From: Cenococcum geophilum 1.58
Taxonomy: Eukaryota; Ascomycota; Dothideomycetes; Gloniales; Gloniaceae
DNA: 64,000 nucleotides
Assembly (NCBI GenBank): GCA_001692895.1
Contig: KV748224.1
Span: forward strand, 744,001 to 808,000
Direction: 5' to 3'
Shown here: in pieces, positions 1-64,000 of the stretch
Position numbering within the stretch: position 1 is the stretch's first letter
How the letters are laid out: every line of letters begins with the position of its first letter
The notes under the pieces: generated by a model
The model's database searches: none
What the model was told of the DNA's origin: nothing
The model's input: the letters and a program-made list of their open reading frames with translations, nothing else
Position numbers and translations under genes: made by a program

Positions 1-1650
1 AATTGTCTTTTACTACTAAAAAAAAAAATATAAAGTCTTCTTTATTGTTATAGATATATATATCTACGCTAGGGTTAAGTATTTAGGTATTTTAGAGTTT
101 ATATAGAATTTAACCTATACTAAATACGGTAGTATTATAGGTTAGTGTAATAGAAGCTAGCGTTTTAGAATTAAAATTAATTATAGATAGTATAGATTAT
201 ATATTCTTCTTTACTTCCTATTTTTTTTTAATTAATTATAGGTTTAACCCAATATTTAAATAAGGCCATTTTGTCTATTTTTTTCTCTAAACATCCAGGT
301 TTGGTTTTAATCCTTAAGGGCGCTTCTGCTTAATAATATAGTAGCAGTCGCTATATTAATGTTTGAGGCCATATAAGTATTATTTATACCATTTAGAATT
401 GGAATTTGAGTTACTTTAAAGGGTTATAAATGCGGAGTTATTGGCGGTAGTAGCAGAGGATGCTGTTTGCTGTATACGGTAGTGCTCTTTAAATTTTTTA
501 ATTAAATCAATAATAAGAAGTATAGCTTTATCCTTCTATTCTCTCCTAATAAAGTTTACTTTTAGTGCTCCTGTAAAGCTAAAAGCAATGGGCCTAATTG
601 TCTAAATGAAGTTATAATATAGTCTAAATCCCTATATATCTGGAAACTCTAATTATTTAGCAAGTTTATAGGTGTTTCTCTAGCTATTTAACTATTTACT
701 AATGTTCTGCTTTTTATTATAAGTCTTAAGAGCTATATATTAAACAAGAATATTATACTTTTAACCTAAGGTAATTAAGGCTAGTATATACTTTAATGAC
801 TAAAGCCGTTTATATACTATATTAAGGCTATTAATAAGGGGAAGGCAGGCTATTAATATAGTACGAATAATATAGTTACTAGTATCACTTATAGCTTATT
901 TCTACTTTTAGTATACCTATAGATTGTCCTTATATTTAGTATAGAGTTAATTATAGGCTATAAACTATTATTAGTTTAGGTTAGAAACCATTATAGCTAT
1001 AAATAGTACGTTTGTTAATATAGGTCATTTCGGCGGTTTAAGCTTTAGAAGGTCGTATTTCTTCTTTAATAGGTCGACATACACTATACCTTATTAGTTT
1101 TAGCTGTGCCTTATATAATAAAGAACTATAGTATTTAATTAGATGGCTTATTAAGGATAATATTGATTTTTAATTTATTAGTAGTTATTATTTTCAGAAT
1201 TTAATAGGTTAGGCAGGGTCTAATTAGCGTCTCAGCGTAAACTTTATTTTAACATTCTAAGCTTTTAATTTAATTTATCGGTTTGTTCGTCAGTCGGGCT
1301 TATACGCTTAGCTTAATCGTATATTCGTTTAATAGGTAAAGGAGCTTAAGACACTGCAAAGGTGATTAATGTAGTTTGGAAGGCTTTTTAAATGAGGTAG
1401 TAATTGCTTAATAGATAGTGCAGCTGGTAGTGCGACCCGGGCTCATAACTGTAAGCTTTATAGTGTAGTGAAGAATTGTGTAAGTGACTTGATTATGAAT
1501 GTAGCTCTAGAGCTTCTATATATATACGAGAAAAGGCGTAGGTAATAAGATAAAAAGGGGGGGTTAAATATATAGCTAAAACGGAGTAATATATAAGCGA
1601 GATAGGGTGGCTTTGTAGCAGAGGCTAGTAGTCAATAGCGCTTTAGTAGA
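1..1650. other. AT-rich RIP-degraded DNA, no gene recognised
   Basis: Very rich in TA dinucleotides, with stops in all frames and no long ORF. Short stretches read like decayed protein code but match no family I can name. The part after about 1440 is probably the 5' non-coding region of the adjoining dead transposon. Confidence 0.6.
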
Positions 1651-1656
1651 GGCTAG

Positions 1657-2932
1657 TAGTTGGTTACATTTTTCCTAGTAGAACATACTAGCATACGTAG
1701 GAAAAGAGATACCGATATTTAGCAACGGCTGGCTACAAGGATTCCAGGCTAGGCACTTAGTTAATAACTACCCTCAGTATAGTAAAGTTAAGAGTATTAG
1801 CTAAGATATAGAACAAGATATAGTTGCTATTAGGCAGGCTATTAGTGCCTATAGCCTAAAGGATCGATTTAACTGTGATATGACTGGATTATACTAGAAG
1901 CGAATACTAGATCGGAGTCTCTCTACTTGCAGCCTCCCTGGGAGAAAAAAGGATAAGTCAAGGATTATAGCACACCTCTATTGTAATACCGATGGATTAG
2001 AATAGCTTCCAATTTAGGTTATTAGGACTACTAAGAATCCCCTTACTTTTAAAGCTGCTAGAGTTAATATTAAGAATTTTTAAGTAGTCTAGAGGCACAA
2101 TCGCAAAGCTGGATAACTAGCAATATTATGGAGGAATGGCTTCGATGGTTTGATAAACAGATGGCTGGAAGGGAAGTAGTGCTTCTTATGGATAATTTTT
2201 CAGCCCATGCGCTAGCACTATAGAATATCAACTCCAGCATGTTCCAGCTGCAGAATACACTCATTATCTAGCTCCCTCCCAACTTAATAAGCAAATATCA
2301 GCCTCTTAACTAAGGTTTTATTAGGACCTGGAAGGTGTACTAGAAGAAGCATTAGATCTATTATATGTTTAAAGAATATAAGGCAGGCAGAGATCCAGTT
2401 ACCACCATGAATGTCCTTAAAGCAATCTGATAGGGTATTTAAGCTTGGGAGCTTAATATGGCGGCGTCTACATTTAAGAATTGCTTTAATAAGGCTGATT
2501 GCGGTATATAAGAAAAAGAGGAGGAAAATGGGCCTCCGGCTACACCCTTACAAAGCATCATTGCTGATATCTCAAGAGATATCCAGACTCTTGAGCAATC
2601 TGCTTATATTAATGAGGCAATGGATATTGAAAGCTTCCTTAATCCAGAAGAGGAAATTGTACAGGATAGCTTGGAGCAGATTAATGAACATATTCTCTCT
2701 CAATTCGGGCCTAAAATTAAGCAGGAATCAGATGAGGAAGTTGAGATAATCCCTTAGGTATCATTTAATAAGGCACAGGAGGCACTGTCAAAGCTACGGC
2801 TGCATAAGGAGCAAGCAGAGGTTAGAAATCAAGCACTTATTACTAAGCTGAACAAGCATGAGAGAGCTCTGAAGAGTATACGGATAGCAAGACGGCAACA
2901 GCAAGATATTCGGGCTTATTTTGTACAATAAC
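1657..2932 (+). pseudogene. RIP-inactivated pogo/Fot1-type DDE transposase
   Basis: Former cut-and-paste transposase of the Tc1/mariner superfamily, pogo/Fot1 branch. In order the sequence shows the end of a CENP-B-type DNA-binding domain (a SNGWLQGFQARH-like motif near 1715), the first acidic catalytic block (NCDMTGLY near 1875, where DETG is expected), the second block (LLMDNFSAH near 2190) and the third (LPPN..SKYQPLN near 2275-2310, where the family has QPLDQG, so the last catalytic Asp is lost). From about 2610 the C-terminal part stays open and is Lys/Glu/Gln-rich. Stops are TAA/TAG at Gln or Trp positions, and the DDE Asp to Asn change is also G to A, as expected of RIP. The start codon is not identifiable. 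Confidence 0.85.
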
Positions 2933-2945
2933 AGCAATTTTCTTC

Positions 2946-3020
2946 ATATAACGAAACCTCTTTATAATGAACTCCAAGCGCTGTCTTAATCAGTTCGTTA
3001 TATACAGGGTATACTGTATC
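2946..3020. repeat. Inverted repeat at the 3' side of the pogo-like element
   Basis: TATAACGAA near 2947 is mirrored by TTCGTTATA near 2993, directly after the end of the transposase frame, followed by a GGGTATACTGTATC stretch. It is placed as expected for the 3' terminal or subterminal inverted repeat. I could not find a convincing partner at the 5' side, so the element borders are open. Confidence 0.4.
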
Positions 3021-3224
3021 ATGCAACGGTCCACACCGTGACCGGGCGCACTCCACGTGATGGCCGCGCTTCAACAGTCGTGTCCGAAAGAGGGCATGGC
3101 GATTGCAGTCTAGGTAGGGTGCAATAAATGCGTATGGTGAGTGCCTTCTCTACTATAAAGTCAAAATACTGCCCATGTCCTTGGTCCGATATCTATGGAT
3201 TGGTGCGCTGCTTGAGCTTTTTTT

Positions 3225-4545
3225 CTACTTTGTATTGTCTTCCAAATTCCTAGCGCTTATAGGCACGGATAGCATGTGGCCCATCTTCTCAACCTTAGCC
3301 TTGATATACTTGTCAAGATCTGCGCCGCGCGCCGCGCTGGCGCCGATCATAGTAGCAGCAGCCTCGCGGGCGCCGTGGAGCGCACCGGGCTTGGAGTGGT
3401 CGTGGTCGCACTGCCAACTCCGGGGGACCATCTCGACGCGGTCGAGGATGTTAATGCCCGCAGCGGACATCGCTTGCACTTTCGCCGGATTATTGGTCAG
3501 GAGACGGATGCCCGTTGCTGGAGACAGTCATGAGAGACCAGCAAGTATCGCGCGATGGAAGGTAGCTTACCTTGGCTGGGGTTCACGGTGCTCCCGAGGG
3601 GCTCAGTCACGCCCAAGTCGCGCAGGATGGCCGCAGCGACCTCGTAGCTGCGCTCGTCGGCGCCATGGCCGAGCATCAGGTTCGCCGAAAGCGTGTCGTG
3701 GCCCATGTCTTGGAGGTTGTACGCGCGCAGCTTGGCCGCGAGGCCGATACCGCGGCCCTCCTGGCGCAGGTAGATGACCGCGCCGCGACCGGGGATGGTC
3801 TGCGAGACACCTGGAGCCGTCGAAATAGTAATCGGCTGAGCAATCTGCCGCATGGCTTCGTCGAGCTGTTCGCCGCAATCGCAGCGCATGCTGCCAATGG
3901 TTTCGCCAGTGTAGCATTCCGAGTGAATGCGCACGAGCGGGGGAGGAATGGCGGAGGCGGAGGCGATCGTCCCGGAGACGTCTGACGGTGGAGCAGAGGG
4001 CGTCCGCACGTTCTCGGTGAGGCGGCCGGTGTATGCGCCGCGGATAAGTCGGTCCACAGCCGTCTCTTCGTCCCATGCCGAGTCCAAAGAGGCGCTGCGG
4101 ATGGCGGGAGCGACCATGGGTCTGGCAGAGAGCTGAGCAGGGTCCATGACTATGGCCAAGTGCTCCTTCGTATCGCGGTTGTTGTGGTAGAGGTGGAGGA
4201 AGGCCGGGCCATGAGGTGTGGGGATACGGGCACGCGCGACGCACTTAACGTCGACTTTAAGTTGTGTAGTAGCGTCACACTGGGAGGCGGGATCGGTGGC
4301 TGCAGCAGAGTTGGGAGGGCTGACGCCGGCGTAGGCTCGCTTCTCGTTCTGGACATTGCTCTCTAGCAACGAGCGTCTGCCAAGACATCAGCATGTGTCA
4401 ATCCACCGCGCCATCAGTGAGCTCACGGGATAGCCTTGCGAGCAGTGGACACGCGGCGAAGGCTAAGCTTGGCCACCGGGCATCCGACTTGAATAATGGT
4501 GCGAGCCGTCAAGGCAGATGATTTCAGGCAGCGTTGCGCAAGCAT
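3225..4545 (-). CDS. RIB1: GTP cyclohydrolase II with a predicted mitochondrial leader
   Basis: Converts GTP to 2,5-diamino-6-ribosylamino-4(3H)-pyrimidinone 5'-phosphate plus formate and pyrophosphate, the first committed step of riboflavin synthesis. Model: complement(join(3225..3517,3571..4376,4427..4545)), 405 residues, with introns of 53 and 50 bp. All boundaries keep frame. The zinc ligands are Cys194, Cys205 and Cys207 ([18 protein letters not shown]), with the spacing of E. coli RibA. The catalytic-loop motif [18 protein letters not shown] and [10 protein letters not shown] follow, then a C-terminal [15 protein letters not shown] block. The open frame of exon 2 has no upstream ATG until exon 1 is added. 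That exon supplies an ATG at 4545 and about 45 residues rich in Arg, Ser and Ala without acidic residues, which resembles a mitochondrial presequence. The gene is intact, GC-rich and surrounded by RIP-damaged transposons. The family call is firm; the first exon is an inference. Confidence 0.88.
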
Positions 4546-4862
4546 AGCGGGTATAGTGACTTAAGTGTGTGGGGGAATCAGAGCATAATATTAGAACTAT
4601 CATGTACTTCAACTGAGTGGCACTATCTTGAACATATAAACCCCATGGTTCGGTCAAGCCGCTTCGCCCCCAACACCTCACCGCCCTGCCGACAGCCTTT
4701 TGTGGGTATACAATGATTCTATCAGGATTGGCACTAAGGTAACACATAAATATCACTGTAAGATCGGAACCCCGGAACTCGGTCGCCCCCCGAACTCGAT
4801 TACCACACCAAAATCAACTCTCCCACTTGCCCACCTATTTTCTACACCACCAATCGTTCAAT
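4546..4862. other. Intergenic, probable promoter side of the GTP cyclohydrolase gene
   Basis: Normal base composition; no conserved ORF recognised. It lies upstream of the minus-strand cyclohydrolase and directly upstream of the plus-strand transposase remnant. No clear regulatory motif was seen. Confidence 0.35.
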
Positions 4863-6440
4863 ATGGATCAAAAGGGGCAGAACCTACAAATGGCTATCAC
4901 TGATATTAATGCCGGCAAATTTGAATCTGGTACTCAAGCTACATGAGCGTACAGTGTCCTCAGTCGACTTTTTACAATAACACAAGTAGCAAGCAGCTAC
5001 AACAAATTGCTTACTAGTATAAACAGCGATTGACTTCTATATAAGAAGACTTTCTTACCAATTGGGTGCTTAAATAAGATCTATAAGGATTTGGCCCATT
5101 ATATACCCAACTGTAAGAAATGGCGGCTTAAATAATTAATTAAAATTGTAATATTAAGCTTCTTAGAAAATGATAGGTCTCTAGCTACCTATAATACAAT
5201 CCTTAAATTAAATCTTTAAATAGTTAACTAATAAAGGCCGCTGGAGCTAATAGAGCATAATATGGGCAAATTTAAGAGATTTACGATTTTTTATAAAGGG
5301 TGCAAAAGGTAAATAGTATATAAGTAAAAAAATAGCTGGAATATAGACAAATTTAGTATTATATTAGGTATATATAGAAATTTAATAAAACTAGGAAATA
5401 TATTAAAAAAGATAACTCAAATATAATTACCTAAAGATTGTAAATAGGTATCTATTATAGAGGTAATCTTAATACTTAGCCAATTAACTTGGCCTCTAGT
5501 AATCTTTAAAGGAAAGTATATCTAATTAAGCTAGTTTTATTATAATAAGATGCCCAATTAGATATATACAATCTCTAAAAATAATTAAATAGCTAATTAT
5601 ATTATATTTAATTGGCTTACTAAAGCCCTTTTATTTAAAACGAAACCACCTAGTAATAAAGCTTAATTATTTATTCTTAATAGCTATAAAAGCCACCATA
5701 CTATAGAATTTCTATATAAATACAAGATTAATAATATATTGCTTATCTTCCTTCCTACTTATTTAATATATATTCTATAACCCGTAGATTTATTGTACTT
5801 TTGCCCAATTACATTAAAATATTAAGAGCAGATTACTAGGCTTATATATATTAATAATACAGCCCTAATTAAAAAATACCGCTTTATTAAGTATTACTAT
5901 AAGGTATAGGAGGAAGGCCTTACCGCAAGAATAATTAAATCTAGGTGACACGCGTTTAGTATTTACCCCTAAAACCTATATAAAGGTCTTAAATCCTTAT
6001 AGGTTAGAAGAAAAATTTAATAGAGGCTTTAAGCATTTAATAACCTAAAATTAATTAATTTAATATTCTTACTACCCTAGCAAAACCACGTAATATATAT
6101 GATATAATTTAGGGCCCTTACATTAAGTATGTACCTAACTAGAAGACAAAGGCACTTTTATAAAAAGTAGCTTAACAATGAAATAACTTACTGCAGATAT
6201 TATATATAAGGAGGCTTAAATATATAGCTTACAATTACAGTTTAAGGACCTTAAGGGCTTAAAAAGATATAAGCTAGTGGCTATAGATCTAAATATAAAG
6301 TTTATAAATATAGATTTAATTAAGGAAGCTATAGGTAAGGCAGAGAAGGAAGAGGTATATATAAAGGTAAAGGAGATAAAATCATGACTTGAAAGAGTGT
6401 CTGCTTAAAAGGCCAAGGCTAATATATTTAAATATATATA
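4863..6440 (+). pseudogene. RIP-degraded transposase with psq-type HTH N-terminus
   Basis: An ATG at 4863 opens a short frame (MDQKGQNLQMAITDINAGKF) that matches the start of fungal pogo-type transposases with an HTH_psq DNA-binding domain, then hits a stop. Traces of the next segment follow (QRLTS, then EDFLTNWVL and a GFGPLYTQ stretch near 5030-5120), as expected for the CENP-B-type half. The central DDE region is too decayed to read. A Lys/Glu-rich tail of the kind seen at the C-terminus of these transposases appears at about 6180-6430. Dead by stops and loss of frame; probably a second Tc1/pogo-family element. Confidence 0.6.
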
Positions 6441-7332
6441 TATAGAGGTGATTAACCTCGATCAATTAAGTGTAGATAGCTTAATTTGATGTAGTAACCG
6501 ATTAGGTTAGGTATCTAAGTTTAGGGGTTAACCAAGTTCCAGAGGTCTAATCTTATCTATAGTTCTTAGCAGTTAAGCATTAAATTACCTACTTTCCTAA
6601 TCTAGAGGCTATAACCAGATACAGGTTATTAGTAATTAAATGTCCTATAGATACTTTAAATTAATAAAAGTAATACTATTTATGGGCTTATTATTTTAGC
6701 TAATATATATAACACTATATACAATATTATAGTAATGATTTATATATAGCTGCAGTTATATTAAGTCTAGCTAATTAATTAGCTATAAAATATTTAAAAG
6801 CCTTTATAGGCTTAATTTTTTTCTTTTTTTATATTATATTAAAATAGGTTAATTTATACCTATTTATTTAATTAATATATATAATTATAGTATAAAGTAT
6901 ATAAAAATAATATAGAGGATTTATAAAGGCTTAAGTTTAAGATATATATTAAGTACTCTTTTATATAACTTAAAGTAATAATATTTAATAAATCTAAATA
7001 TATTCTCAATTCTAAAATATACGAAAAAAATATAACTTTATAAAATCTTTAATTATTATATGAATAGCATTTTTTAAAAACTATAGGACCTAATTATTTA
7101 TATATTAATTAGTTTAGGAGTAGTCCGCGTAGGCCTAGCAGGGATCCGAATCGGACGTTAAGCAAATAATAACAACAATAATAATAATAAGCTTATTTAA
7201 AGGTTTAACCTATTAAAATAAAAATAACTTTCATTTATTAGTTAATAATTTTTTTTATATATACTTAGCTTTAGCTAAATAAGTTAAAGGTAAAGTATAA
7301 TTAAATATATTACTCTATATCTTTATTTACTA
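6441..7332. other. AT-rich DNA with a short microsatellite, no gene
   Basis: Strongly TA-rich with stops in all frames. A run of ATA/ACA trinucleotides lies at about 7165-7190. Base composition changes sharply at about 7333, where the normal-GC block containing the DUF3435 gene begins. Confidence 0.6.
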
Positions 7333-7822
7333 CCTTAAACAATCAGACGGCGACTTGGCCGCCGTTTTTGGCGGTTTGTGACGCCGTTTTCTGAGGCCGA
7401 TTTGCCCCAAAAACCCCTAAAACCTGCGGCTGGTGGCCCGAGCGCTAAGGTTGTCCGGATTGCCTGTATTGGCCTAGCCCAGGCGCAATAATGTCAGCAA
7501 CAGAGCAAGGCACCCTTGGCCTTTTTTAACGCCAAGGTACGCCCAGGTACGCCGCACACTTGCATACCTTCAGACTCCGGCAAACTGTCTTCGCTCCTGT
7601 CACCATTAGGCGCCAAAATGGGCCCCTCTAAATTTGGCTGGCCAGCATACTTAAGATGGCTTCACCCTCGCTCGTCAACCACGAGTAGCTACCCATCTTC
7701 TCTTCTCCCGCTAGACCTGCCTGTTCTGCTTACCGTCCACCTTGCTCGTCTTTAAGCATTCATCGACAGCAGCATCGCACCAACCCTCCTTTCTTTAACA
7801 CATTCGCCGACGACAACGCAAC

Positions 7823-10286
7823 ATGCGACGATACCTGTCAGACAAATACTCTACGTCCGAGGAGAGCGAATACGCAGATTCGAAAACCGACGAAGCTAGT
7901 TCCAGCACAGACTTAACCGACGTCGATACCTGTAGTGACGATGACAGTGATGATCGGGCATGGCTCCTCGCTGACGAAGACCACCCGCCCGAGTACTACC
8001 TCGAACAGCTCAACACGTTTGACGAAGCAGAATATGCGAAGGAGGATTACAAACCTAGCAGTACCCGTCTGCTTGACCGCATTGAAGAGCAGTGGTGCCA
8101 GTAAGCAGCCCGTCTCTTTCCGTTTCCCTGCCGTGTTACACCACCCCAATGGCGCTAACGTGTGGCATAGGTTCTGGGCGTACTTGGGAAAGGACCCTCA
8201 AAAGGCCTATATGACCGTCTCTCTTCGCAATCTCCACAGCTTTTTTGACTGGCTGCTTAATCAACGCCGAGGGAAAGGAGGAAGGAGGCGCCGCGGGACC
8301 AAGGTATCGAGCTCCCTCGGGACATACTGGAAGGTCTACCGCCTCGTATACGAAAGAGCGACTGGTGCGAAGCTCGATGGTCGGTTGAATAGGAACATGC
8401 ACAAGGTGAGCGCATCCCAACTGCTTTAAGATGTTGTATACCCCAGGCTTTGGACGTGACTAATTTTAGGGGTTAGGTGCTTAGAAAGCTGGCCAAGAAG
8501 CATGGCTTAAAGAAGACGGGGCCAGAGAAGCCCTGTATGTATGTGGAGGACCTTACAGAAGTGCTGCGGACGAACCTAATGACGACTGAAAAGAGGTACT
8601 CCCATGGACGCCATAGGATACTACTCCAGCTGTATCTACAACTGGGTGGTTTTACTGCGAATCGGCCCCAAGCCCTCCTTGATCTCTGCTATCGGCATAT
8701 TAGGGTCACGCTACTCCGGGACCCAGAGGGTGGGCCCCACCGTGTTTTACTGGAATTCACATTTGAATTTACGAAGGAGTACCTTGGTGTGAAAGATATG
8801 TGGGTTCTTAAAGTTCCATCCTTTCCTTTCAGTTGCTACCATTTATAACGTTATAAAATAAGTACTAATGCTTACCTGCTAACTAGAAATACCTTCCCTA
8901 TCCCTGAAATTATCTACGACCCGTCCCTTAGCTTTAGCCCTCATGTCTTCCTTCTCGGTCTCCTTTTCGCTGATCGGGCGTTCGCAGCATACAACCTCAC
9001 ATCTCCCGAGGAGCTGAGCAAGCTCTACATTGAGCCAGGTCGCAATGAGCTACCGTTGCGGCTGAATCGGAAACTAGACGATATTCCCGTGTTCCGCCGG
9101 TCAGTGAGGACTCTAAATGGCTGGACCATTTCTCCTAACGAACCTCTTCCATACTCTACCCTTGCACCCTGGACCAAAGGGCTCGGGGAGATCACTGGCT
9201 TTGCTCAGGTCTCTCGCCCATATTCGCTTAGATATGGTGCCGGAAAGGCATTTAACGAGAATGGTAAGCTCCGTTGCGACCGGCCTTTCTATTAGAGCAC
9301 TAAAGAGAAATATAGGCAACGTCAGCGAGGCCATGCAAAACCTGATGATGCAGCATGCCGATATACGAACGTTCTTAAGGCACTACCTGTCGCGACGTAT
9401 CACAGCAGACACACAGGCGATCATCCGAGGCCTCCAGCCCCAAGACGCATTGATGCGGGCCGCTTGTACCATGAGCCGTTCGATCGATCCTCGACGACCA
9501 CGGCGGCTTACAACAGAACAATCTTCATCAGTTAACGATCATCCTACTATCCGTTCTCTGCTCAAGCAAAGAGAGCAACTTAAATGCCGTCTTAAAGGCA
9601 AAGCTACGAAACATCCAAAGTATAAGGCGCTCAATGGCGAAATCAACAAGGAAAGGCAACGCCAGCGGCATGTACTTCTTAAAGATGTCAAGGAGACCTG
9701 GGAACAGGAGCAACCAGTGCGTGATGTTGAACTGCAGCTTGCCGGCGTTCAAGTCAAGGCGGAGGCTAGGGTGACAACGGATCCCTACGAGGGCATGCTA
9801 TCAGAACAGAAGGAATTAGTTGATGCGGTCGTCAGCCTGCCAGGTACCACATTTGAAGAGGAGATTCGTCGACGCGACAGGGCCATTCGTGCGGTTATGC
9901 AATACTGCAAGGTTGAGGAAGGTGGAATGTACCCTGCCGCTTCCAAACTTTGCAAACGATCTAGCGGTCGTGCAACACCAGTTAAGACGATGGATGAGGC
10001 CAAGATTGACTCTCGAGTTGAAGCCTTGGAAGCAGCCAGAGTGTCAGTATACAGTGAGAAGAGGCCGAAGATATGTTTCCTTTGTCTAGGCAACGAAAAC
10101 CTGCCGATCAAACAGCGCATATATTCGTTTCATACCCCAGGTGATCTCAGCAAACACTTCAAGCGGAAGCACCTTGCGAATATTAGGGAAGGGGAAAAGA
10201 TCCAATGCAACCTCTGTCAGGTTGTTTTGGCGCACAAGATGCACCTGCAACGGCATGCCGACGATGTACACGGTACGGTCTCGTAG
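7823..10286 (+). CDS. DUF3435 tyrosine recombinase (Starship-captain family) with two C2H2 zinc fingers
   Basis: Predicted site-specific tyrosine recombinase. DUF3435 proteins act as the captain of Starship transposons in fungi and also occur alone. Model: join(7823..8100,8171..8405,8477..8799,8887..9263,9316..10286), 727 residues; all four introns (70, 71, 87 and 52 bp) have GT/AG ends and keep frame. The N-terminus is acidic and Ser-rich (residues 1-75). The DUF3435 core follows from about 85 to 470. Candidate catalytic residues are Arg234 (TANRPQALL), Arg394 (PYSLRYGAG), His418 (MMQHADIRTF) and Tyr428 (FLRHYL), so the active site looks complete. Two zinc fingers close the protein: Cys658/Cys661 with paired His, and Cys702/Cys705 with paired His. 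The reading frame is intact, with no RIP stops. It sits at the left edge of a 16-kb normal-GC block and points into it, as a captain would, but no element ends were proved. Confidence 0.85.
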
Positions 10287-11290
10287 AGCGCTGCAACTGT
10301 TTGGAACATGAATTTACTCTGCAAATGGTGCAATTCCAGTTTCAACGCTAAGGATTAATTACGGCAAGTAGTCTTACTTAGAAAATTTCTTTCGTATCTT
10401 GTAAGATGGGCTGTTTCATGCAAACGCTAAGAAACTTTAATAGTACTAGTGGAGGTTAAACGCGTTCACATTTCTTTAAGGGGATCTCGGGCTTTATGTA
10501 AGTTCATTTCTGAATTTACACCGCGTGATCTATCTTACTTAATAGTCCACCCTGCGTACTAGTCTACCTTACGTACTACTCTAACGCCCCTATCATATTT
10601 CCCATGTAGGAGGACTTAGGTAAAGAGGTTATCTAGGTCACTTTACCTAAGTCGCGTTTCCTATGTAAAAGGACTTGGGTAAAGCGGGTACTAACGTCCA
10701 TCTATGCGTGGCGGAAAACCACCTGTGCCGGAATGAATCCATTGTTTAGCCAACTCAACACTCTCCCCAGCCCTTCTATCAAGTTATAACTTATATAGTA
10801 CTATTCTTTATATATTTCTCCCTAGAATGCTATTGCGCAGCTTAAAAAATACAGCGCTCTTAATCATGCTGTCGGTCGTTCTTTTCAGAGCGTCTAGAAC
10901 TACTTTTGCTTTGCACCCCTGCTCCACCAAGACTATTTATATAATTATTTATTTCGGTACCTTAATACAGTACTCCTATAAGAAGAAAAGAAAAGTTCTA
11001 ATATTTAAAGACGCTTAGCCCCTAAAAAGTATGCACTAAAAAGTTTCTCCGTGCCGGAGTGTGCTCTATGTTTTAGCGCAGGGATTTAGCGTGCTTACGT
11101 AATAGAATATTAGCTAATTGTATTGTATTCTGCACTTTCCCAAGACAAGTTAGTTGTGGCGCGTTCTTCTAGAAGCTTCCTTTCTTGCTCGAGCGGTTGC
11201 GAGCGGGTTGGCTATTTTTGGCACTTGGTCTTTGTTGGCTCTTTGTTGGCCGTCCATTTATTCCCTCTACATTACCACCACACTGCTAAT
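10287..11290. other. Non-coding stretch with a perfect hairpin and diverged direct repeats
   Basis: No gene recognised. ACTTAGGTAAAG at 10614-10625 is perfectly mirrored by CTTTACCTAAGT at 10641-10652. A third, direct version (ACTTGGGTAAAG) follows at about 10672, and each direct copy is preceded by a TTTCCYATGTA stretch. At about 10690-10735 a CTAACGTCC..GGCGGAAAACC..CCGGAA motif recurs near 24905-24950. A 63-residue open frame at 10827-11018 has no recognisable content. Confidence 0.5.
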
Positions 11291-11407
11291 ATGGACCGAG
11301 CTACGAAAGCAGTTGTCGCTATCATTGATGCACAAGCGAAGCGAGTAGGCTTGGCGAGGTTGCCTTTGGCTTCCTCGCCCCGCTGTCCAAGACGACTACT
11401 CCTCTAA
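11291..11407 (+). CDS. Possible small ORF, 38 residues
   Basis: An ATG-started frame (MDRATKAVVAIIDAQAKRVG...) follows a CT-rich leader that looks like a fungal promoter or 5' UTR. A GTAGGC inside it could be a splice donor, in which case this is the first exon of something longer that I cannot follow. No homology recognised. Confidence 0.2.
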   Translation: MDRATKAVVAIIDAQAKRVGLARLPLASSPRCPRRLLL

Positions 11408-11801
11408 AGACGAACTTCCAGCCACTCTATATCCGTTTCCACCTCACTGTACCCCCTTAAGATGTGAGTTCGTCAGTTACATAATATGCGCCAAGTCTAA
11501 CAGTATTAGGTGCGAGTTTCACACGACAATCAAAATCACTGTCGACGCCCAAGGCAACACACAGACGCGAAGAGTTAGAGAGCAGAGAGACTGTGAACGC
11601 ACAACTTGTCGTACTTCTTCGCGATATATTGCACCGACGAATACCTCAACAAATGCCTCGTCCTAGCCAGCGACACGCGGGATGGACGAGTAGAACACAT
11701 ACGTATGGAGTTAAGTTGTAATTGAGATGTAATAGATACATATAGGTGCGGAAAGGAACAGATGAACACAATAATACTACAGTATTACTATCTTAATCCT
11801 C

Positions 11802-12792
11802 CTAGTACCTTGTTCGTCTGATATTTCTGCCTCGCCCTTGCGCTTCAAGCCAGGTTTGAATTTTGCCTAAAGCAATGTTGTCATGATCCCGCGCCGAGTT
11901 GACGAAATCTTCATCGATCCATCCTGGCGTACCAGCAGTGATAAGTTTGCGGCCAAATGGCTGGCAAGAGCCAAAATCGATGATGGCAGGCGTATCGTCA
12001 TCGGCTTCGTCAATCATTATGTTCATAGGGCAGAGGTCGTTGTGGGCTAGCTCAAGCGAGTGAAGATGGTGGACTGCGGAGGTTAATCTGTTCATGAATT
12101 TGTCGACGTTGAAATCTCGTATACCATTCTCTAGTCTCTCCTTCAAGGTCATAGAATATCGGTCTAAGACGATGCCGACAATACGACCACGTTTGATTAA
12201 GCAGCCATGATAACGTATAATGTTTGGATGTGGCTTATACATTAGGAGCTCCATGATCTCTACTTCTTGCAGAATAAGCTTTGGTAATAGTCCTGTACCC
12301 TGGAAGTCTAAGTGGAGCTTTGGGCCTTTCACAAAGACGTTGCTGCTTGTTGGTATCGCAAAGTTTGTGATATTCGAGGGCGCCTTAGGGTACACATCTT
12401 CGTCCGGAAGGAGTTCTAAGCTTTCCCTAATATCCTTTAGGGTCAAATCGAACTTTCTAAGCTTGGACTTGCCAAAGTAGGCATTATGTTCTTTGGTGAT
12501 AAACCCAAATGACGAGTATAGAAATATCGGATTGCCCTGATCATCGTCTTCCTCGGAGAAGGCTTCGTATAGGGGGGAAAGATCTCGAACAGATATCATT
12601 TGTAGTGCTTGATCAGCCATGCTTCGAAAGGGTGGGGCGTCGAGAAGGTGTATGAGTGGTGATGTTGCTTTTGCCAGTCGCGCATTCAATCGGTCTAGGT
12701 AAAAGCAAATGTTAGCGAAGCATTAAAACAAGTTAAGGTGCTTATATCGGGCTACCTGCAGACTTCAGGCCCCCTATAAGGAGCGTTCCCAT
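11802..12792 (-). CDS. Protein-kinase-like protein, lineage-specific
   Basis: Model: complement(join(11802..12694,12756..12792)), 309 residues. The catalytic loop HNDLCPMNIM (HxDxxxxN, about residue 231) and the metal-binding IIDFGSC (DFG, about residue 254) are both present, and a hinge-like IVLDRYSMTL segment precedes them. The upstream half (EVEIMELLMYKPHPNIIRYHG) fits the alphaC region and the strand after it. A classical glycine loop and VAIK Lys are not obvious, so it may be a divergent or pseudo-kinase. The 61-bp intron has a GCTAACA branch site. The frame stays open upstream through two more splice-compatible exons (12756-12910 and 12963-13126, joined by a 52-bp intron) without an ATG, so a longer N-terminus is possible. 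A TATTTATA box is mirrored on the minus strand at 13261-13268. Confidence 0.72.
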
Positions 12793-13270
12793 ATGTTTCC
12801 CTACGTGAGGAGCCAAGCGCGCCGCTTTGGCGATGGAATCGGTCTGCGACGAATTGTGGACGCGCGAGGTCGCTATAGACAATGAGATAATCTCCAGGGT
12901 GTCAGAGGGCCTATTAGATTAAGTTAGCAATGGAGGAAGCAAAGTTTGGAAGGTAGCAGGACCTTGGCCGTTGCGCAGTCCAGGAGTGCGCGGCGGTTTC
13001 GAGAACGGCGCTGGTGAGGGCGTTCTCTGCAGCAGTGCCGGCGACACCTCGGGGCAACTGTTCTCCAGGCTTCACTGCAGCCACAGGCCTTAGCCCTCCT
13101 ACGCGGCTGCTTATATCAGCAGCCAAGGGTGCACAGATACACTCTCTCCGGAGAGTCTAGGATCCACAAAGGTAGACGATTCCAATTTGCACTTGATGGG
13201 AGGCCTCGGCGGATATATTCACTGGTATCGACGCGGGCGTCTAAGGGTCGATTAGCGTTGTATTTATACT
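12793..13270 (-). other. Upstream exons or 5' UTR of the kinase-like gene
   Basis: On the minus strand, 12963-13126 and 12757-12910 are open in a frame that joins exactly to the kinase exon via AG/gtcctg...ctaatag and CAG/gtagcc...cctag junctions. Together they add about 94 codons without stops but contain no ATG before 12792. They may be a spliced 5' UTR or coding with an unseen start. A TATAAATA box lies just beyond, at 13261-13268. Confidence 0.4.
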
Positions 13271-13479
13271 GGGGGCAGGCGGTTTAATCGCAGACTCTTA
13301 TAATGTTCTCCGTAGTTGATCTAAGCTCACACGTAGCAAGGGCTGGGAGAAGGGAGCAGTAGAGAAGGGGGTTTGATTTTGGGGGGGTGTGGATTTTAGT
13401 AGTGGTTATTTTTGGTGGTCTCTAAGAGGGTCCAATTTAGAATGTTTTTGACCTTGCAACAAAATTAGGTGCTCTATTT

Positions 13480-13970
13480 TTAGTCTCCTAGAAGCCTTAA
13501 ACTCCTAGGATTAATTCTCCGAGGAGCCTCCAAGTCCGAGTAGCCAAGTCCCAGTAATGGTCTCCTAGTAGTCCTAGACCTAGGATTAAGCTCTAAGGAG
13601 CCTCCGGGTCCCAGGAATAGTCTCCTAGGAACTCAAGGCTCCTAGGAGAACTAGTCTTCTAGGAGCCTTGGGTTCCTAGGGAACATATTCTTAGGAGTTC
13701 CACAGCACCCCACGACGGAATAATTATTTCCCCCAGGATCGCATCCCTCCTAGGATCGGCCCTCCTGGGATCGGCCCTCCTTGGATCGGCCCGCCTGGGC
13801 CGAGAGCTCCTGGACCGAGAGCCTCCTAGAAGCTCTACCCAGATAGGAGCAGCCTGCAAAAATTATGCGGCTAAAGAAATATGCTGCCTGCAGAAAGTAT
13901 ACGGCCGCAGCGCCTGGGAGCAACTTATGGCCTAGGAGCATTACCCTAAGAGTAATTTATTTCTAGTAGC
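13480..13970. repeat. Tract dense in TCCTAGGA palindromes
   Basis: The octamer TCCTAGGA and one-base variants (CTCCTAGGAG, CCTAGGAT, TCTAGGAG) recur about every 20-30 bp across roughly 500 bp, alternating with AGCCT/GGGTCC spacers. Near 13748-13800 a 17-bp unit reading GGATCGGCCCTCCT-like is repeated three times in tandem. No coding potential. It may be a decayed minisatellite or a binding-site cluster. Confidence 0.7.
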
Positions 13971-14019
13971 CTTTCCTATTATATAGCCCTGTTATTTTTA
14001 GCAAAATATCTAACAGCAT

Positions 14020-14345
14020 TTAAGCTCTTGGCCGGGGCATCCGGAGGGGAAATATCCTCTTGGGATGGTTACTAACTGTCGACCTGAATCGAAGTTCCTT
14101 ACTACCATCGTAATACTGTCTGACGACCTAGATCGTCTATACGAACTATGTCTCAGTTGTCTCGTATCTTGAGTTCGTATGTCTCATCGAACGTCTCATT
14201 ACCTGTTTCTATTAACTATGACCTACTAAATGACGACGTCGTCGTCATTGTATTTGGACCTACCTGATGTATATAAGAGAGCTTCTAGAGCCCTCTTTAA
14301 TAAACAGAGTTCTCATTCCTGATCGTCCGTTCAACACTAACTAAA
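14020..14345 (+). mobile_element. Probable solo LTR of a copia-type retrotransposon (partial)
   Basis: The arrangement resembles fungal Ty1/copia LTRs: a TATATAAGAG box at about 14270, then AGCCCTCTTTAATAAACAGAG with a built-in AATAAA signal, and an end in TTCAACA near 14335. No gag or pol follows and no second LTR was found, so this would be a solo or truncated LTR. The left border is not defined. Confidence 0.4.
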
Positions 14346-14734
14346 CCCATAGTGGAATAGCCTGCTTGGCGCTGTGTACCGCCACCAACTATTGACAAGA
14401 ACAAATGTAAAGAAAGAGAAAGGGTAGCTGAATTCTAAACGTATATCTGCCCACATGCCAAAAGGGCGTGCGTTCTGTAGAGCTAAGTGTAGGACTGCAA
14501 ATTATCAAACTGACCTCCTCCCATGAAATCACGATGAAATTCTACATTCGCAGTACCATGATGACTGGCAAATACTATGTGCAGGATATTTTTAATCCAC
14601 AATTCTGCAATTAGGTCGAGTGGAGTTTGATTATTTAGATCGCGCTGATGTTATCGCTAAACTCTTAAAGCTTCTGAATCGAACTCCTATTATAATGCTG
14701 TGGAGTCCTGATAGGCTTTCGTTTGTAAATGAGG

Positions 14735-14870
14735 TTGACTGGTAAATAGGGCTGTTAATTGGGCTTAGTCAATTGGGCGGACTAGTCGTTAGGTTTGACT
14801 AGTCATTGGGGTTACTGGTAAATGGGCTGACTAGTCATTGGGTTTGACCGGTAAATGGGCAGCCAAGGAC
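14735..14870 (+). repeat. Imperfect tandem repeat, unit about 30-35 bp
   Basis: The motif TGACTAGTCATTGGG followed by TGACYGGTAAATGGGC is repeated about three times with substitutions. No coding frame. Flanking DNA is not repeated. Confidence 0.6.
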
Positions 14871-14883
14871 GGGTGCAAATCTT

Positions 14884-15001
14884 GAGCTCTGCGCTTGCAC
14901 TCGCAAGTGGAAGGTGGCAGTTATCTCGTACCCAGACCTTCTACTGAAGTTTATCCATAGCGCTAAACTGCATCAAGAAAACCTTCGTTAGAAGGTCTGG
15001 G
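14884..15001. repeat. GCGCTTGC-palindrome motif followed by a 12-bp perfect hairpin
   Basis: TGCGCTTGCACTCGCAAGTGG at about 14888 is a diverged copy of a palindromic core also present near 33970, 39080 and 57480, each next to GAAGGTRGCAG. Just after it, CCCAGACCTTCT at 14931-14942 is perfectly mirrored by AGAAGGTCTGGG at 14990-15001. Confidence 0.5.
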
Positions 15002-15106
15002 ACGCGATTTGAATTTTATATAGTATATGCGGGGTAAAAGCACACCAAAATACACCTTTTCTAAGCCAAATTCTCTCAACACCCATAACACCCTAAGCTA
15101 TTTCGA

Positions 15107-15268
15107 ATGGCTAGAATAACTAAATCGAACCTGCCGAAAAAAGATAGGCCGTCATTTTTGCCTGATTCCGAACCGTTGTTACGTCGTCGCGCGCGACGTC
15201 AAGCAGTAACCGCCACTCCCGAACGTCAATTACCGCAGCGGTACTCTTACCGCATCCAAGACACTTAA
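15107..15268 (+). CDS. Small basic ORF, 53 residues, unknown
   Basis: ATG-started frame with 13 Arg/Lys in the first 45 residues and an RRRARRQ cluster. It is preceded by a CAACACCC-type leader. There is no homology I recognise. It could be a short basic protein, a first exon, or chance. Confidence 0.25.
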   Translation: MARITKSNLPKKDRPSFLPDSEPLLRRRARRQAVTATPERQLPQRYSYRIQDT

Positions 15269-15366
15269 ACTGACAAGCTAGAATTAGGAAGTAGTTAGAA
15301 TTCGCGCGTATTTCTATCTGCTCACGAACGGCTTAATAAGGCGAGAATTATTCCCAAATTAGCAGC

Positions 15367-15606
15367 ATGCAGGTATTCGTTGCCTGCCAATTTACATTAT
15401 CAAATAAGGGCCGACCACGACAACAACCATGCCAGTTCTGGAGTAACGATGGAGCTATGATGGAAGGTCAGAAGAGCTGCAGCTGGGCAGAAGCCCGCAT
15501 GCATCCACTGACTCCAATCCCATGGAACAAGGGTGACTGCATGGCTGAATGCGCATCATCGCGGGCGCCTTACCTGTTCCATTGCTCGGCGGGATTGGCA
15601 TATTAG
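15367..15606 (+). CDS. Possible Cys-rich small ORF, 79 residues
   Basis: An uninterrupted ATG frame with six Cys, no signal peptide and no recognisable domain. Codon use is not clearly biased. The following stretch to 16328 holds another open frame (15722-16072) with no ATG start. I regard both as weak candidates. Confidence 0.2.
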   Translation: MQVFVACQFTLSNKGRPRQQPCQFWSNDGAMMEGQKSCSWAEARMHPLTPIPWNKGDCMAECASSRAPYLFHCSAGLAY

Positions 15607-16328
15607 GCACGTGACATTCACAAAATTAGATGGAACAACGTAACGTCGATGTGGTTTTTTCCTCTCTTTTTGCGACCAAAGCTTGGTCCACCTTTTGCAG
15701 CCCGAAGGCATTGGAGCCTAAGTGCACCGGGTGTTTTCGGTCAGTATCGGATTGCTGAGCAAATCACATGGCATTGAGCCCCACCACTTGTCCCGCAAAC
15801 AACATCACCTCTCAAATTGCAAGCAAGAGGTCAGACACCCAAGGTTGTTTCTGAGCGATAACGATGACTCAGTTGTTCTGCCCGACCACCTCCGCCTAGC
15901 TCCGCCAATAGACTTCATCCCACCCTACACTGAGGGGCAGCCGTTTCGCCTTATTTTCCGCCGTACATCACCATTCTCCCCAGCGAAATATTTCATCAGA
16001 TTCATTTCTCCCTTGCGCCGCGTACCGTTACCCTACCTCATTGCACACGCCGCACTTAGCATATTCTATTAAAGGCGCAAGAGTGTGCCTCTGACTCTGA
16101 AGACTCGACACCATTGCGCAAATAGGCAACCCCATTCTACTGTCTCCCAAAAGGCACAACCACATCCTCCACAGCCAAGGTAAATACCAGGACGACCCTC
16201 TATACAGTCTACACAGCTACTTATATTGTGTATAGGCGATAGTCACGTTCCTCTCCTTAAACTCGCATTCTTCCTCACCTGGTGACGAGCTTCTACCAAG
16301 CAAGCTCTTCAACACTTTGTTGTTAATC

Positions 16329-16647
16329 ATGGCGGTCAGATAATTTGAACTTCCATTTTACTCCCTTTAATGTTCTGATAGCTGACGTGCGTGTGTCTAT
16401 TCAGGTAGGCGACGACGCTCTTGCTGGACAAGACGAAATCGACATCACCCATGTTTTCCCTCCAGATAATACTAAAAGCAGGACGATATGGTTCAAAGGC
16501 TATTATCTTTCGATCTACAACGAGCAAACAGAACACTACAAAACGCACATAGTTAACAAAACCCCTACAACCGAATATGAGAATTATACGGTGCCTGCCG
16601 GGTATTCTGTTTACGTTAGAGCTGCTACCGTAAAATTCGAAGTTTAG
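16329..16647 (+). CDS. Small beta-rich protein, unknown
   Basis: The stretch after 16405 encodes about 80 residues with alternating polar and hydrophobic residues (TIWFKGYYLSIYNEQTEHY, YSVYVRAATVKFEV), typical of a small beta-sandwich. The best start is an ATG at 16329 joined over a 70-bp intron (16335-16404) with a GCTGAC branch site and TCTATTCAG acceptor; its donor, GTCAGA, is weak. Its last codons overlap the stop of the convergent gene by 4 bp. No family recognised; a role cannot be given. Confidence 0.45.
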
Positions 16648-17000
16648 AAGGAGATTTCAATTTGTCCCCCGAAGAAATTGGTTAGACGGTATCCGTCGAC
16701 GTTACCACACCAGATGGTAAAGGAGACGTCCTGTCTGTTATCTTTCGGGAACAAACTTGGCCAGCATCCTGTCGTCTCCATATTTTGACTCCTTTCCCAT
16801 CTCCATAACCGGCTATTCTGGACGGCTGTTCTGAATGGCTCGGGCAATTTTGATATGCTGCTAGCGGGTGCATTTGTGTACATATCCTTCATTTCTATCG
16901 ATAGATTGTTAGCAGTGCCTTGTACATATTCAAAGCTTCTCCTCACCCCTGTTCTCCTTGGATGGTGGTAATGAATCAACTGCCAGCTTCTGTTGCTCAT
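16644..17000 (-). CDS. Small protein, 118 residues, unknown
   Basis: A complete ATG-to-stop frame without introns. Aromatic and Asn-rich, with the C-terminus ending FFGGQIEISF; no signal peptide, membrane segment or known domain. It converges on, and overlaps by four bases, the small beta-rich gene on the other strand. The two stop codons lie back to back, which suggests they were kept as a pair. Normal GC, no RIP-type stops. Confidence 0.45.
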   Translation of the reverse strand: MSNRSWQLIHYHHPRRTGVRRSFEYVQGTANNLSIEMKDMYTNAPASSISKLPEPFRTAVQNSRLWRWERSQNMETTGCWPSLFPKDNRQDVSFTIWCGNVDGYRLTNFFGGQIEISF

Positions 17001-17323
17001 ATCGCAGTGATGAGTGATGTATACTCTCGCAAACTAGCGGCTGTTGCCGCTGTTCATCAACGAAGGTGCCATTATACCCACTATCAGTGGTAAAGTCTTG
17101 CCTGTGATCCCGACCCTGCGTTTGATCTGTCGCTAATCAGTCTTGTCCGAATGCAGAGGAGTATTGTTATATACCGCGATTCAAGGATGGTGCGGGAAGT
17201 GCCATTTGTTGTAGGCCAGGCAACTGGGTCCGAGTAGCCAATCCACCGGTCTGCACTAGCGGTAATGGTTCAATCTCCGGTGCAGGTCCGTCAGAGTCAT
17301 CCACCCTTCGACGGCGTCGGTCC

Positions 17324-18016
17324 TTACGCTGGGAGATTTTTGCTGCTCACAGTCAGAACACTGAGAAAGTACGTGGAGTTGATCATACCACGAAGATTTC
17401 TAAACTCGACACTCATCGGTCTTTCCATTTCCAGTTCGTTCATGATGTCGACTATGTCCTCTGGCCAATCCTGCTCCTTCTCATCTTTTACTAGCTTAAT
17501 AAGGCCATCAAAAACTCCCGGGCTAGATTCAGTCCAGACTTTGGTAGGGTAAGTCGTTGAGAGGGCGATCACGCCGTGAGGGTGGCTTTCACACAAACCG
17601 CGGATGGTATTAGTCCTGATGAGGTTCGTAGCCATCACAGATTTAGTGCTTTTGCTTTTGTATTCTGTCTCTCTTGGCGGTCCGAATATCAACCTAAAGT
17701 TCGCCTTTATGGTCCGTGACGAATCCAATTCGGTGGTATCTAGTATCTTTCGCTTGGTTGAGTCTGCTTGGGTCTTGAGCGTGCGAATCTTAGCTTGTAC
17801 GCGTTCCCGACACGCTGCAGCAGCGCATTGGGTCTCTCGTCGGATCTTGGTCGCAGCATCGATCAATTTCGAAGTCCATATGGCAATCTCATCAGCTTGA
17901 CTCGTCGCGAGATCCGCCGACTTCGCGAGATGCACCGACATCGCATCGAACCTTTTAGCCTGTTCCATCAGTGCTGAGATGGCGTGAGCGCCAAGTGTCA
18001 GCTTGGTTGCCATCAT
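17324..18016 (-). CDS. Coiled-coil protein of unknown function, about 230 residues
   Basis: An ATG at 18016 opens a long frame. Residues 10-105 are Ala/Lys/Glu-rich and helical, with heptad-like spacing; then comes a globular half with GVIALSTTYPTKVW and a WPEDIVDIMNELEMERPMS stretch. The end is uncertain: the frame after 17324 is coding-like again, and a 44-nt intron (donor GTACTT near 17375) or a frameshift could give other C-termini. No family recognised. Four TTCnnGAA palindromes lie within 250 bp upstream. Confidence 0.55.
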   Translation of the reverse strand: MMATKLTLGAHAISALMEQAKRFDAMSVHLAKSADLATSQADEIAIWTSKLIDAATKIRRETQCAAAACRERVQAKIRTLKTQADSTKRKILDTTELDSSRTIKANFRLIFGPPRETEYKSKSTKSVMATNLIRTNTIRGLCESHPHGVIALSTTYPTKVWTESSPGVFDGLIKLVKDEKEQDWPEDIVDIMNELEMERPMSVEFRNLRGMINSTYFLSVLTVSSKNLPA

Positions 18017-18055
18017 TGGAGAAGTCCGCTGCTGAGTTGTTTTTGTGGATTTGCT

Positions 18056-18262
18056 GGTTTCCAGAAGCTAGCGACCGGTCGGCAATTTAGTTTCCAGAAA
18101 CTTGTGAGGGAGAACGTTCTTATTTTCGAGGAACGGGCGGTGGGGGTATTAATTAGTTTCCAGAAACTCCCCGCAGTTTGGAACCACCCGCTTTCGCTTG
18201 CCCTGAGCTGTGATACCAAGGTAATATTACAGGCGAAATCCGTTCGTCAGCTTCTGGAAACT
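18056..18262. promoter_or_regulatory. Cluster of four AGTTTCCAGAAACT palindromes (heat-shock-element-like)
   Basis: Near-identical 14-bp sites at 18055-18068, 18089-18102, 18155-18168 and, inverted, 18249-18262. Each holds TTCnnGAA, the inverted GAA pair bound by fungal heat-shock factor. They lie 40-250 bp upstream of the ATG of the minus-strand coiled-coil gene, so they are placed as promoter elements. Spacing between sites is irregular, unlike the contiguous 5-bp phasing of a classical element. Confidence 0.5.
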
Positions 18263-18269
18263 AAATTAT

Positions 18270-18957
18270 AAACCCAGTCGCCAGCATCTAGTAACATAAC
18301 CCCCGAATAGGAGCGAAATGCTAGCAGATTACCTGAACTTGACCAACCACGTTCTCTTCTCGAGCACAATCGATTAGAGACGATGCAAGGCGCGGTCTAT
18401 CAATAATCACCGTCATATTGAGCTTTCCTGTTTACGCATGCCACACGAATGATGTGAACCGGCGATCGGTATGCAGGCTATGAGACGCGTCGCAGACGAA
18501 ATGGCATATGCCCCACGACTTAACTCCCTCCTACTCGTCAATATAAGACGTACATATAGCTCCTGCGCATAACTAGGACCGGAACTGGGCCCCGGCATGC
18601 AGCCCCGTACTTCAAGCCTATCACTCAGCTTGGAGTTGGGAGGATATCAGTATGATCTAGCACTCCAGTACTTGCCAGCTCAGCTATCCGAACGCCTCTA
18701 TGCCTGCAATAGCCCTGATGAATATTTTTGCAGGCAATTAGCGTCCCATTCTCGTTTTCTAGGTTGTTTAAAGCCTCCGATTTTAGACCTACGCATACTT
18801 TCGCACGAATCTCTTCGCTCTTCAACATTTTTAGTCTTTTGATTTGTCCGAGTTAAGGTCGAGGATACGGCATACGGTCAATCGAAGACAGTCGTACGCT
18901 CGGCCCTAAGAACACTCCCCTAGCGTTTCTAACATCTACGAAATCGTGTCCCCAGCA
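18270..18957. other. Intergenic, no gene recognised
   Basis: Normal base composition. Two open frames of 60-80 codons exist (18413-18598 minus, 18597-18842 plus) with no recognisable content and no splice support. Nothing else seen. Confidence 0.4.
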
Positions 18958-19362
18958 ATGTGTTCCGTGTGTGATATATGGAACGATTGCCAGCCTTTGT
19001 GTGTAAGTTTTTGTAGCTTTGTATATTGCAGCTGATCTGGCTTCTGACGCTAAAATAGAGTGAAATCAGCAACGACTGGAAGAAGGAATTCGAGAGACAA
19101 CGCGACATTATTCACTCTCATTTTGAAGACCATAGGTTGATGACGGACGACGAAGAAGATAAGGCTTTCCAAAACCTTATTAATCACTGCAACGCTTGTG
19201 ACGATCCGGAGAAAGTTCGATGTTTAAAGGAGATGCTGCTTGACCTCGATTGGGGTAAGACCTAATGAGAGATGTTTACGAGAAAATATTGTAGGAAGGA
19301 TAGGAGACATTAAGACATGGAGTTTGGATATACTGCAGGCCTTGAGAAGCTCCTGGATGTGA
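18958..19362 (+). CDS. Small three-exon gene, 102 residues, unknown
   Basis: Model: join(18958..19002,19059..19254,19295..19362). The first intron has donor GTAAGT, branch CTGAC and acceptor AATAG (56 bp); the second (40 bp) has GTAAGA and TTGTAG. Frame is kept at both. The product starts MCSVCDIWNDC, a CxxC pair, followed by a charged helical body (DWKKEFERQRDIIHSHFEDH and a CNACDDPEKVRCLKEM segment) and ends ILQALRSSWM. Seven Cys in total might bind metal. It is too short for the ORF-length cut-offs usually used. No family recognised. Confidence 0.5.
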
Positions 19363-19912
19363 CTTAGTAATGGCGCAGCGGTGCTCAATGGATTATCTCC
19401 CCCGTTACAGCTGAATGTGCAATATGACTTTTGTTCGATTCATTCAAAGGGGCATTATTGCCAGGTATGCCGTGACATCATCACTTCAAATGCTTGTTTT
19501 CTGTAGCCGGAAAACCCTCCTTCGAAGAGCGACCAAAACCTGCCCCTTACTAATTTAGGCATTCTATTTTATCACAGTTGAAACTGGGGATATCGCTGGA
19601 TTCTGCTTGGGAGTAGTTTGAAGGCAGAGGAATAAACCAGGGGGAATAGAAATTGAAGCGGTTGTGGGACGGGATGCGTACCCTACAGTCGCTGGTGCCT
19701 GGTATGGCACGTGCCGCCGCGGCAAATTCTGTTCGCCGTCATCAACTGCGACGCGTTCTCTACGCCTTCACCATCACCGGACTGTTTTTCATCACTTGTC
19801 AAAAAAACCATCTCGCTTGCTCAACGAATCTCCCAAGCAAACTCCCCTGTTTTGCACACGTTCTCCTCGTGGTTGGGGACACCGAAATCTTCTGCCGTGA
19901 CAGTCCTGCAAG
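19363..19912. other. Intergenic with the promoter of the next gene
   Basis: No gene recognised. The 150 bp before 19913 are pyrimidine-rich with CACC/CAACTCC motifs, typical of a fungal promoter and 5' leader. Confidence 0.4.
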
Positions 19913-20560
19913 ATGGCCACGCCCACCGAATTCAGCGTACCACCCATTGAGGCTGCAGATCTGGCTAGACTCCTGGAAGAAGAGGCCCGGCGGACTCCTG
20001 AGATCGAATTCCCAACTAGCGACGTTCAGCAATCGTACCAATGGTTGTGCGAAATAGAACACGACAGATTCCCACCAAGCCAAGTCGACAAGCTTCGACG
20101 GAACATCACTCAGCCCGAATACTGGGAATGCGAAGCCCGACATCTAAAGGACGCACTTAGTGAGCATATCTGGCAAAATGCTCTTCGCAAATACGACATG
20201 GACGAGATGCCTTCTACGGATGGCTGGCGGGGCGTCATAACGTTCTACACACGTCTCTTGAAGCAACACGGGCTCTCTTCAAAGCAAGTAAGGGAATGCC
20301 GACTGTCGATCAAGACCCAGACCTACTGGCAGCCCGAGGCAAAGCTTCTTCGGGAGGTTTCGGCCCTTCAAGAGACACAGATGGTGGAGAAGCACTTGGC
20401 GAAGAAAGCACGACGAGCACGGCAGTCGAAACCAACCACCAGATCAGTTCCAGCTGGCAAGGTGTCAGCCAGGATAACAAGGCCTAAAGCTAGCGACTCT
20501 ATAGGGGCGAGGGTGGCGAAACGCAGGGGCGGGGTCGGCGCTAAGGCACGCCAGGTTTGA
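19913..20560 (+). CDS. Lineage-specific protein, 215 residues, unknown
   Basis: Single-exon ATG frame. Residues 1-160 are mixed helical, with two similar W-containing segments (QPEYWECEARHLKDAL near 65-80 and TQTYWQPEAKLLREV near 135-150), suggesting an internal duplication. The last 50 residues are basic and low-complexity (KKARRARQSK, RVAKRRGG), likely disordered or DNA/RNA-contacting. It ends 172 bp before the FHA-kinase gene on the same strand, so the pair could share regulation. Family not recognised. Confidence 0.6.
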   Translation: MATPTEFSVPPIEAADLARLLEEEARRTPEIEFPTSDVQQSYQWLCEIEHDRFPPSQVDKLRRNITQPEYWECEARHLKDALSEHIWQNALRKYDMDEMPSTDGWRGVITFYTRLLKQHGLSSKQVRECRLSIKTQTYWQPEAKLLREVSALQETQMVEKHLAKKARRARQSKPTTRSVPAGKVSARITRPKASDSIGARVAKRRGGVGAKARQV

Positions 20561-20732
20561 CCCTTCACGTCATCATGCAATCCAGATCAACCATTCCTCC
20601 ATTCCAGCACACCCCCTGTCACAAGTCAGGGTCCTAGCACCCCTTCAGTATAAGTCTACAGGTCCTCTTATCCCCGCCACCCACCAACGCTCGCCTTGTA
20701 ATCTCGTTAATTCATTTCCCGTCTCTATAACT

Positions 20733-22371
20733 ATGGCACCCACTAGGACTGTTGATCTCCCTAACATTTTCTTGATTCTTGGAAATTTCAAGGGTACACC
20801 TGATATCCTCACGTTGTCCGAGAATTCACGATACAAGTTCACTCCCCCTGTCGATGCTCTTCCGGCGAACTGGAAGGGAGGCCAGTCCGAGGAGCAGGAG
20901 CTTACCGGCCCCTTTTTTGCCCTGACTTTTGGAGATCACTACTATCCGGATGGATGCTTCCTCGGTTCTTCCGGCAAAACCGAGACATGTGACCTCCAGC
21001 TTGTCAAAAACAACAAGACCGGCATCAGCAGGCGGCACATCAGGTTTGACATCAGCCCAGTTATGAGACGCCCAAGAGTGAAGACGCTGTCAACAAATCC
21101 TGTTTGTATAATCGATGGTGACGGCCGCGAAGTAGTCCTCACACAGGGATCATCCATGGAAATCTCCGGCCCAGTCACTATCGATCTTCAAACGGCTAGT
21201 TTCCGGGCATGGCGTCCGGTCCTATCGCGCGAGGAAGAAGGCAGTTGGCGAGAAAAAGCCGTAAAATTTACCAAAGAACTTCTAGACTCCCTACCAAGAC
21301 AGCTCCCCAGTCTCGAGGCCAAGACAAACAAGAACCAAACCAGCAATCTCAGATTCGGAAAAGACAATGCTGTATATATGCAGAAATGGGGATTAGAAAG
21401 GAAAGGAAGTCACGCATCAGTCGTGAGGGTACAGGAATTGAAGTCCAAAGTTATCTTCGCCGCCAAGGAGCCGTACTTGAGGAACTACGATGACAGCACA
21501 GTAAGAAAGGTGTGGGAAGAATTGAGAGCGGAATATGAGAAGATGATCGAGCTTGGGGAGCATGTGAGTGAACGCCACCGAAACTACGTTGCCGTTGAGT
21601 GCTGATTAATCATCCTTCTTCCAGCCAAACTTAGTAAAGGCAATCGACTTGATACCACCAGAGAGTCAGCAGCCACCGTGGATGATCATGGAGTGGATCC
21701 CGTGCAGCCTTGACTCGACAAAACCTGACGCTCACGACGTTCCCAACTTTATGCTTCAGGTCTGCAACGGAATAGTTGCCATGCACGACAAAGATTTTGC
21801 TCATCGGGACCTGAAGCCGGAAAACATCCTCATCGGAGTCAACGACGGCGGGCTTACTCCCAAGATCGCCGACTTTGGAGAATCGAAACTCAAGGCTTTG
21901 GGAAACATGACGACCATTACTGGCTCGTTGTTGTATATGGCCCCCGAACTCTATACGACGAACCTACCTTATTCCAAAGCCATCGATATGTGGTCCTTTG
22001 GACTTATTGCACTGGAACTTCTGACTGACTGGGAGCCCAACTCAGAGACATGGGGTTCCCACGGCCTGCCAAGTCCCAGACAGCATAATGACTGGGTCTG
22101 TAACGTGATCCCTGTCCACGTGGCAAGTGCGCCAGAGACGTTCAGGTNCATGCTGAAGGGACTATTGTGCAAGGAACCCGAGCAGAGATGGTCTGCTAAG
22201 GAATGCCAGAAGTGGCTGCTGGGAATTGTTTCAGCAGGTACGAGCACGCAGGGAGGCACCAGCGACAGCAAGAAGCGGCCAGCGCCGGCATCCGAGGACG
22301 ACGGCTGCAAAAACGTACGGAGTCAACACCCCACCTGGTCGACAATCTCCCCGGAGAGACGCAATCCCTAG
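20733..22371 (+). CDS. FHA-domain serine/threonine protein kinase
   Basis: Model: join(20733..21563,21625..22371), 525 residues, one 61-bp intron, frame kept. An FHA domain, which binds phosphothreonine, covers about residues 65-165 and shows the signature FLGSS....CDLQL...GISRRHIRFD. The kinase domain follows: a degenerate glycine loop (KGSHASVVRV, about 219), the ATP-anchoring Lys in AAKEPY (about 243), HRDLKPEN (about 337), DFG (about 361) and an APE-like YMAPELY. All key catalytic residues are present, so it should be active. FHA-kinase order recalls Rad53/Cds1 checkpoint kinases, but the rest is diverged and it is more likely a fungal accessory-genome relative. An unresolved base (n) lies at 22148. 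The C-terminus is low-complexity. Confidence 0.87.
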
Positions 22372-22439
22372 GGATTACTTTTCAATAATTCTTGTGTATT
22401 TGACGTAACTTCCGATGGAGTTTTGAAACTTGAAGGATT

Positions 22440-23430
22440 AGCATATATCAACAGAATCCTGCCCTTGCTCCTCATTCTGTATCTTCGTCATTCTGACTGT
22501 TCCAGCCGCTCCAACTCCAAGCTCACGAAGTCTTCGAAATAGTTTAACGCTGGTGAAGAGGTTATTGAGCCACACGATGTGCTTTCCTGGAGGATAGAGC
22601 CGCTGCTGAGTAGTCTCGTGCGTCTGTGTAAGGAAATCAAGGACGACGGCTTGTGAATTGTTGAATCCTTCTACCTCCTGTAAAATGTGAGCCTAGGTCA
22701 ACAGGGCCTTTATTATTGCCTTTGGCGTGATAGATCCAATCTAATACATAGCCCTCATTAGCTAGAACCCATATTTTGAAGCCTTCAGGTGTTGGTTTTG
22801 ATGGAATATTGACTATCTCGCTGGCCCTTCCCATGAAGCGTTGAATTATCTCATCAACAGCAAGGTGGGCTCTAGGATTATAGAGCTTACGGCAGAGGAT
22901 TCGTAGGTGTTCTAAAAAGTCGTTAACACGATTAAAGGTTGATTTGGATGAGTGGCTCTAATGTAACGATCAAGCTGCTGGAAGCGGTCTTTTAAGATGT
23001 TATTTTTAACCATATGACTGCAGCCATCCTCTTCTAAATCGCCCCAGTAATCCTCAGTAGCTGATTCAATAGTAATGCCTATATAAATTTACAGTTCCTC
23101 CCTGAATGTTGAGAGCCATCCACGACGCGTTGGTGGCTCGTCCTCATCGTCAGGGCTCTGCTGTTCGTCCGCATGCGCGTTCGTCCACTCTACAAGCTTA
23201 TCCATTATATCTGTGTAAAACAGATTGAACAGCGCCATTGGGTCGTTTGTATTGGTATTGGGGGGGAGGATTGGCTCGCCATGGGCGTTGTAATCGTCTA
23301 TAATAAAGGGCTCGAATTTGGGCAGCTGCCAAGGCTCTGGAGGTAGTTCTTTTGCTACACGAGTTGGAGGAACGACGTATTTGGTAGGTTGGACGATATC
23401 AGGATCAAGAAAGGCACGATTAGAAGGCAT
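22440..23430 (-). pseudogene. piggyBac-type transposase, broken
   Basis: Reads on the minus strand in several frames. It starts with an ATG at 23430 (MPSNRAFLDPDIVQPTKYVV...), then PTRRGWLSTFREEL, then after a stop YIGITIESATEDYWGDLEEDGC, a typical piggyBac segment, and HMVKNNILKDRFQQLDRYIR. After a frameshift near 22880 come FMGRASEIVNIPSKPTPEGF and KIWVLANEGYVLDW, and near 22500-22600 the WLNNLFTSVKLFRRLRELG block that holds the family's DNLF position (here NNLF). Several stops and frameshifts, so inactive. Its upstream side abuts a minisatellite. Confidence 0.8.
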
Positions 23431-23497
23431 GGTGGCTGATTAATTGATGATAAAATTAATCTATATTATCTGCGAAGCTTCTGCGTTTGATGAGTAC

Positions 23498-23765
23498 CAC
23501 AGTAGGAGCACCCATGATGAAGGGAGCACCCACAATGGGGAGTACTCCCGATAGTGAGGAGTACCCACGACAATGAGGAGTACCCACGACAATGAGGAGT
23601 ACCACAACAATGAGGAGTACCCACGACAATGAGGAGTACCCACGACAATGAGGGGTACCCACGACAATGAGGAGTACCCGCGATTGAGGGGAGTGCCCAC
23701 GGTAACAGGGACTACCCATGATGTTAGGGAGTACCCACAATGGTGAGTACCCATGATAGTTGGGA
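23498..23765. repeat. Minisatellite, unit about 19-20 bp
   Basis: About thirteen copies of GAGGAGTACCCACGACAAT and variants in tandem. The central copies are almost identical and the outer ones diverged, as usual for slippage-driven arrays. Three open frames across it are artefacts of the repeat. It lies immediately upstream of the piggyBac remnant. Confidence 0.9.
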
Positions 23766-23847
23766 GTAACGGGGAGTGCCTGTGGCGATATGCCTTTGGT
23801 CGGTTTTCAGTGGCCGTCTCTAGAGTTAGCTGGCTGTTGGCGTTCAG

Positions 23848-23912
23848 CTTGCGTGTTTCGCTTGCGGGTTTCGCGTGCGGGTTTCACGTGCGGATTTCAC
23901 GTGCGGGTTTAC
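23848..23912. repeat. Short tandem repeat, unit 15 bp
   Basis: Four to five copies of GTGCGGGTTTCACGT-like units. No coding meaning. The base composition turns AT-rich right after it, marking the right edge of the normal-GC block. Confidence 0.7.
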
Positions 23913-23934
23913 GAGAAAGCATGCTATTTAATTA

Positions 23935-25536
23935 GTATTTACATCGCTTTATTTTTATAAATTAGAAAATAGATACTTTAATTATAATACAACTCTTAGC
24001 TAAGTTATAGTAATTACTAGAGATCTCCGCAAGAATCTTCACCATAGTTAATTTAGGGCCATCCCAAGGAAGAAACATCCCTTGGGATGCCCCACCTAAA
24101 CCCACATTGTACTAGTTCAGTCTTGGCGAATCCAGTAATCATGAACCGGAATTACGTTATTACGCGTAATCCAGGCAGTTAGGCAACATAGGTGCCAGCC
24201 TGCGGCTCACACGAAGCCTTCAAAATCCGCTAAAAAGTATTAGAATTTTAGAAAGAGAGGTTTTAGAATAAACTGTTAATAAGAGTATAGTTAGTGAAAT
24301 CGACAAAGTTTTAGGTCTAATGCACACCTATAGGTGGCCGGCAAGGCGCTAGTAGTAGGCGAGCCAATTATAGGGTGGCAGAATATGGCAGAATTTGGCA
24401 GGTAACGCGCCTTACCGTTACACGCACGGTGTTTATACACGTGATATAAAAAGGCGCTAAGGACCGGAACTAAGGAGAAAGATTAAGCCGAACCCACTGC
24501 GGACTCTAGTCTTCAAATCACCTTCTTATTTTTAACAAGCAAAAATTTCAAAGGCACTAGTGGCCCGCATAAATCTAATAGCCCGCATTATCCACTACTA
24601 GCCTATAACTAGATTAGCGCAAGCAGCAACGCAGATACTCTAGTATTTGCCGCTTATGCTAAATACTAGATTGTGTTTTTTCTAAGTGCTATTAAATCGT
24701 AATTACCCCGCTCCTAACCTTACCTTAGACTTAATTTAGAGCGGATTATTTTCGGTCTCATCGTCATTAGAGCCTATTTTGGACTTGGTAGTTAATACTA
24801 ATATTCGAGTCCCGTTTTTGGCACCAGAATTTTCTACAAAAGTTAGACCAGTATAAAAGGTAGGCTGGTACATAAGATTGCTAGGTAGGACTAGTACGTA
24901 AAGCAGACTAACGTCCGTCCCTAGGTCGCGGAAAACCCACCATACCGGAAAATATAAGGGGTACTTTGACTTTAAGCGACTATAACTCTGCGCACACGTC
25001 GAGCTTTACTATAATTCCGTATAAGTCGTATACTATAGCTACTTTTAAATATTTAGGACCCCTCTTACCTATAAATTACGTTTATATCGTCGCCTTTACG
25101 CCTAGTATACAAAGAGCCTCCTTTTATAGCGTAACAGAGTTCCTTCCCTACAGCACCACCGTCAAGCTCTTACCACTTATAATACTTATAAAAGGGTCTT
25201 ATTTAAGCCTTAGAGCCTCACTACAATACTAGGAAGTTATTATTAGCTTTATATCTACTATAGCGCGCAAATTTATATAAGGTCGCCACGCGGGTCAGTA
25301 CCTCTAATTGAAGCGATCACCAATCCCGGCTAGTGCAAAACAAAAACAACCCCGCACCACATAATTAATCATTACAGTATAATTTACTTATAGTGGCTGT
25401 TAGGCCTATAGCTATGCGGAGTCTTAGCAAGCGGGCTGACCTTAGCCCCGTAGCCTTGTGATCCAACTTAACCTTAGCCATGCCTCCGGTCAACCAACTT
25501 AACTCTCTAAAAACACCTACAGAATTCGCCACCTCA
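23935..25536. other. AT-rich degraded DNA, no gene
   Basis: TA-rich with islands of moderate GC at 24100-24210 and 24310-24530. The second island (TGGCAGAATATGGCAGAATTTGGCAG, ATATAAAAAGG) resembles a retrotransposon promoter region. A motif at 24905-24950 repeats one at 10690-10735. An 88-residue open frame at 24966-25232 is not convincing. Confidence 0.5.
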
Positions 25537-25660
25537 CAAGGGTATAGCCAGAGCGGGTCAGCCGCCCTCCCTACTAGTGCTGGAAATACGCCGCGCATGC
25601 TAAACTAAGATTAGTAACTTATAGTCTATAGTACTATAGGGCGAGTACTAAGTACATCTT
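25537..25660 (+). repeat. Left inverted repeat bounding NLR unit A
   Basis: About 120 bp starting CAAGGGTATAGCCAGAGCGG and ending near AGTACATCTT. The same sequence, inverted, is at 32827-32944, and related copies are at 41842-41965 (direct), 53621-53744 (inverted) and 60420-60465 (start only). Differences between copies are mostly C/T and G/A. The minus-strand reading of these repeats gives a MRGVF.AL.GRAADPLW.YPCE peptide at each copy, which creates spurious ORFs. Confidence 0.85.
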
Positions 25661-26436
25661 ATTGCAAATTGCCACTATATTCTACAATATATAGACTACG
25701 TAACGTTACCCTTCAAAGTATAAGTCCTTTCGCTAAGGGAGTAAGCTGCTAGATAAATTTTAATCCCGTGACAAGATAGATTATATAATTTAATTAGCGC
25801 AGTTTAGCTAGGAGTGGGCTAATATAGGGCTAGCGGCCCTGCACATCTAACAGGAATTTATTATTATTATTAACACCCCCCTAATACACCAAGTGGCGTG
25901 TCAGAATAGTATAAATGGTATTCTATACGGTCCTCCTATCCTATAAAGCTAATTTTATGCGAAATGCAGTATGCAATGTGGGTGCTTTATGAGATTCTAA
26001 TAAAACCTCAGCTTGGTTTAGCGTCATTCGCAACCAAGCCCCACCAAATCGGGAAAGCAACTTCACTACACCTATCTCTTAAACCACGATATCTTCCACT
26101 ACGCTACTTATATTGCAATGTGGACAAATTTTTAGGCTATTTTAAATTGTTTTTACATATAAACATCGCAAATTAGATCCTGACCCTAAGCCTGGTTTTG
26201 GCCTTTATAATATACCGCACAATACAGTTTTAGTAGATTAATAACCTCCGCATTCCCCCCCTTTATAGCCCACGTCAGCGGCGTCCAACTATTATTATCC
26301 TTAGAGTCTAGCTAAGAGCCATTCTTAAGAAGTAGCTCAACAGCTCTCTTATTTCCTTTCTCTGTAGCCCTTAATAGTGGTGTCTAGTCATTCCCTTAAT
26401 AAGGAGATATTTATATTAATAGGATTTACTTATATA

Positions 26437-28174
26437 CTATAGCAGTAAAGGAGGGCAGCGTTAGCCATTAATTTTAATACGGACCTACTTAGCTTAGGCT
26501 AGATTCACTTACAAACTATAGCAGTAAAGGGGGGCAGCATTAGCTATCAATTTCAACACGGACCTACTCGGCCTAGGCTAGATTTACTTACCTCCTATAG
26601 TAGTGAAGGAGGGCAGCGTTAGCTATTAATTTCAACATAGACCTACTCAGCCTAGGCTAGATTTACTTACTCTCTATAGCAGTAAAGGAGGGCAGTATTA
26701 GCTATTAATTTTAACATAGACCTACTCGGCCTAGGCTGGATTTACTTATAAGCTATAGTAGTAAAGGAGGGCAGCGTCAGCTATTAATTTTAATATAAAC
26801 CTACTCGGCCTAGTCTAAATTCACTTACTCTTTATAGCAGTAAAGGAGGGCAGCATTAACTATCAATTTTAATACGGACCTACTCGGCCTAGTCTAGATT
26901 CACTTACTCTCTATAGTAGTAAAGGAGGGTAGCGTCAGCCATCAATTTTAACACAGACCTGCTCAGCCTAGGCTAGATTCACTTACTCTCTATAGCAGTG
27001 AAGGAGGGCAGCGTTAGCTATTAATTTTAACACAGACCTGCTTGGCCTAGGCTAGATTTACTTACAAGCTATAGCAGTAAAGGAGGGCAGCGTCAGCTAT
27101 CAATTTTAACATAGACCTATTCAGCCTAGGCTAGATTTACTTACTCTCTATAGCAGTAAAGGAGGGTAGCGTTAGCTATTAATTTCAATATAGACCTGCT
27201 TGGCCTAGGCTAGATTCACTTACAAACTATAGTAGTAAAGGGGGGCAGTATTAGCTATTAATTTTAATATAGACCTGCTCGGCCTAGGCTAGATTTACTT
27301 ACGCCCTATAGCAGTAAAGGAGGGCAGCATTAGCTATTAATTTTAACACGGACCTACTCAGCCTAGGCTGGATTTACTTACAAACTATAGCAGTAAAGGG
27401 GGGCAGTGTTAGCTATTAATTTCAATACGGACCTACTCGGCCTAGGCTAGATTCACTTATGCCCTATAGCAGTAAAGGAGGGCAGCGTTAGCCATTAATT
27501 TTAATACGGACCTGCTCGGCCTAGGCTAGATTTACTTACACCCTATAGCAGTAAAGGAGGGTAGCGTTAGCTATTAATTTTAATACGGACCTGCTCAGCT
27601 TAGGCTAGATTCACTTACTCTCTATAGTAGTAAAGGAGGGTAGTATTAGCTATTAATTTTAACACGGACCTGCTCGGCCTAGGCTAGATTCACTTATAAA
27701 CTATAGCAGTAAAGGAGGGTAGTATTAGCTATTAATTTTAACACGGACCTGCTTAGCCTAGGCTGGATTTACTTACTCTCTATAGTAGTAAAGGAGGGTA
27801 GCGTCAACTATTAATTTTAATACGGACCTGCTCGGCCTAGGCTAGATTTACTTATAAACTATAGCAGCAAAGGAGAGTAGCGTTAGCTATTAATTTTAAT
27901 ATAAACCTGCTCGGCCTAGGCTAGATTCACTTACGCCCTATAGCAGTAAAGGAGGGCAGCGTTAGCTATTAATTTTAACACAGACCTACTCGGCCTAGGC
28001 TAGATTCACTTACTCTCTATAGCAGTAAAGGGGGGCAGCGTTAGCTATTAATTTTAATACGGACCTACTTAGCCTAGGCTAGATTTACTTACGTCCTATA
28101 GCAGTAAAAGAGGGCAGTATTAGCTATTAATTTTAATACGGACCTGCTTAGCCTAGGCTAGATTTACTTATAAG
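26437..28174 (-). repeat. Array of 22 intron-like 79-bp units (NLR copy A, array 1)
   Basis: Exactly 22 x 79 bp with no indel. Read on the NLR gene's strand, each unit begins GTAAGTGAATC, has GCTAAC or GCTGAC about 23 nt before the end, a pyrimidine-rich GCTGCCCTCCTTTACTG stretch, and ends CTATAG: 76 nt with every spliceosomal signal. The remaining three bases between TAG and the next GTAAGT vary: TTT, AGA, GAG, GGC, CTT, GGT, GAC, TAT. Differences inside the 76 nt are almost all RIP-type transitions. The array lies between two ankyrin exons. Confidence 0.92.
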
Positions 28175-28414
28175 CTTATACCAGTATTCCACCTTAACAT
28201 AGTTATAAAGTAACAGCTATATTACCTCCATATTCCCTCCCTCTATAGCCCACGTTAGTGGCGTCCAACTATTATTATCCTTAGAGTCTGGCTAAGAGCT
28301 ATTTTTAAGAAGCAGCTTAACAGCTCTCTTATTTCCTTTCTCTATAGCCCTCAATAGTAGTATCTAGTCATTTCCTTAATAGGGAGATCTTTATATTCGT
28401 GGGATTTACTTACT
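28172..28414 (-). other. 243-nt ankyrin exon between two intron-unit arrays (copy A)
   Basis: On the minus strand, from AGT at 28414 to CTT at 28172, 81 codons in one frame. After allowing TAA/TAG to be former Gln it gives two ankyrin repeats: one around AEKGNKRAV-LLLKN, one around NNSWTPLTWAIEGGN. The same 243-nt exon recurs at 45592-45834 and 46308-46550 in copy C. Confidence 0.75.
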
Positions 28415-28416
28415 CT

Positions 28417-29038
28417 CTAAAGTAGTAAAGAAGGGCAGCGTTAGCTATTAATTTTAATATGGACCTGCTCGGCCTAGGCTAGATTTACTTACGCCCTATA
28501 GCAGTAAAGGAGGGCAGTATTAGCTATTAATTTTAACACAGACCTACTTAGCCTAGGCTGGATTTACTTACCTCCTATAGCAGTAAAGGAGGGCAGCATT
28601 AGCTATTAATTTTAATACAGACCTGCTTAGCCTAGGCTGGATTTACTTACCTCCTATAGTAGTAAAGGAGGGCAGCATTAGCTATTAATTTTAATACGGA
28701 CCTACTCGGCCTAGGCTAAATTTACTTATAAACTATAGCAGTAAAGGAGGGCAGCATTAGCTATTAATTTTAACACAGACCTGCTCGGCCTAGGCTGGAT
28801 TCACTTACGCCCTATAACAGTAAAGGAGGGCAGCGTTAGCTATTAATTTTAACACGGACCTGCTTAGCCTAGGCTAGATTTACTTACTCTCTATAGCAGT
28901 AAAGGAGGGCAGCGTTAGCTATTAATTTTAACACAGACCTACTCGGCCTAGGCTAGATTTACTTACAAACTATAGCAGTAAAGGGGGGTAATGTTAGCCA
29001 TTAATTTCAACACGGACCTACTTAGATTCACTTATAAG
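28417..29038 (-). repeat. Array of 8 intron-like 79-bp units (NLR copy A, array 2)
   Basis: Eight units, 622 bp; the unit nearest 29020 lacks 10 bp of the AGCCTAGGC stretch. Variable triplets on the gene strand, from high to low coordinate: CTT (exon end), TTT, AGA, GGC, TTT, GAG, GAG, GGC, AGA (exon start). Same splice signals as array 1. Beyond 29040 the ankyrin code continues toward the NACHT domain. Confidence 0.9.
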
Positions 29039-32000
29039 CTTATACCAGTATTCCACCTTAACATAGTTATAAAGTAACAGCTACATTACCTCTATATTCT
29101 CTCTCTCTATTACCTAAGTTAATAGCGTCTATCCGTTTATATCTTTAGAATTCAGTTCTATAGCTTCTAATTTTATCCTTAATAGTACTAAATCAATTCT
29201 AAAATATACTGCGATGTGCAACTTAGAGAAGGACATAACAAATTCTATTAAAGAATTATATCTGCCGATATACCTATAAAGGCTCCATTAACTCTAATAA
29301 CGTTTCTACGGGTCTATAGAAAGATAGGTCTATGCTAATTTAACTAAAGACTCTTCTCTCTTGCTAGAATTTCAAAGGTGGTGGCCCTATCTACTAGCTA
29401 TATAGTCTAACAAAGGATACTATAATATTATTTGTGCTTCGCTGGCCAGAGAGTCTTATTTAGTCCGTGGCAGTAAGTTAACTATAAGGGGCCAAAACAT
29501 AATATATCTAAGGTAGGTACGAGTGATATAGGCCTATCCTTATTTAAGCGTCTGCTTAAAGATCTAGCAACGCTCTATAAAATACTTATATAAAAGTAAA
29601 TAAACTAGACGGACGGTTAAAGTCTCTACATTAATTGTTGCCAGGCCTAGACAATAGCTAAGAAACGTACCCGGATCTTTGAGATTTTCTCAATCCAGGT
29701 CCTCCTTCTCTTCTTTTACGGCAAGTGCGCGAAGAAGCTTATCTACTATAAGAGGCCGTTTAGCCAAATATATTTATATCAAGGTGTTAGTCGCATTAAT
29801 TTTAGTTCTTTTTAAATCCTTAATTCTGCCCATCATTTCGCTAAATGTCTGCGTAAGACTTAGTTGTAAGGAATTTAATCTATCTTTACGACTTACTATC
29901 GTGTCTTCCTTAAAAATGAGGCCGATATAGAGCATAGGTAAAAGAAATCTGCAACGACGTTAATATTTAAAACCCCTTAGCATATAAGACGTTACGAACA
30001 CTCCCTAAAACACCTTTAGAAGTTTCTCAATAATTTTCTCTTTCAACTCGTTGTTTATAATCCCGGGATTGTCTTTTCAATTATCTTCGATTCTCCATTT
30101 AGTAAAGGCCTAAATATCAGCTTTATAAGCTTTAATAGCAATTATAAATAGCTTTGGCAAACTGATACGGTTATTAATAATAGACTAAACGTGCGGACAC
30201 CTAGTATAGATTAAGCGAATAAAGGCTACCTTTAAATAAGCTTAGGTAAAGCGATTTAAAAGCTCCCTTAGACCCTTATACTTGTCAAGTGCATTAATAC
30301 AGATATACGTTTTAGTAAAAGTATTACAGGCCTTATAAAGCATCTCAGTTATTTGCTCTATTGGAGCTGTTTAGTATTAATACTTGCTCTAAATCTTTTT
30401 AATCCGTTTAGGGATATTAGGCAAGGGCCAGAGAAGTTGTTTTATAATTACGCTAATAAGATTTTCAGTAGTTTGCTGGCTCTAACTCTTAAAGTCCAGA
30501 TATACGCAGGCGACCCCTGTTTTTAGCGGATCCATATAGTACTTTCCTAACTTAAGGTGCTTAATAAGAACGGATCTATACACATTAATTAAAGCTCCTT
30601 TTAGAAATTATCTTATATATATTGCTATTGTTTTCCTAGCGCCTAGATCTCCGAGTGTGTAAAGCGTAAAGCCTCCTAACGGGTTTAAACACCATATTAA
30701 GAATTTATCTAGCAGTACTATGCTAGTATTAGGTACTTTATAAGCTTTATAAACGTCTTTATACCTTTTTCAAGGCTCCAGAGGGGAAAGCTACTTAAAA
30801 AGTGCTTTATTGTGCTGGACTAGCGTATCTTTAAAATTTAGTAAACTAAACTAAAGGGTTAAATACCTTCTTAGTGGTGTTTTAACGCATCTAGCCTTTC
30901 TCTAATTAAGTTAATTTTATTTTCCACTACTAAAATATATCTTAGCATACAGAAGGGTAAGAAAAGTTTGGTTAAAGACATAAACTAACTTTTCTCCAGT
31001 TATGCGCAAATAATTGGGGTATTTTCCACCTCCACAGAGGGGAGCTTAAAAAGTAGTTCCTTTGCATACACTAAAGCTATAAGGGAAGCGTAATATTACT
31101 ATTTATTATTCTTACGCCCGTTAGTATAGTTAGAGATCCCCCAGATTACAAGGTAAGGAAAGTTATTTATTAACCTAAATGCCTTTATCTTAATACAGTA
31201 TGCCCCCAATTACTTATAAAGTTTATCTCTCTATTTCTTGTTCTTTATAATATAATTACTAGACGCAATAATGCTATGGTGAATTTCTAGATCCGGGAAA
31301 CATGAATTTAGTATTGCTTTACATTTAGGACAGAGTTTATCCTCTTAAGGCTTAGGATCCATCTTATACATAGGGTTATTCTTACGGCCTTAGTAGACCC
31401 AATCTTTTGGTTTTTAGAAAGTCCGCTTAGGAAAGTATCTTATAAAGGTATAGATCCTGCTTTTATTAAGAAACTAAAGTCTTTTTAAGGCTCTAACAAC
31501 CTAGATAAGTCCTTTAGCTAGTTAATCTAAGGAACCCTTAATTTTAAATCCGTCCGTTTCCTATTTACCAAAGTTACTCTATACTACGCCGCCTAACTAA
31601 CCTTTAGGCTTACTAACAATAATATTACTAAGTCAAATCTAATAATCGTCACTTGGAATGCCGCCGCCAATTCCAACCATTAGCATATATTATACATTTT
31701 GGAAGCTTTCCGTAAGATTCCTAGTAATAACATAAGCGGGGAGTTCACTGGCTTCGTTAATACACGCTATAATAATATTATATTCTCCAATTGTTCTAAG
31801 AACGTAAGTATTAGTGTCTCTAGGGGCGATTAGCAGGGCTTTATACTTTATATTAAGCATTACAGCAGCTATAGTAGATTTAATAGCGAGTGTAGAGATC
31901 TATCCAATGGTATAATTATTGTGGGTAAGTAAGGCTAGCTACGGAGCAGTTGCCACTGCCATATTTAGTGCTTTGCACTATACTATATAACTACAATTAA

Positions 32001-32826
32001 CGCTCGAACGGGCTAATTTTAATAGGATTTTTAGATCTAAATATAAATATACAGGATAAGACGGCCCCAAAAATAGAAGAAAAAAATTTAAGGAGGTTGT
32101 GTGCTTGGTAGGGGAAGAATGGAACACTTTACGGCATAGGATAGGCGATCCACTATACAATTTTTTATTCGTGTTCCACTTGGTCTTAAGACAGGATATT
32201 GGCCTAAGTAGGTCTAACCTTAAGGGGGCATGATTTCGACTATTTTAACTCTAGCCCCTAAGGCGGCGCTGTAAGGCTGTTTCGACCGGTTAAGAAGCAA
32301 CGATATATTAGCAATGGGCGCGCTTATAGCGTCCAATTCCAGATTAAAGGGTTTAACCTTTAAAGCAAAATCACAGCTAATTGGACTAGAGAAAAGCCTG
32401 CACATACATTATCTATGCTTGCGTTACTATAAGCCTATAGGATTAGCCTGGCAAGCTAAAATCAGGGCTCTGCTTAATCGCGACATTTTATCGGCTGGTG
32501 CGATTTCCGCCTACCAGAATTCCTATATTTGTGAGCTTTGCAAGCTGCCCCTTCTATTTATCCAAATTAGTAATGTTCTAAATTTGATACGCTATACACT
32601 AGGGCAAGGCTTTGTTACAGCAGCGAAACGTATCTTAGATCCTCATTGGAGTAAGCTGTAGGCTTAATACTATAAGATAGGGTCTACTAAAACCTAGTAT
32701 TAGCGAGCTAAACACGTGTCATTCCAGATTGACGCTTTACCGGATATGTAAAGTAGGACATAAAGGCCGGTTCGCAGAGCGGGGTAAAGTTTTATTAGAG
32801 CTGCATTTGAGGGGAAGCCGGTTTGA

Positions 32827-32944
32827 CGTACTCGGTACTCGCCCTATAGTACCATAGATTAAGTTACTAATCTTAGTTCGACATACGCGGCGTATTTCCG
32901 GTACTAGTAGGGAGGACGGCCGACCCGCTCTAGCCATACCCTTG
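32827..32944 (-). repeat. Right inverted repeat bounding NLR unit A
   Basis: Inverted copy of 25537-25660, ending ...CTAGCCATACCCTTG. The similarity runs a further 10-12 bp outward (GCCACCTCGA side) at both ends of unit A and at 41831, so the true terminus may lie slightly further out. No clear target-site duplication was found. Confidence 0.8.
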
Positions 32945-33009
32945 TCGAGGTGGCGTTTCCTAGACATTAGCGCTGTCAAAGCTACGATCCACTTTGCAAA
33001 GGAGGTATA

Positions 33010-33435
33010 AGTAGGACGTTTACACCTAAGCGAATAATAAGCCGATCTTAATGAGCGAATACTCCTAAGGATTCCCTCTCCTACCTACACCTCCTAACCA
33101 ACTACACTGCGAGCCTCCACCTTATGTGCCTCCGCTAGTGCGTTGCCGATTAAAAAGCGACGACGCTAGAACAGCCCCGCGGACACAAGGCGTCGAAAAC
33201 TACGTACTTGGGCTCGCCTCTAAACTCTGACTTTCTTCTAACTTTCCTTAGTTAAGCATAGTGTTGAGCAATAGATATATAGTTCTTATAGAATAGTTGG
33301 CTTCTAAACTAGAGCAAGCATGTTAGTAGTAGGAAGTATTTAGCTAGCGCTCCGTAACGGCCTATACCCTAGATAGTGCATGGCCATTAGAATATACATA
33401 CATACATATATACATATATACGTTTTCGTGGCGTA
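33010..33435 (+). mobile_element. 3' end fragment of a LINE
   Basis: Matches, in opposite orientation, the DNA just downstream of the LINE reverse-transcriptase remnant at 58140-58480: shared stretches include GCGAGCCTCC..GTGCCTC, GGCGTCGAAAA, CTGACTTTCTTCTA and the GGCCTATACCCTAGATAGTG block. It ends in an ATACATACATA-type simple repeat, the usual LINE tail. A smaller related piece, also in opposite orientation, lies at 41690-41800. Confidence 0.65.
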
Positions 33436-33479
33436 CACTTAGATATATTTAAAAGTCTCTTAAAAAGGACACGTTACCG

Positions 33480-33550
33480 ATAGCAAGGCCGGTTCGGGTG
33501 CCCGTAATAGGGCACCCGACACTTAATTAAATTTGGTTTAGCGGATAATA
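33480..33550. repeat. Short hairpin CGGGTGCCC/GGGCACCCG
   Basis: A perfect 9-bp inverted repeat with a 6-nt loop at about 33497-33520 between the LINE tail and the next gene fragment. Nothing else recognised here. Confidence 0.4.
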
Positions 33551-33559
33551 AACCCTAGT

Positions 33560-33890
33560 CTAGAGCAAGCAGCTGCAAAAACTAGTTCCTTCATTCCGCC
33601 GAAGTCTGGTCTGCTCTGGCTGCATACAAGCTTCCACTAATCCAATTAGGTGGAATCGCTTCACAACAAAAGCTGTAAGTGAGACATTCAATTGATCCAG
33701 AGACTCCATGTTTGCGGATACTATGTTACTGGAAGGAAGAATAACTGTGCTTGTGCTCTCCCGAATGGTGAGACAGGAATTCCATAGCTGCACGAAAGCG
33801 TCCTGGCTTGCAACCGTAAAGAACAAGCGAGTAAGGAGCCAGAGCCTATTAGAATTGTCCGACGAGCTACGGTCAGCAAAGGTTTAATAT
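33560..33890 (-). pseudogene. Gene fragment of unknown family
   Basis: Open frame on the minus strand of about 108 codons without an ATG near its beginning; the normal-looking content (LFFTVASQDAFVQLWNSCL, FVVKRFHLIGLVEACMQPE) suggests a remnant exon of a helical protein. Upstream a stop interrupts the frame. Not recognised. Confidence 0.35.
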
Positions 33891-33954
33891 ATCTCTATTA
33901 ACGGAAATTTGCAGTCATAGATGGGTGGAATCTCCTTTAGAGTTTATTTCTGTA

Positions 33955-34019
33955 GGCGGACACTACGCTTGCGCGCGCAAGCGGAAGGTAGCAGAACAAA
34001 GTCACCTGTGGAGACTAAC
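33955..34019 (+). repeat. Partial copy of the GCGCTTGCGCGCGCAAGCG repeat
   Basis: GGCGGACACTACGCTTGCGC...GGAAGGTAGCAGAACAAAGTCACCT is shared with the longer repeats at 38934-39290 and (inverted) 57280-57668. The copy is cut off on the right where the Harbinger-type MITE begins. Confidence 0.7.
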
Positions 34020-34022
34020 TTA

Positions 34023-34583
34023 GGGAGTGTTCGATTGCAATCTAAGGTTTTTTCAATCTAAGGTTGCTCCGTGCTTTCACTAGCGTCGACTAGTAGATAT
34101 TTAGTGGCGCTTGATCTATGTAGTAGTCGTAGTTAATCTGATCTAAAGCCGAGTGTTCGGTTGAGCGCTCTAGAAAGCCTCAGATGAGAATTAAATTTAG
34201 CGAAGCCTCTGCACATTAATCACCACTTAGCCAGACGTCGCATAGGGCCTGCAATTGCAGCAGCAATATCGTCGGTAGAAGGGGTGGTGGGGGCATACTG
34301 GGTAGGGTGGACGGTCGGGCGCATGCATGAGCAGAGCTCCAGATTTAATCTGGAATCTGGAGCTGGAACTGAGGGCTCCTTATTAATCTGACGCCAAAAG
34401 CTTCAGTTCAACTACTATATACGGTATGGCGTACGAATTTGACGCGCTTGCCGATCTGGAGGAGCTTCAGATTGAAAAGTCGCTAGATACACCGAACACT
34501 CGCCTCTAGATCAGATTGGAGCTCCAGATCAATTCTAATCTAAAGGCTCTAGATCGCTTCTAAACCCCGAACCGAACACTTCC
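34023..34583. mobile_element. Harbinger/PIF-type MITE, 561 bp
   Basis: Ends GGGAGTGTTCGATTG and, inverted, GGAAGTGTTCGGTTC, flanked by a TTA on both sides (34020-34022 and 34584-34586). A TTA/TAA 3-bp duplication and GGG-start termini are those of PIF/Harbinger elements. Internal copies of the CCGAACACT end motif occur at about 34148 and 34484. No transposase, so non-autonomous. Confidence 0.75.
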
Positions 34584-34732
34584 TTATCTAATCATTTTCT
34601 GGGCGGATCACCTGCATAACCTAGCTCCCACATCCTCCGTCAGCCGTTAAAATCACAATGTGCACTATTTCTGTACATCGTCTTTCAACCAAATTATTTA
34701 AATCACTTTGATGTCTATTTCTTGAACTTGAG

Positions 34733-34990
34733 ATGACCCCAGCAACCGCCAATCACCGTTTACGATCAAAACGTAAGCTAAAGTCGTCTAGTGCACCTAA
34801 GAGCGAAGGCTATTTGTCGTGGACAAAGCGTCGCTCTCGTGACAAACTACGCGGCGTCCACAATTCAGGAAAGAGATGCTGCGAAAAAAGCTGTTGCCGA
34901 AATGCCTCTACAAGAGTTAGAAGCGTAGAGGCTCTACATCTAGGGCAAATACCCATTGCCAAATTTACAAGACTGAGAAAGCGGATCTAG
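34733..34990 (+). CDS. Possible small basic ORF, 85 residues
   Basis: ATG frame, strongly basic (SKRKLKSSSAPKSE, TKRRSRDKLRG), with a Cys cluster. Adjacent frames read equally well beyond residue 45, so this may be a frameshifted remnant. The following 600 bp (to 35580) contain degraded coding-like sequence with no family recognised. Confidence 0.25.
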   Translation: MTPATANHRLRSKRKLKSSSAPKSEGYLSWTKRRSRDKLRGVHNSGKRCCEKSCCRNASTRVRSVEALHLGQIPIAKFTRLRKRI

Positions 34991-35581
34991 GCCACTCAGT
35001 GTGGTTTACGAAAAACGAATTGGTCCATCTTCCTCTCATTAAGGCTATGGCACGAGTAATCGGAGCTGAGAGAAACTTCCTGGGCGGGCAGTGCGCGCTA
35101 AATGCGATTTAGATTGCCGACTTACAGTCAATTAACAAGATCTTGTCTGTATCTGGCCAAATTTTAGGGGAATTAGAACGCAACGCGATATTAGCAGCGA
35201 TTTATCCGCCCAGCGAGTTTTAGGCTCTCAGCGCAATATGCTCTAAGAGATTCTTAAGGGTAATAGAAGGAAACGAAAAGGAACGCCCGACTGATTGTAG
35301 TAAGAGGAGGGTCTTGGAGTCGAGAAACGGGTGGGTACGGGCCAAGGGATCACTTTTCAATATCTCAGCTCCTCTATTAGCGCAATGAGCAACTGCTGGA
35401 GAATAAGGTTGTCTTTGCCCTCGTCGCAGTTTGCCTCTCCATCTTCTCAGCCATCGCCATCCTGAAACTGCCTTGTTCGCTCTCGGGAGCATCGTGTTCC
35501 GCTTTACAGTCGCTCTTGTATCTCCCAAACACCTTTACTAAACAATTGCTCGTTTTCATACGGAACGGACCAAAGTGATGG

Positions 35582-36055
35582 TTATTCGCCAGCGTTCAGA
35601 GGGGTGGGAAGCGAGGGACGCCGCGGCTTGATGCCTTTGTTATTCCGTACCTTTTAAGCGTTAGTAACAATCGAAATACGAGTAAATCCTCATACCTCTC
35701 CTTGTCGCGGAAATGAGATGCCCCAGCGCTTGTTTTCCTCTAGCCATCTATTTACTGTCAAGTGGACATAATCCGTAGGGATAGTAATGCGCTTAAAGGC
35801 TGGAGCTCGCTTTACGCGGAATCCAAGCACTTTATAAGTGCTAAGGTGCTCCGGATTGTTATAGTCAAAGACAATAAACACTTTCTCCCCTTTGATTATG
35901 CCGAGGACACTAGCAGAGTGATAATCGCCACCTACAGACTCGACTAGAGGCCTTACAAGAGAGCGTTGCCAGTCTTCTAAGTATTTACTAAACCTAACTC
36001 TTGAACAGTAGATAACGCATCGACTCTGCCCGCTTAATATTGGGGGGGTGTTCAT
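35582..36055 (-). CDS. Small two-exon gene, 142 residues, unknown
   Basis: Model: complement(join(35582..35650,35696..36055)). The 45-bp intron is textbook (GTATGA, TACTAAC, AAAAG) and joins the frames exactly. The product is compact and mixed alpha/beta (CVIYCSRVRFSKYLEDWQRS, KVFIVFDYNNPEHLSTYKV, TDYVHLTVNRWLEENKR), with a basic Pro-rich tail. The frame is open upstream to 36253 without an ATG, so the ATG at 36055 is taken. No family recognised. Intact and GC-normal among transposon debris. Confidence 0.6.
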
Positions 36056-36059
36056 TATA

Positions 36060-37780
36060 GAAAATGTAGGTGCAGAGATGGAGAAATAGTTTGATAATGT
36101 GTTGTAAGCTGAACTATGATCTAACATAGGTGGGGAAAGGACCTCTCTCGGAGGTGCCAAGCCATACAAGTAAGCGAAAGTACGATGACTAATTGAGCGC
36201 AAACCACCTGGTGACCTATTACTCTTCCGAAGTTTCTGAAACGCTAGAATCACTGCTCTCTGGCAGGGTTCGAAGTTGTTTGGCTGCTATACATTCTGTA
36301 TAGTCTTCGGGGACTTTAGTGTCTCTACTCTTATTGTATGTGATATTTGATCCAGTGCAGTCACCATTACAGCTATTGCTCGGTGCTTTTATTCTAATAT
36401 CATAGCCGCACGCGTGATGCTGCGTGAAAGCTATATATATAATTGCCTAAGTTAAACAATTAGTACTTTTAATGGTCGTGCCAGAGTTATACTAACGAGC
36501 TAGCTAGTAGACTCTAACCAATGACTTTCGGGAGGGTATTACCTGCGGTCCTCTTCAATTATTAACAAGAGTTGGGCGAATAAGTTTACAGGATTTTAAC
36601 TAAACACTTACAAGGATCGCAGAGGATTTTCCTAAGGAGCACGCTAAGACATGGTTACAGTGATTTTATAAAGAAAGCTGAGGCTCTTTAAGCATTTAGG
36701 GAGCAGGAAGGCGCCTAGTATCGATGCTGTCCAGCCGGATATAGCTGTGGCTGCCGCAAGTTTAGGTGAGGATCGACAAGATTGTGCCAACGCATACTTG
36801 CATAAAGAGCAAAACTGCAAGGCTGAGCAAGGGCACGTCAGCTCCCAGTGCGGCAACATCTAGCGAATATGAGCCGAACCGTAACAAGTCCCACAACTCT
36901 GGTAACCTCAGGCTGCGCCAACTCGACTTCGGCTGGCCTACATAATTTTATATAGTTTGATCCTACAGTAATTATGGCTACGGGTTGCCGGTGTGTTGCT
37001 AGTAGGCTAGCAGGTTAAACAGAAACACCAGCGCGTGTATACAGCACGTGACTTGCAGTGCTGTGGCTGGTTGGGTTGATGTGTTTCGATTCACATATGA
37101 GAAAGTGGCGTTTTGCGGCTGCGGAAGTCTCCGAGAACGCCACACGTGGCTAATCCCTGTGATAATCAGCAGTTTTATTCAAAAACATCACTCATCCTAC
37201 ATTTTCCTCACTCTTTTTTCCATCGCGACATGTCGAGGAGGTACTTTTCTAGGATTGAGGGATGGAGAATGTAGAGTAAATAGGCAGCTGGTTGGCGTAG
37301 GAACTAACACTCTTAAGTATGGCGTGGTGGCGGTGAAGCACTGCCGCAGTCCTCATCAACGCTATTGCGTGCTGCTCGGCTGTTTAGCGTGGCGCAGTTG
37401 CTGAGTCAATTAAAGCCTGCGGAACCTCAACCAGTTCTCATGACTACCACCGCTCAACTTCACGATGCGGACCTTCCCATGCACGATACACGGTTATATC
37501 TACTGCGCAGCCTCCTTAAGAAAAATATTAGCTTATTACGCCGCCTCCAAGCTTCTTAGACGCACCTTTGACGGCTCCCGCCAACCGACTAGAAAATCTT
37601 CACCCGAGCTCCCAAACTCATTGCGCTTTTCAGAGATAATCGAAGCTTCAATGACACTAGTGGACAGAGTTCAGCTAAATTGGTACAGCCGATATGCAAA
37701 TTTGTGCTAAACTTAGCTAATTTCGAGTTCTGTATTATTAGAATCTTATTCGACTTTCGCAAACATATAAGCGCATTTTC
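36060..37780. other. Intergenic, no convincing gene
   Basis: Mixed composition. Candidates seen but not supported: a 71-codon minus-strand ATG frame at 36644-36859; and, on the plus strand, an ATG near 37440 with 39 codons (MTTTAQLHDADLPMHD...) that could be a first exon. Nothing recognised. Confidence 0.4.
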
Positions 37781-37783
37781 AAT

Positions 37784-38113
37784 ATGCCAAATATTATCCG
37801 TAGACCACGTTCTAGACGACCTGAGCGCCAATATAATCGAGCCTGTAATTCTGGCATACACCTTGCATACGACGAACGATGTTATATCTATTCCCTTTTA
37901 CAATACTTAGGGTGGGGCCAAAGAGCTATTGCCTCGACCCTTTGGCTTCCTCGTTCAACCGTACAATCGGCTATATACGCTATGACTGGGACATCTAGGA
38001 AGCGACAGAACCGCAAGCAAATCCTTACAACACGGGTTCAAAACCATGCACCAGCCGCTACGACCAGTAGCAGTGCTATTTACACATCGCCTACACCTTA
38101 TATGGCAACATAG
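37784..38113 (+). pseudogene. Tc1/mariner transposase N-terminal HTH remnant
   Basis: Residues about 10-65 look like the helix-turn-helix of fungal Tc1-type transposases: LAYDERCYIYSLLQYLGWGQ then RAIASTLWLPRSTVQSAI, where RxIAxxLxxxxSTVQ is the recognition helix. The frame ends at 38113. The next 370 bp continue in a neighbouring frame to 38482 but I cannot recognise the DDE blocks. Broken. Confidence 0.5.
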
Positions 38114-38933
38114 ATGCTACCAGACATTTGGCAGCCTTCCTTATATTATCTACTAAGCGCAGCGCTGGCAGTACGGCCACTTATAATGCCTAAATCAGGC
38201 GGTTATCATAGGCAACCTCCGCAACCTGCCGTGGCTACTAGTGGCTGGGACACTATTAATTTAAGCATTGGAGGCAATGTACTAACTAATAGCTCGCGCA
38301 ACCTATTGATAAGCTTCTCGACCGAATGCTACGATCTTCACCACCAATTCAGCATGCACAAAGACGCCAGTGTTGGGCCATCTTTGACACCAAATCTGCT
38401 CAAGCTTGCGCCTATTAAGCCGCGAGTTATATACGAAAATTCAGCGTATCGCATATTCCCTTCGCGAACTTTGCTACACTAGTCGATGGCTAGTACACCA
38501 AGTCACATTGATTCGAGAGCTCGTACGTCAGCTATTGAATTTAAATCGATATTGAGATAATAATACTTTTACATAGAGGAAACGGGCAACAGTTATTAAA
38601 CCCCAGCTAGTTTTCGCGACGACCACATTTCAACTTTCTCTACAGTGAGTTTCTCACAGTAAACATATATATTTTTCATCTGGATTCATGCTTCCAAGGT
38701 CAATGCGCTCCCCCAGTGCATTAAATCTTCCTAAAGGAAGTGTTAGTACTAGCTTGGTCTAGCTTCTTTAGACCTGTTCTAATTCCGTCCTAATGCCCCA
38801 GTTTTAGGTCCCCGCCCTCTTCTAGGACCCCGATCTAGTATACCCCCGCCATTAGAAACTCTTGGCGCCTACCCCACTAACCTGCATCATCTACATGCTA
38901 TCCTTAAAGCAGACATTATATTGAAGGATCGTA
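38114..38933. other. Degraded DNA, continuing transposase debris
   Basis: An open frame to 38482 follows the HTH remnant and may be a frameshifted transposase. From about 38500 nothing is recognised; a Pro/Ser-coding-like stretch lies near 38770-38910. Confidence 0.35.
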
Positions 38934-39290
38934 AGTTCCTATAACAGCTACATTAGTTATGAAAATTAAACGCGAAGGGGGAGTAAAGAAGGCATACATT
39001 TTCTATCTCGGTACTAATAGTATCTATCAGTATGCCTTAAGTCGGTTTGTTGCAAGTAAGGGGATTATAGTTTAAAGGCGGACACTGCGCTTACGCGCGT
39101 AAGCGGAAGGTGGCAGAATAAAGTCACCTATGGAGACTAACGCATGGGTCTCAGCTTATTAATCGCCCGAATATTTTAAGCAACGGAATACAATCAAAAG
39201 GCAGATTCAGCCTTGCAAGGCAACAGCTCTATTAATAACCATCGCTCTACATACACCTTTAAAATCCTAGACAAACCCATCTCCCATAAT
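38934..39290 (+). repeat. Dispersed repeat, about 360 bp, copy 1
   Basis: Almost the whole stretch is found again, inverted, at 57280-57668, including GGATCGTAAGTTCCTATAA, TTTCTATCTCGGTACT, CTTGCGCGCGCAAGCG (here with A/T changes), AACAGCTCTATTAATAACCATC and CATTTAAAATC-like ends. Differences are mostly transitions. No coding capacity, so possibly a solo LTR or MITE. Confidence 0.8.
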
Positions 39291-39588
39291 TATAGCGGCC
39301 GACTCTACAGCGGCCACCCTTCTTTGGGTAAGGAAAGAGGCTTTAGTTAAACGGATAACACCCTAACGTAATGATTGTGCCACATAGAAGAGGCTGTGCG
39401 TATTAGACATTACGCCAAGACGCCGCAACTGTCGCCACCCTGCGTCCTAGAAAGGACCCTTACAGATCGTTAGTGTTGCTAGGCAACGGTCCAACGAATA
39501 AAGAATTATTTCTGCCTTCAAATCTATAAGTAACTTCATCATTGCTCTAGCTAGAAAAATTTTCAAACTATTTCAAACAACCCCCAAC

Positions 39589-40780
39589 ATGTCTAACTCT
39601 ATCCAAGAGCCGTGGAAGCTCTCAGAGAGCGAGTGCATTATCGATGATTGGCTGCAATTATGCGAAACCGACCCCTTAACCACTAATTTATTCGAAGTCT
39701 CCTCTCCTTTCCCCAGACCACAGAAGCGGAATCAGCATTACAAGGCCGCTTTAGACGAAGTTCGACGACTCCGGCCGCGTTCTCGATCGCTACCCAGAAA
39801 TTTTATGGATGATGGTAACCAGCGCGTTAGGAGTAGACGAGGCGGAGAGAACGGGGTAACAACACGGTCGCAAGGCAGAAAGAACGGATTTAACGGAAGT
39901 ATGGATAAGAAAACTACCTCACCAACAAAGCTGCCGACTAAGAGACCAGGGCAATCATCTAAAACCTATCAATACGCTCAGAATAACACTGCTTCTGATG
40001 ATCCGGACCTCATCGACAATGTCAACATCGACCAGCTCCAGCTTGAAGAGTGTCTCTCCACGACAACCTCCGAACTTGACTTCCGCACACCCACAACGCT
40101 CTCCCGCTCCACCACATTCACAGCAGCAACCAAGCTTACAAGCGCCAGTCGCAACTACAGGTTACGATCGCGCAGCCCGACGAAGAGGATTGGCGACTTA
40201 AGAGCAGCGAAACCGCCCATCGGAGTAGAGGCGGCGATAAAGGTACCACAAGATGTCAAAGTGCTACGGAATAGATTTATTGACATCCAGGATGGCATTG
40301 GCGTCCTACCGCGATGTTTACAGGTAGTTTCCCCTCCCGATAATAGATTTTGGCAGCAACGGCTTATAAGGCACATTTGCATAGAACCAGCTTAATGCAC
40401 TCGATGACCGCGAGTATCGCGATATCTTCTTCGATCGCTCCGCCCACCCCAACGACTTTAACAACTCCGACAGTGAAGCCACAACGCATGCTAGGGAATT
40501 GCTTAAGGAATTGCTGTCGATTCAAGACGCCGCGTTACGATGCTAAGATCTTGGAAAGCCAGAGCCGTCTTAGATGGAGGAGGTCTTCCGACCATTGCTG
40601 GACCTGGCTGCTAAGCTGGAAAACCGGGATAACGACTAAAAGGTCCAAGTGGAGAATGTGTATAACTTTTCTGTGCTTTTGCCAACTACGCAAATGCTAT
40701 CTTGCTAACTCCATCTTCTCATGCAGCACTACAACTCAAATATTCCCAAAATCGCTAGTCCCAACTAGTTTGTAGGATCT
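39589..40780 (+). pseudogene. PD-(D/E)XK nuclease-like fungal protein, RIP-truncated
   Basis: Exon 1 (39589-40323, 245 codons from an ATG with a CAACC leader) is fully open: an N-terminal IDDWLQLCE segment, a KR/RPRSRSLPR stretch and a long Ser/Thr-rich linker. A 61-bp intron (GTAGTT...CATAG) joins to exon 2 at 40385, which reads NQLNALDDREYRDIFFDR, then ELLSIQDAALRC and a stop at 40544; immediately after, DLGKPEPS-stop-MEEVFRPLLDL continues. RC.DLGxPEPSW is a hallmark of the fungal PDDEXK_12 family, and the two stops sit at a non-Trp position and at the Trp, as RIP would cause. The nuclease half to the right is unreadable. So the N-terminal half is well kept and the catalytic half is lost. 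Confidence 0.65.
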
Positions 40781-41689
40781 CCCCTTCGAATCAAAACGTG
40801 TAGACTATTGCATCTACCTCTCCCAATCTAAGAAACAAGAAGCACGCACCTGAGACATACTCGCTTCCCGTAATATCGACATCTATGACCACAGCATCAA
40901 TTAAGTAGGCTCGGCAGATTATGTTAAGTAGCTCCTATAACTCGCGGTAATAGAATGCAAGAAGAGTCTACCTGGAACGGACGGCATGGTATAACTAGGC
41001 GTCTAGATGGCAGCCCTAAGGAAGCGGTTAGAAAGGCTTATAAAACAGGAAAAGACAGGGTCTAAGAAACAGGGGATGTATATAAAACCCATGCCGTGCT
41101 TAAAGGTTAAGGGGCTGGATTTAAAGATGTACTGGTGTTATATTAGGGAGGAGGGCGAGACAGTGAGTTAGTTACGCTCTGTAATTGTACTCTCTTAGAC
41201 GGTGTCTATATACGGTACGCTAACATTAGCCGTCTATAGATGCTTTACGGGCCTAAGAACTTCAGCTTAACAAAAGAGATAAAGGGCATATATTAGACTT
41301 TAAATGCTTTAAGAGAAATGGTAAAATATAGCCGGGATAAATATTGGCCGTGGTTCCGGGAGACGATGCTTTAGGAGAGTTAAGGCTCTTAAATTTACGG
41401 CACGTCAGACTCCTAAATGCCCTTAAAAACGACTAATTACCCCTTGTAGTGAGAAAGATAGAACACTTCATGGTAAATCCAAGTATATCTATATTATATA
41501 GCTTTTATGGCAATCGGAGCGCTTTGATTACCTTTGTTGGTAGGGGGGTAGGGGGGGTAGAGGTACCTATAGGAACTCCCTAATACCACGTAACCCCCGC
41601 TTAGGTAGTATAGATATCAATAGTATATTTATAGTTACAACCAATAAACCCAGCTACTTCTTACGTTTATTATAGGGATCTTAGTTACT
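40781..41689. other. Degraded downstream part of the nuclease-like gene and AT-rich DNA
   Basis: Traces such as WQPRKRLERLI and KGLDLKMYWCYI remain up to about 41160, then TA-rich sequence. A G-rich run (TAGGGGGGTAGGGGGGG) lies at about 41550. No intact frame. Confidence 0.4.
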
Positions 41690-41841
41690 AAGAGCCAGCT
41701 AAATATATCCTGGCGCTAGTACCGGCTCTAGTTTAGAAACCAACTGTAAGAGTTACATATCCATTGATTCGCTCATTATAATCGGCTTATTCGCTTAGGT
41801 GTCTCTTTGACCGCGCTAATATCTGGGAAACGCCACCTCAA
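41690..41841 (-). repeat. Segment repeated, inverted, at 32945-33060 and in the LINE 3' region
   Basis: CTCTAGTTTAGAAACCAACTG, the GATTCGCTCATTATAATCGGC block and AAACGCCACCTC recur inverted beside the right end of NLR unit A. So the A and B units share not only their inverted-repeat end but about 100 bp of outside flank, which points to segmental duplication rather than independent insertion. Confidence 0.6.
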
Positions 41842-41965
41842 TAAGGGTATAGCTAGAGCGGGTCAGCCGTCCTCCCTGCTAGTACCGGAAATATGCCGCG
41901 CATATTGAACTGAGATTAGTAACTTACAGTCTATAGTACTATAGGGCGAGTACCGAGTACATCTT
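41842..41965 (+). repeat. Left end repeat of NLR unit B/C
   Basis: Direct copy of 25537-25660 (first base RIP-changed, TAAGGG). It faces the inverted copy at 53621-53744, so B and C together are enclosed by a pair of inverted repeats. Confidence 0.8.
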
Positions 41966-42852
41966 ATTATATATAGTCGCTAGCGAAACCGGCTTCCCCT
42001 CAAATACAGCTCTAACAAAACTTTACCCCACTCTACGAACCTAGCGCCCCCTCTACACATCCGGTAAAGCGTTGATTTAGAAAGACACGTATTCAGCTCG
42101 CTAATACTAGGTTTTAGTAGACCTCATTTTACAGTACTAAGCCTACAGCTCACTCCAATGAGGATTCGAGATGCGTTTCGCTGCTACAATAAAGTCTTAC
42201 CCTAGCGTATAGCTGTATTAAGTTTAGAATATTACTAATTTAGATAAATAGAAGGGGTAGCTTACAAAGCTCACAGACGTAGGATTTCTGGTAGGCGGAA
42301 ATCGCACCAACTAATAAAATGTCGCGATTAGGCAGAGCCCTGATTTTAGCTACTAGGCTAATCCTATAGGTTTATAGTAACGCAAGCATAAATAATGCAT
42401 ATGCAGGTTTTTCTCTAGTCCAATTAGCTGTGATTTTATCCGAAGGTCAAACCCTTTAATCTAGAATTGGACGCCATAAGCGTGCCTATTACCAACACAT
42501 CGTTGCTTTTTAACCAGTTAAAGCAAAGCCTTACAGCGCCGCCTTAGGGGCCAGAGTTAAAAGTCGTAATTATGCCCCTTTAATGTTAGACCTACTTAGG
42601 CCAATATCCCCTACCTATCTGTCTTAAGACCAAGTAGAAAATAAACAAAAAATTATATAGCTATCCTGTACCGCAAAGTGTTTCATTTTTCCCCTACCAA
42701 GCACATAACCTCCTTATTTTTTTTCCTTCTATTTTTAGGGCCGTCTTATCCCATATATTCGTTTTACTTCATATTTAGATCCGAAAATACTGTCGAAATT
42801 AGCCCGTTTAAGCGTTAATTGTAGTTATACAGCATAGCGCAAAGCACTAAAT

Positions 42853-43870
42853 ATGGCAGTGGCAACTACTTCGCAGCCAGCCTTACTTACCTACGACGAT
42901 TATACCATTAGACGGATCTCTGCACTCGCTATTAAATCTACTACAGCTGCTGTAATGCTTAATATAATATATAAAGCCCTGCCAATCGCCCCTAGAGATA
43001 CTAATACTTACGTTCTTAGAACGATTGGAGAATATAATATTATTATAGCGTGCATTAACGAAGCCGGTAGACTCCCCGCTTATATCGTTACTAAGAATCT
43101 TACGGAAAGCTTCCAAAAAGTGCGATCGTGCTAATAGTTGGAATCGGCGGCGGCATTCCAAGTAACGATTATTAGATTTAACTTAGCAATATTATCGTTA
43201 GTAAGCCCAAAGGCTAGTTAGGCGGCGTAATATAGAGCGACTTTAGTAAATAGGAAACAGATAGATTTAAAATTAAGGGTTCCTTAGATTAACTAGCTAA
43301 AAGACTTATCCGGGTTATTAAAGCCTTAAAAAGACTTTAGTTTCTTAATAAAAGCAGGATCCATACCTTTATAAGACACTTCCCTAAGCGGACTTTCTAA
43401 AAACTAAAAGATTGGGTCTACCTAGGCCGCGAGAATAACCCTATATACAAGATAGATCCTAAGCCTTAAGAGGATAGACTCTATCCTAAATGCGAAGCAA
43501 CGCCAGATTTATATTTCCTAAATCCAGAAATTTACTATGGCATTATTACGTCTGGCAATTATATTATAAAAAACAAAGAATAGAGAGATAAACTTCGTAA
43601 GTAATTAGGGGCATACTATATTAAAATGGAGGTATTTAGGTTAATAAATAACTTTCCTTACCTTATAATCCGGGGGATCTCTAACTATACTAACGGGCGT
43701 AAGAATAATAAATAGCAATATTACGCTTCCCTTGCAGCTTTAGCGTATGCAAAGGAACTACTTCTTAAGCTCCCCTCCATGGAGGTAGAAAATACCCCAA
43801 TTATTTGCGCATAACTAGGGAAAAGTTAGTTTGTATCTTTAACCAAACTTTTCTTACCCTTCTATATGCT
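42853..43870 (+). pseudogene. Truncated PNP-NACHT NLR gene, copy B (plus strand)
   Basis: An ATG at 42853 starts the phosphorylase-superfamily N-terminal domain (LTYDDYTIRRISALAIKS, NTYVLRTIGEYNIIIACINEA, AYIVTKNLTESFQKVR), open for 93 codons, then stops and frameshifts. Homology with the start of copies A and C continues to about 43870, where the copy is cut and the 3' flank of copy C begins. The upstream flank 41966-42850 matches the inverted 5' flank of copy A at 32000-32800. Non-functional. Confidence 0.8.
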
Positions 43871-44646
43871 GAGATATATTTTAGTATAACACCCCCCACA
43901 CACCAAGTAGCGTGTCGTAATAGTGTAAATAGTATTCTATACGGTCCTCCAATCCCACAAAGCTAATCTTATACGAAATGCAGCGTATAATATAGGTGCT
44001 TTATGAGATTCTAATAAACCTCAGCTTGGATTAGCGTCGTTCGCGACCGAGCCTCGCTAAATTAGGAAAGCACTATCACCGCACCTATCTTTTAAACCAC
44101 GATATCTTCTACCACGCTGCTTGTATTATAATGCGGATAAATATATCTTGGTTTCTGGGCTGTTTTCAATTGTTTTTGTATATAAATATCGCAAATTAAA
44201 TCCTGACCTAAGCCTAGTTTTGGCCTTCACAATACACTGTTAATTTAGTAGGTTATGGGGCTAAAACTCTGTATATTGCTTATCTTCTATATAGGTGGTA
44301 GTTGAGTTTTTATAGAACTTTGACCGCCGGTCGAAGTTATCTAATTGATCAGATTCTTGCCAAGAAGTTTCTCCTCACAAGTCTTATCACGTGATATCGT
44401 TATAAGCTTGTTCGCTAACACACACCGCATAATATAGTTCTAGTAGATTAATAACCTCCGCATTCCCTCTCTCTATAGCCTACGTCAGCGGCGTCCGACC
44501 TTTATTATCCTTAGAGTCTAGCTAAGAGCTATTCTTAAAAAGTAGCTTAACAGCTCTCTTATTTCCTTTCTTTACAGCCCTTAATAGTAGTATTTAGTCA
44601 TTCCCTTAATAGGGAGATCTTTACGTTAGTAGGATTTGCTTACTCT

Positions 44647-45594
44647 CTAAAGAAGTAAAGAAGGGCAGCGTTAGCTATCAATTTTAACACAGGCCTGCTT
44701 GGCCTAGGCTAGATTTACTTACTTCTTATAGCAGTAAAGGAGGGCAGTGTTAGCTATTAATTTTAATATAGACCTACTCGGCCTAGGCTAGATTCACTTA
44801 CTCTCTATAATAGTAAAGGAGGGTAGTATTAGCTATTAATTTTAACACGGACCTGCTCGGCCTAGGCTAGATTTACTTACTAACTATAGCAGTAAAGGAG
44901 GGCGGCGTCAGCTATTAATTTCAACACGGACCTGCTTAGCCTAGGCTGGATTTACTTACTCCCTATAGTAGTAAAGGAGGGTAGCGTTAGCTATTAATTT
45001 TAATACGGACCTACTTGGCCTAGGCTAGATTCACTTACAAACTATAGCAGTAAAGGAGGGCAGCGTTAGCTATTAATTTTAACACGGACCTGCTTAGCCT
45101 AGGCTAGATTCACTTACAAACTATAACAGTAAAGGAGGGTAGCGTCAGCTATTAATTTTAACACGGACTTGCTCGGCCTAGGCTAAATTCACTTACAAAC
45201 TATAGCAGTAAAGGAGGGTAGTATTAGCTATTAATTTTAACACGGACCTGCCTAGCCTAGGCTAGATTCACTTACTCTCTATACCAGTAAAGGAGGGTAG
45301 CGTTAGCCATTAATTTTAATACAGACCTGCTTGGCCTAGGCTAGATTCACTTATAAACTATAATAGTAAAGGAGGGCAGCGTTAGCTATTAATTTTAATA
45401 TAAACCTGCTCGGCCTAGGCTAGATTCACTTACAAACTATAGTAGTAAAGGAGGGTAGTATTAGCCATTAATTTTAACACAGACCTGCTCGGCCTAGGCT
45501 AGATTTACTTATAAACTATAGTAGTGAAGAAGGGCAGCATTAGCTATTAATTTCAATAAAGACCTACTCGGCCTAGGCTAAATTTACTTATAAG
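44647..45594 (-). repeat. Array of 12 intron-like 79-bp units (NLR copy C, array 1)
   Basis: 948 bp, exactly 12 x 79. Same unit and signals as in copy A. Triplets include AGA, GAA, TTA, GGA, TTT and CTT. The lower end keeps AGA next to the exon and the upper end CTT, as in every array here. Confidence 0.9.
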
Positions 45595-45834
45595 CCTATA
45601 CCAGTATTCTACCTTAACATAGTTATAAAGTAACAGCTATATCACCTCCACGTTCCCTCCCTCTATAGCCTACGTTAGCGGCGTCTAACTATTATTATCC
45701 TTAGAGTCTAGCTAAGAGCTATTCTTAAGAAGCAGCTTAATAGCTCTTTTATTTCCTTTCTCTGCAGCCCTTAATAGTAGTATCTAGTCATTCCCTTAAT
45801 AGGGAGATCTTTACGTTGGTGGGATTTGCTTACT
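45592..45834 (-). other. 243-nt ankyrin exon (copy C, module 1)
   Basis: Same exon as 28172-28414, from AGT at 45834 to CTT at 45592. It retains one CAA where copy A has TAA, which supports the reading that the stops are RIP products of Gln codons. Confidence 0.75.
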
Positions 45835-45836
45835 CT

Positions 45837-46310
45837 CTAGAGAAGTAAAAAAGGGCAGTATTAGCCATCAATTTCAATATAGGCCTGCTCGGCCTAGGCT
45901 AGATTTACTTACAAACTATAGCAGTAAAGGAGAGCAGCGTTAGCTATTAATTTTAACACGGACCTACTCAGCCTAGGCTAAATTTACTTACAAACTATAG
46001 CAGTGAAGGAGGGCAGCGTTAGCTATTAATTTTAACACAGACCTGCTTAGCCTAGGCTAGATTTACTTACTCTCTATAGTAGTAAAGGAGGGCGGCGTTA
46101 GCTATTAATTTTAATACGGACCTACTCGGCCTAGGCTAGATTTACTTACTCTCTATAGTAGTAAAGGAGGGTAGTGTTAGCTATTAATTTTAACACGGAC
46201 CTACTCGGCCTAGACTAGATTCACTTATTCTCTATAGTAGTAAAGGAGGGTAGCGTTAGCTATTAATTTTAATACGGACCTGCTCGGCCTAGGCTAGATT
46301 CACTTACAAG
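45837..46310 (-). repeat. Array of 6 intron-like 79-bp units (NLR copy C, array 2)
   Basis: 474 bp, exactly 6 x 79, flanked on both sides by the 243-nt ankyrin exon. Triplets TTT and AGA dominate. Confidence 0.9.
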
Positions 46311-46550
46311 CTTATACTAGTATTCCACCTTAATATAGTTATAAAGTAACAGCTATATTACCTCCACGTTCCCTCCCTCTATAGCCCATATTAGCGGCGT
46401 CTAACCTTTATTATCCTTAGAGTCTGGCTAAGAGCTATTCTTAAGAAGCAGCTTAACAGCTCTCTTATTTCCTTTCTCTATAGCCCTTAATAGTAGTGTC
46501 TAGTTATTCCCTTAATAGGGAGATCTTTACGTTAATAGGATTTGCTTACT
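46308..46550 (-). other. 243-nt ankyrin exon (copy C, module 2)
   Basis: Third complete copy of the exon, 81 codons, AGT at 46550 to CTT at 46308. Differences from the other copies are transitions. Confidence 0.75.
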
Positions 46551-46552
46551 CT

Positions 46553-48208
46553 CTAGAGAAGTAAAGAAAGGTAGCGTTAGCTATTAATTTCAATATAGGC
46601 CTGCTCAGCCTAAGCTAGATTTACTTACTCTCTATAGCAGTGAAGGAGGGCAGCGTTAGCTATTAATTTTAACACGGACCTGCTCGGCCTAGGCTAGATT
46701 TACTTACTCTCTATAACAGTAAAGGAGGGCAGCGTCAGCTATTAATTTCAACACGGACCTACTTAGCTTAGGCTAGATTCACTTACTTCCTATAGCAGTA
46801 AAGGAGGGCAGCGTTAGCTATTAATTTCAATACAGACCTGCTCGGCCTAGGCTGGATTTACTTACTTCCTATAGTAGTGAAGGAGGGCAGTGTTAGCTAT
46901 CATTTTAACACGGACCTGCTCGGCCTAGCTGGATTTACTTACTCTCTATAGCAGTAAAGAGGGCAGCGTTAGCTATTAATTTTAACATAAACCTGCTTGG
47001 CCTAGGCTAGATTTACTTATAAACTATAGCAGTAAAGGAGGGCAGCGTTAGCTATTAATTTTAATACGGACCTGCTCGGCCTAGGCTAGATTCACTTACT
47101 CTCTATAGCAGTAAAGGAGGGCAGCATTAGCTATTAATTTTAACACGGACCTACTTAGCCTAGGCTAGATTCACTTATAAACTATAGTAGTAAAGGAGGG
47201 CAGCGTTAGCTATCAATTTTAACACGGACCTACTCGGCCTAGGCTAGATTTACTTACTAACTATAGTAGTGAAGGAGGGCAGTGTTAGCTATTAATTTCA
47301 ACACGGACCTGCTTGGCCTAGGCTAGATTTACTTACTCTCTATAGCAGTGAAGGAGGGCAGCGTTAGCTATTAATTTCAATATAAACCTACTCGGCTTAG
47401 GCTAGATTTACTTACAAACTATAGTAGTAAAGGAGAGCAGCGTTAGCTATTAATTTTAATATAGACCTACTCAGCCTAGGCTAGATTTACTTACTTCCTA
47501 TAGCAGTAAAGGAAAGCAGTATTAGTTATTAATTTCAACATAGACCTACTCGGCCTAGGCTGGATTTACTTACTTCCTATAGTAGTAAAGGAGGGCAGCG
47601 TTAGCTATTAACTTTAACACGGACCTGCTCGGCCTAGGCTAGATTTACTTACTAACTATAGCAGTAAAGGAGGGCAGTATTAGCTATTAATTTTAACACA
47701 GACCTGCTTAGCCTAGGCTAGATTCACTTACTTTCTATAACAGTGAAGGAGGGCAGCGTTAGCTATTAATTTTAACACGGACCTACTTGGCCTAGGCTAG
47801 ATTTACTTACTCCCTATAGCAGTAAAGGAGGGTAGTATTAGCTATCAATTTTAATACAGACCTACTCGGCCTAGGCTAGATTTACTTACTCCCTATAGTA
47901 GTAAAGGAGGGCAGTATTAGCTATTAATTTTAATACAGACCTACTTAGCCTAGGCTGGATTTACTTACAAACTATAGCAGTAAAGAAGGGCAGCGTTAGC
48001 TATTAATTTTAATATAGGCCTACTTAGCCTAGGCTGGATTTACTTACTCTCTATAGTAGTAAAGGAGGGCAGTATTAGCTATTAATTTTAATACGGACCT
48101 GCTTAGCCTAGGCTAGATTTACTTACTCTCTATAGCAGTAAAGGAGGGCAGCGTTAGCTATTAATTTTAACACAGACCTATTTGGCCTAGGCTAGATTTA
48201 CCTATAAC
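46553..48208 (-). repeat. Array of 21 intron-like 79-bp units (NLR copy C, array 3)
   Basis: 1656 bp, 21 units with three single-base or two-base losses clustered at about 46900-46960. Triplets include AGA, TTA, GAA, TTT, GGA and GAG. The upper end (48206) shows GTT instead of CTT. Confidence 0.88.
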
Positions 48209-51200
48209 ACTATACTAGTATTCTACTTTAACATAGTTATAAAGTAACAGCTATATTACCTTTGTATTCTCTCTCTCTATTGCCCAAATTAGCGGCGTCT
48301 ATCTATTTACATCTTTGGAATTTAGTTCTATAGCCTCTAATTATATCCTTAATAGTACTAAATTAATTCCAAAATATGCCGCGATATATAACTTGGAGAA
48401 GGACATATTAAATAATCTTAAAGACCTATATCCGCAGATATGCCTGTAAAGGCTCCATTAACTTTAATAACGTTTCTGCGGGTCTATAGAAAGATAGGTC
48501 TATACTAATTCAACTATAAACTCTTCTCCCTTGCCAGAATTTTAAAGGTAGTGGCCCTATCTACTAGCTATATAGTCTAACAAAAGATACCGTGATATTA
48601 TTTATACTTTGCTAGCTAAAGAGTCTTATCCAGTTTATGGTAGTAAGTTAACTATAAGGGGCTAAAACATAATGTATCTAAGGTAGGTACAAGTAATATA
48701 GGCCTGTCCTTATTCGAGCGTCTACTCAAAGATTCGGCAGCGCTCCTTAAAATACTTATATAGAAGTAAATAGACTAGACGGACGGTTAAAGTCTCTATA
48801 TTAATTATTACTAGGCCTAGGCAACAGTCAAAAAAGGTGCCCCGGTTATTAAGGTTTTCTTTATCTAGATTGTCCTCTTCTTCCTCTACGGCGAGCGTAT
48901 AAAAAAGCTCGTCTACTATAAGAGGTCGTTTAGCCAAATGTATCTACGTTATAATGTTAGTTACACAAATCTTAGATTATTTTAAATCCTCAATTCTCTT
49001 CATCGTTTTATAAAACGTCCCCTTAAGACTTGATAGCAGTGAATTTAATTCCTTTCGGCGTTCCTTTTTCGTGCGATTCCTAAGGATAATACCGATATAA
49101 AGTATAGGTAGAAGAAATCTGCAACTAAGTTAATATTTAAACACCCTTAGCGTATAAAGCATCAACGAACATTCTATAAAACGTCTCTAGAAGTTTCTTA
49201 ATGATTTTCTTTTTTAAATCCTCGTTCATACCCATAGGATTATCTCTTCAATTATCTTCGATTCTCTATTTAGTAAAGGCTCGAATATCGGATTTATAAG
49301 CCTTAATAGGGATTATAAATGACTTTGGCATACGGCTATTAATAATAGACTAAATGGGCGGACGCCTAGTACAGATTAAGCGAATAGAGGCTACTTTTAA
49401 ATAAGCTTCAGTAAAGCACTTTAAAAGCCCCCCTTAATCCTAGTACTTGTTAAGCGCATCAATATAAATATACGTGTCGGTAAAAGCATTATAAGCCTTA
49501 TAAAGCATCTTAGTTACTTGCTCTATTGAAGCTGTTTTATATTAACACTCACGTCAAATCTTTTTAATCCGTTTAGGGATAGGTAAAGGCTAGAGAAGTT
49601 GTTTTATAATTACGCCAATAAGATTTTTAGTAGTTTGCTAGCTCTGATCCTTAAAGTCTAGATATACATAGGCGACTCCTATTTTTAGCGGATCCGTATA
49701 GTACTTTCCCGACTTAAAGTGCTTAATAAGAACGGATCTATGCACGTTAATTAAAGCTCCTTTTAGAAATTATCTTATATACGTTGCTACTGTTTTTTTA
49801 GCGCCCGGATCTCTAAGTGCGTAAAGCGCAAAGCCTCTTAACGGGTTTAAACGCCATGTTAAGAACTTATCTAGCAGTACTGTGCTAGTATAAGGTACCT
49901 TATAAGCCTTATAAATGTCTTTATACCTTTTCCAAGGCTCTAAAGGGGAAAGCCACTTAAAAAGGGCTTTTTTGTCCTAGACTAGCGCATCTTTAGGGTT
50001 TAGTAAATTAAACTAAAGGGTTAAATACCTTCTTGGTAGTGTTTTAACGCATCTAGCCTTTCTCTAATTAAGTTAATTTTATTTCCCACTACTAAAATAT
50101 ATCTTAGCATACAGAAGGGTAAGAAAAGTTTGGTTAAAGATGTAAACTAACTTTTCCCCAGTTATACGCGAATAATTGGGGTATTTTCTACCTCTATGGA
50201 GGAGAGTTTAAGAAGTAGTTCCTTTACATACGCTAAAGCTGTGAGGGAAGCGTAATATTGCCATTTATTATTCTTGCGCCCATTAGTATAGTTAGAGATC
50301 CCCCGGATTATAAGGCAAGAAAAGTTGTTTATTAACCTAAATGCCTCCATTTTAACACAGTATGCCCCTAATTGCTTATAAAGTTTGTCTTTCTGTTCCT
50401 TATTCTTTATAATATAATTACCAGACGCAATAATGCCGTAGTAAATTTCTGGATCCGGGAAACGTGAATTTGGTATTGCTTCGTATTTAGGACATAGTCC
50501 ATCCTCTTAAGGCTTAGGATCTATCTTGTATATAGGGTCGTTCTCACGGCCTTAGTAAACCCAATCTTTTAGTTTTTAGAAAGTCTGCTTAGGAAAGTGT
50601 CTTATAAAGGTATAGATCCTACTTTTATTAAAAAACTAAAGTCTTTTTAAGGCTCCGATAACCCAAATAAGTCCTTTAGCTAGTTAATCTAAGGAACCCT
50701 TAATTTTAAATCCGTCCGTTTCCTATTTACCAAAGTTGCTTTGCACTACGCCGCCTAACTAGCCTTTAGGCTTACTAACGACAATATTACTAAGTTAAAT
50801 CTAATAATTGTCACTTGGAATGCCGCTGCTGATTCCAACCATTAGCATATATCGCACTTTTTGGAAGCTTTCTATAAGATTTCTAGTAACGATATAAGCG
50901 GGGAGTCCACCGGCTTTATTAATACACGCTATAACAATATTATATTCTCTAATTATTCTAAGAATATAAGTATTGGTGTCTCCGGGGGCGATTGGCAGGG
51001 CTTTATACTTTATATTAAGCATTATAGTAACTATAGTAGATTTAACAGCGAGTGCAGAGATTTATCCAATGGTATAATTATTGCGGGTAAGTAAGGCTGG
51101 CTGCGGAGCAGTTGCCACTACTATATTTAGTACTTTGCGCTATACTACATAAACACAATTAACACTCGAACGGGCTAATTTTAATAGTATTTTTGGATCT

Positions 51201-51646
51201 AAATATAAAGTAAAACGAATATATAGGATAAGACGGCCCCAAAAATAGAAGAAAAAAAAAATAAGGAAGTTGTGTGCTTTGTAAGGGAAGAATGGAACAC
51301 TTTGCGGTACAGGATAGCAGAGTTTGGGGCGATCCACTGTACAATTTTTAGTTCGTGTTTTACTTAGTCTTAAGACGGGATGTTGGCCCAAGTAGGTCTA
51401 ACCTTAAGGGGGCATGATTTCGACTATTTTAGCTCTGGCCCTTAAGGCGGCGCTACAAGCCTCTACTTCGACCGGTCAAGAAAGCAACGATATATTAGCA
51501 ATAGGCGCGCTTATAGCGTTCGATCTAGATTAAAGGGTTTAACCTTTAGAGCAAAATCACAGCTAATTGGACTATATAGAAAAGCCTATATATGCATTAT
51601 CTATGCTTATATTACTATAAGCCTACAGGATCAGCCTAATAGCTAA

Positions 51647-52385
51647 GGGGTTGTTTAGTTATACCTCCGTTACAAATATAGAGGCTCTATATTATAACGG
51701 AACCGGAGCTCAAATATGAATATAAGGGTGTCGTTTGGTAAATCTAGCGACTTTTAAATATAGAGCTCCTCCATATCAGTAAGCGCGTCAAATTTGCAAG
51801 CTATACTGTATACAGTAGTTAAAATGGAGTTCTTGGCACCGTTTTAATATGTAGCTTCGAGCTCCTATTCCATATTCCATTTTAATATAAAGCTCTCACA
51901 TACGCGCTAAAGTGACGACTCTACACACCTTAATCGCGATATTACTATCGCATTTATAAGCCTTATATAATATTATTATTTTAACCTTTATAATTGTAAT
52001 AAACTTATTTTTAGGGCGTCGCAGGCGTCGTAGGCGTTACTGTAACTCTCCTTTAGCTTCTATAGGAGGTAGGCAAAGGTATAAAAAGCGTTAATCATAG
52101 AAAGAGCGTTAGCCAAAGAGGAGACTCTATTACTAGACTAAAGTAAGGAGTCGTAATAAAGGCCTAGTGGCAAAGAGGGGCTCATTTAAATCGCTTATTA
52201 ACGTTACGCATTATGCGAAGTCAAATCTGGAGCCTTATTATGGAGCCTCTAACTAAACAATTAACTTAATTACATATTCAAATAAGCCACAATAGTAGCC
52301 GCCACTAATTACAAAACGGGCGATATTAAAAGGCGCACGGATTAAACAGATATAAAATGGAGGCGATTTGTAACCGAATATTCCC
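51647..52385. mobile_element. Harbinger/PIF-type element, 739 bp, inserted in the 5' flank of copy C
   Basis: Copy A is continuous across this point (near 32449, GCTAAAATCAGG), while copy C has the same sequence split by 739 bp with TAA on both sides (51644-51646, 52386-52388). The ends are GGGGTTGTTTAG and, inverted, GGGAATATTCGG. No transposase frame. A large inner inverted pair (TTGTTTAGTTA near 51651, TAACTAAACAA near 52250) suggests a nested or composite origin. Confidence 0.75.
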
Positions 52386-52838
52386 TAAAATCAGGGCTCT
52401 GCCTAATCACGACATTTTGTCGGTTAGTGCGATTTCAGCCTACCGGAATTCCTACGTCTGTGAGCTTTGCAAGCTGCCCCTTCTATTTATCCAAATCAGT
52501 AATGTTCTAAATTCAATACAGCTATACGCTAGGGCAAGGCTTTGTTGTAGCAGCGAAACGCACCTTGGATCCTCATTGGAGTAAGCTACAGGCTCGGTAC
52601 TATAAGATGGGGTTTACCAAAACCTAGTATTAGCGAGCTGAACACGTGTCATTCTAGATTAACGCTTTACCTACTAGGTGTATAGAGTGGGGCGCAAAGG
52701 CCTACAGCATCTCTTCAATTCCGGTGGTTAGCGTAGCCACTTCTACACAGCCTTTTTATAGGGGAAATCTTGGTATTTTTGCTGTTTAGGGGGAAGTTGG
52801 CAAAACACGCTAACTACGGGATGCGCCAGGGTGCTGTA

Positions 52839-52980
52839 CAAGGGGGTACCACGAACGGGTCAGACGGCCCTCCCTGCTAGTATGCTAGTAAAATAAGCGA
52901 GCCCTCGCACAATGGTTGGGCTGTATTATTTTGCTAGCATACTAGCAGGGAGGGCCGTCTGACCCGCTCGTGGTCCCTTG
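52839..52980. mobile_element. Palindromic MITE, 142 bp, with TA duplication
   Basis: Starts CAAGGGGGTACCACGAACGG and ends with its complement, CGTGGTCCCTTG, with arms of about 58 bp and a short loop, flanked by TA (52837-52838, 52981-52982), the target duplication of Tc1/mariner elements. The arm shares CAAGGG..GCGGGTCRG.CGGCCCTCCCTGCTAGT with the 120-bp end repeats of the NLR units. In copy A the flanking sequence is uninterrupted. Confidence 0.8.
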
Positions 52981-53058
52981 TAGGTTCGCAGAGCGGGGTA
53001 AAGTTTTGTTAGAGCTGCATTCGAGGGAAGCCGGTTTCGCTAGCGACTGTATACAATA

Positions 53059-53606
53059 GAACCTTATGGGGGGGCAGGGGCATGGGCAGAGAGATGGCTC
53101 CAAGGACGCGCTCGAATACTGCAGCGGGGAAGAAAGGGACCTCTTTTAAAGGCGACCCGAATCCTTTCTCTTTCTCTCTGCTATCACAGCCTTCTTCGCA
53201 CTCTCGTTCTCCAACCCCAACACGATTCCCCATATCACCGCGATCTCCTGAATCACCGTTCCCGCCATACCCGGCTGCATCTCCGCCAATACCTTCGCCA
53301 TCAGCCCCAGCCTCCAGCTTTAAACATCTCTCCCCAATGAAACTCGCCGCTGCCGGCTTCTACCATCTGATCTCAGGCGACTACGAAGACAACGTAGAAT
53401 GCGCTTTCTGTGGCGTGCAGATTTACAACTGGGACGACATAGACCACCCCATCGAAGACGCCACAGGCCTTAACGAGGCAAAAACTTCGTGTATGTAATG
53501 GTTTACAATCACAATACTGTAGATAAAGGATAGATCCCAGTAGTTGTAGCCTGCATATCCCACGGGAGAGGTTAGGGTAAATGAAATACAACAACAACAA
53601 CAACGA
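53059..53606 (+). mobile_element. 548-bp insertion with 15-bp target duplication carrying a BIR-gene piece
   Basis: CGACTGTATACAATA stands at 53044-53058 and again at 53607-53621. Copy B has the corresponding sequence once and uninterrupted (41950-41990, inverted). The insert is GC-rich, not RIP-mutated, and ends in a (CAA)n-like tail. A long target duplication plus a simple-repeat tail fits LINE-mediated retroposition of a host transcript. Confidence 0.7.
53082..53498 (+). pseudogene. BIR-domain (survivin/Bir1-like) gene fragment
   Basis: An open ATG frame of 138 codons. A Ser/Pro-rich N-terminus is followed by SPMKLAAAGFYHLISGDYED, then VECAFCGVQIYNWDDID, the first two thirds of a baculoviral-IAP-repeat zinc domain with its CxxC pair. 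The downstream His and Cys ligands are missing: after HPIED the reading departs from the family and ends TSCM. Bir1-type proteins act in the chromosomal passenger complex. This piece is therefore a truncated retrocopy rather than a working gene. Confidence 0.65.
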
Positions 53607-53620
53607 CGACTGTATACAAT

Positions 53621-53744
53621 AAGATGTACTCGGTACTCGCCCTATAGTACCACAGACTGTGAGTCACTGATCTCAGTTCGGCATGCGCGGCGTATTTCTG
53701 GCACTAGCAGGGAGGGCGGCCGACCCGCTCTGGCCATACCCTTG
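53621..53744 (-). repeat. Right end repeat of NLR unit C
   Basis: Inverted copy of 25537-25660, the least RIP-mutated member of the family (keeps GGCCGACCCGCTCTGGCC). It closes the B/C unit opposite 41842-41965. Confidence 0.8.
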
Positions 53745-54154
53745 TGAAGCGAGAGAGTTCTGTACATGTTTGTGGGGGAGTTCGTTGCCTAGGCGCATTA
53801 AGGTCGAGGTGAAAATGGAGCCATGTCAAGCCACATGCCCAACCTTGCAGCTGACCCGTGCGATAATCGTCGGATATCGGTGAAATACTTTCCCCGAATG
53901 CCTGCCCTGAACAATTCTGGGCTGGCTCCGCAGAAATTCCGGCTTGGCACTGTCGCCATGCGGCTGGCACGCGGTCCGCGTCCCAACCTCATTATTCACA
54001 AACTCTTTCCCATCTTCGCTTAAATACTCCTGAATTCACACTTTAATCATCCTGCAGCCTCTCTATATTACCGTGTTTATATGGGAATCTGCTCCTCATA
54101 GAGTGGCCTTTTGCGTCGGCCACCTGTGCGCAGTGTTTGCCACGCTCTGTCGTC
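53745..54154. other. Intergenic, promoter side of the FunK1 gene
   Basis: Normal GC. An open frame at 53823-54023 has no recognisable content. Pyrimidine-rich leader before 54155. Confidence 0.35.
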
Positions 54155-56657
54155 ATGGTCGATCGGTCCAAGTCAGAGATAATCAAGGCAAAACCCATCG
54201 GTAAAGGACTGAAAGCCTTTCGCGGTTCTTTCAACTCGTTGTGTAGGGATTCGAGCATTCCTTGCTGCGTAGACTCGTTGAATCAAGTGGGCAATGAAGG
54301 TAAAAACTTTTGTTTTATTGAAGAGCGTATCTAACTGACACAGGTCTCCAAAACCTCGGGCTTAGTCTTGTATCCGCGTTGCAAACCCTCCCAGCGGCTC
54401 GTCTGTTACATTCCACGAGTGGCAGCAAAAACCTTTTTAGCGATCTATTGAGATTCCCCACAACAATAGGCTCCGATGATTTCGACATCGAACGGATCAT
54501 ACCCCTCCTAAAGGCAGTCCTTAACAATGAGGCCGACGAACTTGTCTGGGATAAGGTGTATGGACTTGTTACAGAGTCCACGCCTCTCTCCACCGTCACC
54601 AAACCATCGACGCCTCCCCAGTCCGGCCCTCTACTCACCACCTCCTTTCAGCAGACACCTTGGACGTTCAATACAGGCAGTTTCGCAGACACGTCCGACC
54701 TACGGAAAGATGTTGACCCTATACTGAAAAGTGAAGTGGAGGACAATCTCAGAATAGACCACCCGGACGTTTTTAGCACGTTCTTTGGGCAAATTTCACA
54801 GCTTCATGATATAGCGATGGCTGTGTTCCAGAGCTGCAAAGATGCAGAGCCACCGCTGTTCAAAGAGGATGTCGGCTGGCTGGAATGGCCAGAGGGGTGC
54901 GAAGAAGCAAGGGTGTTGCAATTCCTTCGCCGCCACATCGACCAATTTCTGCGGTTTGCAGACGAACACGGCTTCCGCCCCTCGAAGCGTCGTCGCTGTA
55001 TTACCACCCCAAACAAGCCTATTCCTGGATCGGTCAGCAAGCGAAAGGTGGACGTAGGCCTGGTTTATAACCCTAACAATGAGCTGGAAGACGGTGACCG
55101 GCAAAGCTGTGACTGGTCCCACATCCTTGTCCCGGGTGAACTAAAGAGCAACCCGCGAGAGGACAATCACAGCAGCACTTGGCTTGATCTAGTGAGATAT
55201 GCCCGAGAGGTGTTCGGCGCACAAGACACCCGCCGGTTCGTTCTGGGCTTTACCCTCTGTGGGTCGATCATGCGGTTATGGGAGTTTGACCGACTCGGAG
55301 GGGTGGGATCTCAGCCGTTCGAGGTTAATAAGGATGGTCAGATGTTTGTTTCAGCGGTCTTGGGATACCTGTGGATGAACGAGGAAGAATTAGGTTTCGA
55401 TCCTACTATAGTGGAGGACGGCGCAAGGTACATACATATTCACCAGAACGGCCGGACAAGGCAGCTCCGCTTGGAAGATCTTATGAAGCGACAGCGTTCC
55501 GTCGCTGGTCGGGCAACCACTTGCTGGAGAGGTTCCCTGGGAGATAAATTGGACGGCGGACTCGTGATTAAGGATTCATGGGAATTTGAAGAACGACCTG
55601 AAGAAGGCCTTCTGCTCAAGGAAGCGACAGAAGCCGGTGTCAAGAACGTGGCGCGATACTACCACCATGAGACTGTACGTATTGGGGGTGAGATCGACGA
55701 TGTCCGCCACAATGTGCGGAAGGGACTAAGCGATGCCGACGGGAGGAATCCGTTTCAGCAACGACGGCCCATGCTCCCTGAGTCCGTCACTAGCTCAACC
55801 ATGCCTAGTAGTTCACGCTCAGGCAGGGGTAGGAGCATAAGCACAAGCGGAACCATTACGCGAAAGAGATCGTCCAGCCGTATACAGACATCGATGCCAC
55901 CTCCGAAACGGTCATGTTCGGACTCACCGGTCAAACAAGATACTCGACGACGCAATCGTGTCCATCGTCGGCTAATCATGCGGGATATTGGGAAGAGTAT
56001 TTACGAGGCGAGTTCTCTACAAGCCGTGCTGACGGGATTGCTTGGAGGCTTAAAAGGTGAGTAACAAGCGAGGCATTCTGGGATATGGCTAATTTATTAG
56101 GACATGAGTCGCTGGTGGGTGCGAAGATCCTCCACCGCGATATATCTATCGGAAATATCATGCTAGAGATGGCAGAGGACGATGGTTTCTTGATTGACCT
56201 CGATCTGGCCATTAGATTAGACCGGCAAACGGCTTCCGGAGCACCAAGCAAGACCGGCACCAAAGTATTCATGGCGATTGGTACACTTTATGGCGACGAA
56301 GATCACAGTTTTATGCACGATTTGGAGTCGTTTTTCTGGGTGCTGTTCTGGATTTGCGTTCATTGGAATGGACCTGGCCTACAGAAGAGCAAAACAGAAT
56401 ATGAATCTTGGAATTACGAGCCAACACAAAAACTTGCAGAAATTAAAAAGGGTAAGATAGACGAGGATGATAAGTTTACTAAGGAAGTTAATCGGAATTT
56501 TACGGCCTACTGCAAAGCTTTAATCCCTTGTATACAGGAACTGCGAAAGGTCGTCTTTCCGGGGGGAAGGCGGTGGCTGAGAGAGCACCGACAGCTGTAT
56601 ACCCAGATGAAGTCTGTCTTGAAGCGGGCAAAGAAGGACTTGGTTACTTTAGGGTAG
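54155..56657 (+). CDS. FunK1-type fungal protein kinase
   Basis: Model: join(54155..54299,54344..56056,56101..56657), 804 residues; introns of 44 bp each (GTAAAA..CACAG with CTAAC; GTGAGT..ATTAG with GCTAAT), both phase 1, frame kept. The architecture is that of the fungal FunK1 family (Pkinase_fungal): a 200-residue N-terminal helical region, then SHILVPGELKSNP..., RFVLGFTLCGSIMRLWEFDR, the split kinase core with a long basic Ser-rich insert (about residues 490-600), the catalytic loop HRDISIGNIML (His about 631) and FLIDLDLA, where DLD replaces DFG as is normal in this family. It ends with GTLYGDEDHSFMHDLESFFWV, typical of FunK1. No disabling mutation. FunK1 genes are expanded in many fungi; their substrates are unknown. 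Confidence 0.9.
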
Positions 56658-57279
56658 CTAGATGTATAATGTCAAGCTTGCGGCTCCCCCTACTTTTCCC
56701 AGATGCTGTCGGTGCGGAAGTCTTCCGATGAACGCGGGTTGTTTCAATACATTTATGGCAACAGATGCCTTACAGCCATAGGAATAGCTGCGCAACAACT
56801 AGACGAGGGGTTTGTTTACCTAGCCATCACTTGTTCTTCTCAAGCATAAGGCGCGAAAGAGGTTAGCCCAGCCTGTATCCATTATGGTGATAGCGTAAGC
56901 ACTTAACAGTTTGCGCGACGCCACCGCTCCACCGCAAGCAATTTTGTTGAAAACGTCTCCCTCAAGAGTATATTTTGAGAAAATTGCGTGAATTTAGATA
57001 TCGTAAAGCAAAACATGCATATACTCTTGTGCTGGTTCTAAGCTTCATGTGTCCATTTTAGGTCCCAGGGGTCGCTATTTTTTGTCGAGGTTTGCCGCCA
57101 GAGCTGGCCAATCAAGCCAACAACGCCCTGTTAGGGCACGAAAACGGGGCTCAGGAGGTTTTCGGTTGCGGATGCCGAGATACTGTTGGGTATGAGCCAC
57201 CAATAGGGACATAGGGAGCATCCCTTCTTGGTACGGGATGCCGGCATTTGGCAGATTCCTCGGGCTCAGGAGAGCAGGC
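56658..57279. other. Intergenic, no gene recognised
   Basis: Normal to slightly AT-rich. No long frame and no repeats seen apart from the boundary of the next repeat. Confidence 0.4.
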
Positions 57280-57668
57280 GTTTAATTCCGGTGATTACGG
57301 GAGGTGGGTTCGTCTGGGATTTTAAATGTGCGACCTAGAGTGATGGTTATTAATAGAGCTGTTGCCCTGCAAGGCTGGATCTGCCTTTTAATCGTATTCC
57401 GTTACTTAAAATATTCGGGCAATTAATAAGCCGAGACCCATGCTCCACAAGGTAACTTTATTCTACCACCTTCCGCTTGCGCGCGCAAGCGCAGTGTCCG
57501 CCTTTAAACTACAATCCCCTCACTTGCAACAAACCGACTCAAGGCATGCCGATAGATACTATCAGTACCGAGATAGAAAATGTATACCTTTTTTACTTCC
57601 CCTTCACGTTCAATTTTCATAATTAATGTAGCTATTATAGGAACTTACGATCCTTTAACATAATGTCT
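57280..57668 (-). repeat. Dispersed repeat, about 390 bp, copy 2 (inverted)
   Basis: Inverted counterpart of 38934-39290 and less RIP-mutated: keeps CTTGCGCGCGCAAGCG intact. It lies directly upstream of a kinase fragment, whose N-terminal part it may have displaced. Confidence 0.8.
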
Positions 57669-57721
57669 ACTTTAAGCTTTGCTGGGTTCAACAGATTACA
57701 GCTTTAATCACTTTTATCCAC

Positions 57722-57890
57722 TCCAAACAGGTGCTGCATGGGGATATTTCTTGCAATAACGTCTTCCTCAATAAAGAGCTTAATGCGAAGCTTGGCGACT
57801 TTGCTAGGTCATCAATTGATAGTCAAGCCCCTCTCATCTGTTATAAGATTAGTCATGAGCACCCTAAGATCAAAGGAATCACCATAATTC
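57722..57890 (+). pseudogene. Protein kinase catalytic-loop fragment
   Basis: Open frame reading VLHGDISCNNVFLNKELNAK then LGDFARSSID: HGDxxxxN catalytic loop and a GDF(A) metal-binding motif of a fungal small-kinase family. No N-lobe or C-lobe is left, and the flank is a repeat. A broken exon. Confidence 0.65.
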
Positions 57891-58139
57891 GTAACCATCT
57901 TGTTAGACATCTTAGCATTAGAATAGGCACTTTAGCACCGATTCCTACTTCCTTATCATAATATTAAATCATTTGGCAATAACGTTCCGGACCCCCTACG
58001 GAGAGTAATTTCTCGGCTGCAGAGCCGGGAGTCAATCCGCCACACGTGGCCAGGATTTGACCGCCGCTCAGCTCAGTCAGCATTCACCAAAACCTTCCAT
58101 CTGCACTTTATTCGCACTCCCTCCATCTCACCATCTCGA

Positions 58140-60412
58140 CGTATATATATATATATGTATATATATTCTATTATAGCCATATACTATCTAGGGTATAGGC
58201 CGTTACAGAGCGCTAACTAAATACTTCTTACTATTAACATGCATGCTCTAGTTTAGAAGCTAACTATAAGAACTATATATCTATTACCTAACACCCTACT
58301 TAACTAAGGAAAAAATAAAGGAAAGTAATATATTACTATTAGAAGAAAGTCGGAGTTTAGAGGCGAGCCTAAGTAAGTAATTTTCGACGCCTTATATCCG
58401 CAGGGCTATTCCAGCGTTGTGCGCTTCTTGATCGGCGACGCACCAGTAGAGGCACGTATAGAGGAGGCTCGCGGTATATTCGGTTAGATAATTAGAGGGG
58501 GAATTCTTAAGAGTCTTTGCTTATTAATGTCGGCTTCTATACTCTCTATATCTTATACACTTAGGTATAAACATCCGGTCTCCTTTGCAAATTTAATTAT
58601 AGCTTTAATTACGCTAATGTCTAGCTTCTAGCGCTTAATTAGGCCGTCAATATTCCTACCTCTTTCTTATCTGCGTAAGTAGCCTCCTAGTATATATAAT
58701 AGATCCCCAAATCGATCTCTATACTACTCTCTTAGTTTAAACCTCTACTGTGTCCACCTCCTATAAGAAAAGAGGAAGTGCTGTATTAATTTTATAAGCC
58801 CGCAGTCGTATAACACCGTCTCTAATACATTAATTTTATAGAGATATTCCTTTAGAAATGACTTACCGGTCCATAGCTGCGTAAGGATGGTAGCTTTAGA
58901 GCTAATTAGCTACTAGTATAATCCTACAGCCTTTCTAAGGTAGAGTACTGCATTAATCTTCCTTATAAACTTGCCCGTATTAGATCTTCCCAATAAAAGC
59001 GGTCCTATTATTATCTTAGCTCTTTTTAAGGCTTGCGTTACAAGGTACCATAGGAGGCCATCTCTCTATAGTGGCTCCTCGCCCTCTAGTCTCGTCGCTG
59101 CTTTAGCAAGCTTATCGGCCTTCTTATTTCCTATAAATCCCAAGTGGCCTAGAATCCAGTATAGCGTGACGTTGTTTAGCCAGAGCTTCTTTAAGATCTC
59201 TATAACTATTTCCTAGCAGGCTCTAACCCTCCAGCTCTATACTAATAGTAACGCTAATTACGAATTAGAGAATATTCTTATACTAGAAGCAGGTATTAGA
59301 AAACCTACTTAGTCAATAGCCGTGCACGTAGGGTCCCACGGCCAGTTAGCTGCCTCGCTAATTGCTAGAAGCTATTAGGTGGACGTCGGCCTACTCAGAG
59401 CCTACTACCGTTTTTAAAAGCGTTGCTTTAGATAGTATAGTATACACGCTAACTCCTGCCCTACTATTGCGCACTAATGTATTAACGTATATATCGACCT
59501 GCCCTGGCTTATAGTCTTTAATAATAGCTCGAGCATGCTCTTCGTCCTTGCATATTACTACGTTGGGCTTAGCCACCTACGGCGGGTATATATACGGTTT
59601 GACCTCTAGCACCCCTTTTACCTAAACATCCTCACACATCTCTACTATCCTCTAGAGCGGCGACCGGTGCCGTCTATAGAGCCTCTGCCTTCGAATCATC
59701 CAATAAGGATGTGATTTGCCTAGTTTATAGATTGATACCCAGAACGTAATGGCCTAGTTATATAGCCTTTGCTTAAGAGGGAGCAAGCCTACTTCTACCT
59801 CCGCTATTAGCAGAGCGACAGTGCGGAACCCCCTAATAATAGCTTATACCGTAATCCTCTACGCCTACTAGAGGAGCTACTTTAACTCTTATATCGCAAG
59901 CGGGTACTATATCAGCGACACGTAGTCTACTACTAGTAGGACCAAGCTCTTAGCTAGCTACTTAACGCTCTTAAACTACAGTCCCTTTAATCTACGCAAC
60001 GCTAGCGCTACCTTAGTGGCCTTGCCTACCTTATCCACTAGGTATGCCTTAAACCGTAGCTCCTTATTGAGAATCACCCTAAGGATTTTGACTTCCTGTA
60101 TTGGGGGGATTCCTTTTCCTTTAAATTGGAGCGGCGTGGTGGCATCCCTACCTGCTTCTTTATATCTAGTAAGGTAGATAAATGACATTTTCTTCGCTTT
60201 AAATTGGGCTCCACTAGTCCTCTCCCATTTCTCAAGCATCGGTATAATCTTGTCCTAAATAATCTACGTGTTTTCCTCCGCCGTAGGGCCTATAACCCAT
60301 GCCGAGTAGTTATCGACGAAGGCCATAGAGCTGCCATTTCTGGGTACGCTTTATATAAGATCCGCGTTAAAGAACAGAAAGAGTATTAGGGCTAGTGCTA
60401 ATCCCTATCGCT
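58140..60412 (-). pseudogene. LINE (non-LTR retrotransposon) RT and RNase H remnant
   Basis: Reads leftwards. Near 60300-60400: ILFLFFNADL then SMAFVDNYSAWV, the reverse-transcriptase palm with FVDN where FVDD is expected (catalytic Asp lost). Then KWERTSGAQFKAKKMSFIYL and ILRVILNKELRFKAYL, RT thumb. Near 59391-59576: QVDIYVNTLVRNSRAGVSVY, RNase H. Near 59090-59180: ILGHLGFIGNKKADKLAKAA, the RNase H C-terminal motif. RT plus RNase H order fits Tad/I-clade elements of ascomycetes. The 5' part is missing: an NLR-type end repeat interrupts at 60420. The 3' region and simple-repeat tail run to about 58140. Dead by stops. Confidence 0.82.
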
Positions 60413-60419
60413 ATCTCGA

Positions 60420-60465
60420 CAAGGGTATAGCTAGAGCGGGTCGGCCGCCTTCCCTGCTAGCGTAG
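60420..60465 (+). repeat. Fragment of the NLR-unit end repeat in the LINE
   Basis: CAAGGGTATAGCTAGAGCGG...GCCTTCCCTGCTAGC, the first 46 bp of the end repeat, sits in the reverse-transcriptase code. The remainder of the unit is not recognised in the following AT-rich 430 bp. Confidence 0.65.
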
Positions 60466-60900
60466 TAAAGGGGCAAGAATCTTTGCCACGTGTATTGTCA
60501 CGTTTTATAAAAATCTCTAAAGGCTAGCTATAAGACTAGGACGGAACTAATAGAACCTACTAGAAAAGGCCTTATTATAATATAAATTTATACTATCCCC
60601 TAGACCCCTCTATAAAATAGAGATTATAGAAAAATATATATATATTATTACTGTTACTAAAGTAGGTTTTCTAAATAAACTTTAAAAAAGGCAATATGGC
60701 TAGATAAACACCTAAAGTATATTATATCCCTATAAACAGCTATATAGGTTAGTTGATATTTAGGAGGGAGCTAAAGTAAATATTATTCTTTAAGAAATAC
60801 CCAATATTCTATTACAAATATAGTAGGGTATTCTTTTCTCTAATAGGAAGGAGTATTAGAAAGAGAGATAGAAAGAGGGATTTGTCCTCTATTTATCTCT
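60466..60900. other. AT-rich DNA, no gene
   Basis: TA-rich, no frames. Probably the degraded 3' flank of the NACHT-WD40 gene that starts to its right. Confidence 0.45.
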
Positions 60901-63900
60901 AGATATTGGCCGTCTGGTAAAAAGGCGACCGCGTAGACGGTGCTTAAATAGCCTTTAAGCGTGCCGCGGCAAGACCCCGTCGCCGCCTCCTATAGCCGGA
61001 TGGTGTTGTTCTATAACGCTAACGCTACCAGCTAGCCGTTTGGCGAGAAGGCGACCGCGTAGACGGAGCTTAAATGGCCTTTAAGCGTGCTATGGCAAGA
61101 CCCCGTCGCCGCCTTCCATAGCCGGACGGTCTAGTTTCTACGACGCTGACGCTACCAGCTAGCCGTCCGGCGAGAAGGCGACCGCGTAGACGGAGCTCGA
61201 ATAGCCTTTGAGCGTGCTGCGGCAAGACCCCGTCGCTGCCTCCCCACAACCAGACGGTGGTCGTTATTTGACGCTGACGCTACTAGCTGGCCGTCCGGCG
61301 AGAAGGCGACCGCGTGGATGGTGCTTAAATGGCCTTTGAGCGTGCTGCGGCAAGACCCGTCACCGCCTCCCATAGCCAGACGGTGTCGTCCCACGACGCT
61401 AACGCTACTAGCTGGCCGTCCGGCGAGAAGGCGACCGCGTTAACGGAGCCTAAATGGCCTTTGAGCGTGCTGCGGCAAGACCCTATTCGCCGCCTCCCCA
61501 TAACCAGACAGTGTTATTATACGACGCTGACGCTACTAGCTAGCCGTCCGGCGAGAAGGCGACCGCGTAGACGGAGGTCGAATGACCTTTAAGCGTACTG
61601 CGGTAGACCCGTCGCCGCCTCCTACAGCCAGACGGTGTTATTATTTGACGCTAACGCTACCAGCTGGCCGTCCGGCGAAAAGGCGACCGCGCTAACATAG
61701 CTCGAATAGCCTTCAAGCGTACTACAGTAAGACCCCGTCGCCGCCTCCCACAGCCAGATAGTCCTGTCATTTGACGCTAACGCTACTAGCTAGGCCGTCC
61801 GGCGAGAAGGCGACCGCGTAGACGGTGCTTAAATGGCCTTTAAGCGTACTGCGGCAAGACCCCGTCACCGCCTCCTATAGCCGGACGGTGTTGTTATTTA
61901 ACGCTGACACTACTAGCTAGCCGTCCGGCGAGAAGGCGACCGCGCTAACGTAGCTTAAATGGCCTTCAAGCGTGCTGCAGCAAGACCCCATCGCCGCCTC
62001 CTATAACTAGACGGTTCTGTTATCCGACGCTAACGCTACTAGCTAGCCGTCCGGCGAGAAGGCGATCGCGCTGACGTAGCTCGAATGGCCTTTAAGCGTG
62101 CTGCGGTAAGACCCTATCGCCGCCTCCTATAACCGGACGGTCCTATTATTTAACGCTAACGCTACCAGCTAGCCGTTTAGCAAGAAGGCGACCGCGTTAA
62201 CGGAGCCCAAATGGCCTTCGAGCATGCTGCGGCAAGACCCCGTCGCCGCCTCCCACAGCCAGACGGTATTGTTATTTGACGCTAATACTACCAGCTAGCC
62301 GTCCGGCGAGAAGGTGACTGCGTAGACGGAGGTTAAATGACCTTTAAGCGTGCTGCGGCAAGACTCCGTCGCCGCCTCCCATAGCCGGACGGTCCTATTA
62401 TCTGACGCTAACGCTACTAACCGGCCGTCCGGCAAGAAGGCGACCGCGCTAATAGATCCCGAATGGCCTTCGAGCGTGCTGCGGCAAGACCCCGTCGCCG
62501 CCTCCTATAGCTAGGCGGTGTCGTCCCACGACGCTAACGCTACCAGCCGGCCGTCCGGCGAGAAGGCGACTGCGCTAACAGATCTTAAATGGCCTTTAAG
62601 TGTGCTGCGGCAAGCGTTCTAATCCCTTTCCACTTTTAATAGCCTATTAATCCAACCTGGAATATAGTTATTAAATTTTTTCTATATTACGCTTATCTCT
62701 AGAGTAAAGATAAGAGCTAAAGAGTATAGTTATAGAGATGCGTTTTCGAGTATCGTTTAATTTCTTAGAATAAAGCGCTTTGTATTGTAAAGAAAGCCAA
62801 ATATTTTAGCGCTTTACTCTAACTATATAATAAGTAAGTATAAAGTATCGTAACTAATAGAGTAACTAAGAGATATCTTATATGTATAAGTGATTATAAG
62901 CTATTAATTATATAAATGCCTTTTAATACTTCTCTAATAAGGCTTATAGCTTCTAGCCAGTAAAGAAAGAGCTTCTATAGAAACTCGTATACTGTATCGT
63001 CATCACAGATATGGCTTTAACTCTGCTCTAAGTGGTATACCCAATATCGGTAGGTATATTGGACTTCGGGTAGTAAACAGTCCGCTATACTCTATTTATT
63101 AATCTCGCTTCTTAGAGTTTTAGGCATTAGGAGGTTGTATATGTTTTACTTTAGACCCTTTAAGCTAGATATTAGTTAAAGACACTTGCCGGCTAGCGTC
63201 TTATACGTTCCTTTTCTATTTACCCAATATAGGCTCTTTCCACGCTTTCTAGGATCGATGAGGAAGTTATAAAAAGAAAGGTATAGGAGCCTTACGGGCA
63301 CATTCTTGTTAATAGGGATGTTAAGAATAGAATATAGTAAGTCTAGCCTGCACGTAATATCCTCTTTAGACATCTGGAGGAGGTGTGCAAGTAAAGTTAT
63401 AGAGAGAGGACTCTTTAAAATAACGATACTCCCAACTATTTCTCTAAATTTAATAATCCGCCTTTACTTATCTACTTTGTCTTTATTATTAAATAACTGG
63501 TTTAGGATAGGGAGGTACGTCCTATTAAGCTTCGAAATATAGTGTGCTATTTAATATTGAAGTATAGTAGCTAAGCGCTCTTTAGGATTATCTCGCTGAT
63601 CTCTAATATATCAACAGGCCATAGTAGTAAAGATAAACAATGGAACAGCTAGCTTAACTAGCGCCTAGATTTAGTCCTTACTAGGCCAGCCTAGGGACAG
63701 TAAGCGCTGCTCTTGTACCACCTTAAGCTTATACTCTAAGAAGAGAGCTATATTGTATTCAATCGTTTCCTTTAGTATATTATAAAGAATCAGGTTCTGG
63801 TATATTCCGTCTAATATCTTCTTAAAGCCAAGATAAATAGGGAGCTCCGGTCTGCTTGTTATAAAGACCTATAACAATACTGGCTTAAGACCCTTAGTTC

Positions 63901-64000
63901 GTAAAAGAAGTTCGAGAATTACTCATATATCTTTATCTCGCTCACACTTGTTCAACGCGTCTATTACGATAACCAATTCCAAAGCTTAAAGAGGTTCCAC
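60900..64000 (-). pseudogene. RIP-killed NACHT-WD40 NLR gene (HET-E/NWD type), 5' end off window
   Basis: Reads leftwards from beyond the right edge. Near 63934-63985: LVIVIDALNKCERD, the NACHT Walker B region (DALDECE in the family), then VFITSRPELPIYLGF near 63850, a classic NACHT motif. Near 63176-63373: VRLLYLSFYNFLIDPRKRGK, the conserved linker before the WD40 domain of HET-E-like proteins. From 62620 down to 60905: 14 WD40 repeats of about 126 nt. Stops of RIP type throughout. The P-loop and N-terminal domain are not in the window. Confidence 0.85.
60905..62620 (-). repeat. WD40 repeat array, 14 units of about 126 nt
   Basis: Each unit translates on the minus strand to a 42-residue WD40 blade: [17 protein letters not shown] then LVASAS..DDTVRLW-like. 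Best seen at 61152-61394. Units are very similar to each other (high internal conservation, as in HET-D/E/R), with a few 1-bp indels that break the frame between units. Confidence 0.88.

Follow-up and report, generated by a model that had tools for sequence, protein, structure and literature searches.

Tandem near-identical introns spaced by variable triplets in NACHT-ankyrin and HET-domain genes of Cenococcum geophilum

Described systems of codon-sized exons, variable repeats and neighbouring introns

Codon-sized exons are already on record for fungi. In the nank (NACHT-ankyrin) genes of Tuber melanosporum, tens of codon-sized (3-bp) microexons were reported, with diversification by alternative splicing (Iotti et al. 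2012, doi 10.1016/j.funbio.2011.11.009, as cited in PMC4986451, PMC3689799 and PMC10197012). A single microexon was described in Trichoderma by a paper that also cites Iotti 2012 (PMC11121469). In the case of Podospora NLRs, the WD40 repeats of the NWD family undergo concerted evolution, and few positions per repeat are under diversifying selection (PMC4986451). An expansion of HET and NACHT genes was described for Cenococcum geophilum itself (PMC5023957).

We analysed a stretch of 64,000 nucleotides of C. geophilum 1.58, here called the window (C49:744001-808000, in a genome of 177.2 Mb and 162 contigs). Its arrays resembled the T. melanosporum genes as cited, both in the NACHT-ankyrin host (gene A) and in the tens of putative in-frame 3-bp exons (69 in the window). 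Because codon-sized microexons of nank genes were already published, the window arrays belong to a described kind. This meant that the novelty suggested in a preliminary description of this DNA, where no such arrangement was known from an immune-receptor gene, did not stand. Compared with the nank genes as cited, the apparent differences were the tandem near-identical introns, the fast-changing triplets and the presence of HET genes at 10 of 13 further loci scanned. The phospholipase family PF09056, known from Tuber borchii, had no match in this genome, a weak sign that the arrays belong to another genus. The Podospora NWD genes, as described in the source, are likewise recognition genes with hypervariable repeats. 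However, their variable positions lie within a contiguous coding repeat, whereas here every variable codon would form a separate exon and the conserved portion of each repeat is an intron.

Two kinds of intron were also compared. Fungal introner-like elements, as presented in PMC4457414, are similar in being near-identical complete introns in many copies, but the introns here were tandem, lay in recognition loci wherever a host was found, and seemed to have no general hairpin. The stwintrons of Hypoxylaceae, as presented in PMC8469720, are similar as complex neighbouring introns. In contrast, the units here adjoined with 3 nt between them, each had full signals, and no intron interrupted the splice signal of another, so that the stwintron-like splicing raised in the preliminary description was not supported. 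In the available text of open-licence papers, we found no account of such arrays in HET-domain genes, nor of tandem near-identical introns around codon exons. The HET hosts, the exon with a putative start codon and the contrast between triplet and intron seem to be new.

Arrays and NACHT-ankyrin genes in the window

Tandem 79-bp arrays were located at 26423-29022 (32.8 copies) and 44633-48201 (45.1 copies), with ankyrin exons inside both spans. They contained 69 junctions of the form CTATAG-NNN-GTAAGT in five blocks, all on the minus strand and belonging to two RIP-damaged genes. Array A had 30 junctions (8+22) and array C had 39 (21+6+12). These counts agreed with the 22 and 8 units, and the three further arrays in copy C, that had been noticed before. 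At each junction, CTATAG or a one-letter variant (TAG-ending or close) was followed by 3 nt and then by GTAAGT, ATAAGT or GTAAGC. The step between junctions was 79 nt within the blocks, apart from one step of 78 and one of 77. A unit consisted of a 76-nt intron and 3 nt, and the intron carried a donor, a branch site (GCTAAC or GCTGAC), a pyrimidine tract and TAG. The earlier proposal that 76 of the 79 bases form a complete intron was confirmed, as were the coordinates and signals given with it. The variability of the remaining triplet, its phase and the HET-domain genes with like arrays had escaped the preliminary description. The triplets differed from unit to unit in both arrays (TTT, AGA, GGC, GAG, CTT, GAC, GGT and TAT in A; AGA, TTT, GGA, GAA, TTA and AAA in C). 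Two other tandem repeats were observed in the window. One had a 19-bp unit, ACAATGAGGAGTACCCACG, at 23532-23683, with an apparent RIP-altered relative on the minus strand of locus L026 (about 4820-5060), and the other had a 126-bp unit at 60922-62614 (13.4 copies).

Gene A was a damaged NACHT-ankyrin gene, with a NACHT-type domain upstream of the array and ankyrin exons between and after its blocks. The domain (NPHP3_N, Pfam PF24883, E 1.6e-7 with stops read as X) was located 5' of the array at 30242..30574 on the minus strand, as were all of the following features. Block 1 of array A, with 8 triplets between introns (28414..29037), was closed by a 50-nt intron, GTAAGT...ACTAG (28364..28413). 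It was followed by an ankyrin exon of 192 nt, or 64 codons, in phase 0 at both ends (28172..28363; Ank_4, 3.2e-10). Block 2 had 22 triplets between 76-nt introns (26434..28171) and a closing intron of 50 nt with the donor ATAAGT (26384..26433), and the terminal ankyrin exon lay at 26190..26383 (3' limit approximate; Ank_2, 6.8e-10). In copy C, block 1 had 21 triplets (46550..48201, 5' limit approximate) and preceded a 192-nt ankyrin exon in phase 0 (46308..46499; Ank_2, 3.3e-11). Block 2, with 6 triplets (45834..46307), preceded another 192-nt exon in phase 0 (45592..45783; Ank_4, 2e-9), and block 3 had 12 triplets (44644..45591). Gene A was an NLR-type gene, as had been proposed, and the RIP damage was also borne out.

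Each of the five exons tested matched a Pfam ankyrin model, with best E values from 3.3e-11 to 2e-9; in copy C and at the related locus L021, the tests covered the ankyrin exons only. All four internal ankyrin exons, three in the window and one at L021, were 192 nt long and codon-bounded on both sides. They opened at the TPL position of the ankyrin repeat, after an intron of 50-53 nt, and ran up to the next array donor without splitting a codon. Because these exons were codon-bounded at both ends, the introns were in phase 0 and the 3-nt spacer was one whole codon. Ankyrin-like matches in long open frames were common in the genome, for example at C9:1834303-1835982, where the matched part had no arrays.

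Both window copies showed RIP damage in the dinucleotide indices and as in-frame stops in the exons. In the pooled arrays, with L022 left out, the donor G had become A at 215 of the 335 sites where it followed T, versus 8 of 302 otherwise. The dinucleotide indices and these donor changes were those of repeat-induced point mutation (C-to-T in CpA context, on both strands). Among the array loci found in this genome, no NACHT-ankyrin gene was intact. The preliminary description had looked to an un-RIPed relative of the NLR; un-RIPed loci of the same design were found elsewhere, but in HET genes and not in the NLR itself.

Recurrence in the genome and HET-domain hosts

The design was searched for in the whole genome as a two-junction pattern. 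It gave 720 matches versus 24 for the pattern read backwards, and a stricter form with the 3-nt spacer gave 503 versus 20. Forward matches were far above backward ones, so chance was excluded for the two-junction design. The stricter pattern with a spacer of 2 nt or 6 nt had no match in the genome. A similar pattern had no match in viral contigs and one in prokaryote contigs (L035, 5729-5820 of a Paenimyroides baculatum contig), which was taken as chance. Among the matches listed, the two-junction pattern occurred at about 40 or more places in the genome, as counted by eye. When the unit itself was used as the query, the best matches listed were arrays or several adjoining matches, together with one single match on C12. 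Unit lengths across arrays were 65, 66, 68, 70, 71, 73, 77, 78 and 79 bp, and the introns measured about 62 to 76 nt.

Spacer length was recorded in 13 arrays. They held 520 donor-like sites, 22 of which were read as non-junctions (exon donors, double parses and two outside). The spacer was 3 nt in 495 of the 498 junctions (481 by rule and 14 with a variant acceptor), 2 nt in two and unclear in one. The array on C13 (C13:207000-218500) was old and had 98 junctions. Its introns had accumulated transversions and indels, but 3 nt were retained at the junctions that were found; the search pattern demands 3 nt there, and departures would appear as gaps, of which a few were present. Within arrays of one tandem ancestor, the constant length alone was weak evidence for codon exons, because a 3-nt spacer is a small target for indels. 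The array statistics were made without L026, which had two or three units, and L033. Loci L022 (C116) and L023 (C18) were two copies of one segment with triplet series identical apart from transitions, and the frames of L023 that were scanned contained no known domain.

A HET domain (PF06985) was found 3' of the array and on the same strand at 10 of the 13 further loci scanned for domains, namely L024, L025, L027, L028, L029, L030, L031, L036, L037 and C13 (via L040). The 13 loci were those other than L021 (the ankyrin gene), L022, L026 and L033. A HET or other Pfam match was absent from both flanks of L023 and from the 3' sides scanned at L034 and L032 (310 residues in L032), and the 3' exon of L032 resembled that of L025. 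The 5' flanks of L025, L027, L028 and L029 gave no Pfam domain. At L024, 25-bp repeat arrays, and apparently 12-bp ones as well, framed the array and the HET locus in inverted orientation (158-422 and 8623-8882; 1055-1189 and 7862-7990). Similar ORFs were seen at both ends (939-1235, plus strand; 7816-8100, minus strand), in a segment of ~8.7 kb bounded by inverted repeats.

The exons on either side of the array were informative. In L028, L029 and C13, the upstream exon ended in ...TTTATG right at the donor and was followed by more 3-nt exons and then by the array. An ATG was absent at the matching upstream place in L027. In the five HET loci looked at, the exon after the array began in phase 0 and led to the HET domain. 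It read PNGW in L027, PNDW in L028, SND and then a stop in L029, KSW in L037, and TNS and then a stop in C13. With an ATG exon before the array and a phase-0 exon leading to HET after it, the array in these HET genes would encode an N-terminal segment.

The cleanest and intact-looking locus was L037 (C134:26000-32500), which was not RIP-altered by the dinucleotide index. It had 47 junctions with the acceptor TAG, a count that leaves out at least one unit with a weaker donor, and its 5' end lay within a run of N. All of its donors started with GT (GTAAGT 44, GTAAAT 1, GTGAGT 1 and GTATGT 1). The 47 triplets contained no stop, and the locus had an open frame of 388 amino acids with the HET domain (E 4.7e-31) and a further open stretch after it. 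The triplets were of only seven kinds, mostly GAA, CGA and TTT, and translated mainly as Glu, Arg and Phe. Locus L036 (C134:12000-19000) was not RIP-altered either and had 14 junctions. A match to the PD-(D/E)XK nuclease superfamily (PF20516, 5.6e-32) was seen 3' of its HET gene, at about 5373-6675 of the locus.

Triplet variation and readings of the arrays

The variation of triplets and introns was compared. In the window, the introns differed almost only by transitions, whereas the triplets were hypervariable by transversion. Over 58 modal units, transversions per site were 0.38, 0.38 and 0.43 in the triplet versus 0.0008 in the intron interior. A comparison of 16 arrays was also made, in which both copies L022 and L023 were counted and the window row took in some junctions from outside the arrays. 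The rates given above for the window come from the separate 58-unit count. The most transverted column was a triplet column in 14 of the 16 arrays, and all three triplet columns led in 12. The ratio of triplet to intron transversions was at least 20-fold in 15 of the 16 and only about 4-fold in C13. In L023 and its copy L022, the most variable column was inside the intron, and the third triplet column of L024 had no transversion variation. In the case of un-RIPed L036, transversions per site were 0.25-0.5 in the triplet versus 0 in the 12 intron interiors, and its 14 triplets were of nine kinds. We take these results to argue strongly that some influence acts on the triplets that the introns escape, be it diversifying selection on expressed codons, a rewriting process, or both.

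Stop triplets were counted in 15 arrays, with L022 left out. They made up 20 of 637 triplets (TAA 10, TAG 8 and TGA 2), and the un-RIPed L036 and L037 had none in 61. Against column shuffles within arrays, TGA was rarer (2 vs 14.5) and TAA somewhat rarer (10 vs 17), but TAG was not (8 vs 4.3). When each kind was counted once per array, there was no depletion (9 vs 9.2 expected). Between the triplet series of L023 and L022, two of the transitions turned sense triplets into stops, as RIP would. Avoidance of stop codons was considered as proof of coding and rejected, since it was suggestive for TGA only and was gone in the count by kind and array. With TGA rare, stops undepleted per kind and array, and RIP-like stops in the twin locus, stops neither prove nor exclude coding.

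We consider it likely that the arrays consist of spliceosomal introns strung around phase-0 single-codon exons that would encode a hypervariable peptide. Dozens of consecutive 3-nt exons would need stepwise splicing, which is unusual and counts against this reading. An array could instead be one composite intron, in which splicing runs from the first donor to the last acceptor, the triplets never enter the mRNA and unit duplication is the neutral growth of an intronic satellite. The flanking exons were in phase 0 on both sides, and skipping of the whole array would also keep the frame. The 20 stops among 637 triplets, undepleted by kind and array, also fit it. However, spacers that evolve neutrally should change at the pace of the introns, and the excess of transversions in the triplets of 15 of 16 arrays is contrary to this. 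Nor would a composite intron explain why the spacer is limited to 3 nt in families whose introns range from about 62 to 76 nt. We regard the composite intron as unlikely.

A different account is that introner-like elements were inserted repeatedly at adjacent sites and that the triplets are old coding sequence cut codon by codon. A stable intron hairpin is typical of introner-like elements, and folding of the unit had been suggested as a check. Folding of five units gave z values of +1.21, -2.16, +0.70, +0.61 and +0.75. In four cases the folded stretch missed the intron ends by one to a few bases, and three of the units were RIP-altered. Only the un-RIPed L036 unit (-2.16) folded better than most shuffles. 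The other four folded no better than shuffles, and a hairpin seems not to be a general feature of the unit. Insertion would account for near-identical introns with full signals, and fast evolution of the triplets would not be required. However, arrays A and C had like introns but different triplet series with only AGA and TTT common to both, and the seven kinds of triplet in L037 were unlike an ordinary exon. Repeated insertion is therefore very improbable in our judgement.

The single-codon-exon reading is compatible with a third proposal, which concerns the source of the variation. Here a targeted mutation would rewrite the triplet, for example at unit duplication or through an intron-directed conversion that homogenises the intron only. 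The 12 intron interiors of L036, without transversion beside 14 triplets of nine kinds, point in this direction. Triplet and intron variants were also uncorrelated in 25 of 28 tests (14 arrays; L022 and L034 left out). In the other three tests, units with the same triplet were more alike, as plain duplication would give, on the upstream side in L028 (p 0.000) and on the downstream side in L037 (p 0.007) and C13 (p 0.017). Targeted mutation is possible, but we hold it to be doubtful.

If the arrays are chains of single-codon exons, unit-by-unit splicing is predicted to add one amino acid to the protein per unit, and skipping of exons within an array would always keep the frame. In the NACHT-ankyrin genes, full splicing would yield a run of 8, 22, 21, 6 or 12 added residues next to ankyrin repeat pairs. 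The run would sit between such pairs, where a loop would project. In the HET genes, the segment would be N-terminal, shortly after the putative start Met (14 triplets in L036 and 98 in C13). Arrays would lengthen and shorten by unit duplication, with the introns staying alike and the codons turning over much faster. Such introns and codons suggest that the array serves recognition genes as a hypervariable segment. The two copies in the window have since been hit by RIP, which damaged many donors too. A wider proposal is made tentatively, and we would not yet count on it. It holds that a genome-wide system of codon-by-codon diversification joins NACHT-ankyrin and HET genes, that each variable residue in their arrays has an exon to itself, in some HET genes directly from the start codon, that a process aimed at the triplets supplies the codons and spares the introns, and that splice choice yields many in-frame variants of one receptor from a single gene.

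One unusual gene architecture here links two fungal families of allorecognition genes that are otherwise separate. It is a natural system in which the conserved part of a repeat is the intron and the variable part is a single codon. Gene prediction that is blind to 3-nt exons would probably miss such genes. If transcripts agree, dozens of 3-nt exons in succession would spell out parts of proteins, and the arrays would test how intron definition copes with them. They would also offer a source of diversity in immune-type receptors of fungi that could be tested in living strains.
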